From positions 1-47,976 of the forward strand of contig DASPUT010000206.1 of NCBI GenBank assembly GCA_035622735.1: a stretch of DNA of 47,976 nucleotides, read 5' to 3'. The notes beneath the pieces were generated by a model. That model saw only the letters and a program-made list of their open reading frames with translations. It was not told where the DNA came from and made no database searches. Below are positions 1-47,976 of the stretch, piece by piece. Origin of the DNA: Thermodesulfovibrionales bacterium. Lineage in GTDB: Bacteria > Nitrospirota > Thermodesulfovibrionia > Thermodesulfovibrionales > UBA9159. The position numbers and the translations under genes were made by a program. Position 1 is the stretch's first letter. Each line of letters begins with the position of its first letter.

Positions 1-471
1 CAAGCAGGGACTGACGCATCCTTCCTGATAGGTCGATGCCGGAGCGAGCTCGTACAACGTGGCATGATCGGCATCCTGCCCGACACCGATTAAACTCAGC
101 GATGAATCATGACTGTACCGGAAATCCGCCAAGTAAGAAACGCCGTCAAATAGTATCGTCGGGCAATGAAGCGTCAGATCGGGAGAGAGCAAGGCAGGAC
201 GGCAATCGGCATAGGGTCCCGTATCCGTTATCGCGCCATAGTTTGTCAGTTGAATTTCCTGGGTATTTGGTATGACCTCGAAATCAGCCCAGTAAGACTG
301 GCCTTGAAAGCTCACAATGGGGAGATGGAATTGCAGATCGCTCGATAGCGTCGCGGCGCAATTTCCATTCGAAGGGTCTTGAACGACCGCGAGGGCATCG
401 CATGAGAGAAAGATGGATAGGCAAAAGAAGAGCAGGACAATAATGACGCGAATGAATCTTTTCGACCTCAT
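1..471 (-). CDS. Secreted beta-rich repeat protein, 3' end outside window
   Basis: An open frame of 157 codons starts at the ATG at 471 and runs off the window start without a stop. A strong ribosome binding site (AGGAGAAGG) lies 5-10 bases upstream. The N-terminus is a Sec signal peptide: basic RSKRF, a hydrophobic stretch IIVLLFFCLSIFL, and a likely cleavage after ALA. The mature part contains two related units of about 45 residues, one with SSDLQFHLPIVSFQGQSYWADF and one with SPDLTLHCPTILFDGVSYLADF written in the same order, suggesting a tandem beta-strand repeat. I do not recognise a named family. Cysteines recur (C in NGNCAAT, DCRP, LHCP, EGCVSPC), consistent with export and disulphides. 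Export and repetition are seen; function is unknown. Confidence 0.7.
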   Translation of the reverse strand, partial: MRSKRFIRVIIVLLFFCLSIFLSCDALAVVQDPSNGNCAATLSSDLQFHLPIVSFQGQSYWADFEVIPNTQEIQLTNYGAITDTGPYADCRPALLSPDLTLHCPTILFDGVSYLADFRYSHDSSLSLIGVGQDADHATLYELAPASTYQEGCVSPCL

Positions 472-489
472 GATCCTTCTCCTCTATAG

Positions 490-672
490 GAGATTGTATC
501 TTTTCGGAATGTGGAAATCAATGAGAGGAAGCGGCCTTACGTGGACCCCGATCTCTGCATCGGCTGCGGCATCTGCGAGACGAATTGTCCGATAAGAGAT
601 AAGGCTGCGGTCAGCGTCGCATCTATAGGCGAGACCCGTTCGACAACAAATCGGATTCTTCTGAAATCCTGA
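490..672 (+). pseudogene. Remnant of a 4Fe-4S ferredoxin domain protein (C-terminal piece)
   Basis: The frame from just after the TAG at 487 to the TGA at 670 encodes about 60 residues with a clear 4Fe-4S cluster motif, VDPDLCIGCGICETNCP (CxxCxxCxxxCP), followed by a short tail. There is no ATG, GTG or TTG with a ribosome binding site ahead of the motif, and a second cluster motif is missing. The piece therefore looks like the C-terminal end of a larger iron-sulphur protein whose front has been lost, rather than a free-standing ferredoxin. It sits head-to-head with the secreted protein at 1-471, close to the cytochrome fragment at 1043, so this end of the window seems to have collected broken redox genes. 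Confidence 0.55.
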
Positions 673-835
673 GACGAAACTTACCCGCGACCAGTGATCT
701 TTCAGGCCGCATTTTGAATAATCGTAGTTTTAGGATTTGTGTATCGATTCAACCCGAGAATGGAACCTAAGCGCCGTAACGAGCAGAGGTGAGGCAACAG
801 CCGGGACTTTGAAGCAATGCCCCTAATTTTCCGGT

Positions 836-1099
836 CTAACTCACTTTAGCTCCATCCCTTTTTTTTCTGCTTGATAATAGCTCTTCATAAACAGTCTCAG
901 CTTTAATGGATAATCGTCTATCAATGCTGAGTGACTCGTCTATAAACTTGGTAGCAAGCTTTATCGCCTCTCTTCTTTTATTGGCCTGCAACAAATTAGA
1001 GAGTCGATCATATATACCAGCTGTAGGGCGGTCTTTGGATGAATAACATATAGCCCTCTTCAAGGAGCTTGGTTCAATTTTAAGTACGCCGCTTCGCAC
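836..1099 (-). CDS. Small hypothetical protein, doubtful
   Basis: An 87-codon frame from a GTG at 1099. The product is charged and helix-forming, with a stretch around NKRREAIKLATKFIDESLSIDRRL. I recognise no family. It is more AT-rich than its neighbours, has no convincing ribosome binding site, and its 5' end overlaps the cytochrome fragment on the other strand. It may be a small transferred gene, the tail of a broken gene, or chance. Confidence 0.3.
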   Translation of the reverse strand: MRSGVLKIEPSSLKRAICYSSKDRPTAGIYDRLSNLLQANKRREAIKLATKFIDESLSIDRRLSIKAETVYEELLSSRKKRDGAKVS

Positions 1100-1354
1100 A
1101 TCTCTACTGAGAAGACATCCGGAGCGCCGCTGAAAGCCCCTCTATCCGAATTGTGTCTGAAATGCCATCAGAACAGGAAAAGTCCGAACGAACACAAGGT
1201 CGACATTGTTCCCCTCAAACCGATTACCGGATTGCCCTTAAGCAGAGAAGGTAAAATAACCTGCATCACCTGCCATGATCCCCATGGAAAGAGCGGTTAC
1301 CCGATGCTGCGGGCCGAGCCCTCAGAGCTTTGTCTAAAGTGTAATTTCAAGTAA
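1043..1354 (+). pseudogene. Remnant of a multihaem c-type cytochrome (CXXCH repeat protein), copy 1
   Basis: The frame has no in-frame ATG near its beginning and no signal peptide, but carries haem-binding motifs: CLKCH, then CITCH within KITCITCHDPHGKSGYPM, then CLKCN at the end where the haem-ligand histidine is replaced. This is the pattern of doubled-CXXCH cytochrome domains (cytochrome c3/c7-like, NapC/CytC families). A related copy lies at 6138-6338 with the shared block DIVPLKPIT.LPLS.EGKITCITCH. A complete cytochrome of this class would be exported and have many more haems, so I read this as the C-terminal remnant of a degraded gene. The alternative is a very short cytoplasmic frame, which would not receive haem. 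Confidence 0.6.
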
Positions 1355-1376
1355 TGCCTATCCGCAGCGATCTGCG

Positions 1377-2192
1377 TTACCCGCACTCTTCTATAAACCA
1401 ATCGATAAGCCGGCGGGCTATTGACCCTTTCATGGGTATCGCGGGAAGATCGTCGGCGTCAAACCACCGGGCATCCTTGATTTCGAGATCATCCGGGGTG
1501 ATCGCGCCGCCCCCATATTCAGCGGTAAATCCGACCATCAACGTATTCGGAAAGGGCCAGTGCTGGCTTCCGAAGTAGCGGATATTCTTGACGTCTATCC
1601 CCACTTCCTCCTTGACCTCCCTTTTCACGCACTCTTCAAAAGTCTCGCCGTATTCCACAAATCCCGCCAATACGCTGTAAAAGTCAGAATGAAACCTGTG
1701 GGATCGGGCAAGGAGTATCTGCCGGCCCTTTGTGACCGCCACTATCGTGGCAGGAGATACTGTCGGATAATGGACGAGGCCGCATTGCGTGCAGACCCTC
1801 GCCCGTTCCTCATCTTTCGGTTCAGTCTGACCCCCGCACCTCCCGCAAAATTGGTGAGTCCTGTCCCAATGGAGGATTTGAAAAGCCCTTGCAGCGACCG
1901 AAAAGATCTCCTCTCCGAGAAGTCCGAGGAGCGGTCTCAGTTCCTGAAAGCTGATCCCTTCGAGATTCATGATATCTTCATCGACTTCACCAGAGTAGCA
2001 GGGAAGACTGCCGAATGTTCCGAGGTAGCTCGTTCTTGAGAGATTCTGTTTTACGGGGATCAAGTCAGAATATGACGGTATGCGGAGATCAATCGCGGTA
2101 GCTTTTACCAATAGTCTGTCGCCGCAAAAGACGAACCACCAGTCTGTATCAGATCGCCCCGATTTCGGCAAGAACGCTGGTTCGAAGGGCAC
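1377..2192 (-). CDS. nudC: NAD(+)/NADH diphosphatase (NUDIX, zinc ribbon)
   Basis: 271 residues. NudC hydrolyses NADH/NAD to NMN(H) and AMP, and in some bacteria removes NAD caps from RNA. A central zinc ribbon is visible (CGRCGG about 16 residues before CTQCG), followed by the NUDIX domain with the box GFVEYGETFEECVKREVKEE written in order, matching GX5EX7REUXEE. The sequence after the box includes SQHWPFPNTLMVGF, which contains the SQPWPFPxS-like motif typical of NudC, here SQHWPFPNT. The length matches the family (about 260-280). Start is a GTG at 2192 with GAGG seven bases upstream. It is divergent from the two-component system that follows, and no operon partner is visible. Confidence 0.92.
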   Translation of the reverse strand: MPFEPAFLPKSGRSDTDWWFVFCGDRLLVKATAIDLRIPSYSDLIPVKQNLSRTSYLGTFGSLPCYSGEVDEDIMNLEGISFQELRPLLGLLGEEIFSVAARAFQILHWDRTHQFCGRCGGQTEPKDEERARVCTQCGLVHYPTVSPATIVAVTKGRQILLARSHRFHSDFYSVLAGFVEYGETFEECVKREVKEEVGIDVKNIRYFGSQHWPFPNTLMVGFTAEYGGGAITPDDLEIKDARWFDADDLPAIPMKGSIARRLIDWFIEECG

Positions 2193-2352
2193 GAGAAATT
2201 CCTCACGATGATGCTGCGTTTAGAGAATATTATAGCAGTTTAAGGGAAGCGATTTGGGACCACCTCTTTATTGTCATTGCGGAAAAATTCCGGGAACGAA
2301 ACCTCACTCCATGGCTATAATAAGAAATAATACAGGTCCAGGCGGGGAAGAA

Positions 2353-3051
2353 ATGATCGAGCCGATTCTATTGGTCGAAGATGACAGGAAGATCGCGAGG
2401 GTAGTAAAAATCTATCTCGAGGGCGCGGGATACCGGGTGGTCCACGTCGAAAAGGGCAGGGACGCCATAGATGCCGCGACGAAAGAGAGGCCCCTCCTCG
2501 TCCTCCTGGACCTCATGCTGCCAGACATCACGGGTGAGGAGACCTGCCAGGAATTGAAGGAACTCGGCGATTTCCCGATTATCATGATGACTTCCAAATC
2601 CGCCGAGGAAGAGAGGGTGGCCGGTTTCGCACTCGGTGCCGACGATTATGTGGTGAAGCCTTTCAGCCCGCGTGAACTGGTATACAGGGTCAAGGCAGTC
2701 TTGAAGCGCGCAGGGAAAGGGGAACTCGAATCAGGGCCGATCAGTTACAACGAAGGCAGACTCATAATCGACGGCCAGCGGTACGCGGTCGAAAAAAGGG
2801 CTAACCCCGTAGATCTGACGCCGACCGAATTCAAGGTGCTCCATGCGCTCGCATCTCATCCCGGCAAGGTCTTCACCAGAGAAGAATTGGTCGAGAAGGC
2901 GCTCGGTTATGAGTTTGAGGGATATGAAAGAAGCATAGACGCGCATATAAAGAATATCAGGCAAAAGCTGGAAGACGACCCGAAAAGGCCCTCATTCATA
3001 ATCACCATTTACGGTGTCGGATATCGGTTTTCAGGGAAGAGGGATGCTTAA
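2353..3051 (+). CDS. OmpR/PhoB-family response regulator
   Basis: 232 residues from the ATG at 2353, preceded by GGGGAAG; an upstream extension in frame has no ribosome binding site. The receiver domain (about residues 1-115) has the acidic pair EDD, the phosphoacceptor aspartate in LVLLDLMLPD, a TSK and the lysine in VVKPFSP. The C-terminal winged-helix DNA-binding domain shows LTPTEFKVLHAL and the closing YGVGYRF. A TATAAT-like -10 box lies at 2316-2321. It overlaps the histidine kinase gene by eight bases, so the two are translated together and form one two-component system. The signal and targets cannot be read from the sequence. Confidence 0.95.
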   Translation: MIEPILLVEDDRKIARVVKIYLEGAGYRVVHVEKGRDAIDAATKERPLLVLLDLMLPDITGEETCQELKELGDFPIIMMTSKSAEEERVAGFALGADDYVVKPFSPRELVYRVKAVLKRAGKGELESGPISYNEGRLIIDGQRYAVEKRANPVDLTPTEFKVLHALASHPGKVFTREELVEKALGYEFEGYERSIDAHIKNIRQKLEDDPKRPSFIITIYGVGYRFSGKRDA

Positions 3052-4393
3052 GAGCCTCTGGATAAAATTCCTGCTCTTGCTCTTTGCGGTCTGCCTCATC
3101 GCGATCTCTACCGCCTTTCTCCTTCGTGAGTTTATGATATCCGATTTCCGGGAATATCTCGAAGGGGAGAGAGAAGACCGGGCATACTTAATCACGGCAT
3201 CTCTCGAGAGCGGTTTCGATAAACATTCGGGATGGGACAGAGAGGCTGTGGTTGAGAATACGGTCTGGGCCCTCATGCTCGGCTTCGATATCGAGCTTTA
3301 CGATGAAAAGGGAACTTTGGTGATGGACACGGATCAGGCGGTGGAAGGCCTCTCTCCGCTCGTCAAAAAAAGAATAGCGGGCATTTTAGAGTCAAGAGCC
3401 GATTCCGTGACATCCGATTACGTCACCTACTCCCTCTTCCTGGGTGGCAGGGACATCGGACAGGTGAAGCTCAGGTTTCTTAATCCTCATAAGGAGAAGG
3501 TCTTCGTGAGGAGGTCGGACCGGTTTCTTCTCCTCTCCATCATTATCCTGGGCGGGTTTGCGATCCTGGTGAGTATTCTGTTTTCAAAAAGATTGACCGA
3601 TCCCATAAAAGGGCTCACGAAGGCGGCAGTCGATTTGGGAGAAGGAGATCTGAAGCGGAGGGTCGTGATCTCCGGCGGAGACGAAATAGGCAGGCTCTCC
3701 GGAGCGTTCAATCGAATGGCGCAGGCGCTGGAGACGCATGAGTCTCTCAGGAGAAAGCTGACAGCGAATGTCGCTCACGAGCTCAGGACCCCCATCGGCG
3801 CGATGAGGGGTGAACTCGAGGCGATGATGGACGGCTATATCCCGGCAGATAGAGAAAACCTGCAGTCTCTCTACGCGGAGATAGGAAGACTTCGCAAACT
3901 CCTTGACGGATTAGAGGAACTTTCGCTTGCAGAGGCGAGCAGCCTCACCCTCGAGCGGCAATCGTTCGAACTTGGACCCTTTCTCGCCGGCATCATCGGC
4001 AGGCTCTCAGCGACCTCTGAAGAGAGGCGCATCTCCCTCGAACTCTCCTGCGGGGAAGGACTTTACATCCAGGCAGATCCTAACCGGCTGAGCCAGATTG
4101 TCATCAACCTCGTCAGCAACGCGATAAAGGCATGCGGGCCGGGAGGCAGGGTAGTGGTCGCAGCCGACCGGCAGGGGAACAGTGTCCGGATTCGTGTCAC
4201 TGACAATGGCAGCGGCATAAAAGAAAAAGATCTCCCTTTCATCTTCGAGCGCTTTTACAAAACTTCCGGAGACGGGCTTGGGCTCGGTCTTGCCATCGTA
4301 AAGGAACTCGTGGAGGCCCACGGGGGGAAGGTCACCGTCTCAAGCGAGTACGGTAAAGGGTCAGAGTTTACTGTCCTTATTCCGTTTGGTTAA
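3044..4393 (+). CDS. Membrane sensor histidine kinase, HAMP domain
   Basis: 449 residues from the ATG at 3044, which overlaps the end of the response regulator gene. Two membrane segments (near residues 8-27 and 162-182) enclose a periplasmic sensor of about 135 residues. Next come a HAMP linker, a dimerisation domain with the phosphorylated histidine in NVAHELRTPIGAM, and an ATPase domain with N box (NRLSQIVINLVSNAIKA), G1 (DNGSGI), F box (FIFERFYK) and G2 (GLGLGLAIV). The order is that of BaeS/CpxA-type kinases. With the adjacent regulator it would sense an envelope or periplasmic condition; the sensor domain is not one I can name. Confidence 0.95.
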   Translation: MLKSLWIKFLLLLFAVCLIAISTAFLLREFMISDFREYLEGEREDRAYLITASLESGFDKHSGWDREAVVENTVWALMLGFDIELYDEKGTLVMDTDQAVEGLSPLVKKRIAGILESRADSVTSDYVTYSLFLGGRDIGQVKLRFLNPHKEKVFVRRSDRFLLLSIIILGGFAILVSILFSKRLTDPIKGLTKAAVDLGEGDLKRRVVISGGDEIGRLSGAFNRMAQALETHESLRRKLTANVAHELRTPIGAMRGELEAMMDGYIPADRENLQSLYAEIGRLRKLLDGLEELSLAEASSLTLERQSFELGPFLAGIIGRLSATSEERRISLELSCGEGLYIQADPNRLSQIVINLVSNAIKACGPGGRVVVAADRQGNSVRIRVTDNGSGIKEKDLPFIFERFYKTSGDGLGLGLAIVKELVEAHGGKVTVSSEYGKGSEFTVLIPFG

Positions 4394-5136
4394 ATCCACC
4401 GGGGTTGCAGCCGATTTTTTCGAATTTAAGAATTAATGCCTTAATATATAGAACGCGGAGCTTCACCCCGCACCCGAGGCGCTTTTCTCTGATGCGAGAG
4501 AAAAGTGCCCAAAAGAGCGCACCCCGGAGAAAATTTCACTTCCGTGCCGGCCGGCATCAGCTAAATTTTCGAACTCGGCTCCCGAGGGGAGTCACAGACA
4601 TGCGAAAATTTTTCACGCTTCTGCCCGACCTAAATTTTCAAAGGGGGCCCTAAAATTCAAAGCCGAAGTCTGAGATGCGTTCCCCTTCGAAAACTCAGGC
4701 GAGCACGGTTGCCCGCAGGGTTAAACATTTTCCCATGTCCGAGCACCGATGTTAGGGGCGAGTTGGAAAATGTACCGAGGACAACCGGCGCAGCCGTTAA
4801 GAGTTTTCGTCGGGGCGGATTTCTTTGGGTTACCTTTCTTATCCGCTAAGAAAGGTAACTGGAGTCCGGGGCGAAACCCCGGGAATCTCTTTCAGAAAAG
4901 TACGTTGGGAGCGGGGCGAAGCACCGGGAAGTTCTTTCAGAAGAGCGGGCGGATAAGGGACGGAGCCCCCTAGGTATTGCTTTCCCATCCTCTTAGAACG
5001 GTAAACCGAGGTCCGGGGCGAAGCCCCGCCGAAATTCACAATCTTTCATAAAGCCTTCATTGCCGGCTCATATTCTTTTGTTAGTCTTAATCAAGAAGAG
5101 CAAAAGAAGCCTGATATAAGGCAAAGGAGGAGAAAG
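4394..5136. repeat. Gene-free 743-base region with palindromes and short repeats
   Basis: I see no gene here; short frames are shaped by repeats. It contains: (a) AT-rich boxes of the type TAAATTTTC/GAAAATTT at about 4528, 4561, 4602, 4631 and 4651; (b) a perfect 13-bp inverted repeat with a 5-base loop at 4829-4859; (c) three copies of a small GC palindrome of the form CCGGGGCGAAGCCCC at about 4865-4883, 4911-4929 and 5011-5030; (d) a TCTTTCAGAAAAG/TCTTTCAGAAGAG repeat after the first two. The sequence resembles dispersed extragenic palindromic elements (the TTCTTTGGGTTAC..GTAAC type seen in many proteobacterial genomes), not a gene. Spurious frames on both strands follow the repeat unit. 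Confidence 0.6.
4829..4859. repeat. Perfect 13-bp inverted repeat
   Basis: The arms are GTTACCTTTCTTA and TAAGAAAGGTAAC around the loop TCCGC. No T run follows on either strand, so it is more likely part of a dispersed palindromic repeat than an intrinsic terminator for the kinase gene, whose end is more than 400 bases away. Confidence 0.75.
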
Positions 5137-5454
5137 ATGAAGACGATGTTACCGACAGCATTAATCGCGGTCCTCGCCATCGGGTTTCTGATGGCAGCCA
5201 GTCCGGGCAAGGCGGAGGCCTGGTACGGAGGGCCGGCCTTCAATTTTTCGGTGGTTGTGCCGCCTTTCGGCTTTTCGGTGGGGACTCCCGCTCCCTATTA
5301 TGCCCCTGCTCCTGCGTACGCGGCACCGGCCTATCCTGTTTACGGCGGTGCCTATTATTGGCCGTATTACGGGTATTATGGACCGTATTACCGGCATGGC
5401 TATTGGGGTCATAGAGGCTACTGGGGAGGCCACGGCCATGTAAGAAGGTACTAA
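5137..5454 (+). CDS. Secreted Tyr/Gly/Pro-rich small protein
   Basis: 105 residues with a strong ribosome binding site (AGGAGGAGAAAG) before the ATG. A Sec signal peptide is clear (KTMLPTALIAVLAIGFLMAASPGKAEA, shown here in order, with cleavage after AEA). The mature protein is low-complexity: a short beta-prone piece FNFSVVVPPFGFSVG, then a proline/alanine/tyrosine stretch, then GYYGPYYRHGYWGHRGYWGGHGH. Such surface or envelope proteins rich in YYGPYY and GYWG are common beside PepSY-type secreted proteins. The histidines could bind metal, but this is only a possibility. It precedes another secreted protein in the same direction by 71 bases. Confidence 0.8.
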   Translation: MKTMLPTALIAVLAIGFLMAASPGKAEAWYGGPAFNFSVVVPPFGFSVGTPAPYYAPAPAYAAPAYPVYGGAYYWPYYGYYGPYYRHGYWGHRGYWGGHGHVRRY

Positions 5455-5525
5455 GGGGTAAGAACGACTTTCGATCGGGCGGTCTGAAAGGCCGCCCTCC
5501 GCAGGCTGACCCGGCAAAAGGTATA

Positions 5526-6107
5526 ATGTACATGACCATAACGAAAATGTGCACACAACTAAAGAGAACCTTGCCGATAGTCGCTGCTCTAATCGCAGTG
5601 CTGCTATTCCTTCTCGATGCAGGTTCCCTTTACGCGTTTAAAGGTCACGGCGGACCTTCCGGTACTCTCTTGGCCTTCAATGGTAACAGCAGCCACCCGG
5701 GCAAAGGCGGACCTTCCGGACCTCCCCCCCAGGGGCATGGTCAGGGCCATGATCGCGCTGATCCCGGCCTGAAAAATCCTAAATCCGCCTCCCGCCCCGG
5801 GTACTATCGTGGCGACCAAGTCCCGGGGAATGATCAAGGCATGCGCGGCCCGCGGCTTTATCGCGGTCAGCCTTATTCTCCTTACGGCGGACCACCGAAA
5901 GGCAACTACGGCGAAAGACGGGCGATACAGTCTAAGGGAGATGCACAGAGAATGCTCAATGATTACTATATGAGAGGAAATATGAGGATCGGTCCGATCA
6001 AGGAGAACAGGTTCTATTACGAAGCCGATGTCCTGGACAGGAATAACAGATTCATGGACAGAGTCATCATCGACAAAAGATCGGGAAGGATCCGGTCCAT
6101 TTACTGA
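5526..6107 (+). CDS. Secreted protein with Gly/Pro-rich linker and PepSY-like C-terminus
   Basis: 193 residues. An N-terminal signal segment (TLPIVAALIAVLLFLLDAGSLYA) is followed by a long flexible part with the repeated unit KGHGGPSG / KGGPSGPP, then a folded C-terminal domain of about 55 residues beginning GDAQRMLNDYYMRGN and ending RVIIDKRSGRIRSIY. The end resembles PepSY/YpeB-like domains, where a strand pair reads out as F-Y-x-A-x-V-L-D and V-I-I-D-x-x-S-G. The upstream frame includes a second ATG four codons in; the first start has only a weak ribosome binding site. Likely periplasmic or outer surface; role unknown. Together with the preceding gene it may form a small secreted-protein operon. 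Confidence 0.75.
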   Translation: MYMTITKMCTQLKRTLPIVAALIAVLLFLLDAGSLYAFKGHGGPSGTLLAFNGNSSHPGKGGPSGPPPQGHGQGHDRADPGLKNPKSASRPGYYRGDQVPGNDQGMRGPRLYRGQPYSPYGGPPKGNYGERRAIQSKGDAQRMLNDYYMRGNMRIGPIKENRFYYEADVLDRNNRFMDRVIIDKRSGRIRSIY

Positions 6108-6137
6108 TAAAGGGGAGAGAAAGTCTTTATTCTTATC

Positions 6138-6338
6138 TTGGCGATCGACTTCCAAAATCAGAAATCAGGACGTTCCGTGCTCGACATTGTGCCCCTCAAG
6201 CCGATTACCGATTTGCCGTTAAGCAAAGAGGGCAAGATAACCTGTATCACCTGCCATGCTCCCCATGATAAAAGCGGTTTCCCGATGCTGCTGAGAGCCG
6301 CTCCCTCCGGTCTCCGCCTGAAGTGTCATTTCAAATAG
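6138..6338 (+). pseudogene. Remnant of a multihaem c-type cytochrome, copy 2
   Basis: Related to the fragment at 1043-1354. From about 6181 the two agree closely at base and protein level: LDIVPLKPITDLPLSKEGK then ITCITCHAPHDKSGFPM. Only one intact CXXCH remains (CITCH); the terminal motif has become RLKCH, with its first cysteine lost, while the other copy has kept that cysteine but lost the histidine. There is no signal peptide and no room for further haems. Both copies appear to be decayed ends of the same cytochrome family. Confidence 0.6.
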
Positions 6339-6478
6339 GGCATATTCGGCTCCATACAAAGTCGAGAAACGAAGTTTCTATATCCGCACTTTCCCTTATC
6401 TTCCATCGGCTATAATAGATGCAGGAATCTGCGGACGCCGAATTCAAGTTTAGACGGGCTGCATCGATCTGAGTGTAC

Positions 6479-7972
6479 ATGAAACAAACCGAATCGAGCC
6501 AGGAACTCCACCACGAGATTTTCGGTTCAATTCTTGACAGAACCGAGATGACGCCCTTTCTCCTGCTGCCGGCGAGAGATTACAGAACAGCCCTTTCCCA
6601 GGCGAGCAAGATGATGGGCAATCGCGGTTTCGACATCCTCGATGACGCCGAACTTCAAGAGAGTGAAAAGAAGCGGGCAAGCCGGTATATCGAGTCTGTC
6701 TACCGGTACTTTCTCGACTGGCTCTTTCCTTTTGTGAGAAGGCAGTTGGAGGGCCTTGCCGCCCTGCAATCGACTAATGCCCAGTTGTATCGCGACTGTC
6801 TGCGCGCCATCGATGACATCGAGTCGGTCCTCATCAGCACTGAGTTCCGGCGCATCGTCAGCGAAGACCCTCGACATCTCTTCCTCCTCGCCTCATCGCG
6901 GAGATATCCGTATGTTTTCCATGGCTATGGGAGCAGGGATTTAGACGTCCCGGCCGTGTGGCAGGAGACCGCCTGCTCTCTGCTCAAAATGGGCCATCTC
7001 ATCAAGTCGGTGGAAGAAGACAGCCAGGATATCAACGATTATGCCCAGCTCGGCTTTTTTCTCGAGGCCCAAGGGCAGAGCCTTGACGACCTGTACCGGT
7101 ACGGCTGGGACAACCCGAAACATATCCCCGACAACGAGTCTGCCCAGAGGGCCTTCGTCAAAGTTTCGACATTCTTCCTCAAATTGAAGGAATCGGTGAC
7201 GTTCGATGAAGACAAGGGCTGCCTCGTCTTCAACAGCGGTGACGGGGTATCAGTCGATATTGCCGAGGTCAAGGCCAGGCTCAAGAGCCCCGAGAGCATG
7301 TTCACCAAACTCGGTAAGGATGTCGAGGGGGAGGCCTTTGATATCCGGGACATCCTGGCAATCACCTTTATCCTGAAGAGCAGGGACGACACCCTAAAGC
7401 TCTTTCATGCGCTCCAGAAAAGAGGCGTGATTCTGCAGGAAAACACCGCCTCTCATTCGATCACCCAGACCCTCTTCGATAACCCCGAGAGCATGCGGGA
7501 AGCGGTGAGACTGCTCATGGTCAGCCTTGCGCAGAGCGCAGGCAGCAACGAAACGCCGGCGGAGGAAGAGCTGGTTGCCAACGCCAAAACGTTCTACGAG
7601 GCCCTCGGTGCAAACGCTGTTCGAAACCTCCACTCTTCTCTCGGACATCGGAAGTTCCAGTGCAAGATCGCCTTCTCTCTGCCGATCCACTACACAGCGG
7701 ATACAAACGAAATCATGATCCCCGGCACGGCAGTCCACATAATGCGGGACCGGGTGCTCAAGAAAACCCAGCAGCACACGTTGGGCGTAGAGCTGCGCAT
7801 CTCCGACGAGCAGAGCTGGCGCGCTTCCGAACTCAAGGGAGACTCCCACCACGATGCTTACAAATTCCGCCAGCTCGTCTCGGTGATGAGCAGGGTCTTT
7901 GCCGATAGGTTTCGCTTGCCCAAAGAAAGCCTTCCGCAGTTGAGAAGAGACCAAGGAACTCTCTTCTCTTGA
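6479..7972 (+). CDS. RelA/SpoT-like fold protein of unknown function
   Basis: About 498 residues; the ATG at 6479 and a GTG at 6473 are both possible and neither has a good ribosome binding site. The first 250 residues are helical with no motif I know. The second half has features of the RelA/SpoT nucleotidyltransferase fold: VKARLKSPESMFTKLGK (near residue 270, compare the R-x-K-x-P-x-S core of (p)ppGpp synthetases), DIRDILAITFIL (DI-x-D-ilai pattern), and near residue 437 GVELRISDEQSWRASE followed by DAYKFRQ, comparable to VEIQIRT...AE...YK. The canonical catalytic acidic and EXXLQ residues are not clearly preserved, so synthetase activity is uncertain. It may belong to the family of deltaproteobacterial hypotheticals labelled TIGR04552 or similar; that is from memory and unverified. 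Confidence 0.6.
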   Translation: MKQTESSQELHHEIFGSILDRTEMTPFLLLPARDYRTALSQASKMMGNRGFDILDDAELQESEKKRASRYIESVYRYFLDWLFPFVRRQLEGLAALQSTNAQLYRDCLRAIDDIESVLISTEFRRIVSEDPRHLFLLASSRRYPYVFHGYGSRDLDVPAVWQETACSLLKMGHLIKSVEEDSQDINDYAQLGFFLEAQGQSLDDLYRYGWDNPKHIPDNESAQRAFVKVSTFFLKLKESVTFDEDKGCLVFNSGDGVSVDIAEVKARLKSPESMFTKLGKDVEGEAFDIRDILAITFILKSRDDTLKLFHALQKRGVILQENTASHSITQTLFDNPESMREAVRLLMVSLAQSAGSNETPAEEELVANAKTFYEALGANAVRNLHSSLGHRKFQCKIAFSLPIHYTADTNEIMIPGTAVHIMRDRVLKKTQQHTLGVELRISDEQSWRASELKGDSHHDAYKFRQLVSVMSRVFADRFRLPKESLPQLRRDQGTLFS

Positions 7973-8183
7973 AAGAGGGGACCCCTAAAAGCATCGCTCC
8001 TTCATAGGAAAATTTATACTACCAATTTCTCTCGAAATGAAAGACCCGGAAGAGATGGCCGCGGTGCGGTGTCTCAGGTGTACAGACAATCTCAAATCAT
8101 AATGCTCACTCGAAAGAAAAATATACCGCTCCCGTAAAGTCAATACGCAGACCATTTGTCAGCAGGTTTAACGGGGAGAAGAT

Positions 8184-10727
8184 TCAGGTTGCCATGTAGC
8201 GGTTGAAGAACCACTGTTTCACTTGTTCCACGATCAGAAGGTAGAGTAGTACCATGCCTGTCAAAACAAGAAAGAACAAGGCAGGGAGCGGTTCAAAGCC
8301 GAGATAGCCGGCCAAGGGGGTAGAGGGAAGAGCGATGGCCAACGCTACCACGATGAGGGACGACGCGGTCAATAATGGATGGGGACGGCTTCTGAAGGGA
8401 TTCTTATGAGTACGGATGACAAAGATAACAAGCACTTGAGTAGCCAGGGACTCTATGAACCAGCCGGTATGAAAGAGTTTTTCACCAGCGTGAAAGACAC
8501 CCAGCATCACGAAGAAAGTGAGGAAATCAAAGAGGGAACTGACAGGGCCGATAGTTAACATGAACTTACGGACGAAGCCTATGTCCCACTTGCGGGGACG
8601 GATCAGGTATTCCTCATCAACGTTGTCTAAGGGAATAGGAACTTCAGAGAAATCGTAAAGCATATTGTTGAGTAATATCTGGACCGGGAGCATGGGAATG
8701 AAGGGAAGGAAGAGAGAGCCTCCCGCCATGCTGAACATGTTTCCGAAATTGGAACTGGTTCCCATCATTATGTATTTCATGACATTGCCGAACGTGCGTC
8801 GTCCCTCAATTACCCCTTCATACAAAACTCCCAGGTCGTGTTCCAATAGGATCATCTCGGCCGCATCTTTCGCAACATCTACTGCGCTGTCCACTGAGAT
8901 GCCGATATCTGCGGAATGAAGTGACGGGGCGTCATTGATACCGTCACCAAGGTAGCCTATCGCGTGCCCCCTCTTCTTCAGGGCGAGAATGACCCGGTTT
9001 TTCTGTATCGGGGTGACGCGGCAAAACAGGTTCGCCCTCTCCACCTGTATTGAGAGGGCTTGATCATCCATCTCATGAATCTCTGAGCCTGTGAGAATCC
9101 CGCTAATAGGCAATCCCAATTCGTTGCAGATATGCTCCGTAACCAGCTCATTGTCGCCGGTCACGATCTTGACAGAAATGCCGCTGGCGGCAATTTTCTG
9201 TAATGCCTCCTTTGCGCTTTCTTTGGGAGGATCAAGGAACGCGGCGAAACCGGCAAACACAAGCCTCTCTTCATCGCCGACAACCGCGTGAGGATGATCC
9301 GCTTCCACTTCCCTCCAGGCCACCCCTAATACGCGAAAGCCTTCACGCCCCAGCGTTTCAAAAAGTTCCTGGATTGAGGAGAGCGTTGTGTTATCCAAAG
9401 GGGACGGCGACGCACTATCTCTCTCACAGCTGGTGCAGAGACGCACAATATCCTCCGGGGCTCCCTTGACTACGAGGAGCCTTGTTCGGCCATTGTCAAC
9501 AAGCACGGAAACCCGGCGCCGTTCGAAGTCAAAGGGAACCTCATCGATTTTGCGCCAGCCCGATATGTCAATTTCAACATGCTCGAGAATCGCATCATCC
9601 AAGGGACTTTTCAGTCCCGTTTCAAAAAAACTGTTCAGGTAGGCGAGCTCCAGCACGCGCTTACTGTCCCGCCCGCGACAGTCCACATGGCGTTCCAGGC
9701 GAATGCGTGCCTCGGTCAGCGTACCTGTCTTGTCGGTGCAGAGGACGTCCATGCTTCCCAGATTCTGAATTGCGGCAAGCCGTTTCACAATCACCTTCTT
9801 CGCTGCCATACGCTGGGCACCACGGGCAAGGGTTACCGAGACAACCATAGGGAGAAGTTCGGGAGTGAGGCCCACAGCGAGGGCCACCGCAAAGAGAAAC
9901 GATTCGAGCCATGGCCTGTGGAAGAATGCATTGACGAGAAGAACAAACAACACAAGAAGCACGGTAAAACGCATGATCAGCAAGCCAAAATTGCGTGTGC
10001 CCTGCTCAAACGCAGTCGGAGGGGGCTTGGCAACCAGGGTATCGGCAATATCTCCCAACACAGTATTCGCTCCGGTACGACAAATCAGCACTTTTGCGCT
10101 GCCGCTGATTACTGAAGTCCCCAGGAGCACGGTATTGTTCGCAGCAAGGATATCTGACTCCCCTGCCAGGTCACCGGGTGTCTTCTCAACCGGATACGGT
10201 TCTCCGGTGAGAAGGGCCTGGTTTACAAAAAAGTCCTTTGACTCAAGGATGCGTCCGTCACCCGGAACCAAATCACCGGCCGCGAGAAGGACGATATCTC
10301 CGGGTACCAACTCTGCCACGGGGACCTCGCGGGATTGGCCATCGCGTAATACCTGTACATGTACGGCTACGGATTTGCGCAATCGGTCGGCTGCTTGTCC
10401 CGCTCTATGCTCCTGAAAAAAATCGAGCGTCACGCTGATGAGTACAATAACGGTGATAATGAGGAAACTGGTAACGTCGCCGGTTAGGGCTAATACGATA
10501 CTGGCAACCAGGAGAATAATGACCAGGGGGTTACGAAACTTCTCTAAGAACTGGAAAAGAAGCATCCTCTTTTTCACCGGATGCAGTAGATTAGGACCGA
10601 AATCGGCAAGACGTGCAGAGGCTTCACTCCCCGACAGCCCGGCAGGAGTTGAATCAAGTTCTCTCAGGAGGGTGGTTACGTCCTTCTGCCAGAACGCAGA
10701 TCCTTTGTTTGAAGAATGAGGAAACAT
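8184..10727 (-). CDS. mgtA: Magnesium-translocating P-type ATPase (P3B, MgtA-type)
   Basis: 847 residues. The order of motifs is that of P-type ATPases: actuator TGE in LLTGEPYPVEK, membrane helix 4 with VGLTPELLPMVV (the P3B signature region), phosphorylation loop CTDKTGTLT, nucleotide-binding KGAPEDI, and hinge GDGINDAPSLHSADIG. The C-terminus has six membrane helices, with LLNNMLYDFSEVPIPLDNVDEE as in MgtA/MgtB. It would import Mg2+ across the inner membrane at the cost of ATP. A ribosome binding site AGAGGCGG precedes the ATG. It stands alone on the minus strand, with a possible operator in its 5' region. Length is close to the usual 860-900; the N-terminal extension is short. Confidence 0.93.
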   Translation of the reverse strand: MFPHSSNKGSAFWQKDVTTLLRELDSTPAGLSGSEASARLADFGPNLLHPVKKRMLLFQFLEKFRNPLVIILLVASIVLALTGDVTSFLIITVIVLISVTLDFFQEHRAGQAADRLRKSVAVHVQVLRDGQSREVPVAELVPGDIVLLAAGDLVPGDGRILESKDFFVNQALLTGEPYPVEKTPGDLAGESDILAANNTVLLGTSVISGSAKVLICRTGANTVLGDIADTLVAKPPPTAFEQGTRNFGLLIMRFTVLLVLFVLLVNAFFHRPWLESFLFAVALAVGLTPELLPMVVSVTLARGAQRMAAKKVIVKRLAAIQNLGSMDVLCTDKTGTLTEARIRLERHVDCRGRDSKRVLELAYLNSFFETGLKSPLDDAILEHVEIDISGWRKIDEVPFDFERRRVSVLVDNGRTRLLVVKGAPEDIVRLCTSCERDSASPSPLDNTTLSSIQELFETLGREGFRVLGVAWREVEADHPHAVVGDEERLVFAGFAAFLDPPKESAKEALQKIAASGISVKIVTGDNELVTEHICNELGLPISGILTGSEIHEMDDQALSIQVERANLFCRVTPIQKNRVILALKKRGHAIGYLGDGINDAPSLHSADIGISVDSAVDVAKDAAEMILLEHDLGVLYEGVIEGRRTFGNVMKYIMMGTSSNFGNMFSMAGGSLFLPFIPMLPVQILLNNMLYDFSEVPIPLDNVDEEYLIRPRKWDIGFVRKFMLTIGPVSSLFDFLTFFVMLGVFHAGEKLFHTGWFIESLATQVLVIFVIRTHKNPFRSRPHPLLTASSLIVVALAIALPSTPLAGYLGFEPLPALFFLVLTGMVLLYLLIVEQVKQWFFNRYMAT

Positions 10728-10791
10728 TGTTCCGCCTCTTAAGATAACGGCAAAGCCATCACGCCCGCGAGATTTTGTCGGCCATTATGAC

Positions 10792-10832
10792 ACAATAATT
10801 AATATTGTCCGACCGTTATCTGTCCCATTATA
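10792..10832 (-). promoter_or_regulatory. Possible -10 box and operator dyad ahead of mgtA
   Basis: Reading toward mgtA, TATAAT lies at 10832-10827. About 20 bases further on is a dyad with arms ACAATA and TATTGT separated by five bases (10792-10808), where a repressor could bind just downstream of a start site. No good -35 hexamer at normal spacing was seen, so this is tentative. Confidence 0.3.
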
Positions 10833-10961
10833 TCAGGTTCCTAAGGTGTGAACTGTGTCGCAGGTGAGACCATGCTACGGCACTCTCAAACTTTCTCAGC
10901 ACATCTTCCCCGAGCGTGTGCCTGCCCTGTCAAGAACCCTCGCCCTGCCATGCGGATCGGA

Positions 10962-11258
10962 TTAATAATCTTTGATGTTCACTTCATAGTGTTCCATGGA
11001 AGGCGGTGCAGTAAAAAAGTCTGTGAATCTGGAGACCCATTTCTGATAGAAGCCGCTCCTCTCGGTTGCGGTCATGTCGGCTTCTGTCTCCCAAAGACCT
11101 ATTGACATGCCTTGTCCCGTATCAGGGTTTGTTAGGAGGAGCCCACCCTTGAAACCCTTTTGCTTGTGGGCCTCGGGGACGACAAAATTCTTGAAGAGGT
11201 GTATCGCCTCTTCACGCTTGCCTGACTTGATGTTGAAAACCGCGACTCTTGCATTCAT
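10962..11258 (-). CDS. ABM-like (dimeric alpha-beta barrel) small protein
   Basis: 98 residues from the ATG at 11258, which has a strong ribosome binding site (AGGAGGGTATCTC). It begins NARVAVFNIKSGKREEAIHLF and includes GFKGGLLLTNPDTGQGMSIGLWETEADM, written in order; the GxxxGxxL..d...g...s...W.se.d pattern is that of antibiotic-biosynthesis-monooxygenase-like ferredoxin folds. Members act as haem oxygenases, monooxygenases or have no known activity, so no substrate is assigned. It stands between mgtA and the cobalamin cluster, in the same direction as both, with no evident functional link. Confidence 0.7.
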   Translation of the reverse strand: MNARVAVFNIKSGKREEAIHLFKNFVVPEAHKQKGFKGGLLLTNPDTGQGMSIGLWETEADMTATERSGFYQKWVSRFTDFFTAPPSMEHYEVNIKDY

Positions 11259-11532
11259 GAGATACCCTCCTTTTCTGTAATAGATTCCCAAAAAGTCGTT
11301 AGACTCAAAGGCACGATAAGAACTTAACAGCAAACCCTCAGCTTGTCAATTCTTCCTGTTGATGGGAGGGGGATTAACAGTGTTGAAGGTAGATACTCTG
11401 GAAACCGATGCGCGTGGCTGGATGTCAGAACCGATAGTTTATCGGTGGAGAACTGTGAAGGTTATCTTCTCTCCTTTTGATCCTTTCCTGTCTTGCCTCT
11501 ATCAAGACGTCGATGCACTGAGTGAGTTGGTC

Positions 11533-12345
11533 TCAGATATGATTCCCCAGCCACGCTGAGGCCGCCATCAAGAAAAGTATTTCCGATATTTCGGTCATCG
11601 CACCGAAATTGTCACCGGTGAGCCCACCGAACTTCCTGAGACAAAAATGTCCGGAGAGGAGGCTGAAGATATAGAGGCCGAACAAGATGGTCCCCGCAAA
11701 CGCCACGCTTTTCGCGCCGTAGGCCGCAAAGAGATATAATCTTCCCACGAGGAGATATAGGGCGACTACTACAAACGTCGAGAGAAACACATGGAGCGGC
11801 CTCACATTATCCAGGAAGATCCGGCCGAGCCCATCTTTGCGGGCAGGGATACCGTGACTCATCGCGGGCACCGTCACCCATTTCGAAAATGCAGGCATCA
11901 GAAATACCAAGCATAGTGCAGCGTTGAGGGGGACCGAATGAAACAATGCGTTCAGGAGGACATATTTCATGAGCAGCGTCGCTGCCATCGTGATGGCCCC
12001 GATCGCGCCAATGGTGCTGCCCTTCATCACCGTCAACCTCTTCTCAACATCTATCGCCTGATCACCGGTGGCTTTGACCGCGAGCGCATCAAAGGTGTCG
12101 ATGAGCCCGTCCATGTCGAATCCGCCACTTGTGAGGAGCCCGGCGATAATGACGATTCCGCTCACGACGTCAGGCCCGAATATCTGGAGAGCCGCGAGCC
12201 CTGTAATTGCGATAAGGAGTCCTTGAATCGCGCCGGCCAACGGGAAGAATATCGTCGCTCCAGCAAGATCCATATCAGAAACCTCGCCCCTCACCTTTAC
12301 CGGCAGTATCGTGAGAAACTGTAATGCGAGCAGCATCTGCTTCAT
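11533..12345 (-). CDS. cobS: Adenosylcobinamide-GDP ribazoletransferase (cobalamin synthase)
   Basis: 270 residues, highly hydrophobic with 6-7 membrane segments. CobS joins adenosylcobinamide-GDP to alpha-ribazole (or its phosphate) to make adenosylcobalamin (phosphate) at the inner membrane. Family marks are the N-terminal ALQFLTILPV, the metal-binding GGFDMDGLIDTFDAL near residue 85-100, and GGLTGDNFGAMTEI near the end. Its ATG follows the cobT stop codon with no gap (TAAATG), so translation is coupled. It is the last gene of the riboswitch-led minus-strand operon and performs the final assembly step using the base made by the upstream genes. Confidence 0.96.
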   Translation of the reverse strand: MKQMLLALQFLTILPVKVRGEVSDMDLAGATIFFPLAGAIQGLLIAITGLAALQIFGPDVVSGIVIIAGLLTSGGFDMDGLIDTFDALAVKATGDQAIDVEKRLTVMKGSTIGAIGAITMAATLLMKYVLLNALFHSVPLNAALCLVFLMPAFSKWVTVPAMSHGIPARKDGLGRIFLDNVRPLHVFLSTFVVVALYLLVGRLYLFAAYGAKSVAFAGTILFGLYIFSLLSGHFCLRKFGGLTGDNFGAMTEISEILFLMAASAWLGNHI

Positions 12346-13407
12346 TTAATGCAGGATCTCATCGGAGACACCGGCCTCAGCAAAGGTCGCCATCTCACGG
12401 TATATCTTCAGCCCCGCTTCTATGATCGTCATCGCAAGCGCCGCGCCCGTTCCCTCTCCAAGCCTCAGATCGAGGTCAAGGATCGGCCTCAGTCCCATCT
12501 TTGCGAGCATCGCCTTATGCCCTCTCTCTACAGAGTTATGGGCAGCGAACAGGTAGTCCTTCGTCTTCGGTTCGAGACAGTATGCGAGAAGTGCTCCTGC
12601 GGTTGATATAAAACCGTCTATCACCACCGGGATGCGGTTCGATGCGGCACCGAGCACCAAACCGGCGATGCCGCCGATCTCGGCGCCCCCCACTTTCGAA
12701 AGGACATCAAGGGCATCAGTCGAATCGGGCTTGTTCAACCGAACCGCGCCTTCAATCACCTCGATCTTTCTCCGCAAAGATTCATCGGATATGCCTGTCC
12801 CCTTACCCGTAACTTCGGAAACGGGCCTGCCGGTCAGCACAGAGGCGATAGCACTCGAAGGTGTTGTATTTCCTATCCCCATGTCGCCGGTGCCGAAGAT
12901 CTGATATCCCTCTTTCGCGTAGCTGTCCGCAAGCTCTATCCCGATTTCGAGGCACCGTAACGCCTCCTGTCTCGTCATTGCCGGACCTTTCAGAAAATTC
13001 TTCGTCCCCCTCACGGCCTTCATCTTCGTGAGGCCTTCGGCCTCGGCAAAGTCATGATCAACACCGATGTCCACGACGACGATCTCGGCCCCTGCGTGAC
13101 GGGCAAGGACATTGATGCCGGCTCCGCCCCTGAGGAAGTTGAACACCATCTGAGCGGTAACTTCCTTCGGATAGGCGGATACCCCTTCCTGTACCACCCC
13201 GTGGTCTCCGGCGAATGTGAAGACAACCTTCTTTTCGAGGATTGGGTTCCTGTTCCGGGTGATCGCGACGAGCCTCCTTGCAAACTCCTCGAGCCTACCG
13301 AGACTTCCCGGCGGCTTGGTGAGATTGTCAAGCCGCTTCTGCGCCTCTTCGTACATCGCCCTGTCCACCGGCCTGATGTTCTTCACTCTTTCGGTTACAA
13401 CATCCAT
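12346..13407 (-). CDS. cobT: Nicotinate-nucleotide--dimethylbenzimidazole phosphoribosyltransferase
   Basis: 353 residues, the usual length. CobT transfers phosphoribose from nicotinate mononucleotide to a lower-ligand base, giving alpha-ribazole phosphate. Visible family features: [15 protein letters not shown] near the start, [16 protein letters not shown] (substrate site), [32 protein letters not shown] and the catalytic region [14 protein letters not shown] ribosome binding site GGGGAGAG precedes the ATG. It lies between the ThiC-family gene (71 bases upstream) and cobS (no gap). In bza operons of anaerobes cobT sits with the base-making genes, which fits this neighbourhood. Confidence 0.97.
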
Positions 13408-13478
13408 CGTATTCTCTCCCCGTTATTTATTGACTGATGTTTCATCGCCGTGACGAAACGGCCCTTCTCCGACGCCTT

Positions 13479-14780
13479 CTACCCCTTATCCGAGCCCGCC
13501 ATGTCCCTCTCGAACATGCCGCGGAGAATATCGTTGGCACAGAACTTTCCGCACATGGTGCATGAATGTTCATCGCCGTTGCCTCGCCTGTCCTTTATTT
13601 CCTTCGCTCTCTCGGCGTCTATTGCAAGCGAGAATTGGGTGGACCACTGCATGTCCCGTCTCGCCTTCGACATCACTTTGTCCTTCTGCATGTTCTTATG
13701 CTTTATCATGTCGCCCACGTGCGCGGCAATTCTCGAAGCGATGACCCCTTCACGCACATCTTCGGGGAAAGGCAGGCCGAGGTGCTCGGATGGCGTCACA
13801 TAGCATATGAAATCAGCACCGTAGGACGAAGAGAGCGCTGCCCCGATGGCAGCCGTAATATGGTCATAACCGGGCGCGATGTCGGTCGTGATCGGCCCGA
13901 GCATGTAAAAAGGAGACTCGCCGCTCATCTTTTTCTCCATAATGATATTCGCCTCTATCTCGTTGATCGGGATATGCCCGGGGCCTTCGACCATCGTCTG
14001 GCACCCGGTCTCTCTGCCGGTCTCGGCAAGTTCGCAATTTATGAGAAGCTCCTGGATCTGGACCCTGTCGGTCGCATCGTGGATCGCGCCTGCCCGGAAA
14101 CCGTTGCCGAGGCTCAGGACCGTATCATGCTTTTTCAGTATCGCGGCTACCCTGTCGAAATGCTCATAGAGAGGGTTCTCCCTATTGTTATGCTCCATCC
14201 ACGCGACCATGTAAGAGCCGCCCTTTGATACGAGCCCGCCGTAACGGTAGTGCTGCTTCCTGAGCATCTCGACAGTCCTTCTGTTAATGCCGCAGTGGAT
14301 CGCCATGAAGGCCACACCCTCTTCGCACTGTTTCTCAGTGATCTCGAAGAGGAGCTCCGCCGGCATATTGACTGCCGCACCGTATTTCTCTATCGCAATC
14401 GCAAAGGCCTCATAGAGGGGGACCGTTCCGACGGGAAGGCTTATCGCCTCCATGACCGCCCTCCTGATGCCGGTAATGTCACCGCCGACACTCAGGTCCA
14501 TGAGTGTGTCAGCCCCGTATTTTTCGGCCACCAGCGCCTTTTCGACTTCCATCCGGATGTCGGCGATGTCGGTGGATGTGCCTATCGATGCGTTTACCTT
14601 TGTCCTGAGCCCCTTGCCGATGCCGACGTTCTTCTGCCTTCTGTTCCTGTTGGCAGGGATGACGATCTTTCCGGACGCCACACGGCTCCTCACCGTTTCC
14701 ACATCCACCCCCTCGGCCGTTCCAACTGTCCTGATCTCTTCTGTCACTTCTCCCTTTGCAGCTCTTTCGAGTTGTGTCAT
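13479..14780 (-). CDS. bzaF: 5-hydroxybenzimidazole synthase BzaF (ThiC superfamily), likely; ThiC is the alternative
   Basis: 433 residues from the ATG at 14780 (ribosome binding site GGAGGAGAAC). The radical SAM ThiC fold is clear: GIGKGLRTKVNASIGTS, GGDITGIRR, VEGPGHIP, APGYDHITAAIGAA and the C-terminal cluster motif CTMCGKFC (residues 407-414). Canonical ThiC makes HMP phosphate from AIR; the paralogue BzaF makes 5-hydroxybenzimidazole from the same substrate. I favour BzaF for two reasons. First, the ThiC motif GDGLRPG reads GNGFRAG here (residues 225-231). Second, it lies in a cobalamin-riboswitch operon with cobT, cobS, a methyltransferase and two B12 radical SAM enzymes, and no TPP riboswitch precedes it. 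Other thiamin genes are absent from the window. Assignment is inference; an earlier GTG-type start is less likely. Confidence 0.75.
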   Translation of the reverse strand: MTQLERAAKGEVTEEIRTVGTAEGVDVETVRSRVASGKIVIPANRNRRQKNVGIGKGLRTKVNASIGTSTDIADIRMEVEKALVAEKYGADTLMDLSVGGDITGIRRAVMEAISLPVGTVPLYEAFAIAIEKYGAAVNMPAELLFEITEKQCEEGVAFMAIHCGINRRTVEMLRKQHYRYGGLVSKGGSYMVAWMEHNNRENPLYEHFDRVAAILKKHDTVLSLGNGFRAGAIHDATDRVQIQELLINCELAETGRETGCQTMVEGPGHIPINEIEANIIMEKKMSGESPFYMLGPITTDIAPGYDHITAAIGAALSSSYGADFICYVTPSEHLGLPFPEDVREGVIASRIAAHVGDMIKHKNMQKDKVMSKARRDMQWSTQFSLAIDAERAKEIKDRRGNGDEHSCTMCGKFCANDILRGMFERDMAGSDKG

Positions 14781-14871
14781 GTTCTCCTCCTTCCGAAATG
14801 TACCCGTCACGCGCGGGTCAAAAGAAAATCCTTCACCGTTTTATTCAGCCTCTATCCCTAACGATAAGGGT

Positions 14872-16383
14872 TCATACCGATACCGTCTTTACTAACCCGG
14901 TGATCTTCCTTCCCGTATCCTGAACGACAGACGCTATCCCAGCCGCGTCCATCCCCTCCCCCGATTCGAGGGTCCGAAGGCTTTCATCAAATATATTCAC
15001 CAGCAACTGATTTACCTCTCGATACTTTTCCCGCATGCCAGGCGACTCGATGACCTTTCCGTTCCAGATCTCCTCCATGCAGGTAAAAAGAATATTCGTG
15101 ATCTGTCTCATGATATCGGCAAGCACTGCCACTTCCGGTGATCTGAAATAGGCCGTGCCTTCATAAGGGGAAGCCTGCACTGTCTCAAGACGGTCGTCGC
15201 GCCTGAGATTTTGGTAGGCCTCGGTTCCCTCCAGGATAATCTGGTGGTGGTAGAGCACATTCGCGGTGACAGCCAGATTCTTCAGCAGGTCGTTTCTCCT
15301 GAGGAATTCAAAATTAGTGCGGATATCTGCCAATGAAGAGTCGGGCTCAAACATAATGAAGCCCACATTCGGCTCGATCCCGTGTCTCCTGAGTATCTTG
15401 AGCGCCTGCTCGTTCTGGGCCACGGTCGTCATCTTTCTCATCCTCCTCAGTGACTCGTCCCTGCCGCTCTCAAGACCGATGAGGATATGACGAAGCCCTG
15501 CCTCGACCAGCGGTCCGATCACGCCATCATGGATATCGTTCACGCGGGCCTCGATGCCGAAGCGGATATTTCGCGGCCGCAGAAGGGAAGCGATGCGCAA
15601 AGCCCTCTCCTGGCCTCTCTGACCGGGACCGAAGAAATTCGGGTCTGTAAAATAGAAATCCCTCGCTCCCTTCTCGGACATTATCGCGTCTATCTCCTTG
15701 ACAATATTTTCAGGGCTCCTCCAGCGCCAGGGCGCTCCTTGACCATAAAAGGAATTTATATAGCAGAAGGTGCACCTCCCGTAGCATCCCCTGCTCCCAA
15801 GGAGGTTCACCTCGTCCAGACGATAAAGGGCCTCCGTCCGAACCGGGAAGGGCAGGAGATCGAGGTCATCAACCGGCCTCCGCTTCAGACACTTGATGCC
15901 GCCTGATCCATCCCGGAAGGCGAGTCCCGGAACGGGAGGCACGTGAGCGCCCCGCGACAGATGTTCAGCCAGACCCGCAAAGGGCATCTCGGGCTCACCG
16001 GTGATGACCGAATCTACCGCCCGGCATCTTCTCAGAATATCCTCGAATGCGATCGTCGGATAGAACCCAAAGGCGGTTATCGTGAGGGCCGGTCTTTCGC
16101 TCTTCACCCGTTCGAGAAAATCGAAGAGCGCCAGGTCGGTTTTCCAGTGGTAAACCATATGCACTCCCAGGATATCCGGCCTGAATGCAGCTGTGATGCT
16201 CCTAATCTCTTCATAGGAAAGTCTGTCAAGGTATCCCTCGATTATCTCGACCTCATGCCCCCTGCTGATCAACATCCCCGCGGCATAGCCGGTGAGAAGG
16301 CACGAGGACAGAGGCGTGTTTGCGATGTCATTGCACCGCTCTGGCGCAACGCTCCTCGGATGTTCAAGGAAAAGTATCCTCAC
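14872..16383 (-). CDS. B12-binding radical SAM enzyme, BzaD/BzaE-like
   Basis: 503 residues from a GTG at 16383 that overlaps the stop of the preceding radical SAM gene (GTGA). The N-terminal 150 residues look like a cobalamin-binding Rossmann domain (ILFLEHPR.., GYAAGMLISRGHEVEIIEG, DILGVHMVYHW). The radical SAM cluster motif is C200-x3-C204-x2-C207 (CYGRCTFCY), followed by FYFTDPNFFG and GLESGRDESLRRM. A C-terminal helical extension of about 120 residues follows the barrel. In the known anaerobic dimethylbenzimidazole pathway BzaD and BzaE carry out C-methylation steps on 5-methoxybenzimidazole; this protein is a candidate for one of them. Which one cannot be decided here. Confidence 0.75.
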   Translation of the reverse strand: MRILFLEHPRSVAPERCNDIANTPLSSCLLTGYAAGMLISRGHEVEIIEGYLDRLSYEEIRSITAAFRPDILGVHMVYHWKTDLALFDFLERVKSERPALTITAFGFYPTIAFEDILRRCRAVDSVITGEPEMPFAGLAEHLSRGAHVPPVPGLAFRDGSGGIKCLKRRPVDDLDLLPFPVRTEALYRLDEVNLLGSRGCYGRCTFCYINSFYGQGAPWRWRSPENIVKEIDAIMSEKGARDFYFTDPNFFGPGQRGQERALRIASLLRPRNIRFGIEARVNDIHDGVIGPLVEAGLRHILIGLESGRDESLRRMRKMTTVAQNEQALKILRRHGIEPNVGFIMFEPDSSLADIRTNFEFLRRNDLLKNLAVTANVLYHHQIILEGTEAYQNLRRDDRLETVQASPYEGTAYFRSPEVAVLADIMRQITNILFTCMEEIWNGKVIESPGMREKYREVNQLLVNIFDESLRTLESGEGMDAAGIASVVQDTGRKITGLVKTVSV

Positions 16384-17702
16384 CGGACCTCCTGCCAGAT
16401 GAATGTGTTATTGCAGAAATGGAGCGTCTCGAGCCTGTACCGCAGCGTATCGAAGGGCGCCGGGTTGTAATAGGTCGGATAGAGAAGGTCGGTCCCGTTG
16501 CCGATGACCCCTTCGCTTCTCGCCCTCTTTTCTATGGCCGTTCCCGGCAAGATGCGTATGTTATTAAGAACGACCGTCCCGAGGTTCTTCCGTACGCGGT
16601 GCAGATCATAGAGCCGCTCGATCATACGCGCCCCCTTTTGAGCCGTCGTCTCGGTCTCGCCGGGCACATTCGCCATGAAGTGGTATACACTTATCACATC
16701 GGTTTTAGAGGCGATCCTCGCCGCTTTGAATATGTCTTCTTCATCAAGTCTCTTCCCGAGCGCGACGAGGGATTCCTGACAGAGACCGTCCGGAGAAAAC
16801 GAAAAACACTCGCATCCCGCCTTCTCGAAGAGCGAGGCGTTCCTGTCGTTGAACTGATCCTCTCTCATGAAGCCGTCCCATCTCACCTTCAGCTTCCTGC
16901 GAAGGATCTCGCCGCAAATCTCTTCGAGATGGCCCCGCGGGATATTCACCACGGGGTCTGTGAAATGGAAACTCTCTATACCGTACTCTTTGTGAAGGAA
17001 CTCCATTTCATCCACAACCGATGCAGGGGGCCGGCACCTGACCCTTTTCCCCTGAAGTTTGGGGTAGACACAATAGGAGCATTCATAGGGACATCCGCGT
17101 TTTGTTTCAATGCCGACGGCAGGGACGTAGGTGTTTATATTGAGATAGCGGGAAGGATCGAGTACGCTCCTATCGGGGGGGACGTATCGGGACATGTCGA
17201 GATCGCGGGAAGGGAGAGCGATGCTTATTCTCCCGTCTTTTCGAGTGCAGAGACCCTTCAACGAAGGCGGATTATCGAGAGAACGAAGAAGGCGTGGGAA
17301 AGTCAGCTCCGCTTCTCCGATGAGGCCGTAGCGTATTTCAGGCAGGTCGCGCATCAGCCGCTCCGGGAAAAGAGCAAATCCCGTCCCGCCCGCGACGATA
17401 CATGCCTTCGGCAGGATTGATGAGACGAGGCGGACGGTCGCGACGAAATGCGGGATAAGGGAGGCCGTTTTATTGCCCAGTGGATCGATGTTTCTCAGGG
17501 ATAACCCAACGACGTCCGGGCAGAAGGTGAGAAGTCTTTCTTTGAGCAGCGTGAAGGGGTCCTGGTGGAGGTTCATATCGATGATATCCACCTCCCGACC
17601 GGAATCGATGAGACGGCTCGCGAGAGATACAATACCGATAGGGTAAACCTTTTCGGATGAAACGCTCTCGACCGAAGGAGTCTGGACCATGAGCACACGC
17701 AT
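16380..17702 (-). CDS. B12-binding radical SAM enzyme, BzaD/BzaE-like
   Basis: 440 residues from the ATG at 17702, with GGAG upstream inside the end of the methyltransferase gene (five-base gap). A longer in-frame reading upstream lies within the methyltransferase gene and is rejected. The N-terminal part (residues 1-145) is a B12-binding-like domain: VLMVQTPSV, PIGIVSLASRLIDSGREVDIIDMN, VAGGTGFALFPE. The radical SAM motif is C204-x3-C208-x2-C211 (CPYECSYC), then FHFTDPVVNIPRGHLEEIC. It overlaps the next gene by four bases. With that gene it forms a pair of B12 radical SAM enzymes, as in bza operons; specific step not assigned. Confidence 0.75.
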   Translation of the reverse strand: MRVLMVQTPSVESVSSEKVYPIGIVSLASRLIDSGREVDIIDMNLHQDPFTLLKERLLTFCPDVVGLSLRNIDPLGNKTASLIPHFVATVRLVSSILPKACIVAGGTGFALFPERLMRDLPEIRYGLIGEAELTFPRLLRSLDNPPSLKGLCTRKDGRISIALPSRDLDMSRYVPPDRSVLDPSRYLNINTYVPAVGIETKRGCPYECSYCVYPKLQGKRVRCRPPASVVDEMEFLHKEYGIESFHFTDPVVNIPRGHLEEICGEILRRKLKVRWDGFMREDQFNDRNASLFEKAGCECFSFSPDGLCQESLVALGKRLDEEDIFKAARIASKTDVISVYHFMANVPGETETTAQKGARMIERLYDLHRVRKNLGTVVLNNIRILPGTAIEKRARSEGVIGNGTDLLYPTYYNPAPFDTLRYRLETLHFCNNTFIWQEVR

Positions 17703-17707
17703 GTCTT

Positions 17708-19315
17708 TTACTCCAAGAGGAGAAGACCGTAATATTTCACGAAGTCTCCTCTTCTTTCCAATGTCCTGAGTCTGCCTCCCGCATTCCTGACCGTTTCGAA
17801 GACATCTATTCCAGCGGCCTCCATGGAAGGCCTCGCCTCTTTTGTGTTGCGGCATGTCCCGTCCGTAGTGCAGGAACTGCAGAGGGAGCATGGACCCGCC
17901 CAAAAGGCAAAGGCCTTATAAAAACCAGCCTTGAATGCCTCTTTTTCCGCCTCCAGTACCCTCAGCTGGAACTCCCTTGTCGGAGGCTCACCTTCCAACA
18001 AGATGGCATGACGGTAATCGGCGAGAATCTTTCTCGTCTTTTCAGGAGGAACAGAAAAGGGGGGGCAATGGGGCTTTCCGTAATGTCCACAACCATACCG
18101 GCAGCGGGAATCGGTCCAATCGGCAACATGGATGCTTCCGACAGAGATTACCTTCGCACCGCGGAACCCAAGATCCCCGAGCCTCGCGGTGAGACGGGTT
18201 TTCGGGTCAAGACGAAGTTCCGTCAGCCTCTCACTGGTTCTCGAAGCTATGATGAGAGCGGTATCTGTGCCGAGCGGTATGAGACCCGTCGTGTAGAGTC
18301 TCAGGGCTTCCAACTCTTCTTTCATCGGCAGACATGAAAAGACCCTTCCGTTATAGGTATTAATAAACATGTTCAGGTCGAAGAGGGCCGCCTTTTCAGG
18401 GTAATGCTCAAGAAAGAAGTCATGGATCACAAGGAACCCTTGCTGGTTAAGGCAACGTGAGGCAGAGGCTAGTATATGGGGGAGTTCTTTTTCGGAATAG
18501 GCATGAATGATGTTCGAGAGTACGACAAGGTCGTATCGCTCCGCATCTTCCGGCCATGGTTCGAGGATATTTGCGGCGGTGAAAGACGACCTCTCGCCCA
18601 ACCCTCGTTCTTGTATCAACTCCCTTGTATAATCGAGAACCTCCGGAATATCAATAAGGGTGGCCTTCAGGAAAGGCATCTGGCTGAGAAATCCTACTGC
18701 TATGGCACCGGACCCGGCCCCGATATCGAGCATCTTTCCGTCAAAGGAAAGGCCTTCAAAGAGGGGAAGAATCTCCTTCACCTTTGTCCGAGCGATACAG
18801 TCCATGGCGTTGATGTATCGTCGTATCCCCTCTGCTCTTTCACTGTCATCCGAGGAGTCATTCCCGGCCCGACCGCCCGACCTCAGGCAATCTTTCAGTC
18901 CGGTCCACTTCGAAAAGAGCTCCTTGCGCCATAGGATGGAATTGCCCTGATACTTCTCCTTGCCGATTACGAGGTATTCACTCGCTATCTTCGAGTTGTA
19001 ATACTGTGAACCGTCACGGATCACAAGCTTGAGGGCGCAAAGGGCACCGAGGAATCTCTCCAGTCCTCCGGGATCAAAATCGAAAGCATCAGAAAGTTCG
19101 TGAAGGCCGTTGCTTCCCGAATCGAGACGCGTAAAGACCCTGGTTTCGACGGCGGTGAAGAGGACCTCTGAAAACCAATACCCTGTGGCGAGATCTTCAA
19201 GATACTGGGGACCTCTGTCCTGAGGGTCCGGATTCAGGTGCGGGAGCCCGTGATCCCTCAATAATGAAAGATCCTTAGAGCTCTTGCCCGGAAGATTGCG
19301 TCCTGCGTCTTTCAT
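17708..19315 (-). CDS. O-methyltransferase (BzaC-like) fused to DUF2284 metal-binding domain
   Basis: 535 residues; ribosome binding site AGGAGG eight bases before the ATG. Residues about 35-125 resemble the dimerisation domain of plant/bacterial O-methyltransferases (YWFSEVLFTAVETRVFTRLD, winged-helix style). Residues about 180-355 are the SAM-binding part with MLDIGAGSGAIAV, ATLIDIPEV, SNIIHAYSE and the general-base region VIHDFFLEHYPE. From about residue 375 a second domain follows with the cysteine pattern of DUF2284: CRYGCGHYGKPHCPPFS, then GPCSLCSSCTTDGTC and CRNTKEARPSMEAAGIDVFET. BzaC in the anaerobic pathway methylates 5-hydroxybenzimidazole. The fusion is unusual and its second domain has no role I can assign; an iron-sulphur or zinc site is plausible. 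First gene of the operon after the riboswitch and leader terminator. Confidence 0.8.
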   Translation of the reverse strand: MKDAGRNLPGKSSKDLSLLRDHGLPHLNPDPQDRGPQYLEDLATGYWFSEVLFTAVETRVFTRLDSGSNGLHELSDAFDFDPGGLERFLGALCALKLVIRDGSQYYNSKIASEYLVIGKEKYQGNSILWRKELFSKWTGLKDCLRSGGRAGNDSSDDSERAEGIRRYINAMDCIARTKVKEILPLFEGLSFDGKMLDIGAGSGAIAVGFLSQMPFLKATLIDIPEVLDYTRELIQERGLGERSSFTAANILEPWPEDAERYDLVVLSNIIHAYSEKELPHILASASRCLNQQGFLVIHDFFLEHYPEKAALFDLNMFINTYNGRVFSCLPMKEELEALRLYTTGLIPLGTDTALIIASRTSERLTELRLDPKTRLTARLGDLGFRGAKVISVGSIHVADWTDSRCRYGCGHYGKPHCPPFSVPPEKTRKILADYRHAILLEGEPPTREFQLRVLEAEKEAFKAGFYKAFAFWAGPCSLCSSCTTDGTCRNTKEARPSMEAAGIDVFETVRNAGGRLRTLERRGDFVKYYGLLLLE

Positions 19316-19355
19316 CCTTTAACCTCCTGTCCTCGGGAAGCACCCTGCAAAGCAC

Positions 19356-19391
19356 AAAAAAAAGCACGGACATAAAACAGTGGTCCATGCT
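19356..19391 (-). terminator. Intrinsic terminator in the riboswitch leader
   Basis: On the minus strand AGCATGGAC and GTCCGTGCT pair (nine base pairs, one G-U) around an 11-base loop and are followed directly by eight T. It lies between the riboswitch and the methyltransferase start, so cobalamin binding probably acts by premature termination, sparing the ribosome binding site. Confidence 0.85.
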
Positions 19392-19410
19392 GTTCGTTCT
19401 TTCAGGGCTA

Positions 19411-19585
19411 CGGTACAGGCAGGTCTTCTGGCTTCCGGATCTTCCTACTCACCGGCCTTCCCGTCCCGATAGTTCGGGACAGTGACATCTTCGGCTTTCG
19501 TACCCGGTTACAGCGGCGGGCCCGCTCCCGATTCGGCCTTTGCAGCCCCACGGGATTCCCTATTACGCACAAAGCACCTGTAACG
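19411..19585 (-). promoter_or_regulatory. Cobalamin riboswitch
   Basis: The minus-strand transcript has the conserved core in order: AATAGGGAATC, GGGGCTGCA, CCGCTGTAACCGGG, and the B12 box AGCCAGAAGACCTGCCT. The ends TACAGG and CCTGTA can form P1. A perfect hairpin GTCCCGA/TCGGGAC sits in the variable region before the B12 box. It is followed 20 bases later by the leader terminator and then the methyltransferase gene, so it should reduce expression of the six-gene operon when adenosylcobalamin is abundant. Confidence 0.93.
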
Positions 19586-19592
19586 CTCCTAT

Positions 19593-19621
19593 TGTATATC
19601 CATCAATCACCTTTTTGTCAA
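19593..19621 (-). promoter_or_regulatory. Sigma70-type promoter of the cobalamin operon
   Basis: On the minus strand a perfect -35 hexamer TTGACA (19621-19616) is followed by 17 bases and the -10 hexamer TATACA (19598-19593). Transcription would begin at the edge of the riboswitch P1 stem, as expected for a riboswitch leader. Confidence 0.8.
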
Positions 19622-19845
19622 CCTCTATTTTTCTAATTGTGAATATCACCATCAACAGAACGGGCCGTTATTTATTTTCGGAAATCGGTTGTATCACTCA
19701 AATGTCAGTGGTGTCGAGAATCAGGTGAAGCACCGCACGGTGCTGAGTAGCTACGGGCCTTGAAGATCCTGAATCGTCACCAAGACGGAAGACCCCTTCA
19801 AATAAATCGGATGAGTCTCTTATCAGGGGTCGGCTTCTAAACTTA

Positions 19846-20451
19846 TCAATCGGGCCGTTCCGTGCTCGGCCTGTCTCCGGGGCCCGGCAGGGCCTTCTTC
19901 GCACTGCCCCTCGATTCGCCTTCGATGATTGAATCTATGTCCGGATAGGCGTAGATGGTGAGGGCCTTGTTGTCCGGCAGCCCGCCCGTATCGACTGAAG
20001 GCCCATACACGCTGTGGACCTGCCTTCCCAGGAGCCTCAGGAGCGTCGTCATCTCTGCCCGGTGATGGGCGGTATGCGCTATCCTCCTCACCATGATCCA
20101 GGCCCTTGACCTCTTCACATCGAAGAAAGAGGCCTCGTCTTCCCACCAGGCATCTTCCCTTTCCCTGAGCAAGAGCAGCCGCTTTCCCGAATCCTCTGCG
20201 TACCGTTTTATAAATTCGAGGCGAGTCTCCTTCGCCGGCAGGGGAGGGGCGCCGACATCTATGCCGAACATGTTGGAGAACCATTTGTTTTCACTGAGGC
20301 ACTGATGGACCATATGCTCGAGGGGATTCCTGTCCCTCTTGAGGAGCGGATCGGGACGGACCGCGAGGTCCTCGTCCCTGAACATGCTCCAGACGTTCAG
20401 GGTCTTGAGCCGCTCGATGTCATAGGTATCGACGAGAAAATCATACCTCAT
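19846..20451 (-). CDS. DinB-family protein
   Basis: 201 residues, ribosome binding site AGGAG before ATG at 20451. The four-helix DinB/YfiT fold is indicated by paired metal-binding histidines: HMVHQ in the second helix and HTAHHRAEMTTLLRLLG in the third, the latter being the typical DinB signature. Members bind a divalent metal and include thiol transferases, but most have no proven activity. The C-terminal 35 residues (from DIDSIIEG onward) are a low-complexity tail rich in Gly, Pro and Arg and may be disordered. It stands alone on the minus strand upstream of the cobalamin promoter. Confidence 0.8.
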   Translation of the reverse strand: MRYDFLVDTYDIERLKTLNVWSMFRDEDLAVRPDPLLKRDRNPLEHMVHQCLSENKWFSNMFGIDVGAPPLPAKETRLEFIKRYAEDSGKRLLLLREREDAWWEDEASFFDVKRSRAWIMVRRIAHTAHHRAEMTTLLRLLGRQVHSVYGPSVDTGGLPDNKALTIYAYPDIDSIIEGESRGSAKKALPGPGDRPSTERPD

Positions 20452-20647
20452 GTTATTTCTCCTTCCTTATGCTTCATACTCCTGTGTCATACCGGAATAA
20501 GGGCGGGGCAGTCCTCGGCATACTCTATTTTTGTCCCTACGTCGCCATTATAAGACCGAGGAAGAGGCCTGTCAACGCAGCCACCTCCATCTAGATTGCT
20601 GGTGCCGGCCGAATCCTGAGGTATAATGAGGACAAGGGGGAGTGACT

Positions 20648-21385
20648 GTGCAGGAGAAGAGTAAGCCATCGGTAGTCGCGATAGCGGGTTTTCTTGTCGC
20701 CCTGATGGCGGGCCTCGCTGCCCTCTTAGCCGGCCCCTGCACGAGCTTTGGGCTCTGGAACTTCCGGACCGGCATCACGGTGCTCAAGTGGGCCGCTTAC
20801 GGAGGGGCCGCGGGGGCTGTCTTGTCGCTCATCGGGCTCATGGCGTCTCTCCGCATCGTCATACTTCGGGGTTTCTTCTGGGCACTCATCGGGGTTGTCA
20901 TCGGCTCTCTCCTCATGGGTATCATGCTGCACTGGAAAGAGGCGGCAGAGGTCCTGCCGAGGATTCACGACGTCACTACCGACACGAAAAACCCGCCGGA
21001 GTTCGTCCAGATCCTGAGGCTCCGGAAGAGCGACGAAAACTCCCCTGTTTATGAAGGCGGGGAAGTGGCGGCCCGGCAGCGGAAGGCATATCCCGAAATC
21101 GTGCCCCTCAATCTCCCCCTTCCTCCTGATCAGGCCTTCGAGAAGGCCCTCGCTACGGCAAGGAATCTCGGATGGCAGATCATTGATGCTGACGAGAATG
21201 CTGGGCGTATCGAGGCGGTCGCGACTACCCTAATATTCGGATTCAAGGACGACATCGTGATCAGGGTAAGGCCCCGGGATTCGGGCAGTTTGATCGATAT
21301 CCGGTCTGAATCCCGCGTCGGCGTCAGCGACCTCGGCAAGAACGCGGAGCGGATAGGGAAGTTCCTCAAAGCGATGAGGAAATGA
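20648..21385 (+). CDS. Membrane protein with DUF1499 domain
   Basis: About 245 residues. The GTG at 20648 is chosen because AGGGGG lies seven bases upstream; a GTG at 20642 is nearly on top of that site. A TATAAT box lies at 20622-20627. Three membrane segments occupy the first 100 residues (AIAGFLVALMAGLAALLAG, AAGAVLSLIGLMASL, FWALIGVVIGSLLMGI). The soluble part matches DUF1499: IHDVTTDTKNPPEF near residue 115, AYPEIVPLNLP, then AFEKALATARNLGWQII, FGFKDDIVIRV and DIRSESRVGVSDLGKNAERI. The DUF1499 domain is widespread in Gram-negative bacteria but has no established function. Confidence 0.85.
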   Translation: MQEKSKPSVVAIAGFLVALMAGLAALLAGPCTSFGLWNFRTGITVLKWAAYGGAAGAVLSLIGLMASLRIVILRGFFWALIGVVIGSLLMGIMLHWKEAAEVLPRIHDVTTDTKNPPEFVQILRLRKSDENSPVYEGGEVAARQRKAYPEIVPLNLPLPPDQAFEKALATARNLGWQIIDADENAGRIEAVATTLIFGFKDDIVIRVRPRDSGSLIDIRSESRVGVSDLGKNAERIGKFLKAMRK

Positions 21386-21392
21386 TCGCTGC

Positions 21393-21581
21393 CTATTTTT
21401 CTTTCCCTCGAAGGTACCGCACGATATGTCTTACAAGATGCCAGAGAGCAAAGAGAAGGACAAGGGCCAAAAGTATCGCGAGCCAACCCATATGCATGAC
21501 ATCGCCGATGTGCCATTCCATGGAGCCCTTGGCGCAACCGGCCAGAAGCATTACATGAATAACCAATAACACGTAAGCCAT
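21393..21581 (-). CDS. Small lipoprotein/membrane protein
   Basis: 62 residues from the ATG at 21581, chosen for its strong ribosome binding site GAGGAGGG (the in-frame ATG further upstream lacks one). The N-terminus has a lipoprotein signal with lipobox LLAGC (VLLVIHVMLLAGC), and a second membrane helix (MGWLAILLALVLLFALWHLV) ends in a basic tail RHIVRYLRGKEK. The gene points toward the end of the DUF1499 gene. No family recognised. Confidence 0.55.
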   Translation of the reverse strand: MAYVLLVIHVMLLAGCAKGSMEWHIGDVMHMGWLAILLALVLLFALWHLVRHIVRYLRGKEK

Positions 21582-22016
21582 CCGCACCCTCCTCAAGAGT
21601 TTCTTAATTCTCCTTTGTCCATTTATAGCCATCATTTCCAGACTGATCCTCTATTATCAATGATTTCGGCCTCCCTTGAAGACATCACCATAGGGTTTAT
21701 CTGTCGGGTCATACTCAACCACAGTATATCACGATCAAAAGATCCGCTGCCCAGAAAGAACGTTTCCTTCTAAAATTTCCTGCGACTCTTCAAAGGAGTT
21801 ACACAAAAGACGAGATTGGCCCGGCAAGCCATGAGATTTCAACGAAAAAGGAGATTATTTGCGCTTATTTTTCTGAAATCTCGCCCATATGGACCCGGAA
21901 GGTATAGATTCGCTATTGCTAATATGCGCAATATGTTATAGCATGAAATCAAGATAGTTAGAAATGTAATGTGAATCATTGCATGTGATGAAAACAGGAG
22001 AAAGGCGGTGTAAATC
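21582..22016. other. Intergenic stretch without a recognisable gene
   Basis: 435 bases, clearly richer in A and T than the flanks. The short frames inside have no ribosome binding site and no family resemblance. The last 20 bases hold the ribosome binding site of the next gene (GGAGAAAGGCGG). No repeat or terminator stands out. Confidence 0.5.
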
Positions 22017-22391
22017 ATGTACGGCAAGACAGACATAAGAGTGGTGTTGACGATAGCAGTGGCAGCCCTTTTTGTCTTGGCTTTTGCATACCAGGCATCC
22101 ACGCTCTGGGCTTTCGAAGATGAGAGGGCCCCGATTACGGGTGGAGGCGGGACACTGTCCTACACCGGAGAGATTGTCGGAATTGATAACAGCTATTTAT
22201 CGGTGCGGGCAGCCCCGAACGATGAACTCAACTTCAGGTGGGATAAGGACGTTCCGCGTACGATGTGCAATGCGGAGCCTGCCGACCTCCATATCGGAGA
22301 TCATGTAACCGTATCCTATTTTGAGCTGGGTACAGGCGGCTACATGGCGAGCGATGTAATTTCGTTGCCTTCCGACATGGACCGCTGCTGA
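22017..22391 (+). CDS. Secreted protein, possible small OB/beta-barrel
   Basis: 124 residues with GGAGAAAGGCGG upstream. An N-terminal hydrophobic segment (VVLTIAVAALFVLAFAYQAST) is a signal peptide or anchor. The mature part TLSYTGEIVGIDNSYLSVRA...LHIGDHVTVSYFELGTGGYMASDVISL has the pattern of small OB-like domains (G-x-V/I-x-x-I-D...I-G-D-x-V-x-V-x-Y) seen in exported proteins such as DUF5666-type. Two cysteines remain (near residues 84 and 124), so a disulphide is possible. It is followed by an intrinsic terminator and so is probably a single-gene transcript. Role unknown. Confidence 0.7.
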   Translation: MYGKTDIRVVLTIAVAALFVLAFAYQASTLWAFEDERAPITGGGGTLSYTGEIVGIDNSYLSVRAAPNDELNFRWDKDVPRTMCNAEPADLHIGDHVTVSYFELGTGGYMASDVISLPSDMDRC

Positions 22392-22407
22392 ACAGATGTT
22401 GAAGCCT

Positions 22408-22437
22408 AAAAAAGGGAGCATAAGCTCCCTTTTTTTT
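22408..22437 (+). terminator. Intrinsic terminator
   Basis: A/G-rich arm AAAAAAGGGAGC, loop ATAA, arm GCTCCCTTTTTT followed by more T. It closes the small secreted-protein gene 17 bases upstream and, being nearly symmetrical, could also work from the other strand. Confidence 0.9.
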
Positions 22438-22481
22438 GTGACCGCCCATCTAAATCCGTCCGGCCCGGAGTATAATAAACA

Positions 22482-22664
22482 ATGAGTCAGGAGGATGAAC
22501 TGAAGGCCTTCTGCCGGTTGAGAGGCGCAGCCCTTGCCGGGATCGCCGACCTGACGCCCGCATCTGCGGTGTATGCGTCCGGGTCTGCTCCCATGGCAAA
22601 TCAGGAAGGGTATATCGTGATTGATGAGCTCTCACTTTATTGGACCGACCCTGCGGCTCATTGA
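22482..22664 (+). pseudogene. Fragment resembling the N-terminus of a 4Fe-4S epoxyqueuosine-reductase-like protein
   Basis: A 60-codon frame whose first 25 residues (EDELKAFCRLRGAALAGIADLTP) match the start of QueG-like double-cluster proteins (LK.FC...GA.L.GVADL.P). The remainder is not similar and the iron-sulphur domains are absent. A TATAAT sits at about 22473 but no ribosome binding site precedes the ATG. The TGA at 22662 is followed in the same frame by the DUF1847 gene, which has its own start. Most likely a decayed or truncated remnant. Confidence 0.35.
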
Positions 22665-22718
22665 ACGCAAAAGGAAGGGTTGGTCTCTCAGAAGAATTCA
22701 GAATACGGGGAGGAGAAG

Positions 22719-23447
22719 ATGACGAAATTCAGTTGCAATCTCTGCGGTGCCGTATGGCAGAAGGAAGGCAAGACAAACTGCTGGAGCGCCGATCCTGCCG
22801 AGGCTCCTGCCAAGCCGGCCCATTGCCCTTCGAGAACGCATATGGAGAAGATCAACGAAAGCTTCGATATCTATAAGGGCAATGGCGTGGATGCGAAGAT
22901 CGCGCGCGTCGCCACCCGCGTCGAAGGCCTCTGCTACGAGCCCGTCCCCGGCAGCAATGCAGTCCATGCCCGCTGGACCCGCGTTGAGGACACGATCGCC
23001 TTTGCCAAACTGATGGGGTATCGGAAGATAGGGATCGCCACCTGCATCGGCCTGCTGGATGAGACGAACCGTCTCTCCCTTATCCTGAAGGCTCAGGGGT
23101 TCGAGCCGCTCTCTGTCTGCTGCAAAAGCGGCAGCAAAGACAAGCTCGATCTCGGCGTTGAAGAGAAGGACAAGGTGCGGCCCGGGACCTTCGAGCCGGC
23201 GTGCAATCCGATCGCCCAGGCGAGGCTCTTGAATGAAGAGGGGACAGACATGAACATCATCGTCGGCCTCTGTGTCGGCCACGACATGCTCTTCAGCAAA
23301 CACTCTGCCGCTCCGGTCACGACTCTCGTCGTCAAAGACAGGGTGACAGGCCACAACCCGGCGAGCGTGCTCTACGGCCAGAACTTCTACTACCGCCGAC
23401 TCCAGACCGAACAGGTTGAGACTACCCACAGAAAGAGACGCGCTTAG
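22719..23447 (+). CDS. DUF1847 cysteine-rich metal-binding protein
   Basis: 242 residues from the ATG at 22719 (ribosome binding site GGGGAGGAG; earlier in-frame starts lack one). The start MTKFSCNLCGAVW contains a CxxC, and cysteines continue through NCWSAD, HCPSRTH, LCYEP, ATCIGLLDE, VCCKSG, FEPACNP and GLCVGHDMLF. The spacing and the phrases GYRKIGIATCIGLLDE and ACNPIAQARLLNEEGTD are those of the DUF1847 family, found mostly in anaerobes. The conserved cysteines suggest an iron-sulphur or other metal centre; no reaction is established. It lies 32 bases before a DUF2277 gene, in the same direction. Confidence 0.88.
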   Translation: MTKFSCNLCGAVWQKEGKTNCWSADPAEAPAKPAHCPSRTHMEKINESFDIYKGNGVDAKIARVATRVEGLCYEPVPGSNAVHARWTRVEDTIAFAKLMGYRKIGIATCIGLLDETNRLSLILKAQGFEPLSVCCKSGSKDKLDLGVEEKDKVRPGTFEPACNPIAQARLLNEEGTDMNIIVGLCVGHDMLFSKHSAAPVTTLVVKDRVTGHNPASVLYGQNFYYRRLQTEQVETTHRKRRA

Positions 23448-23479
23448 TTTGATACGTCTCTCAAATCGAGGTGACAACC

Positions 23480-23749
23480 ATGTGCAGGAACATCAAGACG
23501 CTCTTCAACTTCGACCCGCCCGTGACGGATGATGAGGTGCGCGCAGCCTCACTGCAATTCGTGAAGAAAATCAGTGGTCTCAGCAGGCCATCGAAAATCA
23601 ATGAAGCCGCGTTCCTTGCGGCTGTTGATGAGGTAGCAAAAGTATCGAGAGATCTTCTCGCCTCGCTCGAGACGAATGCGCCTCCGAGGAACCGCGAGGA
23701 AGAGGCTGCCAAGGCGCGGGCACGCGCTGCCCGGCGGCTCCGGATATAG
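23480..23749 (+). CDS. DUF2277 family protein
   Basis: 89 residues from the ATG at 23480 (GAGGTG five bases upstream); a start three codons earlier is weaker. The whole sequence fits DUF2277: the N-terminus CRNIKTLFNFDPPVTDDEVRA, ASLQFVKKISGLSRPS, AVDEVA, and a basic, alanine-rich C-terminus EEEAAKARARAARRL. The family is small, cytosolic and helical, widespread, and of unknown function. It follows DUF1847 by 32 bases and is likely co-transcribed. Confidence 0.9.
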   Translation: MCRNIKTLFNFDPPVTDDEVRAASLQFVKKISGLSRPSKINEAAFLAAVDEVAKVSRDLLASLETNAPPRNREEEAAKARARAARRLRI

Positions 23750-23823
23750 CGGGACGTGCTTCAAACTCTGTGTCGCCCCGGAAGTATCGCGGTTCTGAAT
23801 CGTTTGAGGAGCGCCGATAGCCG

Positions 23824-25083
23824 CTAAATGCAGAGAAGGTAGTTATACAACGACGGGTGTTTTATGGGGTCAAGTTCTTCCTTGAAATGAATTCCGACGA
23901 AATAGATATCCTTAATCTGTCTGACGAAACAGGTATTCCCTGATACCGAAACGGTTGCCATCGAACCTTCAAGGGAAACGAAATAGATATCGATCGAAAA
24001 GGAGACGCCCTCCTCTATCGGGTTATCGGCATACACCCCCATTCCCGACAGAGAAATATCGGCTATCATCGTCTGAACCGGTTGAACGTCTCTCTTTCCT
24101 TTCGGCTTGAGTGTGGCGGTACCCGTTAAGGCAACTCTCCGGTGCCTCCGTTTCTCATGGGCGAGTCCGGAGGCATTGTCATCTTCCCGCACAATTCCGT
24201 AGAAATTGGGCGACGGCGGAGTGCCCCTCTTCTCCCGTGAGACTTCTACTTCGCGGTGTTCAGGCTTTTCCCTGCGGTTGTGCGCCACGAGCGACTTTAC
24301 CACTTCCCATCCGATCTTATTCATTTCAGCCAGCTTCGTGATTTCCTCGATAGCTGTCCTGTTATCGTATGGATCGGGACGGTAAGGTCTCGGAGAGATC
24401 AGGGCATCGTACACATCGCATATTACTATTATCTCGACCGCGAGGTCCGTAAGCCGTATACCGCGCGGCACCCCTGAGCCGTCCCTCCTCTCATGATGAT
24501 CCCTCGCGATGATCGCCGCAAGGTTTCTTGGATCTTTCTGGAAGTAGCTGAGGAGAACATAGCCAGCGACAGAATGGTGATCCATCATGCGCCTCTCGGT
24601 CCTCGTGAGCGGGGTGACTTTCTTCAAGACATGCATCGGTACACAGATCTTGCCGATATCGTGAGTGGGCCCGGTTGAAGCTTCATACATCCACCCGAGG
24701 GAATCGGGCAGCAGATCCCTGGCGATCAAGGTTGAGAGAGCGAAGACCATGAGAACGTGACAATAGGTGTGGTAATCGTCCTTCTTGAAATAACCGAGTG
24801 AGTCTAAGACGGGCGTGACAAGGCGAACCTTCTCAAGCATGCCCATGACCGATTCGATCTTCTCTCGGCCGGAAAAAATAAAATCATACGGGGGCCTCTC
24901 CATCTGATGGAGCAAGTCCTTTTTTACGCTCCCGTATTTGAACAGCGGATGGGTTCGATAGGACGTCGCTTTGCTGGAAGATATCAAATCATCCAGGGTC
25001 TCCATGGAAAGGATGGCACCGGCAGGCAGCAACAGCCGCTTATCACCCGTGTGAACAGGGTACTGAAGCCTCAGGGTATCCAT
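23824..25083 (-). CDS. HD-GYP phosphodiesterase-like protein with C-terminal PilZ domain
   Basis: 419 residues. The N-terminal 90 residues are a DUF3391-like or unassigned region. The HD-GYP domain follows: THDIGK (HD pair), MMDHHSVAGY, and ARDHHERRDGSGVPRG. HD-GYP enzymes normally hydrolyse cyclic di-GMP and read HHE-x-x-D-G-x-G-Y-P; here the tyrosine of GYP is valine. A linker leads to a PilZ domain (residues about 310-419) with the c-di-GMP-binding RRHRRVALTGTA and DISLSGMGVY. It thus combines degradation and binding of the same messenger. Monocistronic on the minus strand. Confidence 0.88.
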   Translation of the reverse strand: MDTLRLQYPVHTGDKRLLLPAGAILSMETLDDLISSSKATSYRTHPLFKYGSVKKDLLHQMERPPYDFIFSGREKIESVMGMLEKVRLVTPVLDSLGYFKKDDYHTYCHVLMVFALSTLIARDLLPDSLGWMYEASTGPTHDIGKICVPMHVLKKVTPLTRTERRMMDHHSVAGYVLLSYFQKDPRNLAAIIARDHHERRDGSGVPRGIRLTDLAVEIIVICDVYDALISPRPYRPDPYDNRTAIEEITKLAEMNKIGWEVVKSLVAHNRREKPEHREVEVSREKRGTPPSPNFYGIVREDDNASGLAHEKRRHRRVALTGTATLKPKGKRDVQPVQTMIADISLSGMGVYADNPIEEGVSFSIDIYFVSLEGSMATVSVSGNTCFVRQIKDIYFVGIHFKEELDPIKHPSLYNYLLCI

Positions 25084-25484
25084 TGAGCGTCTCTCTTCTT
25101 ACGCCGCATATCGCACTGCGTGTCACGTCGTCATATAGGCGGAAGATTCCTTCATGCCGAATCTCCAATCGGGCAGGCCTTTCAAGGAAGAGACATCATG
25201 ACGACAAATGCGATTGTTCGGCCCCCCGACACTTGAAAAATAATAGCAACCTGAAATTGATTAGTCAAGGGACGAAAATGCAGAGAACGAGATCGCCCTC
25301 CTTCCTTTTCTTTTTGTACACGAGCAAGAACTGATATGATTTTGCTGCTTCTCTGTGAAAGGGTGAACCTGTTTCGGAAAGTCATGCCCCTGAAATCTGA
25401 TATAATGGGGCTGCGGGCGACAATAATCACTTCTTTTCTTTAGCCTTGCGGGGAGAGCATCCCGCGCAGGAGAGGAGGAATACC
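25084..25484. other. Intergenic stretch with a possible promoter
   Basis: 401 bases between divergent genes. No gene is supported. A TATAAT lies at 25401-25406, about 80 bases before the secreted-protein start, but without a clear -35. A GCGGG/CCCGC hairpin lies near 25449-25467 and the ribosome binding site GGAGAGGAGG at the end. Upstream parts are AT-rich and featureless. Confidence 0.45.
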
Positions 25485-26357
25485 ATGAAAAGATCTGCTC
25501 TGATTCTCATCGCAGCCTTTCTTCTGACATTCCGGGCCGTGACAGTGCACGGAGCGACAGTAAGCCTCACGAACAATCACAATAACTTCGGTACGGGAGA
25601 TCCTGTCGTGACTACTATCGAGGTGACCCATTCCGGTAGTCCGGTCGCGGTAGACGCCTATCTGGTTCTCGTGTTTCCTGACCAGACACTGGTATTTTTC
25701 GAATACACGAACGGCTTGGTACCCCATGCGGCCACCGCTGATCCCTCGACGTGGACGAGGCTCGCATCAAACGTTACCCTCACGAATGGGTTTGACACGG
25801 GTCCCGTTCCTATTTTCACCTATATGGTGACCGGGAACGAGCAGCCGGGAATTTATCAGTGGATATTTGCCGTCGCAACCGCCGGAACTCTGAACGCGCT
25901 CGACGAAAAGACCGTATCTTTCTTCGTTGGTCACCGTCCGGTCGGACCCCTGTTGGGGACCTGGAATGTTACAACGTCGATTCCGTCCTTAGGGGCATCA
26001 GGGACGGGGTCGTTTCAGATTTTTGACAGCTCTCCGGGCATATTGTCTTTTTCCGCGAACGGTTTTAGCGCGGGGTATACGTCATCCTTCAGCGCGACGG
26101 GGGTCCTGACCCCGCAGGGCGGAATCTCCTTTACTATGACCGGAGATATCTTCGGCACGCAGGCGCAGGGGAGCGGCTTTGTGGATCCGAACGGCAATAT
26201 CAGCGGTACGATAGACGTGACGGTGGTCGGACCTTTTATTCAGGCGATAACCGGTATCGGTGGCACCCTGTCAGACGGTGTTGTCAATACTTCTGAGATT
26301 GTGCACTACACCGATGGAACAAGCGGCGTGGAATATCTGACGGCGGTACACCAATAG
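25485..26357 (+). CDS. Secreted protein of unknown function
   Basis: 290 residues from the ATG at 25485, preceded by GAGAGGAGG. A Sec signal peptide is clear (KRSALILIAAFLLTFRAVTVHGA, cleavage after HGA). The mature part has an N-terminal beta domain (ATVSLTNNHNNFGTGDPVVTTIEVTHSGSPVAVDAYL, shown in order) like an immunoglobulin-type fold of surface proteins, and a C-terminal lipocalin-like or beta-barrel region with repeated GTGSFQI, GVLTPQGGISFTMTGDIFG and GSGFVDPNGNISGTIDVTVVGP. There are no cysteines after the signal. Function not known; neighbours give no clue. Confidence 0.75.
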   Translation: MKRSALILIAAFLLTFRAVTVHGATVSLTNNHNNFGTGDPVVTTIEVTHSGSPVAVDAYLVLVFPDQTLVFFEYTNGLVPHAATADPSTWTRLASNVTLTNGFDTGPVPIFTYMVTGNEQPGIYQWIFAVATAGTLNALDEKTVSFFVGHRPVGPLLGTWNVTTSIPSLGASGTGSFQIFDSSPGILSFSANGFSAGYTSSFSATGVLTPQGGISFTMTGDIFGTQAQGSGFVDPNGNISGTIDVTVVGPFIQAITGIGGTLSDGVVNTSEIVHYTDGTSGVEYLTAVHQ

Positions 26358-26415
26358 GAGGAGACGCAGAGTTAATGAGAACTGTACGCGCCCGGCCTTC
26401 CGACAGCCCCTGCCG

Positions 26416-26826
26416 TTACATTCCGGGCAGGTCGCTCAGCCGCTCCTTCTTTCTGTAGACGGTCCCCTGAAAGAGGGAAATGACATCGCCTTTCTCGTCC
26501 TGCACCTTGATGAGGTACGTCGCGAGCTTCGGATTTATCGAGACTTCCTCGGCTTCCGCGAATATTACGCCGCTTCTCACCGCCTTGAAAAAAGACACGC
26601 TCGCGTTGATAGCGACCGCGAGCGTTCCATGAGAGTTTGAAGCGACGGCAAAGACGGTGTCCGCGAGGGCAAACGTAGCACCGCCATGTAGGATCCCCGC
26701 GCTATTGAGATGGTGAGAGGCGATCTCCATCTTTGCGCGCGCCCTCCCTTCCGAGTACTCGACTACCTCTATACCGAGATGTCGCGCAAGCAGATCATTC
26801 GCGATAAACTTTTCTATATCCTTCAT
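26416..26826 (-). CDS. Hotdog-fold acyl-CoA thioesterase, PaaI family
   Basis: 136 residues from the ATG at 26826; a frame start seven codons earlier is less likely. The hotdog thioesterase motif HLNSAGILHGGATFALADTVFAV is clear, with the G-I-x-H-G-G loop and the catalytic-type aspartate in ALAD. PaaI-type enzymes hydrolyse aromatic or medium-chain acyl-CoA esters. No acyl-CoA pathway gene lies nearby, so the substrate is not assigned. The gene stands alone on the minus strand. Confidence 0.85.
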   Translation of the reverse strand: MKDIEKFIANDLLARHLGIEVVEYSEGRARAKMEIASHHLNSAGILHGGATFALADTVFAVASNSHGTLAVAINASVSFFKAVRSGVIFAEAEEVSINPKLATYLIKVQDEKGDVISLFQGTVYRKKERLSDLPGM

Positions 26827-27100
26827 CCTCTGTGGCCTCCCCGGCATGCTGCTCGCGGATTCGAAACGATCCGCTCCCGACAGAAGTTTAAATCATTCGG
26901 GCCTGAGATGTGAAGATGACGGTCCACCGCCCGCCGCGGCCAAACCCGAGATCCCCGATTGTACGGCACGTTGTCATATCCTCCATAGGACATTGGAAGT
27001 CTCGAAGAAAATAGCCTCCGCGACTTTCAATCCTTTATAATCTCCTAAGAAGACTCCTGCTTTGCCTTAGATTGATTCAGAGAAAAATTCGAGGTGAACG

Positions 27101-27355
27101 ATGGTCATCAGGAATGAGGACGTCAGGGAATTGGTCGCGGAGATTCCGGAAGGACACAACCATATGCGCGTTACGATAGTCCTTCAGGACGGAACGGAAT
27201 TTATCCTCCAGGAGGCTACGACGGCGAATTTGGTGAGGGCCTATGTCACGGTCAAGACGCATCCGTTGAAGAACCGGGTAAGGCTCCGGAATTCCCGCCT
27301 GCCCGAGAGAAAAGAGGGATACGCCGAATGGCAACTCCTCGAGTCGGATTCATGA
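27101..27355 (+). CDS. Small protein upstream of miaA
   Basis: 84 residues, ribosome binding site GAGGTG six bases upstream. The sequence VIRNEDVRELVAEIPEGHNHMRVTIVLQDGTEFILQEATTANLVRAYVTVKTHP (given in pieces: an N-terminal helix then about four beta strands) looks like a compact alpha-beta domain. I recognise no family. Its stop overlaps the miaA start (ATGA at 27352-27355), so it is translated just before miaA. The coupling suggests expression together, not a shared function. Confidence 0.7.
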   Translation: MVIRNEDVRELVAEIPEGHNHMRVTIVLQDGTEFILQEATTANLVRAYVTVKTHPLKNRVRLRNSRLPERKEGYAEWQLLESDS

Positions 27356-28272
27356 ACAGCCGCTCTGTCATCATCCTGCTCGGGCCGACCTGCGTCGGGA
27401 AGACAGGCGCATCGATCCTCCTCGCCCGGTCCCTCGATACCGAGATAATCAGCGCCGACTCGATGCAGGTCTACCGCCACATGGACATCGGCACGGCCAA
27501 GCCTGACCGCCGGGAAAGGGCGCTCGTCCGGCACCACATGATAGATATCGTCGAGCCTTCGGAATCTTTCAGCGCGGGCAGGTATGTCGAGGCGGTCAAG
27601 GGGATCATAGACAGCCTTCATGTCAAAAAAAGGATTCCCGTCGTAGTCGGCGGCACCGGTCTCTACATAAAGGCGATGACCCGGGGTATCTTCGGGGGGC
27701 CCTCTGCGGACTGGAATCTCCGGGAGGAGCTCCTTTCCCGGGAAGAAAAGAAGAGAGGCTCCCTCTACGCTCATCTTAAGGAAATCGACCCAGCCGCGGC
27801 ATCGAAAATCATGCCCTCGGATATGAGGAGAATCATCAGGGCCCTGGAGGTCTGTCTCACGGCGCGGGCGAAGATCTCGGAGATCCGGGAAAAAGGCACG
27901 ATGCCGCTTCCCTATGACTTCATCAAGGTAGGGTTAACGCGGGAAAGGGGAGAGCTCTATGGCCTGATTGAAGAGAGGGTGGATGCGATGCTCGGCCGGG
28001 GGCTCGTCGGGGAGGTGAGAAACCTCCTCGCGATGAACCCAGGAAAGACCGCTTTGCAGGCGATAGGGTACAAGGAGATAGGCGCGTATCTCCGCGGTGA
28101 ATATTCCCTCGATGAAACTGTCGGCCTCATCAAGAAGAGGACGAGGAATTACGCAAAGCGCCAGGTTACCTGGTTCAGGACTGAAGAGGGCATCAGGTGG
28201 ATCGACGTGACCGGGCTTTCGACCTCGGAAGAGATCTTCCGGGCTATTGCAATATTGCTGAAAATACTTTAA
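27352..28272 (+). CDS. miaA: tRNA dimethylallyltransferase
   Basis: 306 residues from the ATG at 27352, which forms an ATGA overlap with the previous gene; an ATG eight codons earlier is the alternative. MiaA adds a dimethylallyl group to A37 of tRNAs reading UNN codons. Visible features: P-loop LLGPTCVGKT, DSMQVYRHMDIGTAKP (the tRNA/DMAPP site), VVGGTGLYIKA, and the tail NYAKRQVTWFR. Length matches the family. It precedes hfq by 59 bases; miaA-hfq is a widespread bacterial gene pair, here intact, and both affect translation of stress genes. Confidence 0.96.
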   Translation: MNSRSVIILLGPTCVGKTGASILLARSLDTEIISADSMQVYRHMDIGTAKPDRRERALVRHHMIDIVEPSESFSAGRYVEAVKGIIDSLHVKKRIPVVVGGTGLYIKAMTRGIFGGPSADWNLREELLSREEKKRGSLYAHLKEIDPAAASKIMPSDMRRIIRALEVCLTARAKISEIREKGTMPLPYDFIKVGLTRERGELYGLIEERVDAMLGRGLVGEVRNLLAMNPGKTALQAIGYKEIGAYLRGEYSLDETVGLIKKRTRNYAKRQVTWFRTEEGIRWIDVTGLSTSEEIFRAIAILLKIL

Positions 28273-28331
28273 CGTAAAGAGAAAAGCGGTATGCCCGACG
28301 ATGCACCCGGGGTGCCGGGAAGGAGATGACT

Positions 28332-28559
28332 ATGCCGAATAACCTGCAGGACAATTACCTGAATCAGCTCAGGAAGGATAAGACTCCTGTGGTCGTCTAT
28401 CTCACGAACGGGGTAAGGCTGAAGGGTGTCATCAGGGGATTCGACAGTTTCGTCATCGTGCTGAAAGAGACGACGCAGCAATTAATCTATAAACATGCCA
28501 TTTCTACGATCGTGCCGGAGAAAGACGTTGACCTGCGGTTTGAAGAGGCCGGTGGCTGA
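28332..28559 (+). CDS. hfq: RNA chaperone Hfq
   Basis: 75 residues from the ATG at 28332, which has AAGGAG six bases upstream (the ATG at 28326 is too close). The Sm1 motif VVVYLTNGVRLKGVIRGFDSF and Sm2 motif YKHAISTIVPEK are intact, with N-terminal LQDNYLNQLRKDKTPV and NGV/LKG contacts as in hexameric Hfq. The C-terminal tail is short (DVDLRFEEAGG). It would bind small RNAs and mRNAs. It follows miaA and precedes a NUDIX gene by nine bases. Confidence 0.97.
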   Translation: MPNNLQDNYLNQLRKDKTPVVVYLTNGVRLKGVIRGFDSFVIVLKETTQQLIYKHAISTIVPEKDVDLRFEEAGG

Positions 28560-28568
28560 CCCTTCCCC

Positions 28569-28964
28569 ATGGCCCGGGAAAACCCCCTTCCGACCGTCGA
28601 CATCATCATAGAGTTGGATGGCGGCGTTCTTCTGATACGAAGGAAAAATCCTCCCCTCGGCTGGGCGCTCCCCGGCGGTTTTGTCGATTGTGGCGAAAGC
28701 CTCGAGGCAGCTGCCCTGCGGGAAGCGAAGGAAGAGACGGGTCTGGATATAGAACTCCTCCGTCAGTTCCATACCTACTCCGACCCGGAGAGGGACAGGA
28801 GGCACCATACGATTACTACGGTATACATCGCGAAGGCCGGTGGGAAGCCCCGGGCCGGTGATGACGCGGTCGAGGCGAGGGTCTTCAGGCGGGACAGCCT
28901 GCCTGATCCGATAGTCTTTGACCACAGGAAGATACTCGAAGATTATTACCTGAGGAGGTATTAG
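28569..28964 (+). CDS. NUDIX hydrolase, ADP-ribose pyrophosphatase-like
   Basis: 131 residues. The NUDIX box [23 protein letters not shown] (GX5EX7REUXEEXGU) is intact, preceded by ALP (W-A-L-P-G-G). The sequence [20 protein letters not shown] is close to ADP-ribose pyrophosphatases and to the nucleotide-sugar group. Substrate not assigned. It starts nine bases after hfq without a good ribosome binding site, so it may be translated by coupling. Its TAG stop is directly followed by the ATG of the next gene. Confidence 0.9.
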
Positions 28965-29612
28965 ATGCTCAAGGCGATGCGTAAACACGCAAAATTTTTC
29001 TACGTACTCTTCTTTATCGTGATCCTTTCCTTCATCTTCTGGGGCGTCGGAACAGTCGATAAATCTACGAGCGTTCCCGTAGCCTCCGTGGAAAAAGAGA
29101 AGATCAGTCTCGAGGATTACTGGAAGGCCTACGACCAGACGAGGCAGATGTACCGTGAACTCCTCAAGGAGAAGTTCACCGAGGAGACGGAAAAACAGAT
29201 GAACCTGAAACAGAGGGTCCTCGATTCCCTCATCGACGAGAAGGTGCTTCTCCTCGCCGCAAAAAAGGAAGGCATCAAGGTGAGAGATGCGGAGTTGCAG
29301 GACGCCATCATGAACGACCCGCTCTTCATGCGGGACGGCAGATTCAACAGAGACATCTATGAAAGGACGCTCCAGCTGAACAGGATGACCCCCGAAATCT
29401 ACGAGCCGATGAAGCGGAGGGAATTGCTCCTCACGAAGATGCGGCGTCTCATCGGAGAATCCGTGGACGTGACTGACCTAGACACGAAACAGGCGCCCCC
29501 GGCCGCCCAGCAGTCGCTTGTCTTTGAAATGAGGGAAAATGCGGTGCGGTCTTACATCGACGGCATGAAGAAGCAGATGAAGATCACGGTGAATCAGCAG
29601 CTCATCAGTTAA
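28965..29612 (+). CDS. PpiD/SurA-like periplasmic chaperone lacking a PPIase domain
   Basis: 215 residues from the ATG at 28965, adjacent to the NUDIX stop. The start resembles PpiD: MLKAMRKHAKFFYVLFFIVILSFIFWG is a membrane anchor after a basic, positively charged N-terminus. The next 140 residues match SurA_N_3/PpiD helices (ISLEDYWKAYDQTRQMYREL, RVLDSLIDEKVLLLAAKKEGI, FNRDIYERTLQLNRMTPEIYE). There is no parvulin peptidyl-prolyl isomerase domain and no C-terminal PpiD region; the protein ends after a short linker (QQSLVFEMRENAVRSYIDGMKKQM). It is a membrane-tethered chaperone module, either naturally short or a truncated PpiD. Confidence 0.78.
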   Translation: MLKAMRKHAKFFYVLFFIVILSFIFWGVGTVDKSTSVPVASVEKEKISLEDYWKAYDQTRQMYRELLKEKFTEETEKQMNLKQRVLDSLIDEKVLLLAAKKEGIKVRDAELQDAIMNDPLFMRDGRFNRDIYERTLQLNRMTPEIYEPMKRRELLLTKMRRLIGESVDVTDLDTKQAPPAAQQSLVFEMRENAVRSYIDGMKKQMKITVNQQLIS

Positions 29613-29656
29613 GGTCTGCCGCCTTCAGCGATGAAGGAGGTCCGAGGAAAGGCGTC

Positions 29657-31048
29657 TCACCCTAAGGCCTCCCGTACCCTCATAACGAGAGCCGGGACCT
29701 CTCCGTTCCCCACGGTTCTCGGGTCGATGATGAGCGAGCCCTCTTTGATCCTCGCGATGACGGGAGGCTCGCCGTTTCGCAGCCTCTCTTCCATTTCATG
29801 AACCGGGATATGTTCGGACCTGAGCGAGACCACGTAGGTCTTGAACCCCTTTTCCGGTAAAGAGCCCCCGCCTGCCTGGGATGAATCTTCAAGGATATCT
29901 ATGACCGCGCCTCTGATCGTCCGCCTGAGGAGTGCGGCGATCTTCTTCGCCCTCCCCTTTATCTCCTCGGGGTCTTCGAGGATCATCTTCAGCGTCGGTA
30001 TGTACTCTCGCGCGCGCTCCTCATCGGTATACTCCATGAGGGTAGCCTCAAGTGCGGCAAGGGTGAGTTTATCGATCCTCACCGCTCTCGTGAGGGGATT
30101 CCTCTGTATCCGTTCGATGAGCTCCCGCCTGCCGACGATCACCCCGGACTGAGGCCCGCCGAGGAGTTTGTCTCCGCTGAAGGTGACGAGATCCGCCCCG
30201 CTCTTCACGATCTCCTGGACCGTTGGTTCCGAATGTATCCCGTGGGGTCTGAGGTCTATGAGACAACCGCTGCCAAGGTCATACATGACGGGCAGTCCGC
30301 GGCCGCGGCCGAAGGCGACGAGCCTCTCTATCGGTACGTCCTCCGTAAATCCGATGATCCGGTAATTCGACTGATGGACCTTGAGGACGAGGGCCGTAGC
30401 GTCCGTCACCGTCTTCTCGTAGTCGTGGAGATGGGTCTTATTCGTCGTTCCGACTTCTCTCAGCATCGCCCCGCTCGATGCCATCACATCGGGGATCCTG
30501 AAAGAACCTCCTATCTCGACTAATTCGCCGCGGGAGACGATCACCTCTCTCCCCCTGGCAAGGGTGCTCAGACAGAGGAGGACCGCTGCGGCGTTGTTGT
30601 TCACGGCAAAGCCGTCTTCGGCGCCGGTAATCTCCCTCAGGAGTCTCCTGATGTGGGCGTATCGCTTGCCCCTCCTCCCGGCCGCGAGATCGTATTCGAG
30701 GTTCGAATAGCCGACAGCCACGTTCTTTACATGTTCCATGACCCGATCGGAGAGAACGGACCGGCCGAGGTTCGTATGGATGACTATTCCCGTCGCATTG
30801 ATGACGGATCTGAGGCTGTACGCGGTCAGGCTTTTCACCTTCGTCTCGATGTCCGGCACCATGCCTTGAAGGGAAGTCTCCGCGGTCAGGCCTTCGAGGA
30901 TCTCCCTCCTCCTCAGGTCGAGCACCTCCCTGATCGCCTGAAGTACATACCTTCGCGGATGGGTTTCCAGCCACTCCGCCCCGGACGGGCTCCTGAGGAC
31001 CTCGTCAACAGAGGGGAGATTTGCCAAGAGCTCCTGCCTACCGGTCAT
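29657..31048 (-). CDS. selA: L-seryl-tRNA(Sec) selenium transferase
   Basis: 463 residues, family length. SelA converts Ser-tRNA(Sec) to Sec-tRNA(Sec) with selenophosphate. The N-terminal helical domain binds tRNA (LPSVDEVLRSPSGAEWLETHPR), and the PLP domain carries INATGIVIHTNLGRSVLS, NNNAAAVLLCLSTLARGREVIVSRGELVEIGGSFRIP (in pieces) and TFSGDKLLGGPQSGVIVG with the PLP-binding lysine. A ribosome binding site GGAGCGAAGAGG precedes the ATG. It lies 12 bases after an OsmC-family gene, which diverges from selB; together they form a small selenium unit. Confidence 0.97.
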   Translation of the reverse strand: MTGRQELLANLPSVDEVLRSPSGAEWLETHPRRYVLQAIREVLDLRRREILEGLTAETSLQGMVPDIETKVKSLTAYSLRSVINATGIVIHTNLGRSVLSDRVMEHVKNVAVGYSNLEYDLAAGRRGKRYAHIRRLLREITGAEDGFAVNNNAAAVLLCLSTLARGREVIVSRGELVEIGGSFRIPDVMASSGAMLREVGTTNKTHLHDYEKTVTDATALVLKVHQSNYRIIGFTEDVPIERLVAFGRGRGLPVMYDLGSGCLIDLRPHGIHSEPTVQEIVKSGADLVTFSGDKLLGGPQSGVIVGRRELIERIQRNPLTRAVRIDKLTLAALEATLMEYTDEERAREYIPTLKMILEDPEEIKGRAKKIAALLRRTIRGAVIDILEDSSQAGGGSLPEKGFKTYVVSLRSEHIPVHEMEERLRNGEPPVIARIKEGSLIIDPRTVGNGEVPALVMRVREALG

Positions 31049-31060
31049 GCCTCTTCGCTC

Positions 31061-31537
31061 CTACGCCGGGGTTCCCTCATTGAGGATATATTTCACGCTC
31101 GCCTTGAGGTCGCTGCGAAGGGAATTATAAACGGAGCAGTATTTCTCCTGAGAGAGGGCGATCGCCCTTTCGACATTCTTCGGCTTGATATTTTCCCCCG
31201 ATATATGGAGGATCATCTCGACCGCCTTGAAGTACTGGGGCGGCGTCGGGTTTCTCTCGCCCATGATCTCGATCTTGAAATTGGTGATCGTCGCCTTCAT
31301 CTTCTGGAGGAACATCACCATGTCGATGCCCATGCACCCTGCGAGACTGAGGAGGAGGCTCTCTGTCGGAGCGCACCCCCACTGGATCTCGGCATCGAAA
31401 TCGATCTCGTACCCCCTCTGCGTCCTGCCCTGAAAGATGAGCTCCCTTTCCCACGTCAGGGTCCCCTTCGTTATCGGCGCCACCTTCTCCTTATACCCTG
31501 TCAATGATTCCTTCAGCTCGTCCTTTTCCTTTTCCAA
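31061..31537 (-). CDS. OsmC-family protein
   Basis: 158 residues from a TTG at 31537 with GGAGG upstream. The OsmC fold is indicated by the cysteine regions WGCAPTESLLLSLAGCMGIDMVMFLQKM and EKYCSVYNSL; the two cysteines (AGCM and KYCSV) correspond to the peroxidatic and resolving pair in Ohr/OsmC peroxidases. A leading charged helix (EKEKDELKESLTGYKEK) is unusual for the family. It is 12 bases upstream of selA in the same direction, and divergent from selB. A role in reducing organic hydroperoxides or in handling thiol/selenol chemistry beside selenocysteine genes is plausible only as inference. Confidence 0.85.
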   Translation of the reverse strand: MEKEKDELKESLTGYKEKVAPITKGTLTWERELIFQGRTQRGYEIDFDAEIQWGCAPTESLLLSLAGCMGIDMVMFLQKMKATITNFKIEIMGERNPTPPQYFKAVEMILHISGENIKPKNVERAIALSQEKYCSVYNSLRSDLKASVKYILNEGTPA

Positions 31538-31726
31538 ATCCTCGCCTCCCGAAAAAGCATTCTCGTTGTGAAAATCTTATACCAACTCCATCGAAAGTGC
31601 AAACCCTCCTCGCCTTGCACCGTTTTCCTCCGTGCGGGTTTCACCGATCGCTTCAATTTTATCTCTCCCCGTGTCTCCCGGTCAATGAGACCTTGATAGA
31701 CTCTTCGGTTTCGCATACAATACCTC

Positions 31727-33601
31727 ATGCGTTACGTGATACTCGGCACCGCAGGACACATCGATCATGGAAAGAGCTCCCTCGTGAAGGCGCTCACCGG
31801 CATCGACCCTGACCGCCTGAAAGAGGAAAAGGAGCGGGGGATCACGATCGACCTCGGATTTGCCGACCTCACCTACCCCGACGGCCTTACCGTCGGGATC
31901 GTTGACGTGCCCGGACACGAGAGACTGGTGAGGAACATGCTTGCCGGCGCAGGAGGAATCGACCTCGTGCTCCTCGTCATCGCCGCCGACGAAGGGATCA
32001 TGCCCCAGAGCCGTGAACACCTCGCCATCTGCAACCTCCTGAAAATCAAATCGGGTCTCATCGCGATCACGAAGGCGGACCTAGTGGAAAAGGACTGGCT
32101 CGACCTCGTTGCCGACGAGGTGAGGGATTTTGTGAAGGGCACATTCCTTGACGGAGCGGAGGTCATCCCGGTATCATCGAGAACCGGTATTAACCTCGAC
32201 CTCCTCAGGGAGAGGATCCATCATGCCGCCCTCACCGTAGAGCCGAAACCGGTGAAAGAGATCTCCCGGCTTCCGATAGACAGGGTCTTCACGATGAAGG
32301 GTTTCGGTACGGTCGTGACAGGGACCCTCTTTTCGGGGACCCTTTCCGTTGACGAACCGGTTGAGATACTCCCCTCGGGCCTGACGAGCAAGGTGAGGGG
32401 TCTTCATAGCCACGGGAAAGCGATGACGAGCGTTTACGCGGGCCAGCGTGTGGCGATAAACCTCCAGGGCGTAGACAAGGACGCCTTAAAGCGCGGAGAC
32501 GTTGTCGTCACCCCGAAAAAAGTCAGCCCGACGAGGCTTATCGACGCGCGCATCGAGCTCCTACCGGATTCCCCGGCGGTGAAGAGCAAGGGTCTTGTCC
32601 ACCTCCATATGGCGACGTCCGAAACGATCGCGCGGGTGGTCCTCTACGACCAGGAGGAGCTGAAACCGGGGGACTCCTCTTACTGCCAGCTCCGCCTCGA
32701 CGAGCCGGTCGTCACTTTTTCGGGCGACAGGTTTGTTGTCCGGCGTTTTTCCCCGGTCATTACCATAGGAGGCGGAACGGTACTCGATCCTTCCCCGGCA
32801 AGGAGAAGAAGGAAGGAAGGGACGGAGGACCTTGAAGTCATCGAGCGCGGGTCCCTCGCCGATAAGATAGCGATGAAGGTAAAGAAGTCGGGGCTCAAGG
32901 GTGCCGATGCCGCGACGATCATCGGCTGGATAAAGGCGGAGATACCCGCCATCGAGGGTGCGATAAGCCTCCTGAAAAAGGAGTCGGTACTCGTGAAGCT
33001 CGACAGCAAGCTCTTCCATCGCATCATCTATAATGCCCTCTCGGAGAAGATCACCGGCGCACTCTCGGAGTTCCATAAGGCAAATCCCCTCAGTCCCGGG
33101 ATGCCGAAGGAGGAGCTGCGGGCCCAGGCGAGGGTGAACCAGGATATCTGGAGCAGTCTGCTCGCCTCTCTCGAGACAATAGCCCTCGATAAGGATGTCG
33201 TGCGTCTCAGGAACTTCAGGGTTGCATCTTCCGATGCCGATGTCTCATCTCAGAAAGTTCTCAGGATTCTCGAAAAGGACCGTTTCCAGCCATCGGACAA
33301 GGAGGAACTGGCAGCGGCCCTTTCCCTTTCCCCGAAGGTGGTTGCCGACGTCCTGAAATTGCTGAGCACGGAAGGAAAACTCGTAAGGATCCATGACTCA
33401 CTCTATCTCCCGGCGACGCTCTATGCAGAGATGCTCTCGCTGCTCAAGGCATTCTTTTCGAAACAGCCGACGATGACGATCGCGGAATTCAGAGACATCC
33501 TCGGCACCACGCGAAAGTACGCCCTGCCTTTCCTTGAATACCTGGACTCTCACAAGATTACTCTCCGGGTGGGGGACGTGAGAAAGCTTCTCCTGAAGTA
33601 G
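31727..33601 (+). CDS. selB: Selenocysteine-specific elongation factor
   Basis: 624 residues. SelB delivers Sec-tRNA to UGA codons that carry a SECIS hairpin. The GTPase region shows [33 protein letters not shown] and TKADL, then domain II/III ([26 protein letters not shown]), and four winged-helix-type repeats in the C-terminal 250 residues (for example [17 protein letters not shown] and [22 protein letters not shown], which ends with the conserved SelB signature). No good ribosome binding site precedes the ATG. Its stop is seven bases from tRNA-Phe on the other strand. Confidence 0.96.
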
Positions 33602-33608
33602 GGTGAGA

Positions 33609-33684
33609 TGGTGGGCAGTCGCAGAATCGAACTGCGGACACGAGGCTTTTCAGGCCTCTGCTCTACCGACTGAGCTAACTGCCC
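33609..33684 (-). tRNA. tRNA-Phe (GAA)
   Basis: A 76-nucleotide cloverleaf can be drawn by hand. The acceptor stem is GGGCAGT/ACTGCCC with an encoded ACCA end, the D stem GCTC/GAGC, the anticodon stem GAGGC/GCCTC with loop CTGAAAA (anticodon GAA), the variable loop GTGTC, and the T stem CGCAG/CTGCG with TTCGATT. The fit is complete. It is immediately downstream of selB, but is not tRNA-Sec. Confidence 0.97.
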
Positions 33685-33863
33685 GTGCAGATAACTATAA
33701 TATCTGAGACCCTTCATTGTCAATTCACGCGGGGAGCGGAGCTTGAAATTACCTGGAGTTTGTTTTATCATTCCTTCGTTCCTCATGTTCCTTTTTCCCG
33801 TTTCCGACGTTCCTTCTCGCCTTCACGCCGCGCGGAGGGACGGGGTTTGAAGTTCGAGGTGAT

Positions 33864-35390
33864 ATGAAAAGGAAGATAGAGCTCTCTGCGCCGGCTGCGC
33901 TTTCGGGTCTGCTGCTCATATTCAGTTTTCCCACTTTCGACCTCTACCCCCTCGCCTGGATAGCGCTCGTACCGCTCCTCGTCTCCCTCTGGAATAAGAA
34001 ACCGTTCGAGGCCTTTGCCTGCGGGGTCGTCACCGGCATCATCTCCTTCTTCGGAACCCTCTATTGGATTTATCACTCCATTACCTATTATGGCTCCGTC
34101 CCCCTCCCCGCAAGCCTCAGCATCGTCTTTCTCCTGAGCCTTTACCTCAGCCTATACCCCGGCCTTTTCGCCCTTCTCTTCTCCGTGAAGGTGCGGTCCA
34201 CAAAGCTCCCGGCCCTCGTGCTTGCACCGGTCTTCTGGGTCTGTCTTGAGTTCATCCGGTCTTATGCCTTTACCGGTTTCCCCTGGTCGAGTATCGGATA
34301 CTCACAGTATACGTTCCTCTACGGGATCCAGTTTGCGGATATCACGGGGATATACGGGGTTTCTTTCCTCGTCGTTGCGGTGAACGGGGCGATCGCAGAC
34401 ATCTTCCTGTCGCGGAAGCGGATGCAGGAAATGCCCCTCTTCCCTGCGAGACAGGCCCTCGTCAGTTCGGTCATCATATTTGTTGTCATCCTCTCGGTGT
34501 TTTCCTATGGTTCCTGGAGAATGCATGAACATCATCCGGGCAGCCTGATTCGGGTCGGTATCGTCCAGGGAAATATCGACCAGAGCATGAAATGGGATCC
34601 CGCGTATCAGAACGAGGTAATCGACATCTATAAGAAGCTCTCGAGAGAGGCCGCCGCCTCTTCGCCATCCTTACTCATCTGGCCTGAAACAGCACTTCCC
34701 TTCTTCTTTGGCGAAGAGCCCCGTTCTCATGACCTCGTTGTCTTCCAGCGTCAATTGGACACGTACCTCCTCTTCGGAAGCGTCATGGTGAAGGCCCCCC
34801 CGTCGGAAAAAGGCCCGCCCCTCTTGACGAACAGTGCCATACTCCTCGACAAGAATGGAACTGTATCGTATATTTATGATAAAATACATTTGGTCCCCTT
34901 TGGAGAGTATGTACCTCTGAGGGGCGTTCTTTTTTTCCTGAACAAGCTCGTTGCCGGGATCGGAGATTATGTCCCGGGGGACAGTCTCATAAAGGCTCAT
35001 ACGGTCTTCGGCTCCTTCGGCACGTTTATCTGTTATGAGATAATATTTCCGGGACTCATCAGGAAGTTCTACGCGCGGTCCGGTGATTTTATCGTCACGA
35101 TCACGAACGACGCCTGGTTCGGAAGGACGGCAGGCCCGTATCAGCACTTCAGCATGGCTGTGTTCAGGGCGATCGAGAACCGAAAGCCGGTTGTGAGGGC
35201 TGCGAACACGGGGGTCTCGGGTTTTATCGACAGCAAGGGCAGGATATTGAAGACCTCAGCCGTCTTCACGCGGCAAATTGAAACGATGGATATACGGACA
35301 GACGGCACGAGGAGTTTTTATTCGCGGTATGGGGATATCTTTTCCTATCTCTGTATCGTGTCGGCACTAATTTTCTTAATTCTGCTCTAA
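33864..35390 (+). CDS. lnt: Apolipoprotein N-acyltransferase
   Basis: 508 residues with GAGGTG upstream. Lnt adds the third acyl chain to lipoproteins in the inner membrane. Six N-terminal membrane segments (starting AALSGLLLIFSFPTFDLYPLAWIALVPLLVSL, in pieces) are followed by the carbon-nitrogen hydrolase domain with catalytic glutamate in IWPETALPFF, lysine in YDKIHLVPFGEYVP, and cysteine in FICYEIIFPG. NTGVSGFID lies near the end. The family's C-terminal membrane segment is YGDIFSYLCIVSALIFLILL. A typical Gram-negative protein, consistent with the several lipobox proteins here. Confidence 0.96.
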   Translation: MKRKIELSAPAALSGLLLIFSFPTFDLYPLAWIALVPLLVSLWNKKPFEAFACGVVTGIISFFGTLYWIYHSITYYGSVPLPASLSIVFLLSLYLSLYPGLFALLFSVKVRSTKLPALVLAPVFWVCLEFIRSYAFTGFPWSSIGYSQYTFLYGIQFADITGIYGVSFLVVAVNGAIADIFLSRKRMQEMPLFPARQALVSSVIIFVVILSVFSYGSWRMHEHHPGSLIRVGIVQGNIDQSMKWDPAYQNEVIDIYKKLSREAAASSPSLLIWPETALPFFFGEEPRSHDLVVFQRQLDTYLLFGSVMVKAPPSEKGPPLLTNSAILLDKNGTVSYIYDKIHLVPFGEYVPLRGVLFFLNKLVAGIGDYVPGDSLIKAHTVFGSFGTFICYEIIFPGLIRKFYARSGDFIVTITNDAWFGRTAGPYQHFSMAVFRAIENRKPVVRAANTGVSGFIDSKGRILKTSAVFTRQIETMDIRTDGTRSFYSRYGDIFSYLCIVSALIFLILL

Positions 35391-35401
35391 AGGGAGGGCT
35401 T

Positions 35402-36512
35402 ATGTTGCGCATCGATGAGTTGAAACAGGATATTGTAGGGCTCAGGACGAAGACGGAAGCACTCCGAGGTTATCTTTGATGTAGCCGGCCTTAAGAATGA
35501 AATTGAAGGTCTTCAGGGAGAACTCGCCTCCGAGTCCTCCTGGACCTCTCCGCAGAAGCTCCACGATCTCCAGAAGAAAAAATCGAAGATCGAGGATATC
35601 GTCTTACCCTTCGAAGTCCTCGACAACAAACTTTCTTACATAGAGGCATCCCTCGATATTCTCCTCGAGGAGGAGGGTGAGGTATTCCTTCAGGAGATCG
35701 AGCGCGACATAAAGGCGATCTCTCTATCCATAGAGGAGATAGAAATGAGACATCTCCTCTCGGAGGAGTTGGACAGGAACAACGCCATCATCGCCATTCA
35801 CCCCGGCGCCGGCGGGACAGAGAGTCAGGACTGGGCGCAGATGCTCATGAGGATGTATCTCCGCTGGGCGGAACGGCACGGGTTTGAAACACAGGTAGTC
35901 GATACGCAGCCGGGAGAAGAGGCGGGGATAAAGAGCGCAACGATTACGGTGTCGGGCCCTTATGCCTACGGGTATTTGAAGGCCGAGGCCGGGGTTCACC
36001 GGCTCGTGAGGATATCCCCTTTTGATGCCAACAAGAGGAGGCACACTTCTTTCTCCGCCATTTTCGTTTATCCCGAGATTGAAGAGGACGTAGACGTCGA
36101 AGTTCAGGATGACGATATAAGGATCGATACTTATAGAGCGTCGGGAGCCGGCGGACAGCATGTGAACAAGACTTCATCGGCGATCAGGATAACCCATATC
36201 CCGACGGGAATCGTCGTTACGTGTCAGAATGAGAGGTCACAACACAAGAATAAGGCCATGGCCTTCAAAATACTCAAGGCTAAATTGTATGATCTCCGTG
36301 TTAGGGACCAGGAAAAAAAGATAGAGGGGATCGTCGGGGATAAGAGGGATATCGCCTGGGGGAGTCAGATACGTTCCTACACGCTGCAGCCGTATCGCCT
36401 TGTGAAAGATCACAGGACCGGCGTAGAGGTGGGTAATGTAGATGCTGTTCTTGACGGGGATATCGACATTTTCATAGATGCCTATCTGAGAGAAAAGAGC
36501 AAGGTCGCATAG
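35402..36512 (+). CDS. prfB: Peptide chain release factor 2, programmed +1 frameshift
   Basis: The ATG at 35402 (AGGGAGGGCTT upstream) opens 25 codons ending CTT TGA. A +1 shift at TGA (35477) continues in frame to 36512, giving about 369 residues. The reading after the shift LDVAGLKNEIEGLQGELA is the expected RF2 N-terminus. RF2 features: the stop-codon-recognition tripeptide SPF in VRISPFDANKRRHTSF, the catalytic GGQHVNKTSSAIRI, and AWGSQIRSYTLQPY. RF2 releases peptides at UGA and UAA. The signal is the usual one, with a purine-rich CGAGG before TATCTTTGA, although weaker than the E. coli AGGGGG. The next gene is dnaA, 338 bases on. Confidence 0.96.
35466..35480 (+). promoter_or_regulatory. 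prfB programmed frameshift signal
   Basis: CGAGG forms a Shine-Dalgarno-like element a few bases before TAT CTT TGA T. When RF2 is scarce, ribosomes pause at the UGA at 35477-35479 and slip +1 on CTT T to read GAT. This autoregulates RF2. The signal is intact, so the gene is not a pseudogene despite the in-frame stop. Confidence 0.85.
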
Positions 36513-36850
36513 GCCTCTTTCTTCTATATTATATTCTTTTATATAGGTGTAGTAGAAAGGACTGTTGGCAAGTTAGCATGGCGGGGGCAACGGTATGGAC
36601 AGACCCTTTTACGGCCTTTTTCCCTGTTGGTATTTTGTAAGATTCTGTTAGGGGTGTTGAGAAATTTTCCGCGCCTCATCATGGCCGGGAAATCCCTGAC
36701 ATTCCGCTGTCGCTCACTAACAATTTTCTTGCCATGGCTGTGTGAATAAGGTATAGTATAAGGCCCGCGAAAAGGAAGTTATTAACACGTGTTAGTAATT
36801 TGTTAGTAAGAATCCAAGACTATTAGAGAAATCACCGTAACGGCTGGCAT
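36513..36850 (+). other. Candidate replication origin (oriC) between prfB and dnaA
   Basis: 338 bases without a gene, ahead of dnaA. DnaA-box-like 9-mers cluster in its second half: TTATTCACA on the minus strand at 36741-36749 (fits the TTATNCACA consensus), TTATTAACA on the plus strand at 36779-36787, and TTACTAACA on the minus strand at 36790-36798 and 36801-36809, with a TCACTAACA at 36714-36722. The 36779-36798 pair forms a near-perfect palindrome around ACGT. An AT-rich stretch (36521-36547) could unwind. The placement beside dnaA-dnaN-gyrB-gyrA supports this. Alternatively the sites only regulate dnaA. Confidence 0.65.
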
Positions 36851-38182
36851 ATGCCTTTAGAAGAAATCTGGAACAACTGCCTTTCCTTCATCGAAAAGAA
36901 GATCGGTGCAAACGTCTTTGAGCTCTGGTTCAAGCCGATGAAACTCGCTCAACTCAAGGAACAGACCGCGGTGCTCGAGATCCCGAACAGATTTTTCAAG
37001 GAGTGGATAGAGGATTACTACCCGTTACTTGTCAGCGAAGCGCTCGAGAGTGTGGCAGGCCATCCGGTGACGGTGAAGTTCAGGATAGCCGAAAAGGTCG
37101 ATGCCGAAATCAAGAAGATGGACGCCCGACTCGAAGGCCGGAAGCAGAGGCTCGCGAGTAAGGGCATCTATCTCAACCCGAAGTACACCTTCGAAAATTT
37201 TATTACCGGTGCCAGCAACCAGTTTGCCCACGCAGCTGCGATGGCTATCGCCGAATCGCCCGGCACTTCCTATAATCCCCTTTTCGTTTATGGGGGGGTC
37301 GGCCTCGGCAAAACCCACCTCATTACGGCCATCGGTAACAGAATTGCGGACAGGAGGCGAGATTTTAACATTCTCTATGTCTCTTCGGAACAGTTCACGA
37401 ACGAGGTCGTCGCCGCGGTGAGACACGGGAAGGCCGATGAACTCAAGGGAAAATACCGAAACCTCGACCTCCTGCTCATCGATGACATTCAGTTTATCGA
37501 GAACAAGAACGCGACGCAGGAGGAACTGTTCCACACGATTAACGCTCTCTATGAGAAGCAAAGGCAGATAGTGCTGTCAAGCGACAGGCCCCCGAAGGAG
37601 ATAAAGGCGATAACCGACAGATTGCGCTCGCGGTTCGGTATGGGCCTCATCGCCGACATACAGCCGCCGGAAGTTGAACTGAGGATGGCGATTATCCAGA
37701 AGAAGGCCGAGACGGAGCGGATACAACTCGCGGAGAACGTGATAACTTTTCTCGCCGGAAAGATAAAGTCCAACATCAGGGAACTGGAAGGCTGCCTGAT
37801 CCGGCTCGGTGCCCATGCCTCGCTGACGGGTTCTCCCATCGATGTTGCTATGGCACGGACGGTGCTCAGGGACATCATAATCGAAGACGAGCGGCCGGTC
37901 ACCGTGGAACAGATACAGAAGGTCGTCGCCGAATGCTTCGGGATCAAGTGCCAGGAAATGAAGTCGAAGAAGAGGACGAAGGAGATAGCGATACCGCGGC
38001 AGGTGGCGATGTATATCAGCAAACAGTGTACCGACGCTTCGCTCAGCGACATCGGAAAGAACTTCGGCGGTAAGGACCACGCAACCGTCATCTATTCGTG
38101 CAAGCAGATAGAGGAGCGAAGGGGACAGGACGAAGACTTCAACCGCTTGATTGAAAGCCTAATCAACAAGATAAAGTCATAA
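36851..38182 (+). CDS. dnaA: Chromosomal replication initiator protein DnaA
   Basis: 443 residues. Domain I starts LEEIWNNCLSFIEKKIGANVFELWFKPM; domain III has the Walker A GGVGLGKTHL, Walker B LLIDDIQF, sensor KAITDRLRSRFGMGLIADI, and box VII arginine finger region; domain IV has the DNA-binding helix-turn-helix ASLSDIGKNFGGKDHATVIYSC. All key parts are present. The ATG at 36851 has only a weak ribosome binding site. It leads the dnaA-dnaN-gyrB-gyrA series, which follows the candidate origin, and would initiate replication there. Confidence 0.98.
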   Translation: MPLEEIWNNCLSFIEKKIGANVFELWFKPMKLAQLKEQTAVLEIPNRFFKEWIEDYYPLLVSEALESVAGHPVTVKFRIAEKVDAEIKKMDARLEGRKQRLASKGIYLNPKYTFENFITGASNQFAHAAAMAIAESPGTSYNPLFVYGGVGLGKTHLITAIGNRIADRRRDFNILYVSSEQFTNEVVAAVRHGKADELKGKYRNLDLLLIDDIQFIENKNATQEELFHTINALYEKQRQIVLSSDRPPKEIKAITDRLRSRFGMGLIADIQPPEVELRMAIIQKKAETERIQLAENVITFLAGKIKSNIRELEGCLIRLGAHASLTGSPIDVAMARTVLRDIIIEDERPVTVEQIQKVVAECFGIKCQEMKSKKRTKEIAIPRQVAMYISKQCTDASLSDIGKNFGGKDHATVIYSCKQIEERRGQDEDFNRLIESLINKIKS

Positions 38183-38194
38183 GGAGGCTCTTAC

Positions 38195-39295
38195 ATGAAA
38201 CTGAGTATTTCGAGGGATGAACTCCAGGATAAACTGTCCGATATCCAGAACATTGTGGAGAAGAGAAATACGATGCCTATTCTCGGACATTTTCTTCTCG
38301 ACGCCGGGAAAAAGGGCACCTCTATCGTGGCCACGGACCTTCAGGTGGCGATACGAGAGCCGCTCAGCGCAACGGTCCATGCCGAGGGTAAGATCTGCAT
38401 GCCGGCCAGAAAGCTCTTCGAGATCGTGAAAGAGGCCGACGGGGACGTTACCATAGAGTCTGAGGATGAACAGTGGGCCAAGATCCTCTACGGAAAATCG
38501 AGGTTCAGACTCGCCTGCCTTGCCTCAGGAGAATTTCCGGCGTGGCCGGGCATGGAGAGCACGGAGGAGATACGATTCGATACGGCATCCCTTGACGAGA
38601 TGATTGAAAAGACCCTCTATTCTGCCGGCGAGACCGATACACGGTACACGCTCAACGGTCTCCTGTTTCACATAAAGGCGGGGGAAAAGGCCGTGACGGT
38701 CGTGGGTACCGACGGCCATAGGCTCGCCCTGATAACAAAGGATCTCGACAAAGCGGTAAAAGAAGAGAAGAAGGTAATCCTGCCGAGAAAGGCAGCCGCT
38801 GAGGTGAGGAAATTTTTCGGAGATGCAGAGAGCGTTTCCGCGGTCTTCGGAAAGAACCATATCCTTTTCAGCGTGGGAGAAGTCCGTTTTCTCGCGAGAC
38901 TCATCGAGGGCAGCTATCCGGACTACGAAAAAGTGGTACCCCGTTCGAATGAAAAGATAATAAACGTGGACAGGGAACTCTTCCTGAAGGCGCTGAGGAG
39001 GGTTTCGGTAATATCAAAGGAGCGGAGCAGCGCGATCAGAATGGATCTTGCCGACGGCTCTCTCACCGTATCGTCTTCGAATCCAGACCTGGGCGAGGCA
39101 AAGGACGAGGTCGAAATCTCCTATAACGGTGACCCACTTTCCCTCGGCTTCAACGCCCGGTATCTCATGGACAGTCTGAACGTGATGGCGACGGCGGGCG
39201 TTGTTTTTGCGATTCAGGACCCTCTCAGCCCGACGCTCCTGAAGGAAGACGGTAATGATGCATACCGCTGCGTCATCATGCCTATGAGAATATAA
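38195..39295 (+). CDS. dnaN: DNA polymerase III beta sliding clamp
   Basis: 366 residues; ribosome binding site AAGGAGG. The three similar clamp domains are present: the first begins KLSISRDELQDKLSDIQNIVEKRNTMPILGHFLLDA, and the second shows TRYTLNGLLFHIK and VGTDGHRLALI, with the C-terminal domain ending YRCVIMPMRI, the usual last residues. The clamp encircles DNA as a dimer and tethers the polymerase. It starts 12 bases after dnaA and is followed directly by gyrB, with no recF between them. Confidence 0.97.
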   Translation: MKLSISRDELQDKLSDIQNIVEKRNTMPILGHFLLDAGKKGTSIVATDLQVAIREPLSATVHAEGKICMPARKLFEIVKEADGDVTIESEDEQWAKILYGKSRFRLACLASGEFPAWPGMESTEEIRFDTASLDEMIEKTLYSAGETDTRYTLNGLLFHIKAGEKAVTVVGTDGHRLALITKDLDKAVKEEKKVILPRKAAAEVRKFFGDAESVSAVFGKNHILFSVGEVRFLARLIEGSYPDYEKVVPRSNEKIINVDRELFLKALRRVSVISKERSSAIRMDLADGSLTVSSSNPDLGEAKDEVEISYNGDPLSLGFNARYLMDSLNVMATAGVVFAIQDPLSPTLLKEDGNDAYRCVIMPMRI

Positions 39296-39314
39296 GGCCC
39301 TTCGGTAAGAATAG

Positions 39315-41723
<2,409 letters not shown>

Positions 41724-41758
41724 AATAGATATTATAGAGAGAGAAGCGAGGGAATTCG

Positions 41759-44167
41759 ATGGCAAAGGCACTGATAAACATAGAAGAAGAGATGAAGGTG
41801 AGCTACCTCGATTACGCGATGAGCGTAATCATCGGAAGGGCGCTTCCCGAGGTCCGTGACGGGCTCAAGCCTGTCCAGAGAAGGATCCTCTACGCCATGT
41901 TCCGCGAGGGACTTCTCCCCAACAGGAAGTATTCAAAGAGCGCCGGTGTCGTGGGCGAGGTCTTGAAGAAGTACCATCCGCACGGTGATTCCGCGGTCTA
42001 TGACGCGATGGTAAGGCTTGCGCAGGACTTCAATATGCGCCACATGCTCGTGGACGGGCAGGGGAACTTCGGATCCATAGACGGCGATCCTGCTGCTGCC
42101 TACCGGTATACCGAGGCGCGGCTCGCAAAAATCGCTGAAGAGCTGCTTGCCGACATAGACAAAGAGACCGTCGACTTTATCCCCAACTTCGATGAGACGA
42201 CGGAAGAGCCGAAGGTGCTTCCATCGAGGATACCTAATCTCATCATCAACGGTGCTGCCGGCATCGCAGTCGGCATGGCAACGAATATCCCGCCGCACAA
42301 CCTCGGTGAGGTCGTCGACGGCCTCGTGATGCTGCTCGGAAATCCGGATACGACCGCTGAGGAACTTATGACCGCGATAAAGGGTCCCGATTTTCCGACG
42401 GGGGGCATCATACACGGTACCGCTGGAATAAGAGATGCCTACGCGAACGGCAGAGGGCTCATCAAGGTGAGGGCAAAGGCGAGGATCGAGCGTGAACACA
42501 GGGGCGGAGAAAACATCATCATCTCGGAACTCCCCTATCAGGTGAACAAGGCGCGGCTCATCGAAAAGATCGCGGAGCTTGTGAGGGAAAAGAAGATAGA
42601 GGGCATATCCGACATACGCGATGAGTCGGACAGGGACGGCATCAGGGTAGTCCTCGAACTGAAACGAGGCGAGATGGCAGAGGTTATTCTCAACAACCTC
42701 TACAAACATACCCAGATGGAGACGACCTTCGGCATCATCATGCTCTCCCTCGTGAACGGGCAGCCCAACGTCCTCAGCCTGAAGAAGATGCTCAGTTACT
42801 TCCTCCAGCACAGGCGCGACGTGGTCCTCAAGAGGACTCGGTTTGAACTGAGGAAGGCAGAGGAAAGAGCCCATATCCTCGAAGGCCTGAAGATAGCCCT
42901 TGACCATCTCGACGCGATCATCGCTCTCATAAGGGCGTCAAAGAGCCCTGAAGAGGCGAAAGTGGGATTGATGTCCAATTATCCGCTCTCGGAAATACAG
43001 GCCCAGGCCATCCTCGATATGAAACTCCAGAGGCTCACCGGGCTCGAGCGTGAAAAGATTCTCGCAGAATACAGAGAGACCCTTAAGGAGATTGAGAGGC
43101 TGCGGTCGATCCTCGGGAGCGAAGCCCTCGTTTCGAAGATTATCAAGGACGAGCTTCTCGAGGTGAAGGCGAAGTACGGGGATGAACGGCGGACAGAGAT
43201 AACGGAGGAGACGAAGGAGATAACCATCGAGGACCTCATAACGGAAGAGGAGATGGTCATCACCTTCTCCCATCAGGGGTATATCAAGAGAAACCCCCTG
43301 AGCGCCTACCGCAGCCAGAGGCGCGGGGGCAAGGGTCTTATGGGTATGGAGACGAAGGAGGAGGACTTTGTCGAGCAGCTCTTCATCGGCTCGACGCACG
43401 ACTATATGCTCTTCTTCAGCAACCTCGGAAGGCTTTATTGGCTGAAGGTTTATCAGATCCCCGAAGCAGGGCGAGCCGCGAAGGGAAAGGCCCTCATCAA
43501 CCTCCTTTCCCTTTCGGAGGGCGAGCGCATTGCGACCGCGTTGCCGGTGCGTGATTTCAAAGAGGGCTATCTCGTTACGTTCACGAAGAACGGCATCGTA
43601 AAGAAGACACTGCTCGATGAATACAGCAATCCGAGAGGCAAGGGGATTATCGCCGTAACGCTCGAGGAGGGCGATGAACTCATTACGGTAAGAAAGACAG
43701 ACGGCAAGAGCGATTGTATCATCGGAACGAGGCAGGGTCTCGCGATCAGATTCAATGAGGAAGATGTCAGGCCGATGGGCAGGGCGGCTAAGGGTGTCAT
43801 CGGCATACGGCTCCAAAAAGGGGACGAGGTCGTTTCGGCAGAGGTGGTGGAGGCGAATACATCCCTCCTTACCGCCACGGAGAAGGGGATCGGCAAGCGG
43901 ACCCCGTTAGAGGAATATCCCGTGCAGGGGCGGGGAGGGAGAGGCGTTATTTCGATTAAACTGACGGAAAAGGGCGGGAAAGGTGTCGGCCTCATGCAGG
44001 TGAGAGACGAAGATGAGGTGGTCATGATAGCCAACACCGGCAAGCTCATCAGGACCGTCGCGGGGAACATATCCGTCCACGGCAGAAATACCCAGGGAGT
44101 CAAACTCATGGATGTGGAGGCCGAGGACAGGATCGTCAGCATCGGGAGAGTAGCAGAAAGAGACTGA
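41759..44167 (+). CDS. gyrA: DNA gyrase subunit A
   Basis: 802 residues, GAGGG upstream. The breakage-reunion domain shows [29 protein letters not shown], the catalytic tyrosine in [10 protein letters not shown] (compare AAMRYTE of E. coli), and [26 protein letters not shown]. The GyrA box QRRGGKG (in [14 protein letters not shown]) marks gyrase, in contrast to topoisomerase IV ParC. Six beta-propeller repeats follow to the end. The quinolone-resistance region begins [14 protein letters not shown], with serine at the usual position. The series ends here. Confidence 0.98.
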
Positions 44168-44220
44168 GTCGTTCACGGACAACGCATTATCTTTTCCGTA
44201 GAAGGGGGTACGACAGAGAT

Positions 44221-44748
44221 ATGAAGAATAACCTTATCCGGTTCCTCACGGCGTCCGCTCTGGCGGCCATGATCTTCGTCGCGTGCGGTTGTGCCGGGGG
44301 AAAGGCTCTCAGGACACAACCGATTCAGGATGATGGTGAGATTGCAGGTCTCTTTACCCTCACCCTTTACAGCGACATGCAATATGCGAGCCTCAGGACC
44401 CTGGCCTTTCTCGGCCTGGAAGGATCGGGATATTCCCTATCGCCCTATGTGCCGTCTTTTGACTTAAACGTGCTGAATAATGTCCCTGGTCAGGAAGCCC
44501 TCCGGGAGGCGCTTGCTTTTATCAGTAGTAAGAACCCGAATTACGAAAACCCCGCAATCAGCAGGATCCTCGATCCAACGGGAAAGGTCATAGGATACGA
44601 GGTCAGGCCGCTCTATAATCCCGTTGCTTATGGTCTCAGCAATGTTCTCTCGACCGGATATTTTCTCTTGCCCAGTGGGACCGTACGGATCATAATCAAT
44701 CTTAACGAGGAAGTGAAAAACCAATTCGAAGACTCGGCCGGCCGATAA
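44221..44748 (+). CDS. Lipoprotein of unknown function
   Basis: 175 residues, ribosome binding site GAAGGGGG some 14 bases upstream. The signal peptide ends with a lipobox-like FVACGCAGG (cleavage before the first cysteine is likely). The mature protein has GEIAGLFTLTLYSDMQYASLRTLAFLGLEGSG early and then SRILDPTGKVIGYEVRPLYNPVAYGLSNVLSTGYFLLPSGTVRIIINL, the latter beta-rich. No family recognised. It follows gyrA by 53 bases in the same direction, but has no functional link. It is likely anchored in the outer or inner membrane. Confidence 0.75.
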   Translation: MKNNLIRFLTASALAAMIFVACGCAGGKALRTQPIQDDGEIAGLFTLTLYSDMQYASLRTLAFLGLEGSGYSLSPYVPSFDLNVLNNVPGQEALREALAFISSKNPNYENPAISRILDPTGKVIGYEVRPLYNPVAYGLSNVLSTGYFLLPSGTVRIIINLNEEVKNQFEDSAGR

Positions 44749-44828
44749 CGTAAAGGCGGGAGCATAATCACTTCTACGGCGGACTTCGTCAGAGGGTGCA
44801 GGGCGGGTCGCTTCAGTAAAGCAAGAAT

Positions 44829-45200
44829 CTAGAGCTTCTTGTTCACACCTAAGACCTTTCTCACTGCATAGGTCAATTCATCCTCGTTCGGCGGTTTGTT
44901 AATGAACGCGGCTGCGCCGAGGTCCAGACATCGCTGACGGATGGCTTTCTGGATGTGTGCGGTAATCACGATGACAGGAATACCTGATTTGAGCTCACGG
45001 AGACCCTCGAGGATTTTCAGACCGTCTAAATCGGGTATCACGAGATCAAGGAGAATACAGTCCGGCGTCTCTGTTGTCGCCAGTTGCAACCCCTTAAGGC
45101 CGTCTTCGGCTTCCGATACCGTGTACCCTTCCCGTTCCAAAATCTCCCGGATCGACCGGCGCGTATGGAGAGAGTCTTCTATGACCAAGATGGAGGACAT
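44829..45200 (-). CDS. Single-domain response regulator (CheY-like)
   Basis: 123 residues from the ATG at 45200. An in-frame extension upstream runs into hisB sequence on the same strand and is rejected. The receiver motifs are all present: ILVIEDSLHTR (acidic site), phosphoacceptor aspartate in CILLDLVIPD, VITAH, and lysine in INKPPNED. There is no output domain, so it would act through protein-protein interaction. It may be co-transcribed with hisB, whose stop lies 34 bases upstream, though the roles differ. Confidence 0.88.
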   Translation of the reverse strand: MSSILVIEDSLHTRRSIREILEREGYTVSEAEDGLKGLQLATTETPDCILLDLVIPDLDGLKILEGLRELKSGIPVIVITAHIQKAIRQRCLDLGAAAFINKPPNEDELTYAVRKVLGVNKKL

Positions 45201-45234
45201 AGCATGCCCGTTTACGAAAACCACGGGAAGCTTC

Positions 45235-45819
45235 TTATAACTTTCCCTTCGTAGTCGGCAGGCCCTTGAAAGCAGGGTCGAGGGAGACGGCCTCGCGCAA
45301 TGCCTTTCCGAAGGCCTTAAAGATCGCCTCCAGGATGTGATGGAGATCTCTTCCATGGGTGACGATGACATGAAGGTTCATCATCGCATGGTTCGACAAA
45401 GACCTGAAGAAATCTTCGAAGAGGGAGACTTCGAGTCCCCTCAACGAACCACGGGGCTGTTTTGCCTTATAGACCATAAAGGGCCGCCCACTGAGATCGA
45501 TAACGACCTGCGCGAGGCTCTCGTCCATCGGAATTGTCGCATTTCCGTATCGCCTGATTCCCCCTTTGTCACCGAGGGCCTTTTTCAATGCCTCTCCGAA
45601 GACGATACCGAGGTCCTCCATGAGATGGTGATAGTCGATCTCGATATCACCCGTTGCCCTGACATCGAGGTCTATCCTGCTGTGGAAGGAAAGCAGGCTG
45701 AGCATATGATCGAGAAAGGGAATGGACGTGTTTACCCTGTACACTCCTTTTCCGTCCAGGTTCATGCTCAAGGATATATCGGTCTCTTTTGTCTTTCTCT
45801 CAACCTTTGCCTTTCTCAT
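45235..45819 (-). CDS. hisB: Imidazoleglycerol-phosphate dehydratase
   Basis: 194 residues, AGGAGG six bases before the ATG at 45819. HisB dehydrates imidazole-glycerol phosphate, a late histidine step. The metal-binding signatures are LDHMLSLLSFHSRIDL, DYHHLMEDLGIVFGEAL, and the second half LHVIVTHGRDLHHILEAIFKAFGKAL, with the two HHxxE pairs. There is no fused histidinol-phosphate phosphatase, so this is the monofunctional type. It overlaps hisC by 20 bases. Confidence 0.97.
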   Translation of the reverse strand: MRKAKVERKTKETDISLSMNLDGKGVYRVNTSIPFLDHMLSLLSFHSRIDLDVRATGDIEIDYHHLMEDLGIVFGEALKKALGDKGGIRRYGNATIPMDESLAQVVIDLSGRPFMVYKAKQPRGSLRGLEVSLFEDFFRSLSNHAMMNLHVIVTHGRDLHHILEAIFKAFGKALREAVSLDPAFKGLPTTKGKL

Positions 45820-46858
45820 GTAGCGCCTCCTTAACCGCTTTCAGAAAAATGGTGTTCTCCGCAGGCGTTCCCACGGTTACCCTGAGACAGCCTTCGATTG
45901 CGTTATTGAGATTTCTGACGAGGACCCCGCGGCGCAACAGTCCATGATAGAGGGCCTCGGGATCCCCGGTCCGAAAGAGGATGAAGTTTGCCTCCGACGG
46001 AAAGGGGGTGATGGACTTTATCTTTCCCATCTCATTGCTGAGCCGCCTTCTTTCAGAGACTATCGTGTTGATAGAGGAGTTCAGTATCCTGTTATCCTTC
46101 AGCGCCTTCGCGCCAATCGCCTGGGAAAGCGCGTTGACATTAAAGGGGAGCCTCACCTTGTTGACCTCTCCGATTATCTCGGCATCGGCTATCAGGAACC
46201 CGAGACGCAGCGCCGCGAGGCCTATCTTGCTCAGCGTCCTCATGATGACGAGATTTCTGTAATCCTTTAGCAGCGGCAGAAAGCCTTTCTTCGACGAAAA
46301 GGGCTGGTACGCTTCATCGACGACGACGATGCCCTTTGACGCCTCGACGATCTTCAGCATCTTTTCGGCGGAAAAACAGTTCCCCGTCGGATTGTTCGGA
46401 GAACTGAGGAATATGAGCTTCGGTTTTTCTCTCCGCACCGCCTTTACCGTTCGTTCCAAATCGATGTCGAATTCCCTGTCGAGGGGTATCGGAAGGGGTT
46501 TCTCTCCGAGCGCCCGGGCGATGATGCCGTACATCGAGAATGTCGGAACCGGATAAAGCACGGGTCCTCCGAAGGTCGCGATGAGATAGTAGATGAGTTC
46601 GTCCGAGCCGTTCCCCTGAAGAATGGTATCGGGAGATACGCCGAATCTCTTCCCGATGAGCCTTCTCAGTTCCTTTGCCTCAGGATCAGGATAACGGTTG
46701 GTCTTAACCTTCTTGAGGATATTCAAGAGGCCCCTGTCAAAGGCATAGGGGCTTTCATTGGCGTCGAGCTTCACCTTACAGGAGATCTCCTTTGCCTCAT
46801 AGGCGCGGAGCGTGCGGACAGACGGCTTCACGAGCTTCTGTATATTAATTTCTTTCAA
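45800..46858 (-). CDS. hisC: Histidinol-phosphate aminotransferase
   Basis: 352 residues. HisC converts imidazole acetol phosphate to histidinol phosphate using PLP. Visible parts: KLDANESPYAF, GNGSDELIYYLI, FLSSPNNPTGN, VVVDEAYQPFS, the PLP lysine in RTLSKIGLAALRLGFLIA, and LRVTVGTPAENTIFLKAV. Length matches the family. It overlaps hisB by 20 bases and hisD by 14, the tight packing of a histidine operon running toward lower coordinates. Confidence 0.97.
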   Translation of the reverse strand: MKEINIQKLVKPSVRTLRAYEAKEISCKVKLDANESPYAFDRGLLNILKKVKTNRYPDPEAKELRRLIGKRFGVSPDTILQGNGSDELIYYLIATFGGPVLYPVPTFSMYGIIARALGEKPLPIPLDREFDIDLERTVKAVRREKPKLIFLSSPNNPTGNCFSAEKMLKIVEASKGIVVVDEAYQPFSSKKGFLPLLKDYRNLVIMRTLSKIGLAALRLGFLIADAEIIGEVNKVRLPFNVNALSQAIGAKALKDNRILNSSINTIVSERRRLSNEMGKIKSITPFPSEANFILFRTGDPEALYHGLLRRGVLVRNLNNAIEGCLRVTVGTPAENTIFLKAVKEALHEKGKG

Positions 46859-47976
46859 GTCTCTCCCGTATCGTGTTCCCGTGGGCTCCCAGCCCCTCGA
46901 TCTCGGATAACGTCATGACGGGCCTCGCCAGCTTCATGAATCCCTCCCGCGAAAAACTGAGGAGGCTTGAGCGTTTCACGAAATCATACACCCCGAGCGG
47001 AGAGGAAAACCGGGCGGTCCCCCCTGTCGGGAGGGTGTGGTTCGGCCCTGCCACGTAATCTCCAAGTGGTTCGGGAGTCCATGGGCCGAGGAATATCGCT
47101 CCGGCATTCTTGATTAAGGGGAGGAGGCCGAAGGGCCTGTCCATCATGACCTCCAGGTGCTCCGGTGCGATCTCATTTGCAAGCCTGACGGCCTCACGGA
47201 TATTCTTTGTGATGATGATCGCGCCGAACCCGGAAATGGATTTTTTCGCTATTGTCTTCCTCTTTAATCTTGTAAGCTGGGCAATGAGCTCTTTCCGGAC
47301 AGCCTCTGCGAGGGCAGGTGAATCCGTAATCAGGATCGAAGATGCCAGCTCGTCATGCTCCGCCTGGCTCAGAAGGTCGGCTGCCGCGAAGGCCGGATTT
47401 GCCGTCTCATCAGCTATGATGAGGACCTCGCTCGGGCCGGCTATCATGTCGATGTCGACCTCTCCGAAGACCATTCTCTTTGCGGTCGCCACGAACACAT
47501 TGCCGGGCCCAACAATCTTATCGACCCTCCTTATGGTCCCTGTCCCGTAAGCCATCGCTCCGATCGCCTGAGCGCCGCCGATGCGGTAGACCTCAGTCAC
47601 TCCCGTCATCTTAATCGCGGCCATGACGTACGGATTGACCGTATTCTTCGGCGTCGGGGCACAGAGGACGATTTCCTTCACCCCCGCAACGAGGGCCGGT
47701 ATGACATTCATGAGCACCGTGGAAGGATATGAAGCCTTGCCGCCGGGGACATAGACACCGACCCTTTCGAGGGGTCTGATTATCTGGCCGAGGATTGTTT
47801 CGCCCTCCGAATAGGACCAGGATTCTTCTCTCTGCATTTCATGGAACGCCCGTATCCTCTCGGCCGCTAAAGCCAGGGACCTGACGACCTTTTTGTCGGC
47901 CCTGTCGGCATGTTTCGCTATCTCGGCCGGCTTCATCCTTAGGTCTTTTATCTTCAGGGAATCAAATTTTTCGGTG
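46845..47976 (-). CDS. hisD: Histidinol dehydrogenase, 5' end outside window
   Basis: The visible frame has 377 codons and remains open to the end of the window; the family is about 430 residues, so some 50 N-terminal residues are missing. HisD oxidises histidinol to histidine in two NAD-dependent steps with zinc. Seen here: GVYVPGGKASYPSTVLMNVIPA, VDKIVGPGNVFVATAKRMV, DMIAGPSEVLIIADE, LLSQAEHDE and LGDYVAGPNHTLPTGGTARFSSPLGVYDFVKR. The true start is beyond 47976; internal ATG codons such as that at 47936 are not the start, because homology continues upstream. Confidence 0.95.
   Translation of the reverse strand, partial: TEKFDSLKIKDLRMKPAEIAKHADRADKKVVRSLALAAERIRAFHEMQREESWSYSEGETILGQIIRPLERVGVYVPGGKASYPSTVLMNVIPALVAGVKEIVLCAPTPKNTVNPYVMAAIKMTGVTEVYRIGGAQAIGAMAYGTGTIRRVDKIVGPGNVFVATAKRMVFGEVDIDMIAGPSEVLIIADETANPAFAAADLLSQAEHDELASSILITDSPALAEAVRKELIAQLTRLKRKTIAKKSISGFGAIIITKNIREAVRLANEIAPEHLEVMMDRPFGLLPLIKNAGAIFLGPWTPEPLGDYVAGPNHTLPTGGTARFSSPLGVYDFVKRSSLLSFSREGFMKLARPVMTLSEIEGLGAHGNTIRERLERN

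Follow-up and report, generated by a model that had tools for sequence, protein, structure and literature searches.

In a 47,976-nucleotide stretch of contig DASPUT010000206.1 from a Thermodesulfovibrionales bacterium (the window), we found six minus-strand open reading frames in the order bzaC-bzaD-bzaE-bzaF-cobT-cobS (19315-11533, Table 1). They very probably form a bzaF-type bza operon that makes 5,6-dimethylbenzimidazole, the base setting true vitamin B12 apart from its look-alikes, by an oxygen-independent route and adds it to a cobamide. This reading is favoured by matches of BzaD, CobT and the ThiC-family protein above curated cut-offs, by the lack of a BluB over its cut-off and by a riboswitch with a terminator in the leader, while the missing cbi genes, BluB-family matches below the cut-off, the lack of a tested BzaF in our tree and a second CobT-CobS set count against it. 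An earlier note had proposed an anaerobic lower-ligand operon from the DNA letters, and the gene families, their order, the riboswitch and the separation of BzaF from ThiC all point the same way. The pathway itself is already known and the locus is a further example of it in Nitrospirota.

Table 1: Features of the bza locus, given in window positions.
Feature	Position	Strand	Description
Candidate sigma-70 promoter	19593..19621	-	TTGACA (19621-19616), 17 nt, TATACA (19598-19593); read by eye
Cobalamin riboswitch aptamer (RF00174)	19401..19596	-	115.2 bits, E 2.7e-28
Intrinsic terminator in leader	19356..19391	-	9-bp hairpin (19391-19363) with 11-nt loop, then seven further T
bzaC	17708..19315	-	O-methyltransferase (residues about 30-360) and C-terminal DUF2284 (388-534); Pfam Methyltransf_2, Dimerisation, DUF2284
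DUF2284 domain of BzaC	17708..18154	-	Pfam 123.7 bits; C405, C409, C417, C476, C479, C482, C488
bzaD	16380..17702	-	B12-dependent radical SAM methylase; TIGR04385; CxxxCxxC = C204/C208/C211
bzaE	14872..16383	-	Second B12-dependent radical SAM enzyme; Radical_SAM and B12-binding
bzaF	13479..14780	-	Putative 5-hydroxybenzimidazole synthase, ThiC-like; ThiC_Rad_SAM PF01964 608 bits; cluster motif CTMCGKFC (CX2CX3C)
cobT	12346..13407	-	Predicted nicotinate-nucleotide--dimethylbenzimidazole phosphoribosyltransferase; TIGR03160
cobS	11533..12345	-	Adenosylcobinamide-GDP ribazoletransferase; PF02654

The six genes adjoin each other as described before, with distances from -4 to 91 nt: bzaC and bzaD are 5 nt apart, bzaD and bzaE overlap by 4 nt, the spacings bzaE-bzaF and bzaF-cobT are 91 and 71 nt, and cobT and cobS abut with 0 nt between them. 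All six proteins belong to the bza or cobamide families that the earlier note had named, and their genes lie next to each other downstream of one cobalamin riboswitch. Its wording of a whole set in one operon holds for these six genes but not for cobU, which is absent from the operon and located elsewhere in the genome.

The aptamer is the sole riboswitch within the window and one of three cobalamin riboswitches in the whole genome. It covers the full RF00174 model (1-189 of 189) and its score lies far above the gathering threshold of 31.5 bits. The proposed leader terminator is also borne out by a hairpin followed by a T tract, and the leader (19420-19320) folds with -36.2 kcal/mol (z = -2.9); the automatic terminator scan missed this hairpin because it allowed loops of up to 8 nt. 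As for the single promoter, the candidate read by eye matches 10 of the 12 consensus letters, but the strict promoter scan did not call the TTGACA-TATACA pair and rejected it on its last letter, for which reason the putative promoter is the weakest element of the locus.

To decide on the nature of the ThiC-like protein we reconstructed a tree of the ThiC family. The window protein and 15 other cobamide-operon copies form one clade (support 100), with no biochemically tested BzaF among these 16, and 16 ThiC proteins including that of the same genome form a separate clade (support 100). The earlier note had named clustering with thiamin ThiC as an outcome that would speak against its reading; this was not observed, since the protein groups with the cobamide-operon copies and apart from ThiC. 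The window BzaF is 85-91% identical to BzaF of relatives and 47% identical to the ThiC of its own genome, and the sequence comparison thus indicates that it is BzaF-like and distinct from thiamin ThiC. The spacing CX2CX3C was ruled out as a BzaF marker because the Nitrospirota ThiC have the same spacing. That the gene might instead serve thiamin biosynthesis, with the operon modifying imported benzimidazole or 5-hydroxybenzimidazole, is very improbable: the protein does pass the generic ThiC model TIGR00190 (579 bits, cut-off 460), but a separate ThiC on another contig and the tree split rule it out as the thiamin ThiC of this genome, and all 16 BzaF of the tree are encoded inside cobamide operons.

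The two radical SAM enzymes were likewise found to belong to the bza families and not to unrelated ones. BzaD scores 680.7 bits against TIGR04385 (curated cut-off 450), is 52% identical to its Acetobacterium counterpart and has its three cluster cysteines invariant in the window and seven relatives. BzaE shares 51% identity over 479 aa with its counterpart at the equivalent position of an Acetobacterium dehalogenans bzaABcobTCDE operon, 58-80% with BzaE of Nitrospirota operons and 25% with BzaD. Its Pfam matches are Radical_SAM (78 bits) and B12-binding (29.4 bits, just below the cut-off of 32.1), and there was no BzaE model among the NCBIfam matches. These last two observations, together with one relative (G041) that has bzaF-bzaC-bzaE-cobT-cobS without bzaD and shows that the set varies within the order, would fit an incomplete or altered pathway ending at another benzimidazole (5-methoxy- or 5-methoxy-6-methyl-), in which the function of BzaD or BzaE has drifted. 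We regard this as improbable, as the radical SAM cysteines are intact, both proteins show the stated identity to the Acetobacterium operon proteins and the three tailoring genes stay together in most relatives. With BzaC, BzaD, BzaE and BzaF all recognised by their sequences, the locus can very probably be counted among the bza pathway operons.

CobT scores 470 bits against TIGR03160 (cut-off 319.3) and groups with bza-linked CobT from genomes of the same family. CobS passes PF02654 (132.6 bits, cut-off 23.2), stays below the cut-off of TIGR00317 (92.9 vs 110) and is 62-69% identical to CobS of the bza operons of close relatives. A second set, cobU-cobT-cobS-cobC-cobQ, is located on another contig (C141) beside genes for a BtuF/BtuC transporter, linked to a riboswitch, and for a TonB-type receptor. 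Obvious contamination was rejected as its origin, since both contigs match the sampled genome in their tetranucleotide composition, even if this is a weak test. No BluB over the curated cut-off was found in the genome, the best matches reaching 87.7, 49.7 and 29.2 bits against 150. Neither cbiC and cbiD nor cbiL, cbiF and cbiH were found in the assembly, where CbiE, SUMT and a split RsmI are the only TP methylases, and therefore the corrin may be imported, which changes the corrin source but not the ligand route. It is quite possible, if somewhat short of probable, that the operon works as read on salvaged corrinoids, with imported cobinamide or foreign cobamides being rebuilt with dimethylbenzimidazole made by the cell; such a refinement is compatible with the main reading. 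The missing cbi genes and the transporter and receptor genes beside the second cob cluster fit it, while CobQ and CbiE, both present in the genome, would hardly serve an organism that lives on cobinamide salvage alone and CbiD is present in six of eight genomes of the same order with BzaD. The cbi operon may also simply be missing from the data because the assembly is fragmented and 95% complete and sampled contigs below 3 kb were read as N.

BzaC is 45% identical over 345 aa to BzaC of the A. dehalogenans bza operon, its predicted fold resembles O-methyltransferases of the hydroxyindole type (ASMT/RedM), and H271 of the motif SNxxHAYSE is invariant among 50 BzaC. BzaC also carries the extra predicted metal-binding domain DUF2284. 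The fusion of this domain to BzaC was ruled out as a peculiarity of the present genome and is the usual form of BzaC: the domain was found in 50 of 58 BzaC proteins, with all deep branches included, and six of its cysteines are invariant in all 50 full-length BzaC (C488 in 48 of them). It was lost repeatedly within Eubacteriaceae, and several of the compared Acetobacterium BzaC, including that of an A. woodii MAG, are without it. A sequence search against the PDB gave no match for DUF2284, a comparison of the predicted fold gave no significant match to a corrinoid fold like that of epoxyqueuosine reductase, QueG (top PDB entries QueG and nitroreductases, E 0.17 or worse, TM 0.49), and in the literature searched one paper naming the domain does no more than list it. 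A stand-alone DUF2284 gene in the same genome adjoins genes for a corrinoid methyltransferase, a corrinoid protein and a RACo-type activator.

DUF2284, with its seven nearly invariant cysteines, might be an ancestral, working iron-sulphur module of BzaC. Its task would be the handling of corrinoid or of electrons at low potential, for example by holding or reducing the cobamide of BzaD and BzaE, and it would have been overlooked because it was lost later in acetogen lineages close to those in which the pathway was worked out. We consider this doubtful. Its presence in 50 of the 58 BzaC and on the deep branches, the corrinoid neighbours of the stand-alone gene and the non-significant fold neighbours, the B12- and iron-sulphur-dependent QueG and nitroreductases, point towards it; against it stands that Acetobacterium retains BzaD and BzaE, with the domain lost in several of its species. 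The existing description of BzaC leaves a gap at DUF2284 that can be tested.

For the dimethylbenzimidazole operon as a whole, the reactions, their order and the product can be proposed from established pathway work. BzaF would convert aminoimidazole ribotide into 5-hydroxybenzimidazole, CobT would activate it to the alpha-ribotide and BzaC would lead to the 5-methoxy form by O-methylation. BzaD and BzaE, as methylcobalamin-dependent radical SAM enzymes, would methylate the ring and replace its methoxy group, which yields dimethylbenzimidazole, and CobS would join the activated base and adenosylcobinamide-GDP to the dimethylbenzimidazolyl cobamide. The riboswitch and the leader terminator would turn off all six genes when cobamide suffices.

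Acetobacterium woodii and Eubacterium limosum with a bza operon produce cobalamin (PMC8123684). The acetogen operon of the bzaA+bzaB type shares with the window the tailoring enzymes BzaC, BzaD and BzaE in this order, cobT and the occurrence in anaerobes, but the window has a single BzaF for BzaA and BzaB, includes cobS, carries cobT after bzaF and encodes a BzaC with DUF2284, unlike several Acetobacterium species. Geobacter sulfurreducens with bzaF and cobT makes 5-hydroxybenzimidazolyl cobamide and likewise uses a single ThiC-like BzaF as first step, encoded beside nucleotide-loop genes (PMC7726332, PMC8123684); the window additionally has bzaC, bzaD and bzaE, and therefore dimethylbenzimidazole is the expected end product. 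Further Nitrospirota operons share the gene set of the window, BzaC being carried by 16 of 396 Nitrospirota genomes. Their bzaC-D-E / bzaF-cobU-cobT-cobS clusters (e.g. L024, L026, L066) show the same genes, order and upstream cobalamin riboswitch. However, of the 12 loci in which bzaF follows downstream of bzaE, the window being one of them, nine carry a second cobalamin riboswitch in the interval between these two genes, and many clusters have cobU between bzaF and cobT; both are absent from the window. Our literature search on Nitrospirota with dimethylbenzimidazole found no paper.

Any bza gene occurs in 96 of about 11,000 genomes and complete anaerobic dimethylbenzimidazole pathways have been reported in few species (PMC6461909), and according to a 2024 review the suppliers of dimethylbenzimidazole in dechlorinating communities are unclear (PMC11321594). 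The six-gene operon is a clean cassette on which the pathway can be tested, and this compact Nitrospirota set under a single switch adds one candidate to the possible suppliers of true B12 in anoxic environments.

The six open reading frames on the minus strand of the window lie where the earlier note had placed them, and both its observation and its reading of them as a riboswitch-controlled operon for anaerobic 5,6-dimethylbenzimidazole and cobalamin lower-ligand assembly hold, as judged from the gene identities, the riboswitch and the separation of BzaF from ThiC in the phylogenetic tree. The genes bzaC and bzaD are 5 nt apart, bzaD and bzaE overlap by 4 nt, and the gaps before bzaF, cobT and cobS measure 91, 71 and 0 nt. 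The hairpin in the leader was missed by the automatic terminator scan, which considers short loops only, and the motif further upstream is a plausible promoter recognized by eye. A small ABM-domain protein (10962-11261) lies between the operon and a large P-type cation-transporting ATPase downstream on the same strand (8184-10727), the latter being probably unrelated to the operon.

Features of the bza operon in the window and of the second cobT-containing cluster of the same genome
Feature	Position	Strand	Basis or score
bzaC	19315-17708	minus	ORF
bzaD	17702-16380	minus	ORF
bzaE	16383-14872	minus	ORF
bzaF	14780-13479	minus	ORF
cobT	13407-12346	minus	ORF
cobS	12345-11533	minus	ORF
cobalamin riboswitch RF00174, full-length	19596-19401	minus	115.2 bits
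9-bp hairpin and T tract, 3' of riboswitch	19391-19356	minus	leader fold
TTGACA-17-TATACA, candidate promoter	19621-19593	minus	by-eye reading only
second cobU-cobT-cobS-cobC-cobQ cluster with two cobalamin riboswitches, BtuF/BtuC and TonB-type receptor	L109 (G000:C141) 5082-12853		

BzaD reaches 680.7 bits on TIGR04385 (cut-off 450) and CobT 470 bits (cut-off 319), while CobS gives a clear Pfam match yet stays below the TIGR00317 cut-off. BzaE combines radical SAM and B12-binding domains, and Pfam assigns a Methyltransf_2 O-methyltransferase, a dimerisation domain and a C-terminal DUF2284 to BzaC. Human ASMT, whose substrate is a 5-hydroxyindole chemically near 5-hydroxybenzimidazole, and RedM align with the BzaC structure model. 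The Acetobacterium dehalogenans counterparts are 45% (BzaC, over 345 residues), 52% (BzaD) and 51% (BzaE, over 479 residues) identical, and cobalamin is made by E. limosum and A. woodii (PMC8123684).

The earlier note would have been contradicted by a ThiC-like protein grouping with thiamin ThiC, and the tree separates the two. The genome encodes two ThiC-family proteins, which are 47% identical; copies in related cobamide operons are 85-91% identical to the window protein. In a tree of 70 sequences, built by a quick method with SH-aLRT support only, a branch with support 100 sets off all 16 BzaF, another (support 100) sets off all 16 ThiC including the genome's own, and BzaA and BzaB from Clostridia are placed apart from both. 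The name BzaF for this putative enzyme rests on its clade, the operon context and the published function of bzaF (PMC7726332, PMC11117688). In the bza locus of Desulfosporosinus nitroreducens, a ThiC-like gene of normal length is preceded by one for an extra, very divergent ThiC-like protein (L028 3644-5011, branch length 1.37). BzaB of Alkalibaculum sporogenes (L071 1984-3255) and of a Eubacteriaceae MAG (L086 6583-7854) wholly lacks the C-terminal three-cysteine iron-sulphur motif, which suggests that BzaB can work without a cluster of its own, perhaps as a partner of BzaA.

Gene identities aside, we infer the whole mechanism. BzaF would make 5-hydroxybenzimidazole, CobT would activate it, BzaC would then O-methylate it, BzaD and BzaE would complete dimethylbenzimidazole and CobS would attach it, an order that is likely in view of the pathway described in the literature; that CobT acts before BzaC is suggested by the title of Mathur et al. 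2020. DUF2284 may have a corrinoid- or electron-handling role. All of 50 full-length BzaC share six of its cysteines, and nearly all have a seventh. The domain occurs in every deep BzaC lineage; four changes explain its presence or absence across the BzaC tree, and these are confined to the Eubacteriaceae and Cryptoclostridium rows. Acetobacterium species without DUF2284 still keep BzaD and BzaE, which argues against a strict need for it. The best PDB neighbours of its model (pLDDT 89) were QueG and nitroreductases, without significance. A stand-alone DUF2284 gene of the same genome (L109 3-4743) adjoins a URO-D-type corrinoid methyltransferase, a corrinoid protein and a RACo-type reductive activator.

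Of the 61 genomes in the order-level set, 8 have a BzaD above cut-off, and BzaC occurs in 16 of 396 Nitrospirota genomes, each time with DUF2284. Named relatives comprise Nitrospirota, among them Thermodesulfovibrio-type MAGs, and many Bacillota; in the loci examined the former use bzaF for the first step whereas the latter use bzaA and bzaB. Nine of the 12 Nitrospirota loci with bzaF after bzaE (window included) have a second cobalamin riboswitch between these genes, so that C-D-E and F-cobU-cobT-cobS form two regulated modules there; the window, like L020 and L040, has only one riboswitch, its 91-nt gap being too short for an aptamer. Many relatives carry cobU between bzaF and cobT, whereas the window operon lacks it and cobU lies on C141, another contig of the genome. 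One relative's operon (L186, G041:C15, 3049-9539) reads bzaF-bzaC-bzaE-cobT-cobS, and no bzaD above cut-off was found in this 100%-complete genome; judged by sequence, this is a natural bzaD-less set. In a further relative a DUF5714-DUF2284 fusion protein (L017 3920-5080) lies between bzaE and bzaF.

Neither CbiC nor CbiD was found in the assembly of the window's genome, where TP methylases are represented solely by a CbiE-like gene, a SUMT located at the end of a contig, and RsmI. Together with the BtuF/BtuC, TonB-type receptor, CobO and riboswitch-bearing cobU-cobT-cobS-cobC-cobQ cluster of C141 (BtuF, BtuC, receptor, CobC and CobQ named by reading the sequences), this suggests that the organism may be a corrinoid salvager. 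The cbi operon may instead be missing from this fragmented MAG, in which all three sampled contigs below 3 kb read as N; CbiD is present in 6 of 8 bzaD-bearing relatives. Only this genome among 18 has two CobT genes, 73% identical and separate in the tree; both contigs match the genome in composition, so this state may be real, or perhaps reflects a binning error. The window operon is a good example of a type that is already known, and it shows a few lineage features.

Follow-up and report, generated by a model that had tools for sequence, protein, structure and literature searches.

What does a cysteine-rich domain of the DUF2284 family do at the end of a methyltransferase that heads an operon for the lower ligand of cobamides? 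The question is raised by a 535-residue open reading frame at positions 17708–19315, minus strand, of the window, that is, the whole stretch of 47,976 nucleotides from a Thermodesulfovibrionales bacterium analysed here. As described in the initial annotation, an O-methyltransferase with a dimerisation domain runs on in frame into DUF2284. Three Pfam domains lie above their cut-offs in this uninterrupted frame, all on the minus strand: the dimerisation domain (residues 32–116, 18968–19222; PF08100, 45 bits, cut-off 25.6), the SAM-dependent O-methyltransferase domain Methyltransf_2 with an intact SAM motif, LDIGAGSGA (residues 165–324, 18344–18823; PF00891, 54 bits, cut-off 22.3), and DUF2284 (residues 388–534, 17714–18154; PF10050, 124 bits, cut-off 25). 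The cysteine-bearing stretches CRYGCGHYGKPHCPP and CSLCSSCTTDGTC are both present in the frame. The first cysteine motif, C405-x3-C409-x7-C417 (CRYGCGHYGKPHCPP), occupies 18059–18103 and the second, C476-x2-C479-x2-C482-x5-C488, lies at 17852–17890, again on the minus strand. A missed stop between the domains, as well as a frameshift or an assembly artefact, is ruled out because the architecture and its continuous frame recur in 69 distinct full-length sequences of three phyla (the window's own counted); the others are 32–63% identical to the window's protein.

The fusion gene is the first of the operon bzaC-bzaD-bzaE-bzaF-cobT-cobS, whose members all lie on the minus strand, and its start codon is found about 85 bases behind a cobalamin riboswitch (19401–19596, minus strand; Rfam RF00174, 115.2 bits, E 2.7e-28, gathering score 31.5). 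It is followed by bzaD, for a B12-binding radical SAM C-methyltransferase (16380–17702, start set by alignment; TIGR04385, 680 bits, equivalog cut-off 450), and by bzaE, for a B12-binding radical SAM protein (14872–16383; assigned with Pfam, and 49–52% identical to the gene in the bzaE position of Eubacterium/Acetobacterium-type operons). Further downstream are a ThiC paralogue (13479–14810; PF01964, 608 bits), cobT (12346–13407; TIGR03160, 470 bits, cut-off 319) and cobS (11533–12345; PF02654, 133 bits, cut-off 23). The ThiC paralogue scores above the general ThiC cut-offs and below that of BzaB, and the name bzaF rests on position; it is best read as bzaF because it shares 85–88% identity with its counterparts in three related bza operons and 62% with that in a fourth, versus 47% with the second ThiC of the window's genome, on contig C177. 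This genome comprises 2.6 Mb in 264 contigs and is 95% complete. The bza region of one relative (L027) has two cobalamin riboswitches (7057–7241 and 17455–17655); as one of the two separates bzaE from bzaF, this operon may be two units. In the window itself, 3.4 kb from the operon, a DUF1847 protein is encoded (22680–23447, plus strand), which belongs to a small cysteine-bearing family without assigned function.

The functions of all the proteins discussed here are assigned by homology and position. The anaerobic benzimidazole pathway, which has AIR as its precursor, was worked out in Eubacterium limosum. The window's protein combines the dimerisation domain with a class I O-methyltransferase and an intact SAM motif, and a ThiC-like bza synthase, cobT, bzaD and bzaE are encoded alongside it under the cobalamin riboswitch, in agreement with the earlier view of a BzaC-type methyltransferase heading a cobamide-base operon. 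Across both domains it is 44–46% identical to the gene in the bzaC position of two chromosomes that carry the fusion in a bza operon, one of 4,422,837 bp, which we take to be that of E. limosum ATCC 8486, and one of 4,044,777 bp, presumably that of Acetobacterium woodii DSM 1030. The BzaC of E. limosum probably also carries the DUF2284 fusion. On this comparison the window's protein should be BzaC, predicted to O-methylate 5-hydroxybenzimidazole or its ribotide.

The fusion had been regarded as unusual; instead, nearly every bza operon read that has bzaE carries it, so that a BzaC with this extension appears to be the usual one where 5,6-dimethylbenzimidazole is made. In the order and the phylum of the window's organism, every genome with a full-length homologue (at least about 50% identity) has the fusion beside bzaE, and bzaD scores above its cut-off in 8 of the 296 genomes searched there, all eight with the fusion. 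A scan of named genomes for bzaD yielded 52 loci in Nitrospirota, Bacillota (among them Desulfosporosinus, Paradesulfitobacterium, Syntrophaceticus, Anaerovirgula and Alkalibaculum) and Thermodesulfobacteriota, and the order OMT-DUF2284, bzaD, bzaE is present in nearly all of those in which the contig extends over the gene, the remainder being broken or without bzaE. A fusion unique to this organism is thus ruled out. Co-occurrence with bzaF, bzaD and bzaE, proposed with the initial annotation as a check, proved positive, and the tie of DUF2284 to benzimidazole chemistry stands. In Desulfosporosinus, purE (AIR carboxylase) lies between bzaB and bzaC (L094, 8359–8859; L110, 5349–5849), the place of cobT in most other Bacillota operons.

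The domain itself shows strong and distinctive conservation. In 61 of 61 aligned DUF2284 sequences, distant standalone ones included, C405, C409, C417, C476, C479, C482, E499 and V505 are invariant, and C488 is present in at least 90%; six invariant cysteines make the metal or iron–sulphur site suggested earlier for the domain plausible. Pfam at relaxed cut-offs revealed no other convincing family in these 61 sequences, and a sequence search of the PDB gave no solved homologue of DUF2284. The AlphaFold2 model of the entire fusion chain has a pLDDT of 90 and a pTM of 0.86; its Foldseek matches cover the methyltransferase part only, with class I O-methyltransferases as the nearest solved structures. 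When the DUF2284 domain was modelled in isolation (pLDDT 91), the best match was epoxyqueuosine reductase, followed by the reductive dehalogenase NpRdhA and nitroreductases. As these consistently form one fold group, the domain could be envisaged as a small cobamide-binding reductase related in fold to QueG and reductive dehalogenases, which would take the oxygen off the aromatic ring ahead of, or in the course of, methylation by BzaE. None of the matches is strong, however (the best has E 0.07 and TM 0.45, with an rmsd of about 6 Å), and neither Pfam nor the PDB gives a sequence match to such families. The domain thus shows no significant structural or sequence match to the QueG/RdhA-like cobamide reductases, and we regard this reading as very improbable; the predicted resemblance, too weak for a claim of homology, is kept as a structural hint.

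Another reading of the fusion is that DUF2284 serves the methyltransferase itself, through stability, a metal site, substrate binding or regiospecificity, and has no role for BzaE. Its fusion to BzaC in most genomes would fit such a service, but standalone BzaC with intact methyltransferase motifs is found in several lineages. Two genomes, G590 and G566, encode DUF2284 as a free-standing protein of 188 and 197 aa, whose gene is flanked by bzaE and a standalone methyltransferase gene in an operon preceded by a cobalamin riboswitch. Ten Acetobacterium-like genomes and G380 have a bzaC that lacks the fusion; there, DUF2284 resides on a separate BzaC-like protein encoded elsewhere, in whose body the SAM motif is destroyed (from LDVGxGSGA to ILIGGPGAQT and similar). 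The domain is almost unchanged on these dead methyltransferases. When seven Acetobacterium-like dead copies were compared with live Eubacteriales fusions, the dead-to-live identity, as a share of the live-to-live level, was 97% for DUF2284, 77% for the dimerisation domain and 43% for the methyltransferase core, which is partly deleted in the dead copies of G380 and of Dehalobacter-like genomes. The retention of the dimerisation domain in the dead copies may be counted in favour of a service to the methyltransferase; the near-constancy of DUF2284 on bodies that have lost the SAM motif, its existence as a separate gene and its loss along with bzaE while bzaC stays (see below) argue against it. 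We therefore consider it rather unlikely that the domain works for the methyltransferase, a reading that the standalone BzaC genes and the dead-methyltransferase proteins contradict.

The dead-BzaC forms arose three times in the DUF2284 tree, each time within the bza clade, and no second copy of this kind was found, at the search cut-off, in fused genomes of the same order as the Acetobacterium-like ones. Switches between the fused and the unfused state are complementary in all four independent cases (p 0.125), the domain being supplied in trans where bzaC lacks it. In the Acetobacterium-like genomes the trans copy is encoded apart from the bza operon and, in three of the five loci read (L231, L233 and L242), is divergent from a cobalamin riboswitch just upstream; what links it to BzaE is therefore complementary presence together with, in those three loci, this riboswitch neighbourhood. 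In L231, a UbiD-type decarboxylase and an operon for a CbiQ-type transporter are encoded on the opposite strand.

If not bzaC, which gene does the domain accompany? Using the fusion and BzaE as queries, we scored presence and absence in 466 genomes (399 from the phylum to which Syntrophaceticus belongs and 67 from the order that includes Alkalibaculum). Both bzaE and a bza-type DUF2284 are found in 56 genomes, bzaE alone in 4, DUF2284 alone in 6 and neither in 400; the corresponding Fisher p of 2e-60, uncorrected for kinship, is only descriptive because the genomes are related. The four genomes with bzaE alone are fragmentary or incomplete assemblies: G393 has broken genes, G738 is a 2.7 Mb assembly, and in G760 and G762 the contigs end before or within bzaC. 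Among the six with DUF2284 alone, the gene lies at a contig edge in G421 and is a chimeric relic in G551, and a dead-BzaC–DUF2284 protein is kept in G715 and in three Dehalobacter-like genomes, the latter being the main counter-example. In the Dehalobacter-like genomes the protein can be a relic or have another task. In G495, which we take to be Dehalobacter restrictus, and in G520 (L152 and L155), the gene has hydantoinase genes in its neighbourhood, together with genes for a UbiX-like flavoprotein and an amino-acid permease, in a genome without bzaE.

The losses are informative in this regard. Desulfosporosinus SbF1 and MAG_BO167 have intact bzaD and bzaC methyltransferase, and their genomes lack bzaE altogether; an in-gene deletion took most of DUF2284, whose last residues remain as an out-of-frame remnant, and ordinary standalone DUF2284 proteins are still encoded. 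G684 and G326 have bzaAB and a bzaC of about 355–370 aa, with bzaD and DUF2284 absent from the regions read and bzaE absent genome-wide. According to the methyltransferase-domain tree, these are three independent bzaE-less lineages (SbF1/MAG_BO167, G684 and G326), and DUF2284 was lost alongside in all three (sign test, p 0.25). Conversely, DUF2284 is kept where bzaE occurs without bzaD, in the whole genome of G041 and, by the regions read, in G704 and G590/G566. The bza operons concerned (L031, L157 and L229/L230, respectively) are predicted to lead to 5-methylbenzimidazole, not to the dimethyl compound, and a bza route to 5-methylbenzimidazole through bzaE without bzaD is not known to have been described.

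DUF2284 thus seems to follow bzaE, and neither the chemistry of bzaC nor bzaD, a pattern that is apparently new. A role for all B12 radical SAM enzymes and a role in the BzaC reaction are both disfavoured by the lineages with BzaD and no BzaE, on the one hand, and with BzaE and no BzaD, on the other. The initial annotation had proposed a hand-over to the radical SAM enzymes that follow in the operon; the present comparison narrows this to a link with BzaE, not with radical SAM enzymes in general, since one lineage retains BzaD in the absence of DUF2284 and others retain DUF2284 in the absence of BzaD. The independent events, three losses and four switches, are too few for formal significance, and with just three losses of bzaE it could be argued that the domain is a hitch-hiker, i.e., that adjacent sequence decays at random once dimethylbenzimidazole synthesis stops and that the role of DUF2284 is unrelated. 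The persistence of dead-BzaC–DUF2284 in Dehalobacter-like genomes without bzaE would be compatible with this, as would the piecemeal decay of other bza operons (Desulfosporosinus lacus, G551 and G393). Two of these have shrunk by in-frame or junction deletions to chimeric relics, BzaA-CobT-DUF2284 in G551 (L154) and BzaC-BzaD in D. lacus (L117). Random decay nevertheless leaves unexplained the complementary supply in trans in four of four cases, the nearly unaltered DUF2284 of the dead scaffolds and the dedicated DUF2284 gene beside bzaE in G590/G566, and we consider hitch-hiking quite improbable.

Comparison of more than 400 genomes thus suggests that DUF2284 is an unrecognised partner of BzaE, and functional coupling between the two is, in our judgement, probable, in spite of the domain being fused to BzaC and not to BzaE. 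BzaE was assigned by genetics, and we know of no mechanism for the exchange of methoxy for methyl in the final step of anaerobic B12 lower-ligand synthesis. BzaC would put the methoxy group on the ring through O-methylation of 5-hydroxybenzimidazole or its ribotide, and BzaD, a plain C-methylation, would not need DUF2284. The replacement of methoxy by methyl through BzaE would amount to a net reductive cleavage of the aryl C–O bond; as the oxygen is thereby removed reductively, a dedicated redox partner would be a natural need. One or two iron–sulphur clusters, held by the seven cysteines of DUF2284, would be the simplest meaning of a cysteine set conserved across 61 sequences; from there the domain may provide BzaE with electrons, or with a reduced metal site, during the replacement, and fusion to the dimeric BzaC would hold it near the substrate. 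That DUF2284 acts as the electron donor of BzaE is offered tentatively. In the literature, BzaE is presented as the dimethylbenzimidazole synthase of anaerobes (PMC8620254). This synthase could conceivably be a two-component enzyme, in which BzaE needs a redox Fe–S protein, DUF2284, that rides on BzaC, on a dead BzaC or alone, a proposal that we put at somewhat short of an even chance.

The domain might instead act passively, docking BzaC to BzaE and handing over 5-methoxy-6-methylbenzimidazole or its ribotide, with its cysteines in a structural role, for example, binding zinc. Such a hand-over would fit a domain that is fused to the upstream enzyme and tracks BzaE, and the dimerisation domain retained in the dead copies could pair them with a live BzaC. 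Against it, the six cysteines and the glutamate are invariant throughout the family, also outside cobamide synthesis, which suggests a common metal chemistry, and the small separate gene of G590/G566 has no dimerisation domain. A purely passive domain is accordingly deemed unlikely. If the coupling of a redox DUF2284 to BzaE is true, the domain would be a missing component of the last anaerobic lower-ligand step, which is of relevance for reconstituting BzaE alone; the two-component synthase would explain how an aryl C–O bond is cleaved free of oxygen, and the widespread DUF2284 family would receive its first assigned function. It would also provide a simple genome marker to tell true B12 producers from makers of methoxybenzimidazole cobamides.

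The initial annotation knew DUF2284 only as a separate small protein; methyltransferase-type proteins with a C-terminal DUF2284 of another kind are, however, already described in NCBIfam, namely NF041536 (arsenite methyltransferase/DUF2284 selenoprotein) and NF045648 (MbdU). These contain selenocysteine. The window's protein scores far below their cut-offs (104 of 575 and 101 of 600 bits); with 103.6 bits against the cut-off of 575 and no in-frame TGA in its reading frame, it falls outside ArsM_DUF2284_UU (NF041536). SelA (29657–31048, minus strand) and SelB (31727–33601, plus strand) are encoded in the window, so the selenocysteine machinery is present in its genome, and relatives have DUF2284 proteins with an in-frame TGA, whose sequences form a clade apart from the bza type. 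In two loci (L029, 11231–11725, of G005; L093, 8227–8721), the bza cluster includes, between bzaE and bzaF, a gene for an additional DUF2284 protein; it has an in-frame TGA and is probably of the ArsM-DUF2284 selenoprotein type. Standalone DUF2284 proteins (COG5423-type) share the Pfam family and the six invariant cysteines with the window's domain, itself above the PF10050 gathering score, although they are only 19–31% identical to it and persist in those Desulfosporosinus genomes from which the bza-type domain has gone; the window's genome encodes one further DUF2284 protein, which is standalone. The cobalamin-dependent epoxyqueuosine reductase QueG and the reductive dehalogenases are likewise cysteine-rich and perform reductive chemistry, their resemblance to DUF2284 being limited to a weak predicted-fold similarity. 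The literature that we searched, which is that outside the primary BzaC/bza papers (PNAS 2015, JBC 2020), leaves the DUF2284 part of BzaC unmentioned and, as far as we found there, the reading of DUF2284 as a separable redox partner linked to BzaE is unpublished. The closest systems are those of E. limosum, A. woodii and Moorella thermoacetica, whose BzaC shares with the window's protein the O-methyltransferase with its dimerisation domain and an operon with ThiC paralogue(s), cobT, bzaD and bzaE; the window differs from them in having bzaF in place of bzaAB.
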